Shown: positions 1 to 37,684 of the stretch, piece by piece
How positions within the stretch are numbered: the stretch's first letter is position 1
Layout of the letters: each line of letters begins with the position of its first letter
Source of the DNA: an uncultured Burkholderiales bacterium
GTDB lineage: Bacteria; Pseudomonadota; Gammaproteobacteria; Burkholderiales; Burkholderiaceae_E
Direction of reading: 5' to 3'
Assembly: GCA_903903975.1 (NCBI GenBank)
Contig: CAIVAS010000145.1
Coordinates: 1-37,684, forward strand
Length of the DNA stretch: 37,684 nucleotides
Notes under the pieces: model-generated
Database searches by the model: none
Told to the model about the DNA's origin: nothing
What the model saw: the letters and a program-made list of their open reading frames with translations, nothing else
Program-made: the position numbers and the translations under genes

Positions 1-1427
1 AGGCTGGGGGTGTCGGGAGGCAGGGGCGCGCGCAGCAGCAGGACCCCGGCGATCAGTTTGAGGAGGCAGGGCAGCAGAGCATAGATGGCCGACAGGGCGA
101 GGGTGCCGGAGCTTGATGACACCGCGGGAAGCGTTGCCGAGAGCGCCTGCGATCCGGCGGCAGCCGCCGCTGAGGCGGTCGCTGCCTTGGCAGACAACTC
201 GCCCGGGAGGTAGCCCAGGATCTCGAGCAGCGGCAGGGCCAGGCCGGCGGCGGCAGCCAGATTGACTTTGGTGGCCAGGTTCCAGATGCCGAAGAGGCTG
301 CCTTCACTGTCGCGCGGCGCATCGTCGGCCGCCAGGATCGTCGCCAGGATGGCCGGTGGCATGGCCAGATCGGCGCCCAGCGCCAGGCCGGTCATCAGGC
401 AGATCACCCCGAAGGCCAGCGTGTCGCCCGCGCCCAGCCCGAAGGCCCATCCGAATGCCGCAATCGAGACCGCCATGCCGGCCAGCCAGGCCCGGCGCAG
501 ACCGAGTCGTCGGGCGATGCGCACCCACAGCGGCATCCCGACGGCGGCCGCCAGAAAATAGAGGATCAGGAACATCGGTGCCTGGCCGGGGGCCTGCAGG
601 ATGTCGGCCACGAAGAACAGCACCAGGGTGGCCGGAATCGCGCTGGCAATGCCGTTGGCAAGAAAGGCCGCAAGCATCCAGCGAAACGGGCGATGGCCGG
701 CAACCTGCCGCCAGTTGGCGGCGATGCTGGCGATCAGCGACCTGGCGGGCTCGGCGGGGTCGCGCTCGTCATGAATTGCGGTGGTGTGGGCTTGGATACG
801 AGAGCTGCCGGCCGGCAGCATCCCGGCCGACGCTGCCGGCATCGCAGGTAAGGGCGAGCCGGTCGCCGGCAGGGGCGCGCGCATGATCGCCAGCGCCCCG
901 ATTGCCGCAGTCACGAAAAAGAGCGCCACCAGCCAGCCGGCGCGTTCGGGCACCAGCAGACTTGCCGACAGCAGGACGCCGGCCAGACCGGCCGCTTCGC
1001 GGGTGGCGGTGACGCGAACCCGTTCGATCGGCCCGCTGCCCAGCCCCGCGCCCCAGGTCTGGTAGGCGATCGAGACCACCGAATAGGCCAGATAGGTGGC
1101 AATCGAGGCCAGCGCGAGCCAGGCGACCACCGGGACGCCTGGTGGCGGCAGGAAAACCGCGGCATAGCCGAGCGCCAGCACCGGCAGCCCGAAGAGGATC
1201 CAGCGGCGGCAGGTTTGCGGCTCGCGTTGCCGATCGAGCAGCGTGCCGATCGCCGGATCGGCGACCGCATCCACCGCGCGGGTAAAGAACAACACTGCGC
1301 CGACCGTGGCGAGGCTCAGCCCGAGTTGGTCGGCATAAAAGGCGGGCAGCAGAACGAAGAGCGGTAACTCGAGCAGCGCCAGCGGCGCGCGCAAAAGTCC
1401 GTAGGCGAGGTAATCGCCCCGGGTCAC
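1..1427 (-). CDS. GPH/MFS-type sugar:cation symporter-like transporter (3' end cut by window)
   Basis: An inner-membrane transporter of the major facilitator superfamily, most like the glycoside-pentoside-hexuronide:cation symporters. The frame starts at a GTG that overlaps the stop of the upstream gene (GTGA), so the two are translationally coupled. It stays open for about 475 codons to the window edge; the family is usually 430-480 residues, so little is missing. The protein begins V-TRGDYLAYGLLRAPLALL and carries the repeated hydrophobic helices and the conserved early segment FFTRAVDAVADPAIGTLLDR, the GPH-type cytoplasmic loop with its Asp residues. The substrate is unknown. As last gene of a lipid-modification operon it could move a lipid precursor or product rather than a sugar; that is inference. 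Confidence 0.85.
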   Translation of the reverse strand, partial: MTRGDYLAYGLLRAPLALLELPLFVLLPAFYADQLGLSLATVGAVLFFTRAVDAVADPAIGTLLDRQREPQTCRRWILFGLPVLALGYAAVFLPPPGVPVVAWLALASIATYLAYSVVSIAYQTWGAGLGSGPIERVRVTATREAAGLAGVLLSASLLVPERAGWLVALFFVTAAIGALAIMRAPLPATGSPLPAMPAASAGMLPAGSSRIQAHTTAIHDERDPAEPARSLIASIAANWRQVAGHRPFRWMLAAFLANGIASAIPATLVLFFVADILQAPGQAPMFLILYFLAAAVGMPLWVRIARRLGLRRAWLAGMAVSIAAFGWAFGLGAGDTLAFGVICLMTGLALGADLAMPPAILATILAADDAPRDSEGSLFGIWNLATKVNLAAAAGLALPLLEILGYLPGELSAKAATASAAAAAGSQALSATLPAVSSSSGTLALSAIYALLPCLLKLIAGVLLLRAPLPPDTPS

Positions 1428-2023
1428 CGCCCCGACCCCGAGGCGACGCCCGCGCCACGCAGCAGCGATGCGCGCAGAGACGGCGCTGCCGTGCGTTCGT
1501 CGAGCCAGATCAGAAAGAAGGCCGAGGCGAAATCGGCATCGTCGATCCTGCCGATCGGTTTGTCGTTATGAAAAAAAGCCACGCCCCGCTTCGGCTCGAG
1601 AATGCCGGTGAGCCGATCGTCGGCGGCGATATTGGGCATCAGCCGCTTCAGTTCGCTCAGCCACCGGCTGCGACTAGGCGCATCGCCAAAGCCGAGCTTT
1701 TCGATTTCCTGCAGGCTGCGCTCGGCGATGGCCTCGCCTTTCAGGCCGGTGGCATAGCGCAAATCGAGCGCCAGCGGCTGGCTGGTCGGCTGATCGGTGC
1801 GCACGCCGGCGGCGCCGGTCCAGAGCTGGGCGCTGTAGATCTTCAGGCCCAGCCAGCGCATGACGCCTTCGCCCGACAGGCGCGCATCCGGCAGTTCGGC
1901 CCTGATCGGCGTCGGCACGATGTCGGCCCGGCTTGGCGACCACGGCGCGAGCAGGCTCAGGGTCAGCAAGGCGGCGCCCAGGAAGCGGGCGCCGCCTGGC
2001 TTGCGTGGCGCGGGTGATGACAC
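1424..2023 (-). CDS. Secreted chalcone-isomerase-like domain protein
   Basis: A 199-residue exported protein. An N-terminal signal peptide (hydrophobic core GAALLTLSLLAPW, cleavage likely after SRA near residue 34) precedes a bacterial chalcone-isomerase-like domain with the typical LRYATGLKGEAIAERSLQEI and YSAQLW stretches. Proteins of this family recur beside cyclopropane-synthase-like methyltransferases, DUF1365 and FAD-oxidoreductase genes in Proteobacteria; no plant-type isomerase activity should be assumed. The start is a GTG three bases after the stop of the methyltransferase gene, and its stop overlaps the transporter start. It probably handles or binds a lipid in the periplasm (inference). 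Confidence 0.85.
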   Translation of the reverse strand: MSSPAPRKPGGARFLGAALLTLSLLAPWSPSRADIVPTPIRAELPDARLSGEGVMRWLGLKIYSAQLWTGAAGVRTDQPTSQPLALDLRYATGLKGEAIAERSLQEIEKLGFGDAPSRSRWLSELKRLMPNIAADDRLTGILEPKRGVAFFHNDKPIGRIDDADFASAFFLIWLDERTAAPSLRASLLRGAGVASGSGR

Positions 2024-2026
2024 GGC

Positions 2027-3325
2027 TCAGCGCTCCCGGCGCAGCGTGAACTGCACCACGTCGGTCGAGCGCTGCGCGAAGCCGGCTTCGCAGTAGGCAA
2101 GGTAGAACTCCCAGGTGCGCGCGAAGCGCGCATCGAAGCCCTGCGCGGTGATCTGCGGCAGCGACTCGAGGAAGCTGTCGCGCCAGATCGCGAGCGTGCG
2201 GGCATAGTCGAGGCCGAAGCCGAAGGCGTCGTCGACGGCCAGTCCGGCCGATCGGGCCTGGTGCGAGAACACCTCGGGCGAGGGCAGCATGCCGCCCGGA
2301 AAAATGTATTGCTGGATGAAGTCGGTGCCGCGGCGATACCGCTCAAAGAGGGTGTCGTCGATGGTGATGGTCTGCACGACTGCCCGCCCGCCGGGTCGAA
2401 GGCAGCGCTGCAGCGTCTCGAAATAGCTCGGCCAATAACGCTCACCGACCGCTTCGAACATCTCGATCGACACGATCGCATCGAACTGCCCCTTCTCGTC
2501 GCGGTAGTCCTGTAACAGGAAGCGTGCCTGCTCGGCCAGGCCGGCATTGGCCAGGCGCCGTGTGGCCCAGGCATGCTGCTCGGTCGAGAGGGTCAGGCCG
2601 GTGACATGCAGGCCATCGCGGGCGGCGAGTTCGGCAAATCCGCCCCAGCCGCAACCGATCTCGAGCACCCGGGCACCGGGCGCCAGCGCGAGCTGATCGA
2701 GGATGCGTCGATACTTGGCGGTCTGGGCGTCCTGCAGCGAGCGGGCCGGTTCGTTGCCAAAGAGCGCGCTCGAATAGGTCATGCTCGGGTCGAGCCAGAC
2801 CGCATAGAAGGGATTGCCCAGGTCATAGTGCGCATGGATGTTTCGGCGCGACCCGGCTTTGCTGTTTCGGTTGAGCAGGTGCTTGATGCGGTAGAGCGCC
2901 TGACCCCACCAGTGCCCATAGATGGCCCGTTCGATGACTTCACGGTTGGCGACCAGCACCTTGAGCAGCGCCGGCAATGAGTCGGTCTGCCAGTCGCCGC
3001 TGATCCAGCTCTCGGCAAAGCCGATATCGCCGCGCGACAGCGAGGCGCCGAAGACCTTCCAGTTGGAGAGCCGGATCGCGGCATGCGGCTCGCCGTGTCC
3101 GAAGCTGAGCGAGGCACCCGCAGGCGTTGTCACCAGCAGTCGGCCGACCTGCAGCCGTTCGAGCAGCGAGAGGATGGCGTGCGCTGCGGCAGGCGGGTGC
3201 TCGGCAGCGAGCACCGCCGCCAGGCCGGTCCGGGCTTCGCGCTCGAGCAGCGGCGAGGCAGCAGGATTCATGAGTGCGGTGGACTCTCGATCGAGCATCG
3301 AGCGTCCGGGCGCAGAACGGTTCAT
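2027..3325 (-). CDS. Cyclopropane-fatty-acyl-phospholipid synthase-like SAM methyltransferase
   Basis: A 432-residue SAM-dependent enzyme of the CFA synthase family, which adds a methylene or methyl group to unsaturated acyl chains of membrane phospholipids. Visible motifs: HYDLGN (about 166-171), the SAM-binding loop VLEIGCGWGG (220-229), EMFEAVG (288-294) and the lipid-site stretch QQYIFPGGMLPSP (338-350). I place the start at the ATG at 3325, which overlaps the DUF1365 stop as ATGA; a longer frame upstream runs into that gene and is unlikely. From memory, homologues in Rhodobacter-type singlet-oxygen regulons take part in making methylated or furan-containing fatty acids, so the product need not be a simple cyclopropane ring. 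Confidence 0.93.
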   Translation of the reverse strand: MNRSAPGRSMLDRESTALMNPAASPLLEREARTGLAAVLAAEHPPAAAHAILSLLERLQVGRLLVTTPAGASLSFGHGEPHAAIRLSNWKVFGASLSRGDIGFAESWISGDWQTDSLPALLKVLVANREVIERAIYGHWWGQALYRIKHLLNRNSKAGSRRNIHAHYDLGNPFYAVWLDPSMTYSSALFGNEPARSLQDAQTAKYRRILDQLALAPGARVLEIGCGWGGFAELAARDGLHVTGLTLSTEQHAWATRRLANAGLAEQARFLLQDYRDEKGQFDAIVSIEMFEAVGERYWPSYFETLQRCLRPGGRAVVQTITIDDTLFERYRRGTDFIQQYIFPGGMLPSPEVFSHQARSAGLAVDDAFGFGLDYARTLAIWRDSFLESLPQITAQGFDARFARTWEFYLAYCEAGFAQRSTDVVQFTLRRER

Positions 3326-4167
3326 GGAAGGCCTCTGGAAACGAAAGCTTCTGGGGGTTCGGGTTTGCGGTGAAACGGTACGCGGGCCAGCCACAGGCGC
3401 AGTGCCTGAAGATGAATCCGGGTGATGACGCCGATCGTGAAAAACGGCTGTCCGACGATCGCCCGCCGCACTGTAGCGCGACTCGCTGCCACCATGGCAC
3501 CGCTGAAGCTGGTCAGCAGCAGCGGCCCCTCTTCGTCGTGATAGTCGATGCGGGCGAGCGCCCGGTCGGCGCGGTTGAAAAAGCGGAAGGTGTAGCTGCC
3601 GGTGACGCTGCAGAACGGCGATACATGGAAGACCTTGGTGGCCTGCATCGCCCGACCCTGCGAGAGCGGGGCGCCATCGGGTTGTGACAGCAGATAGCAG
3701 TGCCGCTCGTTGAAGGTGTTGTTCACCTCGGCGATCACCGTGACCAGCTCGCCGTCGGCGCGGTGACAGAACCAGAAACTGACCGGCTTGAAGGCATAGC
3801 CCAGCATGCGCGGGAAGGTGTGCAGCCAGATCGGGCCGTCGGCGTTCACGCCAGCCTCCCGGCAGCGGCTGCGGATCCAGTCCTCAAGCGGCGTGTGGCC
3901 GTCGCCATGATCGGCGGCATGAAACGAGATCGGTGCGCGGCGTTCGAAACCGAACCAGCGGCCCAGCCCTTGCGCGGCGCGGACGGCGAAGTCGCCGTCG
4001 ATGCGCAGGCGCATGAAAAAGCCCGGATAGCTGAAGGCGTGGTGGACCGGGCGCAGCCGCACATGGCGGATCGGCCCGAAGCCGAGTTGCAGCGGCGCGC
4101 CCTCGAGCGCCACGCGCTGCGGGGCAGTCAGCGTGTCGGGGGCGAGTGCAGTCTGCGGGGCCGGCAT
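3322..4167 (-). CDS. DUF1365 family protein
   Basis: A protein of about 281 residues of the DUF1365 family, almost always found next to a CFA-synthase-like gene and an FAD-dependent oxidoreductase. Family features seen are RPVHHAFSYPGFFMRLR near the N-terminus, the central FWFCHRADGELVTVIAEVNN block, and KVFHVSPFCSVTGSYTFRF. The biochemical role is not established; a lipid-related role is inferred from context. I choose the ATG at 4167 (MPAPQTALAP) because the frame upstream of it is built from a short tandem repeat and has no family similarity. The stop overlaps the methyltransferase start. Confidence 0.88.
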   Translation of the reverse strand: MPAPQTALAPDTLTAPQRVALEGAPLQLGFGPIRHVRLRPVHHAFSYPGFFMRLRIDGDFAVRAAQGLGRWFGFERRAPISFHAADHGDGHTPLEDWIRSRCREAGVNADGPIWLHTFPRMLGYAFKPVSFWFCHRADGELVTVIAEVNNTFNERHCYLLSQPDGAPLSQGRAMQATKVFHVSPFCSVTGSYTFRFFNRADRALARIDYHDEEGPLLLTSFSGAMVAASRATVRRAIVGQPFFTIGVITRIHLQALRLWLARVPFHRKPEPPEAFVSRGLP

Positions 4168-4200
4168 ATCAGTCAGTGGGAGGCAGTCAGTCGATTGCAG

Positions 4201-4242
4201 TCGGATGGTCGCGATCGGATGGTCACAATCAGGTGGTCGCAA
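4201..4242. repeat. Three tandem 14-bp degenerate repeats
   Basis: The 75-base spacer between the FAD oxidoreductase stop and the DUF1365 start ends with three consecutive 14-base units: TCGGATGGTCGCGA, TCGGATGGTCACAA and TCAGGTGGTCGCAA. They run directly into the TCA that is the complement of the oxidoreductase stop. A GCAGTCAGT-rich stretch at about 4167-4200 is also weakly repetitive. This is the only real gap in an otherwise overlapping operon. Confidence 0.75.
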
Positions 4243-5607
4243 TCATGCGGCTGCGGCCAGCGAATCGTCGACACCGCGCTGCGTATGGCTGTCGCTGCCC
4301 GACTCGCCGATGTCGAGCAGGGCGCTGGCCACCGCCAGTCCGGATTTCAGCCCGTCTTCATGGAATCCGTAGCCGGTCCAGGCGCCGGCAAACCAGGTGT
4401 TGCGAACGCCCTGGACCTCGCCCAGGCGACGTTGCGCGGCCATCGCGCCGAGGTCGAACACCGGATGGGCATAGTCGAAGGTCTGCAGGGTGAGCGACTC
4501 GCGCGGTGGCACCAGCGGGTTGAGCGTGACCATCACCGGCTGTGTGAACGGCAGGGGCTGCAGGCGGTTGAGCCAGTAGGTCACTGCAACCGAAGACCGG
4601 TCGTCCGCAGCGCCCGGGCCCTCATCCGGCCCGGCACCAAAGCGCCCCCGGCTGAGGTAGTTCCAGGCCGCCCACGCCCGGCGCCGCTTCGGCATCAGGG
4701 CCAGGTCGGTATGCAGCCAGGCGCGGTTGGGCTGGTAGGGCACCGCGCTCAGGATGGCGCGCTCGTCGTCGCTGGCCTGGTCGAGCAGGGCGAGCGACTG
4801 GTCGCTGTGGCAGGCCAGCACCACATGATCGAAGCTCTCGCGGCCGTGATCGGTGACCACCGTGACCCGGCGCCTGCCGGTGGCGTCCAGATCGCGCTCG
4901 ACACGTCTGACCGGCGTGGCGCGGCGCACGTCGGTCAGCCTGGCCAGGATGCGCTCGACATACTGGCGGGCGCCGCCCTGCACCGTGAACCAGCGCGGCC
5001 GGTCGGCAATCTGCAGCAGACCGTGGTTGTCGCAAAAGCGCGCGAAACTGCCCACCGGAAAGGCCAGCATCGCCTTGGTCGGGCATGACCAGATCGCTGC
5101 GGCCATTGGCAGCAGATAGCCGTTGCGAAACGGTGCGCCATAGTGGTTGGCGACCAGCCACTCGCCCAGCGGCACGGCCGCCTCGGCTGACTGCGCCCGG
5201 TCGCGGGCGAGTGCTGTGGCCTGACGGTTGAACCGCATCAGGTCCGACAACATCGACCAGAAGCGTGGCGACAGCGCGTTCGAGGGTTGCGCAAAGAGCG
5301 ACGCCAGGTCGCTGCCGCACCACTCGAAGTCATGCGGCCCGACCGAGACCGAAAACGACATGTCGGAGTGGGCGGTCGGCACGCCGAGCGTCTCGAAGAG
5401 CGCGATCAGGTGAGGATAGGTGCGCTCGTTGAAAACCAGAAAACCGGTATCGACCGGATAGGTGATGCCGCCGACAGTGGCATCGACGGTATTGGTATGG
5501 CCGCCGACATAGTCGGCCGCCTCGTAGAGCGTGACCCGATGCCGCGCGGCCAGCCGGTGGGCGGTGGCCAGACCGGCGATGCCGCCGCCGACGATTGCGA
5601 TTTTCAT
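4243..5607 (-). CDS. FAD/NAD(P)-binding amine-oxidase-like oxidoreductase
   Basis: A 454-residue flavoprotein of the NAD(P)-binding/amine oxidase (phytoene-desaturase-like) fold. It opens with the dinucleotide-binding motif AIVGGGIAGLATAHRLA (residues 4-20), followed by the acidic YEAADYVGGHTNT stretch that contacts the ribose and flavin. A C-terminal FAD contact is seen in TWFAGAWTGYGFHEDGLKSG. It probably oxidises or desaturates an acyl chain together with the downstream methyltransferase (inference from conserved clustering with DUF1365 and CFA-like genes). It starts 7 bases after the peroxidase stop, so it is almost certainly on the same transcript. Confidence 0.92.
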   Translation of the reverse strand: MKIAIVGGGIAGLATAHRLAARHRVTLYEAADYVGGHTNTVDATVGGITYPVDTGFLVFNERTYPHLIALFETLGVPTAHSDMSFSVSVGPHDFEWCGSDLASLFAQPSNALSPRFWSMLSDLMRFNRQATALARDRAQSAEAAVPLGEWLVANHYGAPFRNGYLLPMAAAIWSCPTKAMLAFPVGSFARFCDNHGLLQIADRPRWFTVQGGARQYVERILARLTDVRRATPVRRVERDLDATGRRRVTVVTDHGRESFDHVVLACHSDQSLALLDQASDDERAILSAVPYQPNRAWLHTDLALMPKRRRAWAAWNYLSRGRFGAGPDEGPGAADDRSSVAVTYWLNRLQPLPFTQPVMVTLNPLVPPRESLTLQTFDYAHPVFDLGAMAAQRRLGEVQGVRNTWFAGAWTGYGFHEDGLKSGLAVASALLDIGESGSDSHTQRGVDDSLAAAA

Positions 5608-5614
5608 GCGGGCA

Positions 5615-6289
5615 TCACCGTGCGAGCGACTGTTCGATGTCTCGGGTCAGTCGGGCATCGAGCGGCTCGACCGCGGTCGGATAGCTCGCGATCAGCTTGC
5701 CGTCGCGCCCGATCAGGTACTTGTGGAAGTTCCATTTCGGCGCCGATCCGCCGTCGCGCGCGAGTGCGACGAAGAAAGGGTCGGCTTTCGGGCCGGACAC
5801 GACGGTCTTTGAAAACATCGGGAACTCGACGCCATAGGTGTTAAAGCAGAAGTCGGCGATCTGCTTGGCGTTGTCGGGTTCCTGCTGGCCGAAGTCGTTC
5901 GACGGAAAGCCCAGCACCACGAAGCCTCGGGCCCGGTATCGCCGATAGAGCGCCTCAAGGCCTTTGTACTGGGGCGTGTAGCCGCAATAGCTCGCGGTAT
6001 TGACCACTAGCGTGACCTGGCCGGCGTACTGGCACAGCCGCTGGGGTACATCGTCCTGCAGGCGCAGGGCGGTGCGATCGAGCAGGGTCGGGCAGGCGGC
6101 GGGGGCGGCGGGGGCGGCGGGCGTCACGCCGGCGGTCGCCGCGATCCGCACGGGTCCAGGCTGACCGGCTGTCGCGTCATCGCCGGCGAACGCCGATTTG
6201 TCCAGGACAAATGAACTCGCGACGAGCAGCGAAAACACAATTGCCGAACCGCAGCGCGACTTGTCGAGAAGATTGTTAAATTCGAACAA
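5615..6289 (-). CDS. Exported glutathione/thioredoxin peroxidase (GPx family)
   Basis: A 224-residue Cys-type glutathione peroxidase that reduces hydroperoxides, including lipid hydroperoxides. The active site is complete: VVNTASYCGYTPQYKGL (peroxidatic Cys about 102), FPSNDFGQQEP (Gln about 135) and KWNFHKYLIG (Trp186, Asn187); Cys148 in DFCFNTYG may be the resolving Cys. A hydrophobic segment at 15-29 ending KSAFAG suggests export, and a long Ala/Pro-rich linker follows. The start is a TTG with an AGGA about 8 bases upstream; a GTG at 6238 is the alternative but would lose the basic n-region. It is the first gene of the operon, and palindromic box 1 lies inside its signal-peptide codons. 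Confidence 0.9.
   Translation of the reverse strand: MFEFNNLLDKSRCGSAIVFSLLVASSFVLDKSAFAGDDATAGQPGPVRIAATAGVTPAAPAAPAACPTLLDRTALRLQDDVPQRLCQYAGQVTLVVNTASYCGYTPQYKGLEALYRRYRARGFVVLGFPSNDFGQQEPDNAKQIADFCFNTYGVEFPMFSKTVVSGPKADPFFVALARDGGSAPKWNFHKYLIGRDGKLIASYPTAVEPLDARLTRDIEQSLAR
6196..6212. promoter_or_regulatory. Palindromic operator box 1 (inside gpx)
   Basis: ATTTGTCCAGGACAAAT: two perfect 8-base arms around a single A, in the signal-peptide codons of the peroxidase gene. The core recurs at 6293 and 6358 and I did not find it elsewhere in the window. It is a likely binding site for the divergent MerR/cobalamin regulator (inference). Confidence 0.7.
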
Positions 6290-6292
6290 CGG

Positions 6293-6307
6293 TTTGTCCT
6301 GGCCAAA
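6293..6307. promoter_or_regulatory. Palindromic operator box 2 (between the divergent genes)
   Basis: TTTGTCCTGGCCAAA: the same dyad with one mismatch. It lies about 10-25 bases downstream of the expected gpx transcription start, over the gpx ribosome-binding site, and overlaps the -35 region proposed for the regulator gene. Its centre is 96 bases from box 1. Confidence 0.7.
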
Positions 6308-6329
6308 TAGAAATCGTCAGTCTTATACT
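6300..6329 (+). promoter_or_regulatory. Promoter of the MerR regulator gene
   Basis: TATACT (6324-6329, five of six consensus bases) is preceded by TGGCCA with an 18-base spacer. The -10 overlaps the -10 of the divergent promoter, so the two could not fire freely at once. The -35 overlaps box 2, which suggests autoregulation. Confidence 0.45.
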
Positions 6330-6353
6330 AAGTGTCGGAGCCGGCTCGGTCAA
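6325..6353 (-). promoter_or_regulatory. Promoter of the gpx-lipid operon
   Basis: Read on the minus strand, TTGACC (6353-6348) and TAGTAT (6330-6325) are separated by 17 bases, which fits a sigma-70 promoter. The start would be near 6318, giving a leader of about 29 bases that contains box 2. Confidence 0.6.
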
Positions 6354-6357
6354 TGAA

Positions 6358-6368
6358 TGTCCAGGACA
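6358..6368. promoter_or_regulatory. Palindromic operator box 3 (upstream of the regulator start)
   Basis: TGTCCAGGACA is a perfect 11-base palindrome and is followed by AC, giving a partial match to the longer box. It sits just upstream of the gpx -35 element and just before the regulator start codon. Its centre is 63 bases (six helical turns) from box 2. Confidence 0.65.
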
Positions 6369-6379
6369 ACGTGATTTGA

Positions 6380-7342
6380 ATGACTGACCCAAACGCCGTC
6401 GAGGCTGCACCGCGATCGATTGCCGCGGTCGAGCGCGATACCGGCCTGACCAAAGACACGCTGAGAGTCTGGGAGCGCCGTTACGGCTTTCCGAACCCAG
6501 GGCGCGATGCCTTTGGCGAGCGACTCTACCCGATCGATCAGGTTGACAAGCTGCGCGTGCTGCGACGGCTGATGGATGCCGGCCATCGACCCGGCAAGCT
6601 GATCCACCTGCCGATGACTGCACTGATGGTGCTGGGCCGTCAGGAGCGCCAGGGGTCGGCAGCCGCGCCCGCGCACCTCTCGGCAGCCGGGCTCGCTGCC
6701 ACCGATGTCGGCGAATACCTTGCCCTGATCTACTCGCGCCAACCCGAAGCGCTGCGCCGCTCGCTCGCGCAGTCCCTGCTTCGACTGGGCCTCGAGCGTT
6801 TTGTGTTCGATGTCGCGGCGCCGCTGACCGGCCTGATCGGTGAGGTCTGGTCGCGCGGCGAGCTCGAAATCTTCGACGAGCGCCTGAGCGTCGAGTCGCT
6901 GCAAACCGTCATGCGCGGCGCCCTGGCCTCGATCAGCTCGTCCGGCGCGCCGCCCACCGTCATGCTCACCACTATCCCCGGCGAACCCCATGGCCTGGGC
7001 CTGCTGATGGCCGAATCCCTGTTGTCATTGCAGGGCTGTCGCTGCCTGTCGCTCGGCGTGCAGACGCCGCTGTGGGATGCGGTGCTGGCAGCCAGGGCGC
7101 ATCGCGCCGATGTGCTCGCGCTGTCGTTTTCGAGCGCTCTCAACGCCGCGCAGGTGATCGACTCACTGACCGAGTTGCGCGAAAAGCTGCCTGCCTCAAC
7201 CCGGATCTGGGCGGGCGGCGACAGTCCGGCGCTTCGCCGTAATCGTCTGGACGGCGTCGAGGTGCTGACCGGTCTGCACGACATTTCGCCGCAGGTCGCC
7301 CGCTGGCGACTCACCATGAGTAGCGAACGACAAACGAATTGA
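6380..7342 (+). CDS. MerR-family regulator with cobalamin-binding domain (LitR/CarH type)
   Basis: A 320-residue regulator. The N-terminal MerR winged helix is clear (IAAVERDTGLTKDTLRVWER, residues 14-33, then RRYGFPNP). A helical cap and a B12-binding Rossmann domain follow, with ExHxxG at 202-207 (EPHGLG; His204 would be the lower axial Co ligand). In CarH/LitR photoreceptors the cap has Wx9EH; here Trp157 is followed nine residues later by Glu167-Arg168, so the motif reads Wx9ER. Such proteins typically repress in the dark with adenosylcobalamin bound and let go on illumination. It is divergent from the gpx-lipid operon and probably controls it and itself. The ribosome-binding site is weak (AGGA about 13 bases upstream, overlapping box 3). 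Confidence 0.9.
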   Translation: MTDPNAVEAAPRSIAAVERDTGLTKDTLRVWERRYGFPNPGRDAFGERLYPIDQVDKLRVLRRLMDAGHRPGKLIHLPMTALMVLGRQERQGSAAAPAHLSAAGLAATDVGEYLALIYSRQPEALRRSLAQSLLRLGLERFVFDVAAPLTGLIGEVWSRGELEIFDERLSVESLQTVMRGALASISSSGAPPTVMLTTIPGEPHGLGLLMAESLLSLQGCRCLSLGVQTPLWDAVLAARAHRADVLALSFSSALNAAQVIDSLTELREKLPASTRIWAGGDSPALRRNRLDGVEVLTGLHDISPQVARWRLTMSSERQTN

Positions 7343-8072
7343 AGAAGATCCGGTTGGCATAATCATCCGGCGTATTCGGGTTGTATCCCCCGAAAAACAT
7401 TCTCAATCCCGCATCCAGTGATTTCCCGTCGCCAAGCGACTTTCGCAACCCAATGAAAATATCAAACAGCCCGTCAAGGAGCACATTGCCGTCGATGCTC
7501 GGCAGAAAGTCCGATCGGGTGAAGAGGCTGTAGCCGTTTCCAATCGCTTTGCTGGCTTCAATATTGAAGGTCGGCAGGGCGATCAGATTGGTGCTGACAA
7601 ACGAGCTGGTCGGGCTCGACAGTCCGATCCTTGCGTAGCGAACGATCAGCGATCCGCCGGCCCTCAGATAGCTGTCGCCGGCGCCTGATTCGAAGACCGG
7701 ATAATTGGCGGTGAATCTCAGGGTTGGAAACTGGTAGCTCAATGTTGCCGGATCGCCCGCATGGAATACCTGGCCCTGATAATTCAGATTATTCGTCAGC
7801 ACCCCCGAATAATTCAGATTCAGCGGCTGGAAGACTACGCCGTAGTTCCAGTCATTCTGTTTGGTGGTCCAGTATTCGACCCTGACATCTGCGCCGCTCT
7901 TTTTCCATCCCGCAGTGGCATTGCCCTGGTTGTAGCCGTGAATCTCCATGTTCTGGGTGGTGATCACGCCGGCCTCGATTTCGAAGCGACTGGTTCGCTC
8001 CTGAGCACAGGCCGGATTGAACGTCAGCAACAGCAGCGTTGCGGCCAGAACGATCGAGTAAATGTCGGTCAT
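7311..8072 (-). CDS. Outer-membrane beta-barrel-like protein, function unknown
   Basis: About 253 residues. I choose the ATG at 8072 because a good signal peptide starts there (MTDIYSIVLAATLLLLTFNP, cleavage likely at ACA-QE). The mature part shows alternating polar/hydrophobic strands rich in Tyr, Phe, Gly and Asn and ends VVRYSW, the terminal aromatic expected of a Bam-assembled barrel. I do not recognise a specific family. The gene is visibly less GC-rich than its neighbours, so horizontal acquisition is possible. Its last 32 bases overlap the end of the convergent MerR regulator gene. Confidence 0.72.
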   Translation of the reverse strand: MTDIYSIVLAATLLLLTFNPACAQERTSRFEIEAGVITTQNMEIHGYNQGNATAGWKKSGADVRVEYWTTKQNDWNYGVVFQPLNLNYSGVLTNNLNYQGQVFHAGDPATLSYQFPTLRFTANYPVFESGAGDSYLRAGGSLIVRYARIGLSSPTSSFVSTNLIALPTFNIEASKAIGNGYSLFTRSDFLPSIDGNVLLDGLFDIFIGLRKSLGDGKSLDAGLRMFFGGYNPNTPDDYANRIFFNSFVVRYSW

Positions 8073-8190
8073 GGCAAGACGATCGCTTTGATGAAGATGG
8101 CCGGATGGGATCGACGGGTTGGCGCTCGTCAAAGTCGTGCAGCCTGCGGCAGTTGGTTCAGGAGCTTGCGTAAGAGGCGTGCATCAGTGC

Positions 8191-9411
8191 TCAGGCATCG
8201 ACGGCGGCCGGACCGGTAAACAGCGCCAGCACGCCGGTATAGCCATAGAGCCGGTGATCGGCGATCTCGCCGTTGGCGAAAAACCCCACCAGCGGAAACT
8301 CGCCGAGCTGCGCCTGCAGCAGGCCGACTTCCACCGAGCCCGACCCGAAGAGTGCCCGGCCGCGTGCAACGCAGGACACATAGATTGCGCCGCGTATTTC
8401 CAGCGAATCGGTTTCGAGTTCTTCGCGCAGTTCGGTGCAGATGCGCATCAGATCGGCACGGGCCGCCTGCGCATCGCGCGTGCAGAAGACCGCCCGGTCG
8501 CCTTCCTGCGGTACGGCGGCCACCGCCAGCAGCCGGTTGTGCGGATCGATGCCCACCAGATTGCGAACGACATAGTCGCCAAAGCCCGGACGCGGGCCGC
8601 GCGGCGGTGCGTCGCCGTCGGCCAGTCCCACCAGCAGACCGTTGCGCACCCGCTCGGCCGGCAGCGCGCGCAGCAGGGTCTCGCCGTCTCTGCTGGCCCG
8701 CGCGGCCTCCGAGACACCGAGGTCGGCCAGCAGCACGTCCAGTGCCGGGCGACCATCGAGCGTGCGGATCAGGTTGGACTGGCAGGCCGAGATTACATGC
8801 TCACCCGCCAGCGGGCGGCAGCCCTGGGTCACCCGCATGCGCAGGTCGACTTCGGACGAAAACACCACGCCCGACAGGCCGCCTGAGAGCACCTGATTGG
8901 CGACCTGGACGAGCGGCTCGGCCCGCCCGCTTGCGCTGCCGCCAAACATCATGCCGCCGCCGACCTTGCCGGCCATATCGCCGACCAGTTCGGCCAGGTC
9001 GGGCGTGGCCGGATCGGCATGGATCAGCGCGGCCTGGGCGGCCACCGCGCCACTGTGGGTGCGCTCGCCCGCCGCGGGCGGTGGTGTCGCCCCGGAAAAG
9101 ACGCTGAAGCTGTCGTCGGGCAGATCGAGCAGCATGATGGCGATCGCCGGTTCGCTGTCGTATTCGACACCGGTCGAGACGATGGCATGGCCGCAGGTGC
9201 CGGCCCAGTCGCGCACGCCGGTGCGTTCTTCGAGCAGCGCGACGATGTCGCGGGTGTGCGGGGCGTACTCGGCGCTCAGATAGACCACGCCCAGATTGGC
9301 ATCCTTGGCCCAGCCGGGCTGGTTGATCCGGCCTTCGACCTGGGCCAGCGCCAGTTCGGTGGCCATGCGCCAGTTGGGATGGGTGGCATGGCCATACCGA
9401 AAGCGCGTCAT
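8191..9411 (-). CDS. FIST-domain sensor protein (FIST_N plus FIST_C)
   Basis: A 406-residue soluble protein of the FIST family, a putative small-ligand sensory module found alone or fused to signalling domains. The N-terminal half has the family stretches NLGVVYLSAEYAPHTRDIVA and WAGTCGHAIVSTGVEYD; the C-terminal half has GDYVVRNLVGIDPHNRLLAV and the closing FANGEIADHRLYGYTGVLAL. There is no attached kinase, methyl-accepting or cyclic-di-GMP domain, so it would need a partner. The start ATG overlaps the stop of the PhaM-like gene (ATGA), implying coupled translation. Confidence 0.88.
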   Translation of the reverse strand: MTRFRYGHATHPNWRMATELALAQVEGRINQPGWAKDANLGVVYLSAEYAPHTRDIVALLEERTGVRDWAGTCGHAIVSTGVEYDSEPAIAIMLLDLPDDSFSVFSGATPPPAAGERTHSGAVAAQAALIHADPATPDLAELVGDMAGKVGGGMMFGGSASGRAEPLVQVANQVLSGGLSGVVFSSEVDLRMRVTQGCRPLAGEHVISACQSNLIRTLDGRPALDVLLADLGVSEAARASRDGETLLRALPAERVRNGLLVGLADGDAPPRGPRPGFGDYVVRNLVGIDPHNRLLAVAAVPQEGDRAVFCTRDAQAARADLMRICTELREELETDSLEIRGAIYVSCVARGRALFGSGSVEVGLLQAQLGEFPLVGFFANGEIADHRLYGYTGVLALFTGPAAVDA

Positions 9412-10142
9412 GAAGCCCTGCGCTTGGCCGGTGCGGCGCGTTGCCGCTTGCTTGCCGAGGCCGGCTTTTTACTCACCGAGCCGCCTTTGGTGGCGGTTTT
9501 CGGGCGCGCGCCGCTGGCCGACTTGCTGCCGGCAGCAAGTCCGGGCACGAGTGAGGCGCTGGCCGCAGCCTGAGCAATTTGCGAAAAGCTGTTTTGCAGC
9601 ATCGTCCACCAGGCGCTCGGGTCGATGCCCGGGGCCGATTCGGCCTGTGCCGCAGCCTCGGGGGCCGGCGGCTTTTGCGGCGGCTCCTGCGGCTGCGCCC
9701 GGGGGGCGGCCTGGGCAGGCTTTGCCGCCGCTTCGGGCTCGGGTCGGGCAGATGGCGGCTTCATCGGCCAGCCGTCGGTCGCAAAGGGCGAGGCCTTGGG
9801 CGTCGGACTGGCGGTTTTCGACATCGAGGCCATCGCGGCCATCGGCGACGGCATGCCGGCCTGCTCGCTGAACGCCCTGATTGCAGCGAGCGTGCCGCGC
9901 TGGATTTCGAGCCCCTGGATGGTGTTGTGCAGCATGCTCTGGTTGACATTGAGCCACTGCTCGACCGCCTTGAGGTCGGCGATCCGCTTGTCGAGCTCAT
10001 CGAGATCGACAGTTGGCAGCATGGCGCTGGGAACATTGAAGTTCGACCAGGCGCGCTTGACCATCTCGACCCCATCGAGCATTTGCCCGAATCCGCCTGC
10101 GGCCATCTTGCTGAAGTCAAAAGGTCCGGGAATGGAAGTCAT
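9408..10142 (-). CDS. phaM: PhaM-like polyhydroxybutyrate granule-associated protein
   Basis: A 244-residue protein matching the PhaM family, which activates PHB synthase and links granules to the nucleoid. The conserved core is at about 28-90: RAWSNFNVPSAMLPTVDLDE, then LDKRIADLKAVEQWLNVNQS and MLHNTIQGLEIQRGTLAAI. A long Ala/Pro-rich linker and a Lys/Arg/Ser/Ala-rich tail (SKKPASASKRQRAAPAKRRA) follow; tails of this kind bind DNA in the characterised homologue. No phaC, phaA or phaB gene is in the window. Coupling to a FIST protein is unusual. Confidence 0.85.
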   Translation of the reverse strand: MTSIPGPFDFSKMAAGGFGQMLDGVEMVKRAWSNFNVPSAMLPTVDLDELDKRIADLKAVEQWLNVNQSMLHNTIQGLEIQRGTLAAIRAFSEQAGMPSPMAAMASMSKTASPTPKASPFATDGWPMKPPSARPEPEAAAKPAQAAPRAQPQEPPQKPPAPEAAAQAESAPGIDPSAWWTMLQNSFSQIAQAAASASLVPGLAAGSKSASGARPKTATKGGSVSKKPASASKRQRAAPAKRRAS

Positions 10143-10191
10143 CGATCACCTCGTCTGCTGTCGAAAGGGTTGGCAGGTCGCTTGTTCCGGA

Positions 10192-11118
10192 TCAATAACC
10201 GCGTGCCGCATCGACCCGCTGGCGCAGGGGCTTGCCCTGTTTCAGCAGATCGACCGCCTCGATGAACTGCCCGATCACGGCGCCCGGATCGAGCTGGCCG
10301 CCGACATGCGGCGTGAGCGTCAGATTGGGTGCGGTCCAGAGCGGATCGTCGGCGGCCATCGGCTCGTTGACCTGAACGTCGATGCTCGCGCCGCCGAGCT
10401 GGCCCGATTCGAGCGCTGCGATCAGATCGGCCTCGATCACCTGGCCGCCCCGACCGATGTTCACGAAGATCGCTCCGCGCGGCAGTTGCGAGATCAGATC
10501 GGCATTGATCAGGCCGGTGGTCTGCGGCGTGAGCGGCAGCGCACACACCAGCACCTTGGCCCGCGGCAGCGCTTGCGCCAGTCCGTCGGCACCGGCAAAG
10601 GTTTTCATGCCGGGCAGCTCGCGCGGCGTGCGGCTCCAGCCGGAAACATCGAAACCCAACATCGCAAGCGACTGCGCAATGCGCACGCCGATTGGCCCCA
10701 GCCCGAGTACCAGCGCCGGGATGCCCATCGACTTCGAACGGTGACGGCTCCAGTCGCGGGCGGCCTGTTGGGTGCGATAGAGGGGCGCCAGTCGCAGATG
10801 GTCGAGTGCGGCATGCACAACGTATTGCGCCAGTTCAATCGCCTGGGCATCGTCCGACACCCGCGAAACCGGCAGCGAGGCCGGCAGGTCAGGGGTGGCA
10901 AGCAGCTTGTCGGCACCTGCCGCGCAGCAGTAAAGCAGCTCGAGATTGGGCAGTTTCGGGAGCACCCCGGCCGGCAGTCGCCAGGCAATCAGCCAGCGCA
11001 CAGACAGCGGGTCGACGTCGTCGAGCGAGGTATGAACCGGATGCGGAAAACCGCCTTCACGCAAGGCATTCACGAAGCCCTCGTGGGGAATGGGCTTGCT
11101 CATGATCAGAACGGACAT
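10192..11118 (-). CDS. ghrA: Glyoxylate/hydroxypyruvate reductase A-like D-2-hydroxyacid dehydrogenase
   Basis: A 308-residue NAD(P)H-dependent reductase of the D-2-hydroxyacid dehydrogenase family, closest to GhrA, which reduces glyoxylate and hydroxypyruvate. The nucleotide-binding motif is GLGPIG (139-144). The catalytic residues are visible: Arg223 in NIGRGG, Glu252 in VNEPM and His271 in TPHVGG. The typical GhrA block SIDVQVNEPMAADDPLW is present. It lies 49 bases upstream of phaM on the same strand and may share its transcript. The exact substrate cannot be told from sequence. Confidence 0.88.
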   Translation of the reverse strand: MSVLIMSKPIPHEGFVNALREGGFPHPVHTSLDDVDPLSVRWLIAWRLPAGVLPKLPNLELLYCCAAGADKLLATPDLPASLPVSRVSDDAQAIELAQYVVHAALDHLRLAPLYRTQQAARDWSRHRSKSMGIPALVLGLGPIGVRIAQSLAMLGFDVSGWSRTPRELPGMKTFAGADGLAQALPRAKVLVCALPLTPQTTGLINADLISQLPRGAIFVNIGRGGQVIEADLIAALESGQLGGASIDVQVNEPMAADDPLWTAPNLTLTPHVGGQLDPGAVIGQFIEAVDLLKQGKPLRQRVDAARGY

Positions 11119-11208
11119 GTCTCTCTCTCATCAGGATGTCTGACCGATTATCGCCCAGCCGCGCCCTTGAGCTAGAGAGCCACCGCGAAGTGTGATGTTC
11201 CGTCGACG

Positions 11209-12171
11209 ATGAATCTTCCGACAGCGCACTTCGCCACCCTTTGCAAATACGCCGGCATCAGCTTCATCGCCGGTGCGGTCAACCATGGCTTTTTCAGCGG
11301 CGAGCGTTCGCTGCTGACCGCCGGCGTCGGTGTGCTCGCCTATCTGCTGGGTGGCATCCTCGAGATGCGGGCCTCGCCCGATGGCAGCCAGCGCTGGGTC
11401 GATCTGCTCGGTCTGGGCATCGTGTCCTCAATCGGCCTGGGTTTCTTTACCGGCGGCTTGCAGCACTTTCCCGATTCGCCGGCCCGCAGTGCCTGGGTGG
11501 TGCCACTGGGCTTTGCGATGAGTCTGCTGGCCTACTGGCTGATGCAGGGTCGCGACCGCGCGCCGCTGCGGACCGTGCTCGGCTACGGTCTGGGTGCAGG
11601 GGCTGCGGTGCTGGCCGGCAGTCTGATCGCCTGGCAGATGCTGGCCGGTGGGGACGATCATGACCATGATCATGATCACGGTCACGCGCCGTCGACCCAG
11701 GTTACCCAGACCCCGTCGACCGAGCATTCCCACGACGTTTCGCCGTCACCGACGCCTGCTGCAGTCCCCGGTTCGTCGCCCTCCGACACGACGTCACCGC
11801 AGGCAGCAGCAGGTGCTTCATCCGCCGCGCGTGAACTGCGAATCGAGCTGGACGACGACATGCGCTTTTCGCCGTCGGCGCTCACGGTCGTTGTCGGCGA
11901 GCCGGTGAAGCTGGTGGTCATCAACCGCGGCAAACTGCCCCATGAACTCGTCATCGGCACGGCCGCCGAATTGGCCGAGCATCAGCGCGAGATGACGTCA
12001 GGCAGTGCCGCGCACCATCACGCCGATTCAGCGATCAGCGTCGAGGCCGGACAAAGTCGCGAAGTGCTTCGCACCTTCGACAAGAGCGGCGAACTCGGCA
12101 TTGCGTGTTTCCAGCCCGGGCATTACGAAGCCGGGATGAAGGGAACGCTGACGGTTTCCCCGAGGTCCTGA
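11209..12171 (+). CDS. Five-helix membrane protein with His-rich loop and C-terminal cupredoxin domain
   Basis: A 320-residue fusion. Five hydrophobic helices (about 11-29, 34-53, 63-83, 94-113, 120-145) place the C-terminus in the periplasm if the N-terminus is cytoplasmic. A metal-binding stretch DDHDHDHDHGHA (149-160) and EHSHD (172-176) follow, then a Ser/Thr/Pro-rich linker. Residues 208-318 form a cupredoxin domain with a complete type-1 copper set: His245 (KLPHEL), Cys300, His305 and Met310 (ACFQPGHYEAGM). A further AHHHAD lies in the domain at 268-273. It probably binds copper or passes electrons in the periplasm. I do not recognise the helical part. It is monocistronic and divergent from ghrA. 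Confidence 0.85.
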   Translation: MNLPTAHFATLCKYAGISFIAGAVNHGFFSGERSLLTAGVGVLAYLLGGILEMRASPDGSQRWVDLLGLGIVSSIGLGFFTGGLQHFPDSPARSAWVVPLGFAMSLLAYWLMQGRDRAPLRTVLGYGLGAGAAVLAGSLIAWQMLAGGDDHDHDHDHGHAPSTQVTQTPSTEHSHDVSPSPTPAAVPGSSPSDTTSPQAAAGASSAARELRIELDDDMRFSPSALTVVVGEPVKLVVINRGKLPHELVIGTAAELAEHQREMTSGSAAHHHADSAISVEAGQSREVLRTFDKSGELGIACFQPGHYEAGMKGTLTVSPRS

Positions 12172-12184
12172 GCTTCACCACCCC

Positions 12185-12267
12185 GATCAGCGGATGGTCA
12201 GCGAAAGATCAGCGAACGATCAGCGCGTGAATCAGCTCAAGAACCGGGCGAATCAACCGGGCGAATG
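12185..12267. repeat. Short degenerate tandem repeats between convergent genes
   Basis: Two small arrays lie between the cupredoxin gene and the FAH-family gene. The first has about four units of 10-12 bases around GATCAGCG (12185-12228), for example GATCAGCGAAC followed by GATCAGCGCGT. The second is a 13-base duplication, AACCGGGCGAATC then AACCGGGCGAATG (12242-12267). No U-tract terminator is visible in this junction. Confidence 0.7.
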
Positions 12268-12269
12268 AA

Positions 12270-13253
12270 TCAGCGCAGTTTGCCGACTTTCTGCTCGATC
12301 GCGCCGAACACCGACTGGCCATCCGAACCGATCATCTCGATTTTCACGGTGTCGCCAAAGGCCATGTAGCCGGTCTGCGCGACACCGGATTCGATCATCT
12401 CGAGCGCCCTCACCTCGGCGATGCACGACCAGCCCTTCGAGGCGTCCTTGTTCGAGACCGTCCCTGAGCCGATGATGCTGCCGGCACGTGTGCGCCGCGT
12501 CTTGACCGCATGCGACAGCAGCTGGCGAAAGTCGAACACCATGTCGTCGCCAGCCTGTGCCTCACCCACCTTGCGGCCGTTCCAGTGACACAGCACCGGT
12601 CGATGCACTTTCCCCTCGATCCAGGCAGCGCCGAGCTCGTCTGGCGTGACCGCGACCGGCGAAAATGCAGTGGCCGGCTTGCCGTGAACGAAGCCGAAAC
12701 CCTTGGCCAGCTCGTCGGGGATCAGGTTGCGCAGACTCCAGTCGTTGGCCAGCATCAGCAGCCGGATGTGATCGGCGCACTGCTCGGGCGAGGCGCCCAT
12801 CGGCACATCGTCAGTGACCACCGCCAGCTCGGCTTCGAAATCGATGTCCCAGTCTTCGCTGGCAAAAAGGGCCTCGTCGCACGGCCCCAGAAAATCGTCT
12901 GATCCGCCCTGATACATCAGCGGGTCGTGCCAGAAGCGCTCAGGCATCTCGGCTTTGCGGGCACGCCGCACCAGCTCGACATGATTGACATAGGTCGAGC
13001 CGTCGAGCCACTGGAAGGCACGCGGCAGCGGCGCCATGCACTGGGTCGCATCGAACGCGAAGGCATGCCGGGCGCGTCCGGCATTGAGCGTGAGCGACAG
13101 GTCCTCGAGATGCGGCGCCATGAAGGCCCAGTCGTCGAGCGCCCGTTGCAGGGTCGGTGCAATCGACTGGGCAAAGTGCGCGCTGGCAAGATCACGGCTG
13201 ACCACGACCAGTTGCCCGTCGCGGCTGCCATCCTTCAAAGTGGCGAGTTTCAT
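12270..13253 (-). CDS. Fumarylacetoacetate hydrolase family protein
   Basis: A 327-residue member of the FAH family, metal-dependent enzymes that cleave C-C bonds or decarboxylate in aromatic and amino-acid breakdown. The metal-site region is DIDFEAELAVVTDDVP, with Glu140 and Glu142 as likely ligands and Asp171 in LANDWSLRN as the third. Other family blocks are KGFGFVHGKPATAFSP and SIIGSGTVSNKD. Together with its length this points to the group annotated as fumarylacetoacetate hydrolase or ureidoglycolate-lyase-like; the substrate is not determined. No other homogentisate-pathway gene is adjacent, although phenylacetate genes occur about 10 kb away. Confidence 0.88.
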   Translation of the reverse strand: MKLATLKDGSRDGQLVVVSRDLASAHFAQSIAPTLQRALDDWAFMAPHLEDLSLTLNAGRARHAFAFDATQCMAPLPRAFQWLDGSTYVNHVELVRRARKAEMPERFWHDPLMYQGGSDDFLGPCDEALFASEDWDIDFEAELAVVTDDVPMGASPEQCADHIRLLMLANDWSLRNLIPDELAKGFGFVHGKPATAFSPVAVTPDELGAAWIEGKVHRPVLCHWNGRKVGEAQAGDDMVFDFRQLLSHAVKTRRTRAGSIIGSGTVSNKDASKGWSCIAEVRALEMIESGVAQTGYMAFGDTVKIEMIGSDGQSVFGAIEQKVGKLR

Positions 13254-13271
13254 CTCTGATTCCCTCTGAGT

Positions 13272-13304
13272 GCCGCGTCAGACGGCGTCGCAGGATAGCA
13301 AAGG
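13272..13304. repeat. Copy 1 of an imperfect 33-bp direct repeat
   Basis: By eye, 27 of 33 positions match the stretch at 14386-14418, in the same orientation. It covers the region just upstream of the FAH-family start codon. Both copies begin GCCGCGTCAGA and end GCAAAGG. Confidence 0.55.
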
Positions 13305-13313
13305 CGATTGACG

Positions 13314-13340
13314 CTGCCGCGCGATCGCAAGGCGCGGCAG
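13314..13340 (-). terminator. Strong hairpin after the PEP-CTERM gene, no U-tract
   Basis: CTGCCGCGC (13314-13322) and GCGCGGCAG (13332-13340) form a perfect 9-bp stem with a 9-base loop, four bases beyond the PEP-CTERM stop. There is no run of Us after it, so intrinsic termination is uncertain; it may only protect the 3' end of the message. Confidence 0.4.
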
Positions 13341-13344
13341 GGTT

Positions 13345-14154
13345 TCAGACGGCTGCGAGAGAGCGCCCGCGACGCTTGCCCAGCGAAAGGCCAATGCCGA
13401 TCAGCCCGGCGCCAAACAGCGCGATCGAGGCAGGTGCCGGGACAGCCGATTCATTCGTGACCGACGCAAGGTAGTTGGTGGAATCGTAGAGGTTGAAGCG
13501 GGTTGCAGGCGTGCAGGTCGTGCAGCTGCGGGCGCCGTTATGGTCGACGGCAAAGTCGATGAACTGCCCGGCGGCCAGCGTGAACGTCTGGGTCAAAGTC
13601 TGGTAAGTGAACGACTGGGCCACGGTCGCCTCGCCCTGCCAAGTCGACAGCTCCTTGGAGGTGTTCCCCAGCCACATCGTCACGCCGTCCCGGCGGTAAT
13701 CGGGATAGCCGCCGGTGGCGATCTGGCATCCGTTGCAGGTAAAAGGATTGTTAGCTGGATCGGCCAGTTTGACCTGGAAGGTCGCCGTGTAGTTCCCAGC
13801 CGTGGGGGCCGTGAAGCGAAGGTCGGCGAACGCCATGTTGGCCTGGCACGTTCCGTCGCCAACACCCACACAGCCCGGGTGCATGAAAGCACCGCCGATC
13901 AGCAGATAGGGACCCCCGCCGGATCCCAGGAAATTGCCGCCCGATAAGCCGGGGGCTTGGGTGAATGTTCCCCCGGCACCATTGAGACCGCCGTAGGTCC
14001 ACACGCCGGTGCTGCCACCCTGCGTACTGTTGAACTGCGCCCCGGCGTCGTATACGACAGGGTTGGCCAGGCTGTGCGTTGCACCACACGCGAGAATGCC
14101 CATCAAGGCAAATTCAGCCAGGACGATTGAAGCCTTGCGAAGCATCGAACTCAT
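13345..14154 (-). CDS. PEP-CTERM domain exported protein
   Basis: About 269 residues. A signal peptide (ALMGILACGATHSLA) is followed by a Gly/Thr/Asn-rich extracellular region with three closely spaced Cys pairs (PGCVGVGDGTC, TCNGC, SCTTC). The C-terminus is the sorting signal of exosortase substrates: VPAPAS, a hydrophobic helix IALFGAGLIGIGLSL, then GKRRGRS. PEP-CTERM proteins are cleaved and retained by an exosortase in exopolysaccharide-producing Gram-negatives. No exosortase is in the window. I chose the ATG at 14154; a GTG four codons upstream is also possible. The specific role is unknown. Confidence 0.88.
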   Translation of the reverse strand: MSSMLRKASIVLAEFALMGILACGATHSLANPVVYDAGAQFNSTQGGSTGVWTYGGLNGAGGTFTQAPGLSGGNFLGSGGGPYLLIGGAFMHPGCVGVGDGTCQANMAFADLRFTAPTAGNYTATFQVKLADPANNPFTCNGCQIATGGYPDYRRDGVTMWLGNTSKELSTWQGEATVAQSFTYQTLTQTFTLAAGQFIDFAVDHNGARSCTTCTPATRFNLYDSTNYLASVTNESAVPAPASIALFGAGLIGIGLSLGKRRGRSLAAV

Positions 14155-14524
14155 TTTTATGCTCACTTTTTTAGGGTTTTGTCATTTCAGCCGACAGATC
14201 GGACACCGCTCAAAGCAGAGCGCCTGAAGATCCTTACGGGTTCGCTTTCAACCCTCACGCTTCGAATGCTGATGCGAGCCAAGCCCGTAGCCGAGGAATT
14301 TTTTATCGGTCTGGAGACAGTTCTGACAGACGTGCAATGACAGTAGCCCGGCAACGCCAGCCCGTACCCCCCGTTTTCTCCGAGAGCCGCGTCAGATAGC
14401 GTCGCGACATGGCAAAGGTGCGCTGGCCCGACCTGTAACAGCGGCAAGCTGACGTAATCCCGATGGCGGATCCTCGCGTGCCCTGCGAGCATCGGCTTTC
14501 CTCATTGACCGATGGAGCTCCCAG
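14155..14524. other. Non-coding stretch between divergent PEP-CTERM and EF-hand genes
   Basis: About 370 bases with no convincing reading frame on either strand; the short open frames have no recognisable features and no good ribosome-binding site. It must hold both divergent promoters, but I cannot point to a clear sigma-70 pair. It includes copy 2 of the 33-bp repeat. Confidence 0.5.
14386..14418. repeat. Copy 2 of an imperfect 33-bp direct repeat
   Basis: This matches 13272-13304 in the same orientation, about 1.1 kb away. The two copies bracket the PEP-CTERM gene. The match may mark an old duplication or cassette boundary. Confidence 0.55.
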
Positions 14525-15022
14525 ATGAACCAATCCGCTATCCGAGTCCTGCTGTCAGGCGCTGCCCTGCTTGCCGCCTTGGGCGCCGGCCTCGCCTCGG
14601 CGCAGTCCTCGGCCACACCCCCGGTCACATCTCCCGCTTCGCCGCCCGCTGCCGCACCGCCACCGGCCGCCATGCCGGGACCAGGTGGGCCGTCAGGCGG
14701 ACATCGCGGCGGCCACTGTGGCCCCGGTGGCCCCGGCATGCCTCATGGCGCGATGATGAGCTGGCTCGATACCGACGCCGACGGCCAGATCAGCCGTGCC
14801 GAGCTTGAGGCCGCCAATCAGGCGCGACTTGCCCGAGAACTCAAGGCCTTTGATGCGGCTGATATCAACAAGGACGGCAAGTTGTCGCAGGATGAAATGA
14901 AGGCGTTTCGCGACGCCATGCGCCCCCCTGGTGGCCCTGGTGGCCGCGCTTGCCCCCCTGGTGCACCCGGCGCCCCGGGCGCACGCCCCGTCCCGCCACC
15001 ATCGCCTAAGCCCGGAGCCTGA
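14525..15022 (+). CDS. Secreted EF-hand calcium-binding protein
   Basis: A 165-residue exported protein. A signal peptide (VLLSGAALLAALGAGLASAQ) is followed by a Pro/Ala/Gly-rich segment. Two EF-hand loops come next: DTDADGQISRAE (82-93) and DINKDGKLSQDE (113-124), both with acidic residues at positions 1, 3, 5 and a Glu at 12. A second Pro/Gly-rich tail closes the protein. It should bind Ca2+ in the periplasm or outside the cell; the partner is unknown. It stands alone between divergent and downstream genes and has its own strong terminator. Confidence 0.85.
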   Translation: MNQSAIRVLLSGAALLAALGAGLASAQSSATPPVTSPASPPAAAPPPAAMPGPGGPSGGHRGGHCGPGGPGMPHGAMMSWLDTDADGQISRAELEAANQARLARELKAFDAADINKDGKLSQDEMKAFRDAMRPPGGPGGRACPPGAPGAPGARPVPPPSPKPGA

Positions 15023-15055
15023 TCGCGCGCGGCCTGACACAGCCGCGTTGATTCG

Positions 15056-15084
15056 GGGCACACCAGACGGTGTGCCCTTTTTTT
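15056..15084 (+). terminator. Rho-independent terminator of the EF-hand gene
   Basis: A perfect 9-bp stem, GGGCACACC / GGTGTGCCC, with the four-base loop AGAC is followed by seven Ts. It lies 34 bases after the EF-hand stop. Confidence 0.92.
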
Positions 15085-15179
15085 GCCCTGGCTTGGCCAT
15101 GCACTGCCGCCGCCGCGATCGCTCTAACTGCCCAAGCAGCACGCCGCTCATTGACTGATCCGACTTCGTGCGAGATCGC

Positions 15180-16658
15180 ATGATCGACGCCATGAACGCA
15201 ACCCGTACCTCAGCCCTTGCCATGCCGATCTCCAGCCCTGACAACGCAGCCGATCCGATGACGCCCCTTTATGCCCGTGCCGACCGCTGGCTGCTGGCGG
15301 TTCTGGCGATCTGCGAGCTCGCCGCCATCGGCTTGTCGCTCTACTTCAGTCGACTCGACCTGGCGCTCGGCATCGGCGTGCCGGTTGTCGGCATCGCGGC
15401 CTTCCTGGTCATGACCCAGCCAGGCCGCCTGGTAACGCGGCTTTACATGGCCTTCGCCTTCATGGCGATCACCGCGCTGCAGATCCAGTTGTCCAACGGA
15501 CTGCACGAGGCGCACTTCGGCGTCTTCGTCGGGCTGGCGTTTCTGCTGGCCTATCGCGACTGGAAGCCGATCCTGGTGGGAGCGGTGACCATTGCCTTGC
15601 ATCACGTGAGCTTCAATCTCTTTCAGCAGTGGGGCTGGGGCCCGATCTGCTTTGCGCAGTCGAGCTGGGCGCTGGTCGCAATGCATGCCTCTTATGTGGT
15701 GGTGCAGTCTGCGCTGCAGATCTTCATGGCTCTCGAACTCAGCCACGATGCCCGCCTTGGCACCGAGCTTGCGCGAGTGACCGAATCGATGCGCGGCAGC
15801 GCCGACCGCCTGTGTCTCGATCTGTCATCGGTGCGGGTCGAGACGCCGCTCGGGCGTGCTTTGCACGAGTCGATCGAGCGGATCGGTGCGGTGATGCAGG
15901 AGGTCGAGGCCTCGGCCGCATCGGTGCGTATTGCGTCGGGCGAGATCGCACAAGGCAATGGCGATCTGTCGGAGCGCACCGAGCAGACCGCTGCCAATCT
16001 GCAGAAAACCGCCTCGTCGATGGAGGAGCTTGCCGCCACCGTGCGACAGACCGCCGACCATGCCGAACGCGCCGAAGCCCTGTCGCTCGCAGCGTCCAAG
16101 GTGGCGGCCGACGGTGGCCAGGTGGTCGAGGACGTGGTCTCGACCATGGCCGGCATCACGCAGAGCAGCCGCAAGATCGGCGACATTATCGGCGTGATCG
16201 ATGGCATTGCCTTTCAGACGAATATCCTCGCGCTCAATGCAGCGGTCGAAGCCGCTCGTGCCGGCGAGCAGGGCCGTGGTTTTGCGGTGGTGGCGGCAGA
16301 AGTTCGCTCACTGGCCAAGCGCAGCACCGATGCTGCCCGCGAGATCAAGTTGCTGATCGAGGAGTCGGTTGTGCGGGTCGAGCAGGGCTCGCAGCGGGTG
16401 GGCGAAGCCGGTGCGACCATGCGGCGCATCGTTGAATCGGTGCAGGAGACCGGCTCGCTGATCGCCGAGATCAGCCGGGCCACCCACGAGCAGAGCGAGG
16501 GCGTCGCCCATGTGAATCAGGCGGTCGGCGAACTCGACGGCATGACCCAGCAGAATTCAGCCCTGGTCGAGGAAAGCGCGGCAGCCGCGCTCAGCCTGAA
16601 AGATCAGGCCGAGCGGCTGTCGCATGCGGTGGCTCAGTTCGAGATCCGGCGCGCCTAG
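15180..16658 (+). CDS. Methyl-accepting chemotaxis protein with multi-helix membrane sensor
   Basis: About 492 residues. The N-terminal third is a bundle of hydrophobic helices with no large periplasmic ligand domain. It carries [20 protein letters not shown] followed by [10 protein letters not shown], a His-rich helix pattern shared by a group of proteobacterial receptors. The C-terminal half is a standard signalling coiled coil: [20 protein letters not shown] leads into the kinase-interacting hairpin around [20 protein letters not shown] and [15 protein letters not shown]. It would act on CheA/CheW; no che genes are nearby. The start is uncertain: GTG at 15168, ATG at 15180 or ATG at 15192, none with a strong ribosome-binding site. 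Confidence 0.9.
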
Positions 16659-16675
16659 TTCAAGCGGGCCTGGTC

Positions 16676-17665
16676 TCAGTCGAGCTTGATCCCGGTCTGC
16701 TCGGTCAGACGCACCCAGATCGGGCTTTCGTCGCGCCAGCGCTGCTGCGCCACCGCGGTCGTGGTGGGCTTGGCATCGATGGCAAAGGCATCACGCAGGG
16801 CCAGTCCCTTAGGTGACTCGGCCGCCTCCACAAACAGGTCACCCATGCGCTTGACGATGTCGGCCGGTGTGCCGGTTGGCGCCAGCATCGCCAGGCAGCC
16901 GTCGAGCTTGAAGACCTGCCCTTCAAAGCCCTGCGAGACGAAGGAGGTCACCTGCGGCAGTTTCGGCGACTTCTCGCTGCCCACCGAGGCGAGCACCCGC
17001 ACCGTCCCTTTGGCCAGATGCGGCGACAGCGCGACATAACTGCCGATGCCGCCTTGCACCACACCCGTTACGACGTCGATCCACATCGGGCCTTCGCCCT
17101 TGTAGTGGATGACCTCGATCTTCGTGCCAAAGCGGGCATTGAAGTCGGCCGCTGCCAGATGCGGGACCGAAGCCTGACCATAGCTCGCCATCGAGGTCTG
17201 CTTGGTTTTGGCGATCTCGATCCAGTCCTTGACCGTCCTGGCCGGCGAATCGGTGGCCACTGCCATCAGCAATGGCCCCACCGGCAGCAGCGAGATCGGC
17301 GTGAAATCCTTGTCGGCATCGAAGGGCAGTTTTCGATACAGGGCCCGGCTGCCCCAGACCGAGGTCGAGGTGGTGATGCCGATGGTGTAGCCGTCGGGCG
17401 CAGCCCGCGACAGCGCCTCGAGCGAGATGAAACCGCCCGCGCCGACGCGGTTTTCAACCACCACCGGCACACCGAGCTTCTGGCTCATGTAGTCGCCGAG
17501 CATTCGTGCATAGGGGTCGGTGGTGCCACCCGGCGCAAAGCCGCAGAAAATTCGGATCGGCTTGGTGGGCCAGGCTTGGGCATGGGCGCCGGGCAGGGCG
17601 GCCGCGCCGAGTGCTGCGAGTGCGGCGCGATGAATCAGCCGTCGATCAGGGGAATCGATCTGCAT
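16676..17665 (-). CDS. Bug/TctC-family periplasmic solute-binding protein
   Basis: A 329-residue extracytoplasmic binding protein of the Bug (tripartite tricarboxylate transporter) family, which typically binds small carboxylates. An N-terminal signal containing RR (DRRLIHRAALAALGAAALPG, ending AHA-QAWP) is followed by the family start WPTKPIRIFCGFAPGGTTD, then VVVENRVGAGGFISLEAL and a PDGYTIGI block. No TctA or TctB membrane components are adjacent; orphan Bug genes are common in Burkholderiales. It lies downstream of the amidohydrolase on the same strand, so it may bind that enzyme's substrate or product. Confidence 0.92.
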   Translation of the reverse strand: MQIDSPDRRLIHRAALAALGAAALPGAHAQAWPTKPIRIFCGFAPGGTTDPYARMLGDYMSQKLGVPVVVENRVGAGGFISLEALSRAAPDGYTIGITTSTSVWGSRALYRKLPFDADKDFTPISLLPVGPLLMAVATDSPARTVKDWIEIAKTKQTSMASYGQASVPHLAAADFNARFGTKIEVIHYKGEGPMWIDVVTGVVQGGIGSYVALSPHLAKGTVRVLASVGSEKSPKLPQVTSFVSQGFEGQVFKLDGCLAMLAPTGTPADIVKRMGDLFVEAAESPKGLALRDAFAIDAKPTTTAVAQQRWRDESPIWVRLTEQTGIKLD

Positions 17666-17702
17666 GGGGGTCTCCTCGCTGGACGGCTCGAGGCGGCCAT
17701 CT

Positions 17703-17734
17703 CAGGCCCATCGTGGCAGATCACGACGGGCCTG
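17703..17734 (-). terminator. Hairpin between amidohydrolase and Bug gene
   Basis: CAGGCCC pairs with GGGCCTG and, after a one-base mismatch, TCGTG pairs with CACGA, giving a 12-bp imperfect stem with a short loop. No U-tract follows on the minus strand, so it may attenuate or stabilise rather than terminate. Confidence 0.4.
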
Positions 17735-17751
17735 TGAAGCGAGCACGTCGA

Positions 17752-19518
17752 TCAGGGCTTGGTCACCCCCAGCTTGTAGACCGTTGTGCCTTCCTTGATC
17801 GTCTCGACCACCTGGATGTTCTTGATGCTTGCCGGATCGACCTTCAGCGGGTTTTTTTCCAGCACCACCAGATCAGCGAGCTTGCCGGTCTCGAGCGTGC
17901 CCTTGGTCTTTTCTTCCTTGATCTGGAAGGCGGCCATCGCGGTCACTGCGCGCAGTCCGACATAAGGCGTGACCCGCTCGTCGGGGCCGAGCACCTTGCC
18001 GCTTCCCGAGGTCCGGTTGACGCCGGCATCGACCAGCGCCATCACCGAGGGGATCGGTGTGACCGGCGCATCGTGCGAGAAGGTAAAGGGCATGCCGCGC
18101 TTCTCGAAGGTATTGGCCGGATTGGCGAATGCTGTGCGCTGCGGCCCCCACAGCACCGCGATCGAATCGCCGCCCTTGGGCAGGGTGGTGGTGAGGAAAC
18201 TCGGGATCGCGCCAACCGCCTTGATGCGTGCGAGCTGGTCGGGGCGCAGCACCGCGGCATGGATGAACACCGGGCGATGGTCACGCATGCCGTATTTTTT
18301 CTTCGCCTTCTCGATGGCCTGCAATGCCTGGTCGGCGGCGGCATCGCCCAGCATGTGCATGTGAATCTGCATGTTGGTCGTCCAGTACTTGTCGAAGGTG
18401 GCATCGAGCGCCTCGTTCGGAATCTGCTGGTAGCCCTTGAATGAGCCGGTCTTGCCGGGCGGATTGACCGCGAAGGGCTCGCTCATCCAGCAGGTGTCCG
18501 GGCTGCCGTCGAGCCAGTACTTGATGCCGCCCAGACGCACGCGATTGATATAGCGCTTGTCCAGATCGGGGCGCAGCGCCAGCAGTTTTTTCGAGGTGCC
18601 GTCGGGCTTGGCGTTGTACTCGGTGGCGATCGAGTAGGCGGCATTGACCGCGTCGTCAGTGGCAGTGTCCTTGGCGCAGATATAGAGGTCGATCGGCAAT
18701 ACCTTCTTGTCGATGGCGTTGCGAACAATGTCGATGTCATCGGCGCCCAGCCCCAGGCCACATTCCTGCGCGGTGGTCTGCCCATATCGCGCCCATTGGC
18801 CGGCCGCGCCCGCGGCCACCCGATCGGCGAGTTCGCCGGTAAAGGCAGGACGCTTGATGCGCACCGCATTGAGCGCAGTCTCTTCCATCGGGCCGGCAAG
18901 CGATTTGCCGTCGGCCTTGCGCGCAAAGACCCCGCCCTCGGGATCTTTGGTGTCGGCGCTGACGCCGGTGAGTTTGAAGAGCGCCGAGTTGCCCGAGGCC
19001 AGATGGCCGGATGAATCGACAATCATCACCGGCCGATCGGCCGAGATCGTGTCGAGCTCTTCGATGGTCGGCGTGCGGTTTTCTTTCATGCCGCGGGCGC
19101 TGTAGCCCATGCCGACGATCCACTGCCCGTCGGGTACCTTGCTGACATGGGCCTTCATGCGCGCCAGCAGATCCGGAATGTCGGGCGTGTTGAAGAGGTC
19201 GGCGTCCATCATGTTCTTGCCGAACAGGATCATGTGTCCGTGGGTGTCGATGAAGCCGGGCAACAGGGTCTTGCCGGCCAGATCGACCATCTGCGTGCTG
19301 CCGCCCTTGAGTTTCATTGCGCCGCTGCGCGGCCCGACATAGGCGATCTTGCCGCCCCGCACCGCCAGCGCGCTGGCGTATTCCGGCGTCTTGCCCTTCA
19401 TCGTGAGGATGTCGCCGCCGAAATAGATGGTGTCGGCCGGCTGCGCCGCCACGGCCACCGGTGCCGAGGCGGTAATAGCAAGTCCAATTGCGGCGAGCGC
19501 TGAAGTGCTGAACCTCAT
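17752..19518 (-). CDS. Periplasmic amidohydrolase (YtcJ-like, Amidohydro_3 type)
   Basis: A 588-residue metal-dependent hydrolase. I start it at the ATG at 19518 because a signal peptide follows (FSTSALAAIGLAITASAPVA, cleavage near VAA-QPAD); a longer upstream frame has no such feature. The domain begins ADTIYFGGDILTMKGKTPEY. The metal-site motif is PGFIDTHGHMILFGKN. Further His-containing motifs are DSSGHLASGNSALF, QIHMHMLGDAAADQAL, HAAVLRPDQL and FSHDAPVTP. The C-terminal KGTLETGKLADLVVLEKNPL is typical of the superfamily. It should cleave an amide or related bond of an unknown substrate outside the cytoplasm. Confidence 0.9.
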   Translation of the reverse strand: MRFSTSALAAIGLAITASAPVAVAAQPADTIYFGGDILTMKGKTPEYASALAVRGGKIAYVGPRSGAMKLKGGSTQMVDLAGKTLLPGFIDTHGHMILFGKNMMDADLFNTPDIPDLLARMKAHVSKVPDGQWIVGMGYSARGMKENRTPTIEELDTISADRPVMIVDSSGHLASGNSALFKLTGVSADTKDPEGGVFARKADGKSLAGPMEETALNAVRIKRPAFTGELADRVAAGAAGQWARYGQTTAQECGLGLGADDIDIVRNAIDKKVLPIDLYICAKDTATDDAVNAAYSIATEYNAKPDGTSKKLLALRPDLDKRYINRVRLGGIKYWLDGSPDTCWMSEPFAVNPPGKTGSFKGYQQIPNEALDATFDKYWTTNMQIHMHMLGDAAADQALQAIEKAKKKYGMRDHRPVFIHAAVLRPDQLARIKAVGAIPSFLTTTLPKGGDSIAVLWGPQRTAFANPANTFEKRGMPFTFSHDAPVTPIPSVMALVDAGVNRTSGSGKVLGPDERVTPYVGLRAVTAMAAFQIKEEKTKGTLETGKLADLVVLEKNPLKVDPASIKNIQVVETIKEGTTVYKLGVTKP

Positions 19519-19748
19519 GTCTGATCCTTTTCGCAGGGTTTGTCGAGGGTGATGCAACCGGGCGGATTGGATCAGAAAAAATCCGTTTTTCACAAGCCGG
19601 ATATCACTTTTGCTGGATGGGGCCGAAGGATGCCTGCGCATCAATCCTCATTCCACAGTGGCCTTGCGGTCGGCCAGCCAGGTCGCATGCCGCGTGCCTC
19701 ATGGCGTCGGGTAAGCTCGCAGGCTTTCCGACCCGCCCGGACCCTGCC

Positions 19749-20753
19749 ATGACTGATCGCCGACAATTCCTCGCGCTGGGCACCTCGGTGGCCGCACTCG
19801 CCCTGGCTGCCGGTGCACCATCGGCCCTGGCCCAGCTGACGGGCGCCGCATGGTCGCCGGCTCGCCCGATCACGATCGTTGTGCCCTATCCGGCAGGCGG
19901 GCCGAGCGACATCGTGGCACGTGCGGTCGCGGCCGAACTCGCCCGTGATCTCGGTCAGTCGGTGGTGGTCGAGAACCTGCCCGGTGGTGCCGGCGCGATC
20001 GGCACACGCAAGGTCGCTCAGTCGGCGCCTGACGGCTATACCCTGGTTCTGGGCACCAACCAGACCCATGCCACCAATATTTCGCTCTTGCCCCAGGGCG
20101 GCGGCTATGACCCGATCAAGGACTTCGTGCCGATCGCAGGCCTGGCTGATCTTCAGCACATTCTGGTGATTGCCAACGACTTGCCTGCGCGCAGCGCCGC
20201 CGATCTGGTGGCGCTCGCTCGCAAGGAACCCGGTCGGCTGACCGCCGGCTCGACCGGCCTCGGATCGGCCTCGCATCTGGCGCTCGAACTCTTCAAGGTG
20301 CGCACCGGCACGGCCATCGTTCATGTGCCCTACAAGGGCTCTGCACCCCTGCTCACCGATCTGCTCGGTGGCCATGTCAACCTGAGTTTTGCCACCACGC
20401 CGACGGTGCTGACCGCGATTCAGGGAGGCAAGCTGCGAGCGATTGCGGTGGCCTCGCCCAATCGCTCGCCCGACCTGCCCGATCTGCCGACCCTCGCGCA
20501 GGCCGGCGTGAGCGGCGTCGAGGCCGATGCCTGGCTGGCGCTTTTTGCACCGGCCGGTGTGCCTGCGCCGGTGCTGGCGCGCCTGCGCGAATCAAGCGCT
20601 GCCGCGATGAAGCAGGAGGCGGTGCTGGGCACGATGCGCAAAAGCGGCATGACGCCGAATGCCCGCAGCGGCGAGGCCTTTGCCGCCTTCGTTCGCGAGG
20701 ATGTCGCGCGCTGGGCCGAGGTGGTGCGGGTGGCCAACGTCAAGGCCGAGTAG
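19749..20753 (+). CDS. Bug/TctC-family solute-binding protein with Tat-type signal
   Basis: A 334-residue Bug-family periplasmic binding protein. The signal peptide has a twin-arginine pattern (MTDRRQFLALGTSVAAL, ending SALA-QL). The domain starts PITIVVPYPAGGPSDIVARA, then VVVENLPGGAGAIGTRKVAQ and PDGYTLVLGTNQTHATN. I start at the ATG at 19749; an upstream in-frame extension lacks any signal sequence. It is divergent from the amidohydrolase across 230 bases. It differs clearly from the Bug protein at 16676, so the two are paralogues rather than a recent duplication. The ligand is unknown. Confidence 0.92.
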   Translation: MTDRRQFLALGTSVAALALAAGAPSALAQLTGAAWSPARPITIVVPYPAGGPSDIVARAVAAELARDLGQSVVVENLPGGAGAIGTRKVAQSAPDGYTLVLGTNQTHATNISLLPQGGGYDPIKDFVPIAGLADLQHILVIANDLPARSAADLVALARKEPGRLTAGSTGLGSASHLALELFKVRTGTAIVHVPYKGSAPLLTDLLGGHVNLSFATTPTVLTAIQGGKLRAIAVASPNRSPDLPDLPTLAQAGVSGVEADAWLALFAPAGVPAPVLARLRESSAAAMKQEAVLGTMRKSGMTPNARSGEAFAAFVREDVARWAEVVRVANVKAE

Positions 20754-20839
20754 CCGACGCAGCAGCAGCAGCCGCCGCCGCAGTGGTCACAGGCGCATCG
20801 GCGCTTGCCGACGAGCTCAGTGCCCTGCGAGCGCGTCGT

Positions 20840-21199
20840 TCAGTCGAGTGTCCGCAGCCGGCTGATCACCCAGCAGGCAATCGCGATCAGCAGGATCGCG
20901 CCGCTTTCATAGAGCAGGATCGACGGATCGCCCTCCTTGCCCTGCAGGATGATGAGCCGGCTGAGTGCGGTCATCGCGATGAACAGCGGAATCGTGATCG
21001 GAATCCGGCTGCTGCTGTAGAAAGCGGCCAGCATGCCGAGCACCTCGGCATAGATGAACATCAGCAGGAGGTCCTTCAATTCGATGTGCTGATGCTCGAT
21101 CAGGCGCATCACCTCCTGGAACATCGCCGCCACCGTGAAGCCGGCGATCAGAACCAGGAAGATCTTTTCAGAAATTTCGATCAGTCGCTTGATGTTCAT
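20840..21199 (-). CDS. PsiE-like small inner-membrane protein
   Basis: A protein of 119 residues with four hydrophobic helices (for example IFLVLIAGFTVAAMF and SGAILLIAIACWVIS) and the conserved IPITIPLFIAMTALSRLIIL block of the PsiE (phosphate-starvation-inducible) family. The molecular role of PsiE is unknown. I choose the ATG at 21199 (MNIKRLIEISEK); the frame upstream is not hydrophobic and overlaps the neighbour. It starts 20 bases after the metallo-beta-lactamase-fold gene and is likely co-transcribed with it. No Pho box was recognised upstream. Confidence 0.8.
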   Translation of the reverse strand: MNIKRLIEISEKIFLVLIAGFTVAAMFQEVMRLIEHQHIELKDLLLMFIYAEVLGMLAAFYSSSRIPITIPLFIAMTALSRLIILQGKEGDPSILLYESGAILLIAIACWVISRLRTLD

Positions 21200-21219
21200 G
21201 TCGTGAGGTCTCCGAGTTC

Positions 21220-22179
21220 TCAGCTTTGCAGGGCTTTCCACATCTCGATGTCACGCTCGGCGGTCCAGATGCGCGGATGCCGGATGCCGCTGGCTTCGTC
21301 GAAGGCCCGCGAGACATCGAAGGGCAGGCAGTGCTCGTAGATGAAGACCTTGCCGAAGACCGGGTCCATCACGGCGCGCACATCTTCAAACACCTGTTTG
21401 AGATCCTTGCCGGCGGCCACGCCCGAGCGCGCCGTACTGTAGAGATCGGTCACCCATTTTCGGGTGTACTCGATTGCCTTGTCGCAATCGGCAGGGGTCA
21501 GCAGGGCTTCGCCGCGGCCGGGCACCAGTTTGTGCGGTTTGAGCGCGCGCAGCTTTTCGAGTGTTGCCGGCCACTCCTCGAGTTGTGCGTCACCGGTGTA
21601 GACGCCGGCGTTGTACTCCACCAGGTCGCCCGAGAAGACCACATCCTGCGAGTGCACCCAGGCAATCGTGTCGCCCTTGGTATGGCCGGCGCCCAGATGC
21701 ATCAGGCGCACTTCGAGCTTGCCCAGATGGAGGGTCAGCTCGCGCTCGAAGACCATGGTCGGCCAGGTCAGGCCCGGCACTGATTCGACGCCGGCGAACA
21801 GCCTCGGAAAACGCTCGATTTCGCTTTTCATGTCGTGCGCACCGCGCTCGACGATCAGCTCCCAGGTGCCGCGCGAGGCGATCACCTCGGTGGCGCCCTC
21901 CTTGAAATAGGCTGATGCGCCGAGCACTCGCACCGCGTGGTAGTGGCTGAGCACCACGTACTTGATCGGCTTGTCGGTGATGCCGCGAATGCGGGCGATC
22001 AGGTCCTGTGCCATGGCCGGTGTGGCGGTGGTGTCGATCACCATGCAGGCGTCGTCGCCGATGATCACGCCCGAATTCGGGTCGCCTTCGGTGGTGTAGG
22101 CCCAGCAGTTGGCCGACAGCTGAGTGAAGGTGACCACCTTCTCGGTGAGGTCGGCCTGCGAGGCAAAGGAAGCGCTCAT
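21220..22179 (-). CDS. Metallo-beta-lactamase-fold protein with altered metal motif
   Basis: A 319-residue MBL-fold protein. The first strand pair (NSGVIIGDDACMVIDTTATP) is normal. The usual HxHxDH metal motif reads HYHAVR (79-84): both histidines remain, but the Asp and final His are Val83 and Arg84. His166 (GHTKGD) and Asp185 (FSGDL) are in place. It may bind one metal or none, so standard hydrolase chemistry should not be assumed. The start at 22179 (MSASFASQ) is preferred over a longer low-complexity frame. It lies downstream of the paa operon on the same strand and is followed by the psiE-like gene. Confidence 0.85.
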   Translation of the reverse strand: MSASFASQADLTEKVVTFTQLSANCWAYTTEGDPNSGVIIGDDACMVIDTTATPAMAQDLIARIRGITDKPIKYVVLSHYHAVRVLGASAYFKEGATEVIASRGTWELIVERGAHDMKSEIERFPRLFAGVESVPGLTWPTMVFERELTLHLGKLEVRLMHLGAGHTKGDTIAWVHSQDVVFSGDLVEYNAGVYTGDAQLEEWPATLEKLRALKPHKLVPGRGEALLTPADCDKAIEYTRKWVTDLYSTARSGVAAGKDLKQVFEDVRAVMDPVFGKVFIYEHCLPFDVSRAFDEASGIRHPRIWTAERDIEMWKALQS

Positions 22180-22299
22180 CGGAGTCTCCTGGGTGAGGGG
22201 CGCCGGGCGATCACCGGGCGTTGGTTCAAATGCGTCAGGCTGAGTTTCGGCAGAAGTATACGGAGCGCACGCCAATATTGAGCCGGGGCCGTGTCGCGC

Positions 22300-22929
22300 T
22301 CATTGCGCTGCCCCGACGGGCTGCGACGACACGCCCGGCGCAGGCGCTTGAAGGCCGCGTTCCCACAGGTCGATCACCAGTCGGGCATAGCGTTCGTAGC
22401 TCATCGGTCCGTCGGGCCTGAGCCAGGCGAAGGTGAAGTTGATCATGCCGAGCAGCGCCATGGTCGCCGGCGTGCGCTCGTCGGCGCTGAAACGATCGGG
22501 CGCGACCCTGAGAAGGCATTCGCCGAGTGCTGCGACGACGGCGCGCTCCTGAGCGCGGATCTGCTCGCGCTGCGGTGCCTCGAGAAAGCGCACGTCGTTG
22601 AGCAGCGCGATATGCAGCTCGCGCGAATCGCGATATTCGATCAGCAGCGTACGCACCAGCTCGGCGAGTTCATCGGCCGCAGACAGCCCGCGCGCCCGGA
22701 CGCTGTCGACCTTCTCGATCAGGCGGCGCGTGTAGCGGTCGAGTGACTCGAAGAGCAGGGCCTCCTTGCCCGGAAAGTAGTGATAAAGCGCGGCCTTCGA
22801 CAGGCCACAGGCTGCGGCGAGCTGGGCCATCGAGGCACTCGGATAGCCGAATTCGGCAAACGCGGACGTCGCCTGGGTGAGGATCAGGTCGCGTTGCCGG
22901 TCGTGGTCGATGGCCCTGGGTCGGCCCAT
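22300..22929 (-). CDS. TetR-family regulator, probably of the paa operon (PaaR-like)
   Basis: A 209-residue TetR-family repressor. The DNA-binding domain is clear near the N-terminus: ATSAFAEFGYPSASMAQLAA then CGLSKAALYHYFPGKEALLF. The C-terminal ligand domain is variable. The gene starts two bases after paaE, so it is the sixth gene of the paa transcript. Many proteobacterial paa clusters carry a TetR regulator that answers to phenylacetyl-CoA; that this one does the same, through the palindrome in the paaA promoter, is inference. Confidence 0.88.
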   Translation of the reverse strand: MGRPRAIDHDRQRDLILTQATSAFAEFGYPSASMAQLAAACGLSKAALYHYFPGKEALLFESLDRYTRRLIEKVDSVRARGLSAADELAELVRTLLIEYRDSRELHIALLNDVRFLEAPQREQIRAQERAVVAALGECLLRVAPDRFSADERTPATMALLGMINFTFAWLRPDGPMSYERYARLVIDLWERGLQAPAPGVSSQPVGAAQ

Positions 22930-22931
22930 GC

Positions 22932-24059
22932 TCAGCGCTCGTCGAAGCTGATCACGACGCGCTCGGTCACCGGATGAGACTGGCAGCTCAGCACGAAACC
23001 CTTGGCGATCTCCTGGGGCTCGAGGGTGTAATTGCGATCCATTCTGACCTCGCCTTCCAGCACGCGGGCGCGGCATGTGCAGCAGACCGCGGCTTTGCAG
23101 GCATAGGGCAGATTCGCGCCGGCGGCCAGACCGGCATCGAGAATCGATGGTCCGTCGGACGCAATGCGCAGTTGCCGTGTCTTGCCGTCGGCGATGATCA
23201 CCACCGTTGCGCCGATTGCCTCGCCAGCGTGCGCGGCCGGTGGTAATCCGGTGCCTTGTGCGCCTGCTGGTTGGCCGGACCCGACCGAAGCCGCGGGCCC
23301 GGGCGTACCGAAGCGCTCGATATGGATCCTTTCAGCCGCAACGCCAGCCTCGTGCAGGCTCGCTTCGACCGCATCCATCATCGGCGCCGGGCCACAGATG
23401 AAGGCCTCGTCGATCAATTGCGGTGAGATCAGGGTGCGCAGCAGTTCGCGGCAGCGCGTCAGATCGAGCAGGCCCGAGAACAGATCGATTTCGTTCGGTT
23501 CGTCCGACAGCACATGGATCAGCGCCAGTCGGCCGATGTACCGGTTTTTCAGGGCGGCCAGGGCCTCGAGAAACATGATCGACTCGACAGTGCGATTGCC
23601 ATAGACCAGCGTGAAGTGGCTGGACGGCTCGGCAGCGAGCAGGGTTCGGATCAGCGAGAGCATCGGTGTGATGCCAGATCCGCCGGCAAACCCCACATGA
23701 TGCCGCGAGCGGTCTGCAAGGGGCGCGACGCCAAAGCGCCCGTCCGGGGTCATGACGTCGATCGACTGGCCGGCAGCGAGCGTCTGATTGGCCCACTTTG
23801 AAAATCGACCCTGCGCGACCTGCTTGATCGCAACCCGCAACTCGCCGGTGGCCTGGTAGTCGGGCTCGCCGACACACACCGAATACGATCGGCGCAGCGT
23901 CTCGTTGTCGACGCTTGCGCGCAGTGTCAGGAACTGGCCGGCGCGAAAGCGATAGGCCTCGCGCAAGGCCTCGGGTACCTCGAAGGCCACCGAGATCGAA
24001 TCGGCGGTCTCGGGCCTGACCTCGCGGATCGTCAGCGTATGAAAGCTCGGGATTGCCAT
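22932..24059 (-). CDS. paaE: Phenylacetyl-CoA 1,2-epoxidase, reductase subunit PaaE
   Basis: A 375-residue reductase that moves electrons from NADPH to the PaaABC(D) oxygenase. The N-terminal FAD domain has RSYSVCVGEP (RxYS), the NAD-binding domain has GFAGGSGITPMLSLI and AFICGPAPMMDAVE, and the C-terminal plant-type 2Fe-2S domain has CKAAVCCTCRARV plus a final Cys in LSCQSHPV. A Gly/Ala-rich linker (about 257-287) between the last two domains is a little longer than usual. It is separated from paaD by 87 bases that hold short tandem repeats. Confidence 0.95.
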   Translation of the reverse strand: MAIPSFHTLTIREVRPETADSISVAFEVPEALREAYRFRAGQFLTLRASVDNETLRRSYSVCVGEPDYQATGELRVAIKQVAQGRFSKWANQTLAAGQSIDVMTPDGRFGVAPLADRSRHHVGFAGGSGITPMLSLIRTLLAAEPSSHFTLVYGNRTVESIMFLEALAALKNRYIGRLALIHVLSDEPNEIDLFSGLLDLTRCRELLRTLISPQLIDEAFICGPAPMMDAVEASLHEAGVAAERIHIERFGTPGPAASVGSGQPAGAQGTGLPPAAHAGEAIGATVVIIADGKTRQLRIASDGPSILDAGLAAGANLPYACKAAVCCTCRARVLEGEVRMDRNYTLEPQEIAKGFVLSCQSHPVTERVVISFDER

Positions 24060-24065
24060 GGTGCC

Positions 24066-24098
24066 TGTTCGACGCTTGTTCGGTGGTTGTTCGGCTGT
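24066..24098. repeat. Three tandem 11-bp repeats between paaD and paaE
   Basis: Three adjoining units, TGTTCGACGCT, TGTTCGGTGGT and TGTTCGGCTGT, lie a few bases upstream of the paaE start codon. A further degenerate CGCTTATTCGGCGCTTG stretch lies near 24129-24145. No function is evident. Confidence 0.7.
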
Positions 24099-24146
24099 TG
24101 CCAGGCGTTTACGCCGGGGGACCTTCAGCGCTTATTCGGCGCTTGC

Positions 24147-24728
24147 TCAGTAAGGCTTGAAGTAGTCGAAGGGTTCGCGGCAGGCCAGACAGCGATGGAT
24201 CGCCTTGCACGGCGTCGATCCATAGGCAGACAGCTGCTCGGTCGCGGTCGAACCGCAATTCGGGCAGGTGATCGGCGCGTCTTGTGCCGCCTGCACTGAT
24301 CCCGCAAGGGATGCCGCCTGCCGGCTGCGCGGCATGAAGCGCATCACCGCCGCCTGCGCCGCAGGCCCGCGACCCGGCGGCGCGATGCCATAGGCGCGCA
24401 GACGTTCACGGCCGGTCTCGGTGATCCAGTCGGTGGTCCAGGGCGGCGAGAGCGTCAGGCGGACCTGTGCATCGACAAAGCCGTGCTCGCGAAGGATCTG
24501 CCGCACATCGTCTGCGATCACTTCGGTTGCCGGGCAGCCGGTGTAGGTGGGCGTGATCGTGACGACGACGCATCCGGCCTCGCGGTGCACCGATCGCACG
24601 ATGCCGAGGTCGCCCAGCGTGATCACCGGGATCTCAGGGTCGGGCACCGACGCGGCGAGCGCCGCAGCGTGAGCGAGCAGCGCATCGGCCTCACCGATCA
24701 CCGCAGGGATCACCTCACGGGTCACCAT
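24147..24728 (-). CDS. paaD: Phenylacetate degradation protein PaaD
   Basis: A 193-residue PaaD, an MIP18-family protein thought to help assemble the metal centre of the epoxidase. The MIP18 core is VPDPEIPVITLGDLGIVRSV and ITPTYTGCPATEVI (Cys about 65). The C-terminal zinc-ribbon-like part has CPNCGS at 155-160, then CKAIHRCLAC. The ATG at 24728 overlaps the end of paaC by 7 bases; a longer frame reaching further into paaC was discarded. Confidence 0.93.
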   Translation of the reverse strand: MVTREVIPAVIGEADALLAHAAALAASVPDPEIPVITLGDLGIVRSVHREAGCVVVTITPTYTGCPATEVIADDVRQILREHGFVDAQVRLTLSPPWTTDWITETGRERLRAYGIAPPGRGPAAQAAVMRFMPRSRQAASLAGSVQAAQDAPITCPNCGSTATEQLSAYGSTPCKAIHRCLACREPFDYFKPY

Positions 24729-25495
24729 TGCGCCCCCGGATCGCTGCGTGCCAGCGACTGCATCTCGGCGAGCAGATAGCCCAGATGTTCGCTGTGCCGA
24801 CCGAGCTTGCCGCTCGACAGGAAGCTGGTGCGCATCGGCTGCGTGAGCGTGGCCTGTGCCAGCACTGCATCGAGTGTGCGGTCCCAGGCGGGCTTGAGTG
24901 TGGCGAGCATCGGGCCGATACCGGCTTTCGCGGCGGCTGCATCGATCAGATCGTCGGCCCACCATTCATTGGCATAGGGCCACAGTCGATCGAAGGCGGC
25001 CTGCATCCGGTCGTGCGAGATCTGCGTGCCGTCACCCAGCCTGATCGTCCATTCCGACGCGTGACGCAGGTGCGCACGAGCCTCCTTGACCGATTTGGCG
25101 GCGATCTGCGCCAGCGTCTGATCGCTCGATGCTGTCAGCGCTTCCCACATCGGCACAGTCAGCGCCGAAAACATCAGGTTGCGTGCGATCGTGATGGCGT
25201 AGTCATGATGAGCGCCATCCCCATTGGGCAGCTCGAGCAGTGTCCAGTTGCGAAATTCCGACTCGCCGCGAAAGTAGGCGAGCGCATCTTCGTCGCGCCC
25301 GCTCTCCTCGATCGAGCCAACATGAGACAGCAGCAGACGGGCCTGTCCGACAAGATCGAGCGCCACATTGGTGAGCGCGATGTCCTCTTCGAGCATGGGG
25401 CCATGGCCGCACCACTCGGCCAGACGCTGACCCAGCACCAGCGTGCTGTCGGCCAGACGTAAAACATACTCGGTATGAAAGGCGGGGGCGGGCAT
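24722..25495 (-). CDS. paaC: Phenylacetyl-CoA epoxidase structural subunit PaaC
   Basis: A 257-residue ferritin-like subunit that forms the stable core of the epoxidase with PaaA. Family stretches are LADSTLVLGQRLAEWCGHGP, EDIALTNVALDLVGQARLLL and KEARAHLRHASEWTIRLGDG. It does not carry the catalytic di-iron site, as expected for PaaC. It starts 48 bases after paaB, just downstream of a strong hairpin in the message, and overlaps paaD. Confidence 0.95.
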   Translation of the reverse strand: MPAPAFHTEYVLRLADSTLVLGQRLAEWCGHGPMLEEDIALTNVALDLVGQARLLLSHVGSIEESGRDEDALAYFRGESEFRNWTLLELPNGDGAHHDYAITIARNLMFSALTVPMWEALTASSDQTLAQIAAKSVKEARAHLRHASEWTIRLGDGTQISHDRMQAAFDRLWPYANEWWADDLIDAAAAKAGIGPMLATLKPAWDRTLDAVLAQATLTQPMRTSFLSSGKLGRHSEHLGYLLAEMQSLARSDPGAQW

Positions 25496-25512
25496 GAGCT
25501 GTCCTTGCGGCA

Positions 25513-25536
25513 GACCTGCGCGATGCTGCGCAGGTC
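25513..25536 (-). other. Perfect stem-loop between paaB and paaC
   Basis: GACCTGCGC (25513-25521) and GCGCAGGTC (25528-25536) form a 9-bp stem with a 6-base loop, about 17 bases upstream of the paaC ATG and directly after paaB. There is no U-tract. It could mark an mRNA processing or stabilising site. Confidence 0.6.
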
Positions 25537-25543
25537 GCGGCCG

Positions 25544-25831
25544 CTACATGTTCTTCACTTCGTCGGGCAATTCGTAGAAGGTCGGATGCCGGTAGATCTT
25601 GTCGGCCATCGGGTCGAAGTCGGTCGACTGTTCTTCGGCCAGCGAGGCAGTGATCGCCGCTGACGGCACGACCCAGATGCTCACGCCCTCCATCCGTCGG
25701 GTATAGACATCGCGTGCCATGCGCAGGGCCATCTGGGCATCGGCGGCATGCAGGCTGCCGCAGTGCTTGTGATCAAGCCCCTGCTTGCTGCGCACGAACA
25801 CTTCCCACAGCGGAAATTCGGCTTCGGACAT
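25544..25831 (-). CDS. paaB: Phenylacetyl-CoA epoxidase subunit PaaB
   Basis: A 95-residue small subunit of the ring epoxidase, which links PaaAC units into the larger complex. It matches the family end to end: PLWEVFVRSKQGLDHKHCGS, HAADAQMALRMARDVYTRR and SIWVVPSAAI. I start it at the ATG at 25831 (MSEAEFPLWE); an ATG five codons upstream is possible but less typical. The 70-base gap to paaA contains GCGCAAGC-type hexamer repeats near 25868-25885. Confidence 0.94.
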   Translation of the reverse strand: MSEAEFPLWEVFVRSKQGLDHKHCGSLHAADAQMALRMARDVYTRRMEGVSIWVVPSAAITASLAEEQSTDFDPMADKIYRHPTFYELPDEVKNM

Positions 25832-25901
25832 CGTCTTCTCCGGCAAGCTCAGTGATTCGATGGGCAGCGCAAGCGCAAGCGCAGTGCGAGTTCAGCGCGC
25901 A

Positions 25902-26894
25902 TCACGCCGCGACACCGGCGGCATATGCCGAGTGTTTGCGAGCGTGCGCCAGCGCGGCCTCCCTGACCCAGGCGCCGTTTTCATGGGCATTGACCCGCGC
26001 AGCCAGCCTTTCCCGGTTGCAGGGTCCGTGGCCGGCGATGACCCGGTCAAGTTCCGACCAGTCGATCGGGCCATGGTCGTAATGACCGGTTTGTGAGTTC
26101 CATCGCAATTCGGCATCGGGCAGCGCCAGGCCCAGCAGTTCGATCTGCGGCACGGTGGCATCGATGAACTTCTGCCGCAAGGCATCGTTGCTGATGCGCT
26201 TGATGCCCCATTTCATCGTCTGGGCCGAATTCATCGAGGCGCTGTCGCTTGGGCCGAACATCATCACCACCGGCCACCACCAGCGGTTGAGCGCGTCCTG
26301 GGCCATGGCTTTTTGTTTCGGTGTGCCGCGACACAGCGTCAGCATCAGGTCGAAACCCTGACGCTGATGAAAGGATTCTTCCTTGCAGATTCGAATCATG
26401 GCGCGGGCATAGGGCCCGTAGGAGCAGCGGCAAAGCGGCACCTGATTCATGATCGCAGCCCCGTCAACCAGCCAGCCGATGGCGCCGATGTCGGCCCAGG
26501 TGAGCGTCGGATAGTTGAAGATGCTCGAATACTTGGACCGGCCGCTGAGCAGCGCATCAACCATCTGATCCCGCGATGTGCCGAGCGTCTCGGCTGCGGC
26601 ATAAAGGTAAAGGCCGTGCCCTCCCTCATCCTGGATCTTCGCCAGCAGGATGGCCTTGCGCCGCAGGCTCGGGGCCCGCGTCACCCAGTTGCCTTCGGGC
26701 AGCATGCCGACGACTTCCGAGTGGGCATGCTGAGAAATCTGGCGCACCAGCGTCTTGCGATAGGCCGGTGGCATCCAGTCCTGAGGCTCGATCTTGCGGT
26801 CGCCCGCGATCAGCGCTTCAAAATGGTCATTTGCCTCACGGTCAGAGGCATCAGCTGTCGTCGCCTGCGACAGATCAAGGGCCTGGGTATACAT
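25902..26894 (-). CDS. paaA: Phenylacetyl-CoA 1,2-epoxidase catalytic subunit PaaA
   Basis: A 330-residue di-iron oxygenase subunit that epoxidises the aromatic ring of phenylacetyl-CoA. Iron-site motifs are present: QDEGGH (Glu90, His93) and [10 protein letters not shown] (Glu172/173, His176). Other family blocks are [20 protein letters not shown] and [21 protein letters not shown] start at the ATG at 26894 (MYTQALDL), since an upstream in-frame ATG adds only a few untypical residues. It is first in paaABCDE-tetR. paaK, paaG, paaZ and paaJ are not in the window. Confidence 0.95.
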
Positions 26895-26951
26895 TGCGCC
26901 GCCTCTCAAAACCGGGTGAAAGACGCGCGAGTTGCCGCGCGTTAAGTTCCC

Positions 26952-26981
26952 AGTCTATTTCCCGACCGGCCGGTCGGTCAA
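26952..26981 (-). promoter_or_regulatory. paaA promoter
   Basis: On the minus strand TTGACC (26981-26976) and TAGACT (26957-26952) are 18 bases apart. The spacer is largely occupied by the operator palindrome, so a bound repressor would directly block RNA polymerase. Confidence 0.6.
26962..26977. promoter_or_regulatory. 16-bp operator palindrome in the paaA promoter
   Basis: CCGACCGGCCGGTCGG is a perfect palindrome with 8-base arms. Its CCGACCGG half-site is of the type bound by TetR-family regulators of phenylacetate and fatty-acid genes. The likely ligand-responsive protein is the TetR regulator at the end of the same operon (inference). Confidence 0.7.
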
Positions 26982-27052
26982 TTCAGGCGTCGATCCGTCG
27001 CTGTCAAGGCGACGGTTGCCAGACCGAAATGGCCGGTCCGGTAATCGTCGCC

Positions 27053-27322
27053 CTAGTTGTTCGGCTTGCGCTCAGCCGCAGCAGTGGCGGTTTCGGCCGC
27101 CTGCGGAGTCTGAGCCGTTGCCGTGCGCCTGCCGCCATGACTGGCTTCGCCGCCTTTTCGTCCGGCCTGGGCCGCCAGCGAGCGATCTTTGGAGAAACTT
27201 CGCTCTTCCGGCGGCACGCTGCGCCCTCCTTTACTGGCAATTTCCCGCTGCAGTGCGGGATCCATCGACGCAAACCCGCGCTTTGAACCGCCGGCCGCGC
27301 CTGCCTTGTTTTGCTGAGCCAT
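27053..27322 (-). CDS. KGG-motif general stress protein (Con-10/YciG type)
   Basis: A small, very hydrophilic protein of 89 residues with the KGG repeat pattern: GSKRGFASMDPALQREIASK, then GGRS, and AAQAGRKGGEASHGGRR. Such proteins are induced in stationary phase or stress in bacteria; their mechanism is unknown. I start at the ATG at 27322, which has a strong AGGAGGG ribosome-binding site 6-7 bases upstream. The C-terminal tail is Ala/Thr-rich. It runs divergently from the tRNA-tuf operon. Confidence 0.85.
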   Translation of the reverse strand: MAQQNKAGAAGGSKRGFASMDPALQREIASKGGRSVPPEERSFSKDRSLAAQAGRKGGEASHGGRRTATAQTPQAAETATAAAERKPNN

Positions 27323-27463
27323 GATTGCCCTCCTAAAGCCCCGCAGGGGTGGAAACCAAATCCGGGGCCCAAAACGGGCATCCCGCAACCGAGCAGTGGC
27401 GAAAACCGTGCCACCCCCGGCTGACGGCCAGGCTTCGCCCAGACGCCTTGGCTGCAGAGCCGT

Positions 27464-27492
27464 TTGACAAATCTTTCGTGGGTGGCAATAAT
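27464..27492 (+). promoter_or_regulatory. Promoter of the tRNA-tuf operon
   Basis: TTGACA (27464-27469), a 17-base spacer, and AATAAT (27487-27492). The tRNA-Tyr starts 13 bases after the -10, so the primary transcript has only a few bases of leader. Confidence 0.8.
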
Positions 27493-27505
27493 TCGCGGTT
27501 CCCTT

Positions 27506-27591
27506 GGAGGGGTGCCCGAGTGGCTAAAGGGGGCAGACTGTAAATCTGTTGGCTTACGCCTACGTTGGTTCGAATCCAACCTCCTCCACCA
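27506..27591 (+). tRNA. tRNA-Tyr (anticodon GTA)
   Basis: An 86-base class II tRNA with a long variable arm. The acceptor stem GGAGGGG pairs with CTCCTCC, the anticodon GTA is at 27540-27542 in loop CTGTAAA, the T arm is GTTGG-TTCGAAT-CCAAC, and a CCA end is encoded. Confidence 0.97.
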
Positions 27592-27774
27592 GAGTTTGCC
27601 GGCGGCAAATCTGTGAAGGCTGATTTCAGGGGGTGCCGAGCCGATGGCTTGGCGAGAATGCAACACAGTTTCAAGCTGCAGATCCGCATGTCGGATCTGT
27701 AGCGAAAACAAAGTTTTTGGGTTGTTGGATATTGGGAAATTGAAGCGGAATCTGGTTAGTCCGGAGCTGTGCAG
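27592..27774 (+). other. Spacer between tRNA-Tyr and tRNA-Gly with two hairpins
   Basis: These 183 bases hold no gene. Four bases after the tRNA-Tyr CCA there is TTTGCC-GGC-GGCAAA (27595-27609). Further on, CAGATCCG and CGGATCTG form a perfect 8-bp stem with a 5-base loop (27679-27699). They are likely processing sites or spacers in the polycistronic tRNA precursor. A T-run at 27714-27718 is too far from the stem to make a good terminator. Confidence 0.55.
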
Positions 27775-27848
27775 GCGGGTGTAGCTCAATGGTAGAGCAG
27801 AAGCCTTCCAAGCTTATGACGAGGGTTCGATTCCCTTCACCCGCTCCA
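27775..27848 (+). tRNA. tRNA-Gly (anticodon TCC)
   Basis: A 74-base tRNA. The acceptor stem GCGGGTG pairs with CACCCGC, the D arm is GTAGCTCAATGGTAGAGC, the anticodon TCC is at 27807-27809 in loop CTTCCAA, the T loop is TTCGATT, and CCA is encoded. Confidence 0.97.
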
Positions 27849-27857
27849 ACGATCCAG

Positions 27858-27932
<75 letters not shown>

Positions 27933-28046
27933 AGTTACACCGGCCCCAGGGGTTGTACCGACCCCAGGGCGCTGTGCAGTGAAGTCGGGATGAATTGAAG
28001 TGTCTACCGAGCATCGATTGCTCGTTTCGATCAGGAGCTGTCCGTC

Positions 28047-29237
28047 ATGGCAAAAGGTAAGTTTGAGCGTAACAAGCCACACGTGAACGTGGGCACGATT
28101 GGTCACGTGGACCATGGCAAGACGACGTTGACGGCGGCGATCACGACGGTGTTGTCGTCGAAGTTTGGTGGCGAGGCGAAGGCCTACGACCAGATTGATG
28201 CGGCGCCTGAAGAAAAGGCGCGTGGTATCACGATCAACACGGCGCACGTGGAGTACGAGACGACGGCGCGTCACTATGCGCACGTTGATTGCCCGGGCCA
28301 TGCTGACTATGTGAAGAACATGATCACGGGTGCGGCGCAGATGGACGGTGCGATTCTGGTGGTGAGCGCGGCCGACGGCCCGATGCCGCAGACGCGCGAG
28401 CATATTTTGCTGGCCCGCCAGGTGGGCGTGCCTTACATCATCGTGTTCATGAACAAGTGCGACATGGTCGATGACGAGGAGCTGCTTGAGCTGGTCGAGA
28501 TGGAAGTTCGCGAGCTGCTGAGCAAGTACGACTTTCCTGGCGATGATGTGCCGATCATCAAGGGCTCGGCGCTCAAGGCGCTCGAGGGTGACAAGGGCGA
28601 TCTGGGCGAAGTGGCGATCATGAAGCTTGCCGATGCGCTGGACACCTACATTCCGACGCCCGAGCGGGCGATTGACGGTGCCTTCCTGCTGCCGATCGAG
28701 GACGTGTTCTCGATTTCGGGTCGTGGCACGGTGGTGACCGGGCGGATCGAGCGCGGGATTGTGAAGGTTGGCGAAGAGATCGAGATTATCGGCATCAAGG
28801 ACACGGTCAAGACGACTTGCACGGGTGTTGAGATGTTCCGCAAGCTGCTCGACCAGGGTCAGGCGGGCGACAACGTTGGGGTGCTGCTGCGCGGCACCAA
28901 GCGTGAGGATGTGGAGCGTGGTCAGGTTCTGGCCAAGCCGGGATCGATCAAGCCGCACACGAAGTTCGAGTGCGAGGTGTATGTGCTGAGCAAGGACGAA
29001 GGGGGCCGTCACACGCCGTTCTTCAACAACTATCGTCCGCAGTTTTATTTCCGTACGACCGACGTGACCGGCTCGGTGGAGTTGCCCGAGGGGACCGAGA
29101 TGGTGATGCCTGGGGACAACGTGAAGATGGTGGTCACGCTGATTGCCCCGATCGCGATGGAGCAGGGCCTGCGCTTTGCGATTCGCGAAGGTGGCCGTAC
29201 CGTCGGTGCCGGCGTCGTCGCCAAGATCGTCGCCTGA
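28047..29237 (+). CDS. tuf: Elongation factor Tu
   Basis: A 396-residue GTPase that delivers aminoacyl-tRNA to the ribosome. G motifs are intact: GHVDHGKT (19-26), DCPGH (about 81-85) and NKCD (about 136-139), followed by normal domains 2 and 3. The gene uses ACG for nearly all Thr codons and GTG/GCG heavily, then switches to ACC/GTC/GCC in the last 50 bases; neighbouring ribosomal genes prefer ACC. The upstream tRNA-Tyr/Gly/Thr trio belongs to the tufB context and the downstream rpsJ to the tufA context, so this copy may be a hybrid or an assembly join. The small stem-loop CGAGCA/TGCTCG at 28008-28024 precedes it. Confidence 0.98.
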
Positions 29238-29254
29238 TAACGCTGATGTGAAGT

Positions 29255-29330
29255 CCGGGCCCTTCGGGGCCTGGCGCTGAGCCGGAAATTCTTCCGGCAA
29301 GGCTTCGATACGGCCCGCTTTGCGGCGGGC
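29255..29330 (+). promoter_or_regulatory. Three consecutive stem-loops in the tuf-rpsJ spacer
   Basis: Hairpin 1 (29255-29274) has an 8-bp stem capped by a C(UUCG)G tetraloop. Hairpin 2 (29281-29298) is GCCGGAA-ATTC-TTCCGGC. Hairpin 3 (29313-29330) is GCCCGC/GCGGGC. None has a U-tract. They could form a leader for S10 control or slow the polymerase after tuf. Confidence 0.55.
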
Positions 29331-29352
29331 ACCGCTCTTTGAAGGAAATGCC

Positions 29353-29664
29353 ATGCAAAGCCAGAAAATTCGTATCCGTCTCAAGGCCTTCGATTACAAG
29401 CTGATCGATCAGTCGGCCGCCGAAATCGTCGAGACCGCTAAGCGGACCGGCGCAGTGGTTCGTGGTCCGGTGCCCCTGCCGACCCGCATTCAGCGCTTCG
29501 ACGTGCTGCGTTCGCCCCACGTCAACAAGACCTCTCGCGACCAGTTCGAGATCCGCACGCATCAGCGCCTGATGGATATCGTCGACCCCACCGACAAGAC
29601 GGTTGATGCCCTGATGAAGCTCGACCTGCCGGCCGGTGTCGACGTCGAGATCAAGCTGCAGTAA
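29353..29664 (+). CDS. rpsJ: 30S ribosomal protein S10
   Basis: A full-length 103-residue S10, a small-subunit head protein that also works as NusE in antitermination. Conserved stretches are [39 protein letters not shown] and [19 protein letters not shown]. The start at 29353 has a GAAGGAA ribosome-binding site. Normally it is followed at once by rplC; here a terminator and a foreign gene follow. Confidence 0.98.
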
Positions 29665-29763
29665 GACTCAGCCATCGGGTCGCGGCTGATCAGGCTGCGA
29701 TCCGCCGGTCGTCGTCAGCACTTGGCCACCTAAGGCTGCTGATGGCCACTGATGCGTGATACA

Positions 29764-29785
29764 TGCCGCCCTCGGGGCGGTTTTT
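29764..29785 (+). terminator. Rho-independent terminator after rpsJ
   Basis: CCGCCC-TCG-GGGCGG followed by seven Ts. It lies about 100 bases after rpsJ and would separate it from the rest of the S10 operon. Confidence 0.85.
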
Positions 29786-29935
29786 TTCGACGGGAACACA
29801 GCGCCTGGTGCCCAGAGGTTGGTGTGCCTTCGCGACGCATCACGCGCGTCGGTCGCCCTGACAGCACCGACGGTCCGGGTCGGGCAGGCGATCGGCCTGT
29901 GTCCGGTTAGGTTCGGCGAATCAGGATTGCCGCCT

Positions 29936-30682
29936 ATGACACGTATCCTTCAGTCCCTCCTCCTGCTCATCAGCCTGTGCGGCATCGCGCTGGGCCTGTG
30001 GCAGCGCGACCGGCTTCCCGAGCCTTCGCGACTGGTCTCGGCGATCGCGCAAGAGCCGCTGCAAACGCCCACCCGCTTGGCCGGCTTTCAAGCCGTCGCC
30101 GCCGGCGTCAACTACACCATCAAACCGCTTTTCGATTATCGAATCCAGGGCGTCGTGGTCAGTCGCCACGACACCGCAGTCTGGTGGGATCTGACTCATC
30201 GCAAAGACTGGAACGACCATCTGAATGTGGCTGACCTGTGCATCGTCTGGGGCACTAACGCGACCAGCGGCATCTATCGAGACCTTCGTTACTGGAATGA
30301 AACCTTTACCTGTAACGTGGCAACCGACTCCAATGCCGTCTGGCAGCGCTTCAATGATGAAGGCCTGTCGAACAACCACCTGCTGACCAACGACCCGTCG
30401 ATCGCCCGCTTGCTGCGAAACGTGCGCCCTGGCGATCAGGTCGAGATCACCGGCAGGCTTTCGGAGTACTCCCACAACGCTGGCTTGCCCTTCAAGCGTG
30501 GCACCAGCATCCGGCGCGATGATCACGGCAATGGCGCCTGCGAGACCATCTGGGTTGATTCGGCGCGGGTGTTGCGCGAGGCCAACCGCGGTTGGCGAAC
30601 CGCCTTGAACCTGGCGTGGTTTGGTCTGGCGCTCTCGGTTTTATGGTGGTTCCTGCTCCCGCCTAAGTCATTCAACGACTAG
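29936..30682 (+). CDS. Uncharacterised two-helix membrane-anchored protein inserted in the S10 operon
   Basis: A 248-residue protein with a hydrophobic helix at each end (about 5-21 and 225-242) and a soluble domain between them. The soluble part contains YRIQGVVVSRHDTAVWWDLT, DWNDHLNVADLCIVWGTNAT, LSNNHLLTND, GRLSEYSHN and HGNGACETIWVDSARVL. I recognise this block as a conserved uncharacterised protein family in Proteobacteria but know no function. Cys102, Cys126 and Cys202 are notable. The start at 29936 follows an AGGA; an in-frame extension upstream runs through the terminator region and is unlikely. GC content is somewhat lower than in the flanking ribosomal genes. Confidence 0.8.
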   Translation: MTRILQSLLLLISLCGIALGLWQRDRLPEPSRLVSAIAQEPLQTPTRLAGFQAVAAGVNYTIKPLFDYRIQGVVVSRHDTAVWWDLTHRKDWNDHLNVADLCIVWGTNATSGIYRDLRYWNETFTCNVATDSNAVWQRFNDEGLSNNHLLTNDPSIARLLRNVRPGDQVEITGRLSEYSHNAGLPFKRGTSIRRDDHGNGACETIWVDSARVLREANRGWRTALNLAWFGLALSVLWWFLLPPKSFND

Positions 30683-30741
30683 GCTTGAACGTCTGCGGCA
30701 GGGCCACTTCATCAAGGCTGCAAAGATTCCTCACTGGGAGC

Positions 30742-30771
30742 TTGCGCAGCACTCCACAAATCGCTTATCAT
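30742..30771 (+). promoter_or_regulatory. Promoter for the rplC-rpsQ segment
   Basis: TTGCGC (30742-30747) and TATCAT (30766-30771) are separated by 18 bases, in the gap after the inserted gene. It gives a leader of about 155 bases before rplC. Confidence 0.55.
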
Positions 30772-30780
30772 CGAAGGCTC

Positions 30781-30821
30781 GACTGAATTTCAGTCTGCCT
30801 CGACTTGTAGATTGCAAGTTG
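30781..30821 (+). promoter_or_regulatory. Paired stem-loops in the rplC leader
   Basis: GACTGAA-T-TTCAGTC (30781-30795) and CGACTTG-TAGATTG-CAAGTTG (30801-30821) are two adjacent hairpins at the start of the transcript. In E. coli an L4-binding leader regulates the S10 operon; whether this leader plays that part is inference. Confidence 0.45.
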
Positions 30822-30935
30822 TCAGAGCGGACTTTCGCTTCAGTTGTTTGAACTTTGCAGCACGCTTTGCCTGGTCTGTTAGTCGGGCAGCGAGCGATCA
30901 CACCCGGCCAATCGTTGTCGGGAACGGAGAAAAAC

Positions 30936-31658
30936 ATGAGCCTTGGCCTTGTGGGACGCAAGGTCGGCATGATGCGCATCTACACCGATGACGGCGACGC
31001 CGTTCCGGTCACCGTGCTCGACGTGTCGAACAATCGTGTCGCCCAGATCAAGTCCGTCGAATCAGACGGCTATTTCGCGGTGCAGGTCGCCTTTGGCGAG
31101 CGCCGCCCATCCCGTGTTACCAAGGCGCGCGCCGGACATTTCGCCAAGGCGGGTGTGCAGGCCGGGACCGATCTTCGCGAATTCCGGGTTACCGCCGACA
31201 AGCTGGCCGATCTCGCGCCCGGTTCGGTGGTTGCCGCAACGATCTTTGCTGCCGGCCAGAAAGTCGATGTCGCGGGCACCTCGATCGGCAAGGGCTTCAC
31301 CGGCACGATCAAGCGCTATAACTTCCGTTCGGGCCGCGCATCGCACGGTAACTCGCGTTCGCATAATGTTCCTGGCTCGATCGGTATGGCGCAGGATCCC
31401 GGCCGCGTGTTTCCCGGCAAGCGGATGTCCGGCCACATGGGTGATGAGTCAAAGACCATTCAAAACCTAGTGATTGCCCGAGTCGATGCCGACCGCGGTC
31501 TGCTGATGGTGCGCGGCGCTGTGCCGGGTGCCAAGGGCGGCGCGGTCGTCGTGACCCCGGCAGCCAAAACACCGTTGGCCAAAGGTGGTCTGCCACGCGT
31601 TGCTCGAGTGGCTGCGCCGGCCGGTCCCATCAACCCGGCCAAGGCCGGTAAGAAGTAA
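30936..31658 (+). CDS. rplC: 50S ribosomal protein L3
   Basis: A 240-residue L3, an early large-subunit assembly protein. Conserved parts are [40 protein letters not shown] and [20 protein letters not shown] followed by HMG. The C-terminus is extended by about 30 Ala/Pro/Lys-rich residues compared with the 209-residue E. coli protein. The start at 30936 follows GAACGGAGAAAAAC, a usable ribosome-binding site. Confidence 0.98.
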
Positions 31659-31667
31659 GGGGGCGCC

Positions 31668-32288
31668 ATGGAACTGAAACTGCTGAACGAGCAGGGCCAG
31701 CCGGCCTCAACGGTTGCTGCCGCTGACACCGTCTTCGGGCGCGACTTCAACGAGCCCCTGATTCATCAGGTGGTGGTTGCCTATCAGGCAAACGCCCGCA
31801 GCGCCAACAGCAAACAGAAAGATCGCTCCGAAGTGCGTCACAGCACCAAGAAGCCCTTCCGTCAGAAAGGCACCGGCCGCGCTCGTGCTGGTATGACCTC
31901 GTCACCTTTGTGGCGTGGGGGCGGCAAGATCTTTCCGAATTCGCCTGACCAGAACTACTCGCACAAGGTCAATCGCAAGATGTATCGCGCCGGCATGTGC
32001 TCGATCCTCTCGCAACTGGCCCGTGAAGACCGCGTCATGGTGGTCGAGTCGATGTCAGTCGATGCGCCCAAGACCAAGCTGCTGGTCGACAAGCTGAAGG
32101 TGATGGGCCTGGCCTCTGTGCTGGTCCTGACCGATGGCGCCGATGAGAACCTGATCCTTGCCTCGCGCAACCTGCCCAATGTGCTGGTGCTCGAAGCCCG
32201 CCACGCCGATCCGGTATCGCTGGTGCATTTCGACAAGGTGCTGATCACCAAGCCTGCGCTGGCTGCTGTCCAGGAGATGCTCGCATGA
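31668..32288 (+). CDS. rplD: 50S ribosomal protein L4
   Basis: A 206-residue L4. The 23S-binding loop is intact ([20 protein letters not shown] then [12 protein letters not shown]). In E. coli L4 also represses its own S10 operon. The stop overlaps the rplW start by four bases. Confidence 0.98.
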
Positions 32289-32581
32289 ATCCGGAACGTC
32301 TGATGCAGGTGCTGCTCGCACCGATCGTTTCTGAAAAGAGCACGATGCTCGCCGACAAGAACAACCAGGTCGGATTCCGCGTGATCCAGGATGCCACCAA
32401 GCCTGAGATCAAGGCCGCGGTCGAACTGATGTTCAAGGTCGAGGTCGAATCGGTTCAGGTTCTGAACCAGAAAGGCAAGGCCAAGCGGTCGGGCCGTTTC
32501 CTGGGGCGGCGCAGCAATGTGCGCAAGGCATATGTCTGCCTGAAGCCCGGCCAGGAAATCAATTTCGCGGAGACCCGATAA
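32285..32581 (+). CDS. rplW: 50S ribosomal protein L23
   Basis: A 98-residue L23, which lies at the peptide exit and docks trigger factor and SRP. Conserved parts are [20 protein letters not shown] and VNQKGK-type loop residues ([20 protein letters not shown]). ATGA overlap with rplD; rplB begins at the next base. Confidence 0.98.
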
Positions 32582-33409
32582 ATGACCGTCGTCAAAGTCA
32601 AACCAACATCCCCCGGTCGCCGGGGAATGGTCAAGGTGGTTACGCCGGGTCTGCACAAAGGCAAGCCGCATGCAGCACTGCTCGAGCCGCAGACACGCGG
32701 GTCGGGCCGCAACAACCTTGGTCACATCACCACGCGTCATCGCGGCGGCGGACACAAGTCGCATTACCGTGTCGTCGATTTCAAGCGCAACAAGGACGGG
32801 ATTCCGGCCAAGGTCGAGCGCATTGAATACGATCCGAATCGCAGCGCGCATCTGGCCTTGCTGTGCTACGCCGACGGCGAGCGTCGCTATATCCTTGCGC
32901 CGCGCGGCGTGTCGGCTGGCGTGGCCCTGATGTCCGGGGCCGAGGCGCCGATTCGCTCGGGCAATACCCTGCCGATCCGCAATATTCCGGTGGGCTCAAC
33001 CATTCATTGCATCGAGATGCTTCCCGGCAAGGGTGCGCAGATTGCCCGCTCTGCCGGTGCGTCGGCGCAGCTGCTGGCGCGCGAAGGCACCTATGCGCAG
33101 GTTCGCCTGCGCTCGGGTGAGATTCGCCGGGTGCATATCGAGTGCCGCGCGACGCTTGGCGAAGTTGGCAACGAAGAGCACAACCTGCGCCAGATCGGCA
33201 AGGCGGGCGCGACGCGCTGGCGCGGTATCCGCCCGACGGTTCGCGGTGTTGCCATGAACCCGGTCGATCATCCGCACGGTGGCGGCGAAGGCAAGACCGG
33301 CGAAGGACGCGTGCCGGTGAACCCGTGGGGTCAGCCTACCAAGGGCTACCGTACGCGTCGAAACAAGCGCACGAACTCGATGATCGTTCAGCGTCGCTTC
33401 AAGAAATAA
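32582..33409 (+). CDS. rplB: 50S ribosomal protein L2
   Basis: A 275-residue L2, needed for subunit joining and the peptidyl transferase centre. Highly conserved stretches are [32 protein letters not shown] and [19 protein letters not shown]. It is directly adjacent to rplW with no spacer. Confidence 0.98.
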
Positions 33410-33419
33410 CGGGTGACCC

Positions 33420-33716
33420 ATGGCACGTTCAGTTAAAAAAGGACCTTTCGTCGACGACCACCTCATGAAAAAGGTGGACAAGGCGCAGGCCATCAAAGAC
33501 AAGAAGCCGATCAAGACCTGGTCGCGCCGTTCGACGATTCTTCCCGAATTCATCGGGTTGACCATCGCGGTCCATAACGGCAAGCAGCACATCCCGGTCT
33601 TCGTCAACGAGAACATGGTCGGTCACAAGCTCGGCGAGTTTTCGCTCACCCGCACCTTCAAAGGCCACGCGGCCGACAAGAAGGCGGGTGCCAAGGGCAA
33701 GGGCGCGCGCAAGTAA
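33420..33716 (+). CDS. rpsS: 30S ribosomal protein S19
   Basis: A 98-residue S19 from the small-subunit head. It matches the family throughout ([54 protein letters not shown]). Part of rplB-rpsS-rplV. Confidence 0.98.
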
Positions 33717-33731
33717 GGAGTGACAGTCAAA

Positions 33732-34061
33732 ATGGAAACCAAAGCCATTCTTCACGGCGTCCGTCTCTCTGCCCAAAAGGGCAGGCTCTCCGCCGATCTG
33801 ATTCGCGGCAAGCCGGTCGAGCAGGCGCTCAACATCCTTACCTTCTCCCCGAAGAAGGCGTCGAAGATCATCAAGAAAGTGCTCGAGTCGGCCATTGCCA
33901 ACGCCGAGCACAACGATGGTGCCGACGTCGACGAGTTGAAGGTCAAGACCATCCATGTCGAGAAGGGTGCTTCGCTGCGCCGATTCGACGCCAGGGCCAA
34001 GGGCCGCGGCGTTCAGATCGAAAAGCAGACTTGCCACATCTTCGTGACCGTCGGCAACTGA
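33732..34061 (+). CDS. rplV: 50S ribosomal protein L22
   Basis: A 109-residue L22, lining the exit tunnel. I choose the ATG at 33732 ([19 protein letters not shown]), with GGAG 12-15 bases upstream, rather than the in-frame GTG four codons earlier. The C-terminal [20 protein letters not shown] is typical. Confidence 0.96.
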
Positions 34062-34077
34062 GCGCAGGAATAAGACG

Positions 34078-34977
34078 ATGGGACAAAAAATCCACCCGAC
34101 CGGCTTTCGACTCGCGGTCAGCCGCAATTGGTCGTCACGCTGGTATGCCAACAGCCGGGATTTTCCCGGCATGCTCAACGAGGACATCAAGGTCCGCGCC
34201 TATCTTCGCAAGAAGCTGCGTGGCGCCTCGGTCGGCCGCGTTCTGATCGAACGACCGTCCAAGAATGCGCGCATCACGATCTTCTCGGCGCGACCGGGCG
34301 TGGTGATCGGCAAAAAAGGCGAAGACATCGAGATTCTCAAGGCCGAGCTTCAGCGCCTGCTGAAAGTGCCGGTGCATGTGAACATCGAAGAGATCCGCAA
34401 GCCCGAAACCGACGCGCAGTTGATTGCCGATTCGATCACCCAGCAGCTCGAGAAACGGATCATGTTCCGTCGGGCCATGAAGCGTGCGATGCAAAACGCG
34501 ATGCGACTTGGTGCTCTGGGCATCAAGATCATGAGCTCGGGTCGCCTGAACGGCGCTGAAATCGCCCGGGTCGAGTGGTACCGCGAAGGCCGCGTGCCGC
34601 TTCATACCCTGCGTGCCGATATTGACTACGGCACCTCGGAAGCTGAAACCACCTACGGCATCATCGGGGTGAAGGTCTGGGTCTACAAAGGCGATACCCT
34701 TGGACGCTCCGATGTCGCAGCTGCTGAAAAAGATGCTGCACCGCCGCCCGAGCGCGAAGATCGTCGCCCCCGCCGTCCTGGCGGAGCGCCGGGTCGTCCC
34801 GGTGAGCGTCGCGGTCCTGGCGGCGGCGCCCCTGGCGGTCGCCGTCCTGCAGACGCCGACACCAAACCTGCCGCTGGTGCCCCCGACGCACCCAAATCAA
34901 TCGTCAAGCGCGTCCGCAAATCCAGCGGCGACGCCCCCGCGGGCGAGACCAAGCCCGTCGAGCCCAAGGGGCAATAA
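34078..34977 (+). CDS. rpsC: 30S ribosomal protein S3 with basic C-terminal extension
   Basis: A 299-residue S3. The core is normal: [20 protein letters not shown], the KH-domain [12 protein letters not shown], and [20 protein letters not shown]. After about residue 220 there is a Pro/Arg/Gly-rich tail ([12 protein letters not shown]-like) of some 75 residues, ending PVEPKGQ. Such tails are common in Burkholderiales S3 and are not a frameshift. The tail is coded by GC-rich repeats. Confidence 0.97.
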
Positions 34978-34986
34978 GGAACGACC

Positions 34987-35403
34987 ATGCTGCAACCTGC
35001 ACGACGCAAATACCGCAAGGAGCAAAAGGGCCGCAACAAGGGCATCGCAACCCGCGGCACTAATGTTTCATTCGGGGAGTTTGGCCTCAAGGCCATCGGA
35101 CGTGGCCGCCTTACCGCGCGCCAGATCGAGGCGGCTCGTCGAGCCATGACTCGTCACATCAAGCGGGGCGGTCGCATCTGGATCCGTATCTTTCCGGACA
35201 AGCCGATCTCGCAAAAGCCGGCCGAAGTCCGTATGGGTAACGGCAAGGGCAATCCCGAGTACTACGTGGCCGAGATTCAGCCGGGCAAGGTGCTCTACGA
35301 AATGGACGGCGTTGAAGAAACCCTGGCACGCGAAGCCTTTGCGCTCGCCGCCGCCAAGCTGCCGATCGCAACGATCTTCGTTGCCCGGCACTTGGGCGCC
35401 TGA
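34987..35403 (+). CDS. rplP: 50S ribosomal protein L16
   Basis: A 138-residue L16, which contacts the A-site tRNA. Conserved parts are [39 protein letters not shown] and [20 protein letters not shown]. It starts nine bases after rpsC with an AAGGAACG ribosome-binding site. Confidence 0.98.
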
Positions 35404-35417
35404 ACGAAAGGATCGTC

Positions 35418-35612
35418 ATGGATATGTCTGAATTGACAAGCAAGGGCAGTGAAGAGCTCGGCAAGGAATTGTCCGATCTGCTGCGGGCCCAGTTTTCGCT
35501 GCGGATGCAGATTGCCACCCAGCAGCTCAACAACACGTCGCAACTGCGCAAGGTCCGTCGCGACATTGCCCGCGTGAAGACCGTGATGACCCAGAAGGCG
35601 GCAGCGAAATGA
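35418..35612 (+). CDS. rpmC: 50S ribosomal protein L29
   Basis: A 64-residue L29 near the exit tunnel, with the family signature [20 protein letters not shown]. The start at 35418 has a GAAAGGA site; a second in-frame ATG two codons on is less likely. The stop overlaps rpsQ (ATGA). Confidence 0.97.
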
Positions 35613-35893
35613 GCGAAGTGACTGTTCCCCAGGAAGCCGGAGAAGCTGGCCAGCGCACGCTGACCGGCCGCGTTGTCAGCAACAAGATGCAAAAGACCGT
35701 GACCGTGCTGATCGAGCGCAAGGTCAAGCATCCGCTGTATGGCAAGTACGTCACCCGTTCGACCAAGTACCACGCTCACACCGAAGACGCCCTGAACGAG
35801 GGCGATACCGTTGAGATCAAGGAGTGCCGCCCTCTGTCACGGACCAAGACCTGGACGGTTGTCCGGCTGGTCCAGGCATCGCGCGGCGTTTGA
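35609..35893 (+). CDS. rpsQ: 30S ribosomal protein S17
   Basis: A 94-residue S17, a primary 16S rRNA binder. Conserved parts are [37 protein letters not shown] and [14 protein letters not shown]. It is the last gene of the S10 operon. Confidence 0.98.
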
Positions 35894-35913
35894 AATCTTT
35901 TGAGCTGAAAGCC

Positions 35914-35939
35914 TCAGGGTTGTTGACAGCCCTGATTTT
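35914..35939 (+). terminator. Weak terminator-like hairpin after rpsQ
   Basis: TCAGGG and CCCTGA form a 6-bp stem with a 10-base loop, followed by four Ts. It overlaps the -35 element of the next promoter, so termination and initiation signals are fused here. Confidence 0.4.
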
Positions 35940-35950
35940 CGTGTCATAAT
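35923..35950 (+). promoter_or_regulatory. Promoter of the spc operon
   Basis: TTGACA (35923-35928) and CATAAT (35945-35950) are separated by 16 bases. This is the usual place for a separate spc promoter, between rpsQ and rplN. Confidence 0.8.
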
Positions 35951-35971
35951 CATAGTCTTTCTCTTTTTCAG

Positions 35972-36065
35972 CGCAGGCAGTTCGGTCTGCGTCCAGGCAA
36001 AGAGATCCAATCCCGTTCTACGGGGCCAAGACTGACCGCGGCGGTGCTGTTCCGGGCTTACCCGG
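35972..36065 (+). promoter_or_regulatory. Structured leader of the spc operon
   Basis: A leader of about 140 bases has three small hairpins: CGCAG/CTGCG (35972-35991), CCCG-TTCTA-CGGG (36012-36024) and CCGGG-CTTA-CCCGG (36052-36065). It may serve feedback control by a ribosomal protein; this is inference. Confidence 0.4.
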
Positions 36066-36096
36066 GCGTCCAGGCGGATCAAGTTGGGAGTAAGTC

Positions 36097-36465
36097 ATGA
36101 TTCAGATGCAGTCGATGCTGGACGTCGCCGATAACACTGGCGCGCGTTCGGTGATGTGTATCAAGGTGCTGGGCGGCTCGAAGCGCCGCTATGCCGGTAT
36201 CGGCGACATCATCAAGGTCTCGATCAAGGAGGCGCAGCCGCGCGGCCGGGTCAAGAAAGGTGAGGTCTATAACGCGGTTGTCGTGCGCACGGCCAAGGGT
36301 GTTCGTCGCCCGGATGGCTCGCTCGTCAAGTTCGATGGCAACGCAGCTGTGTTGCTGAACGCCAAGCTTGAGCCGATCGGTACCCGTATTTTCGGGCCGG
36401 TGACGCGTGAGCTTCGAAATGAGCGATTCATGAAGATTGTCTCGCTCGCGCCTGAAGTGCTGTAA
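36097..36465 (+). CDS. rplN: 50S ribosomal protein L14
   Basis: A 122-residue L14 from the subunit interface. Conserved parts are [20 protein letters not shown] and [20 protein letters not shown]. It is the first gene of the spc operon, with a TTGGGAG ribosome-binding site. Confidence 0.98.
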
Positions 36466-36478
36466 GAGGGGCACATCC

Positions 36479-36796
36479 ATGGAAAAAATTCGCAAAGGCG
36501 ATGAGGTGGTCGTGATCACCGGTCGCGACAAAGGCAAGCGTGGCACGGTTAGTGCCCGTATCGACGAGCGTCTGGTGATGGTTGATGGCATCAACGTCGT
36601 CAAGAAGCATGCTCGTCCGAATCCGATGAAGGGTGTGACCGGTGGCATCGTCGACAAGGTGATGCCGATCGATCAGTCCAATCTCATGATCTTCAATCCT
36701 GGTAGCGGCAAGGGCGACCGGGTCGGTTTCCGGATGCTCGAAGACGGCACGAAGGTTCGGGTGTTCCGTTCAAACGGCGAACAGGTCAAGGCCTGA
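36479..36796 (+). CDS. rplX: 50S ribosomal protein L24
   Basis: A 105-residue L24, an assembly initiator of the large subunit, with the KOW motif [20 protein letters not shown] near the N-terminus and [11 protein letters not shown] after it. I start at the ATG at 36479 (MEKIRKGD) with an AGAGGGG site upstream; a longer in-frame start would overlap rplN and is not typical. Confidence 0.97.
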
Positions 36797-36824
36797 GGCC
36801 GCGGATAACGAGGAAATCACTGAA

Positions 36825-37364
36825 ATGGCTCGTCTGCAACAAACTTACCGCGAGAAAATCGCGCCCGACCTGATGAAGCAGTTTGGTTATTCGTCGGTCA
36901 TGGAAGTCCCGCGTATCACCAAGATCACGCTGAATATGGGCGTGGGGGAGGCGATCGGCGACAAGAAACTACTCGATCTGGCAACCGCCGATCTGGTCAA
37001 GATCGCTGGCCAGAAGCCGGTGTCGACCAAGGCCCGCAAGGCGATCGCCGGCTTCAAGATTCGTGCCGGCTATCCGATCGGCTGCATGGTCACGCTGCGC
37101 GGCGATCGTATGTACGAATTCCTCGACCGGCTTGTCACGATCGCGCTCCCGCGTGTTCGCGATTTCCGCGGGATCTCCGGTCGCGCCTTCGACGGGCGTG
37201 GCAATTACAACCTCGGTGTGAAGGAGCAGATCATCTTCCCCGAGATCGAATACGACAAGGTCGATAAGGTGCGGGGTCTGAACATCAGCATCGCTACCAC
37301 CGCCAAGTCCGACGATGAAGCAAAGGCGCTGCTGACCGCGTTCCGCTTCCCGTTCCGTAACTGA
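36825..37364 (+). CDS. rplE: 50S ribosomal protein L5
   Basis: A 179-residue L5, which contacts 5S rRNA and the P-site tRNA. Conserved parts are [39 protein letters not shown] and [20 protein letters not shown]. Usual length, no anomalies. Confidence 0.98.
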
Positions 37365-37374
37365 GGGTTGATAA

Positions 37375-37680
37375 GTGGCCAAGACCTCCCTGATTGAGCG
37401 CGAAAAGAAACGCGAGATGCTGGTGAAGAAGTACGCACCGAAGCGCGCCGAACTCAACGCGATCATTGACGACCAGTCCAAGTCTGAGGAAGAGCGCTTT
37501 CAGGCGCGCCTCAAACTGCAGCAGCTGCCCCGCAATTCGAGCCCGACCCGTCTTCGCAATCGTTGCGAACTGACAGGCCGACCCCGCGGTACCTACCGCA
37601 AATTTGGACTTGCCCGTAGCAAGCTGCGCGAGATTGCCATGCGCGGCGAAGTGCCGGGCATGACCAAGGCGAGCTGGTAA
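37375..37680 (+). CDS. rpsN: 30S ribosomal protein S14 (zinc-free form)
   Basis: A 101-residue S14 that starts with GTG. It is the long form without the CxxC zinc motifs (one Cys, in [20 protein letters not shown]). The GGAG after the stop is probably the ribosome-binding site of the next spc gene, rpsH, beyond the window. Confidence 0.97.
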
Positions 37681-37684
37681 GGAG

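Follow-up and report, generated by a model that had tools for sequence, protein, structure and literature searches.

What controls a set of lipid-modifying genes that stands divergent to a regulator resembling a cobalamin photoreceptor, and what might those genes make? The question arises from the window analysed here, a 37,684-nucleotide stretch of DNA that is a whole contig (G000:C145) of an uncultured Burkholderiales bacterium. The source organism is a lake bacterium.

Organization of the locus

On the minus strand, Pfam recovered every gene family that an initial annotation of this DNA had named for the lipid operon (FAD enzyme, DUF1365 protein, CFA homologue, chalcone-isomerase-like protein, GPx and GPH-type transporter), and on the plus strand it found MerR_1 with a B12-binding domain:

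6380..7342, plus strand: CarH-like regulator, 320 aa (Pfam/NCBIfam, PDB sequence matches, model and fold search, residue tally)
5615..6289, minus strand: exported glutathione peroxidase (GPx), first gene, 224 aa from a TTG start, with a likely signal peptide (GSHPx and motifs)
4243..5607, minus strand: UfaD-like FAD-dependent desaturase (Amino_oxidase, UfaD-UfaO-UfaM order, published role)
3322..4167, minus strand: UfaO-like DUF1365 protein (DUF1365; start taken as the ATG at 4167; published role)
2027..3325, minus strand: UfaM-like methylase of the CFA family (CMAS; alignment to E. coli Cfa)
1424..2023, minus strand: chalcone-isomerase-like (CHI-like) protein (Chalcone_3)
3..1427, minus strand: GPH-type MFS transporter, truncated by the contig edge at its 3' end (MFS_2; frame open at the end)

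Only two of the five junctions overlap (DUF1365/CFA and CHI-like/MFS, by 4 bases each), the others being gaps of 7 (GPx/FAD), 75 (FAD/DUF1365) and 3 bases (CFA/CHI-like), which contradicts the earlier description of nearly all junctions as overlapping. An exported GPx as the first gene was borne out by its domain, the motifs NTASYCGYT, FPSNDFGQQE and WNFHK, the likely signal peptide and a TTG start that is the same in the related loci L010, L011 and L013. The transporter had been taken to end the transcript, but its frame runs off the contig, and in L011 genes for DUF3833, SDR, SnoaL-like and ferritin-like proteins lie 3' of it on one contig; the transporter is thus ruled out as the operon end, the boundary being the contig edge. 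In the bacterium's own genome, Pfam places DUF3833, SDR, SnoaL-like and ferritin-like genes on contig C232, which overlaps the window's first 601 bases; since identity in the overlap is just 94.0%, C232 may be another strain's copy.

Recurrence across Burkholderiales

At 52 of the 72 loci sampled from the order (each with at least 7 kb of upstream sequence), a CarH-like regulator stands divergent to the operon. Among 20 named relatives, 15 show this arrangement, and contig ends truncate some of the five that do not. Because it recurs in this way, the divergent arrangement is not a matter of chance. The 72 loci are those left from 80 once eight with less than 7 kb upstream were removed; the 80 came from 125 other positive genomes, the remaining 45 being left out. 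Both the 80 loci and a set of 40 were chosen down ranked lists, a non-random selection that includes near-identical pairs (L155/L021, L146/L028 and L164/L080). The membership of GPx and the transporter in the unit gains from this survey of neighbourhoods, where both are recurrent: an MFS gene occurs in 46 of the 52 divergently linked loci and GPx in 23, with GPx and DUF3833 possibly undercounted, as they were detected through the L019 and L014 queries only.

Paired operators around the promoter

The intergenic region and the start of the GPx gene hold the following elements, the palindromes being given without strand:

6357..6369: operator 1, ATGTCCAGGACAA, flanked by the start of the regulator gene and the -35 region
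6325..6353, minus strand: likely sigma-70 operon promoter, TTGACC-N17-TAGTAT (or TTGACC-N20-TATAAG), from sequence inspection and conservation
6294..6306: operator 2, TTGTCCTGGCCAA, 63 bp from operator 1 and four bases ahead of the TTG that starts GPx
6198..6210: third palindrome, TTGTCCAGGACAA, within the GPx signal-peptide codons, also present in L010, L011 and L013

A TTGAC and a TA-rich block are conserved between the two operators. Across 100 regions (L012 was left out of the operator counts), the palindrome TTGTCCWGGACAA occurs 169 times against 7.6 expected, and in 56 regions it forms pairs 62–65 bp apart around the promoter, against 0.02 expected. No such pair occurs in 23 of 70 regulator-linked regions, three of which are without any site. 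Within family f49 (28 loci with GPx or ufaD), the pair is present at 8 of the 14 loci with a regulator in view and at 0 of the 14 without one (Fisher p 0.002, an optimistic value since this 14/14 test contains close relatives). The paired palindromes track with the regulator, and they look new.

A genome-wide operator regulon was also considered: 86 matches with at most one mismatch on both strands compare with 57 in a reversed control, and none is claimed. Five matches without a mismatch lie away from the locus, each within an automatically called open reading frame; two of these frames are short and may not be real genes.

A CarH-like regulator with an altered cobalamin pocket

The regulator joins a MerR DNA-binding domain and a four-helix bundle to a B12-binding domain (Pfam score 31.5 bits, slightly below the 32.1 cut-off). 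Its PDB sequence matches to Thermus CarH have E values of 2.2e-24 and 2.6e-24, and CarH chains rank first in a fold search with its model. The score against the NCBIfam CarH model NF052513 is 111.6 bits, under the cut-off of 400; the combination of MerR domain, helix bundle and Rossmann cobalamin domain that marks CarH/LitR proteins is present. The earlier identification of a B12-type regulator is upheld by these matches and by the retention of most cobalamin-site residues. The genome also encodes a cobalamin adenosyltransferase.

The lower-ligand motif ExHxxG is present (GEPHGLG in the window), and H177 occurs in 71 of 72 linked homologues. A residue tally found the bis-His residue H132 in 0 of 101 homologues. 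H142 is kept in 94 of the 101 and is replaced by R in the window (Wx9ER instead of Wx9EH), L010–L013, L130 and L145; the four-part light signature GxxW, EH, GxxH, GxxxP is kept in 90. Without H132, any light state must differ from the bis-His one of Thermus CarH. According to PMC11796333, light fails to monomerise the H132A variant of TtCarH, and CtMerR, with R at the H132 position, is nevertheless light-responsive. Both the altered pocket and the placement of a divergent CarH-like regulator on this operon look new.

Our preferred reading, to which we give a probability of about 0.6, is that the regulator acts as a cobalamin-dependent dark repressor of a photo-oxidative furan-fatty-acid lipid operon. 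In the dark, the adenosylcobalamin-loaded protein would assemble as a dimer of dimers and grip the two palindromes flanking the promoter, 63–64 bp (six helical turns) apart, perhaps looping the DNA between them, and would also turn down its own gene. Light would break the Co–C bond and free the promoter.

The altered pocket would also fit a dark sensor of redox state or cobalamin availability, in which H132S and H142R have abolished the light switch and left the lower ligand in place. The absence of H132 from all 101 homologues and the arginine at H142 in the window clade favour such a sensor. We nevertheless consider it unlikely, if well worth keeping in view, given the light response of CtMerR without H132, the light signature in most homologues, the photo-oxidative role of the operon and the light induction of the Pseudomonas counterpart described in PMC9758184. 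Alternatively, cobalamin might be dispensable and light might be sensed by a second protein with which the regulator works; class II LitR of Pseudomonas relies in this way on a short LOV protein (PMC9758184). The altered pocket is compatible with this, and elsewhere in the genome a second MerR gene with no recognised sensor domain adjoins a photolyase-related gene; retention of ExHxxG in the window and of H177 in nearly all linked homologues, and the lack of any LOV gene found at the locus, make it improbable. If regulators of the dark-repressor type do respond to light, the homologues without H132 would offer a natural series for asking how light switching works in cobalamin photoreceptors that lack bis-His ligation.

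Probable furan fatty acid synthesis

The idea of a lipid-modification unit was supported: the core trio matches, at the level of three enzyme families occurring together, the furan-fatty-acid genes ufaD-ufaO-ufaM published in PMC7380195. The likely roles of the gene set are to clear lipid peroxides and to produce furan fats that protect against light. By homology, UfaM would methylate an unsaturated phospholipid acyl chain, UfaD would introduce a second double bond, and UfaO would insert oxygen and close the furan, a product expected to quench singlet oxygen while the exported GPx would remove lipid peroxides. The transporter and the CHI-like, DUF3833, SDR, SnoaL and ferritin-like proteins would be accessory.

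Aligned to E. coli Cfa, the operon CFA homologue has Q at the H266 position in 72 of 72 operon copies, whereas all 6 of the other CFA-like proteins compared keep H; the substitution looks new. The window protein also has S at C139; this change is not a mark of the operon group, 5 of the 6 other CFA-like proteins likewise being without C139. A rival reading, in which the products are ordinary cyclopropane fatty acids, would agree with the Cfa models being this homologue's best family matches and with no other full-length CMAS protein having been found in the genome, but is very improbable given the invariant Q and the linkage to UfaD and UfaO homologues.

A sigma-E-like promoter and a structured RNA in relatives

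RpoE-ChrR control was rejected for this genome, because the promoter motif TGATC-N17-19-CGTA was not found in the operon promoter region and no ChrR in the genome exceeds the cut-off of 124.5 (two matches score 20.9 and 19.8 bits). In relatives, though not in the window itself, a covarying structured RNA lies upstream of ufaD, behind a sigma-E-like promoter. In Azohydromonas sediminis SYSU G00088 (L021), a named isolate that also carries the regulator, this element spans 110 nt (NZ_QOAZ01000013.1, about 40365–40474, minus strand). At eight loci it matched no known RNA family at gathering score; a search of five further loci with E up to 1 gave one match only (L184:837-885), which lies beyond the element; and none of the papers listed in literature searches could be tied to the element.

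We suggest, tentatively and with the odds somewhat against it, a wider generalization: that a Burkholderiales regulator subfamily lacking the bis-His residue represses photo-oxidative lipid operons by bridging palindromes six turns apart, using non-Thermus light chemistry, and that in part of the order, additionally or instead, a sigma-E-like promoter drives a conserved C-rich-loop RNA upstream of ufaD.

Comparison with known systems

Most of the biology of this operon is already known, since the trio matches ufaD-ufaO-ufaM, published under RpoE-ChrR and, in Pseudomonas, under class II LitR with light-induced ufaM. The initial annotation's suggestion that the full combination is undescribed was accordingly overstated, given the published RpoE-ChrR core regulon, Shewanella GPx and Pseudomonas ufaM induction. 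In a literature search with thin coverage of subscription journals, we found no paper placing a B12-domain regulator or GPx on a furan-fatty-acid operon. If correct, the dark-repressor model would link furan fatty acids, as singlet-oxygen scavengers, with cobalamin photoreceptors, which the literature covered ties mainly to carotenoid production; the operator sequence and named relatives given here provide a means of examining that link.

CarH of Thermus thermophilus binds one compact operator and targets carotenoid genes; PDB 5c8e contains 26-bp DNA. The window regulator resembles it in fold, in its MerR, helix-bundle and cobalamin domains, and in ExHxxG, W131 and E141, but has H132 and, in the window clade, H142 replaced, and is associated with two palindromes six turns apart and a lipid operon.

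The Pseudomonas class II LitR cluster comprises PmlR/PplR with phrB, an SDR gene, an FAD enzyme and ufaM, and shares with the window a MerR-family LitR/CarH regulator near ufaM and two sites around the promoter. According to PMC9758184, ufaM there is under LitR-type light induction, the regulator has no full B12 domain and relies on a LOV partner, whereas the window regulator has a B12 domain; the Pseudomonas consensus TGTACA-N12-TGTACA likewise differs from TTGTCCWGGACAA, and TGTACA is absent from the window promoter sequence.

Rhodobacter sphaeroides and Rhodopseudomonas palustris have the same three core enzyme families (PMC7380195), with R. palustris RPA2571-2569, judged by locus tags, in the UfaD-UfaO-UfaM order of the window. 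The RpoE-ChrR core regulon includes SDR, lipoprotein, UfaO, UfaD, UfaM and phrB (PMC5507510), and thus places SDR and lipoprotein homologues in one regulon with the trio. Control in those bacteria is by an ECF sigma factor with ChrR, in contrast to the local MerR/B12 regulator of the window. In Shewanella, PMC4336711 places a periplasmic GPx (PgpD) and a cfa/phrB operon in the regulon of one oxidative-stress regulator, RpoE2-ChrR; GPx and cfa/phrB are in separate operons there, whereas in the window GPx heads the very cluster that holds the CFA homologue.

Distribution and layout of the lipid cluster

The lipid cluster is common in these Burkholderiales. A model built from 11 CarH-like regulators and searched against 399 genomes of the order found relatives (E up to 1e-40) in 126, the window's own genome included. 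Neighbourhoods were taken from 80 of the other 125 positive genomes, and those showing 7 kb or more of upstream sequence, 72 in all, were counted: the regulator was divergent from ufaD-ufaO-ufaM (FAD enzyme, DUF1365 protein and CFA homologue; the trio) in 52 loci, ran in the same direction in 2 and showed neither arrangement in 18. Glutathione peroxidase (GPx) occurred in 23 and an MFS transporter in 46 of the 52 divergent loci, so both are recurrent parts of the cluster; DUF3833 (47), SDR (47), chalcone-isomerase-like (44), SnoaL (44) and ferritin-like (27) genes accompanied them, the GPx and DUF3833 counts being possible undercounts. Of 101 loci, 30 carried a FolE2-like GTP cyclohydrolase gene, which often sat between ufaD and either GPx or the regulator (L023:7272-8153, identified by Pfam; the other 29 include L067, L068, L075, L100, L101 and L114), and the Pseudomonas light regulon also includes a GTP cyclohydrolase (PMC9758184).

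The window is the whole of contig C145 in a genome of 3.95 Mb and 270 contigs, and carries:

Minus strand: GSHPx, Amino_oxidase, DUF1365, CMAS, Chalcone_3 and MFS_2 genes (Pfam)
6380-7342, plus strand: the regulator, MerR_1 with a B12-binding domain (Pfam)
7311-8132, minus strand: 273-aa open frame with no Pfam match, overlapping the regulator 3' end tail to tail by 32 bases
8191-9411, minus strand: FIST/FIST_C gene adjoining the 273-aa frame

From the GPx side onward, successive operon junctions measured gap 7, gap 75, overlap 4, gap 3 and overlap 4 bases; overlaps of 4 bases at two of five junctions replace the initial description of nearly all junctions overlapping. Nor does the transporter hold as the last gene: its reading frame is truncated by the contig end, and in a close relative (L011, regulator 87% identical) the same strand carries on into DUF3833 lipoprotein, SDR, SnoaL-like and ferritin-like genes. 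In the window's genome these lie on another contig:

C232: DUF3833, adh_short and SnoaL_2 genes (Pfam)
C232, last gene (ferritin-like): FA_desaturase_2 above and AurF below the Pfam cut-off

Because C232 and the window share a 601-base overlap at 94.0% identity, they may represent different strains within a mixed assembly.

Paired operators and a proposed repressor

The palindrome TTGTCCWGGACAA is found at window positions 6198, 6294 and 6357, each time with one mismatch or none. Allowing up to three mismatches, 100 regulator-upstream regions contained 169 matches (7.6 expected), and 56 of the 100 held pairs 62–65 bp apart (0.02 expected). When pairs at any distance were counted, 56 of the 101 pair distances fell within 62–65 bp, 31 of them at 63 and 18 at 64. 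Between the paired operators lies a conserved TTGAC and TA-rich block, which is a predicted sigma-70-like promoter. Nine regions without a divergent trio also have the pair: the trio is absent across the ~9 kb upstream in view in L023, L089, L090 and L102, and is present but farther away in L126; in L010, L029, L087 and L096 the contig stops too early to show it or its absence.

In family f49, 28 loci with GPx or ufaD were compared, 14 with and 14 without a regulator in view. The pair was found in 8/14 versus 0/14 (Fisher p 0.002) and any site in 12/14 versus 3/14 (Fisher p 0.002), both values being optimistic since some loci are close relatives. These contrasts indicate that the site accompanies the regulator. 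On the other side, 23 of 70 trio-linked regions have no pair, and no site of any kind was seen in L028, L129 and L131.

We propose that the regulator acts as a dark repressor covering the promoter's upstream edge and the message start, and the constant spacing of six turns suggests that a single tetramer bridges both operators. For the window's regulator we infer repression, cobalamin binding, release by light and bridging alike.

Thermus CarH chains are its closest solved relatives and also topped a fold search with its AlphaFold model (11 sequences, mean pLDDT 83.8, pTM 0.63), with target-normalised TM-scores of ~0.8 for cobalamin-domain chains. A light signature of GxxW, EH, GxxH and GxxxP has been described (PMC11796333); 90 of 101 homologues have all four parts and the window three. 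Among the 72 trio-linked regulators of these 101, W131, E141, E175, G180 and the GxxxP residues are invariant, while H177 is kept in 71 and H142 in 68; R replaces H142 in the window and L010–L013, and likewise in L130 and L145. No homologue (0/101) has H at position 132. TtCarH H132A shows no monomerisation, and CtMerR, with R instead of H132, is light-responsive (PMC11796333). Light sensing is plausible for the regulator family and less certain for the window's H142R clade. The window's genome encodes a cobalamin adenosyltransferase. Another MerR gene of this genome, in which no sensor domain was recognised, is oriented divergently from a photolyase-related (DPRP) gene (L002, G000:C99:34450-37881), an arrangement that resembles LitR loci.

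A distinctive CFA homologue

Cfa residues C139, E239, H266 and Y317 are presumably bicarbonate ligands. In our alignment of 72 operon CFA homologues, E239 and Y317 are always retained, H266 is always Q, and C139 is replaced by S in 57 and by A in 14 and kept in 1. H266 is present in all six of the further CFA-like proteins from the sampled loci, but C139 is missing from five of them, so only H266Q marks the operon form among the four residues compared. This substitution would fit a methylase that forms no cyclopropane ring. A genome search found no second full-length CMAS protein in the window's genome, which leaves no within-genome paralogue for comparison. In L087, L089, L090 and L102, the regulator and operator pair, with no trio in view, precede another CFA-like gene keeping H266, and the regulator may thus control other lipid genes.

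A covarying RNA element in relatives

Immediately upstream of ufaD, 13 of 20 named relatives carry a conserved element, and one further locus has it elsewhere:

L021:7973-8082, minus strand: RNA element, Azohydromonas sediminis (NZ_QOAZ01000013.1)
L014–L020, L022, L024, L025, L027 and L028: RNA element in the 12 others
L026, in addition to these 13: RNA element remaining beside the regulator, operon absent

It forms a three-way junction with a C-rich hairpin loop, CTCCTCC(T)CCCTCCC. The helices covary strongly: double changes affect 12 of 25 pairs across 13 sequences, and 23 of 25 across 51 distinct sequences (93.5% of cells paired versus 37–45% when slid) in an alignment fitted to the model, which favours the covariation figures. 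Model matches occurred in 214 of 299 f49 genomes; a model search of the window's genome gave none, and no matching Rfam family was found. At 26 of 40 places examined, ufaD followed within 600 bases, and GGAACT-N17-TC preceded the element within 130 bases at 26 of 40 (N18 form, 7 more; shuffled pieces, 0.2%). We read the arrangement, which lies outside the window, as a small RNA or leader behind a putative sigma-E-like promoter. The element is present in f49 loci L168, L170 and L174–L177 (GPx and ufaD) and L169 and L180–L182 (ufaD), with regulator and operator pairs not in view; such loci possibly reflect a change of regulator.

Relation to known systems

The initial annotation knew of no description of the full combination. 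Its components are in part known: besides the enzymes themselves, Ufa enzymes occur with SDR and lipoprotein inside the RpoE-ChrR regulon (PMC5507510, PMC3818230), the Shewanella regulon includes a periplasmic GPx (PMC4336711), and LitR control of ufaM is published for Pseudomonas (PMC9758184). The literature searched yielded no B12-domain regulator on a furan-fatty-acid operon, no printed instance of the operator and no long gene order with GPx first.

The window holds the same family trio as R. sphaeroides, where UfaM, the NAD/FAD-binding desaturase UfaD and the DUF1365 protein UfaO are together enough to make a monomethyl furan fatty acid, with the same result for R. palustris homologues (PMC7380195). 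We take Pseudomonas PmlR2 as the counterpart of the window's CarH-like regulator: its Site 1 covers the -35, its Site 2 falls after the transcription start and ahead of the start codon, it represses in vitro, and ufaM of its regulon rises 25–33 fold in light (PMC9758184).
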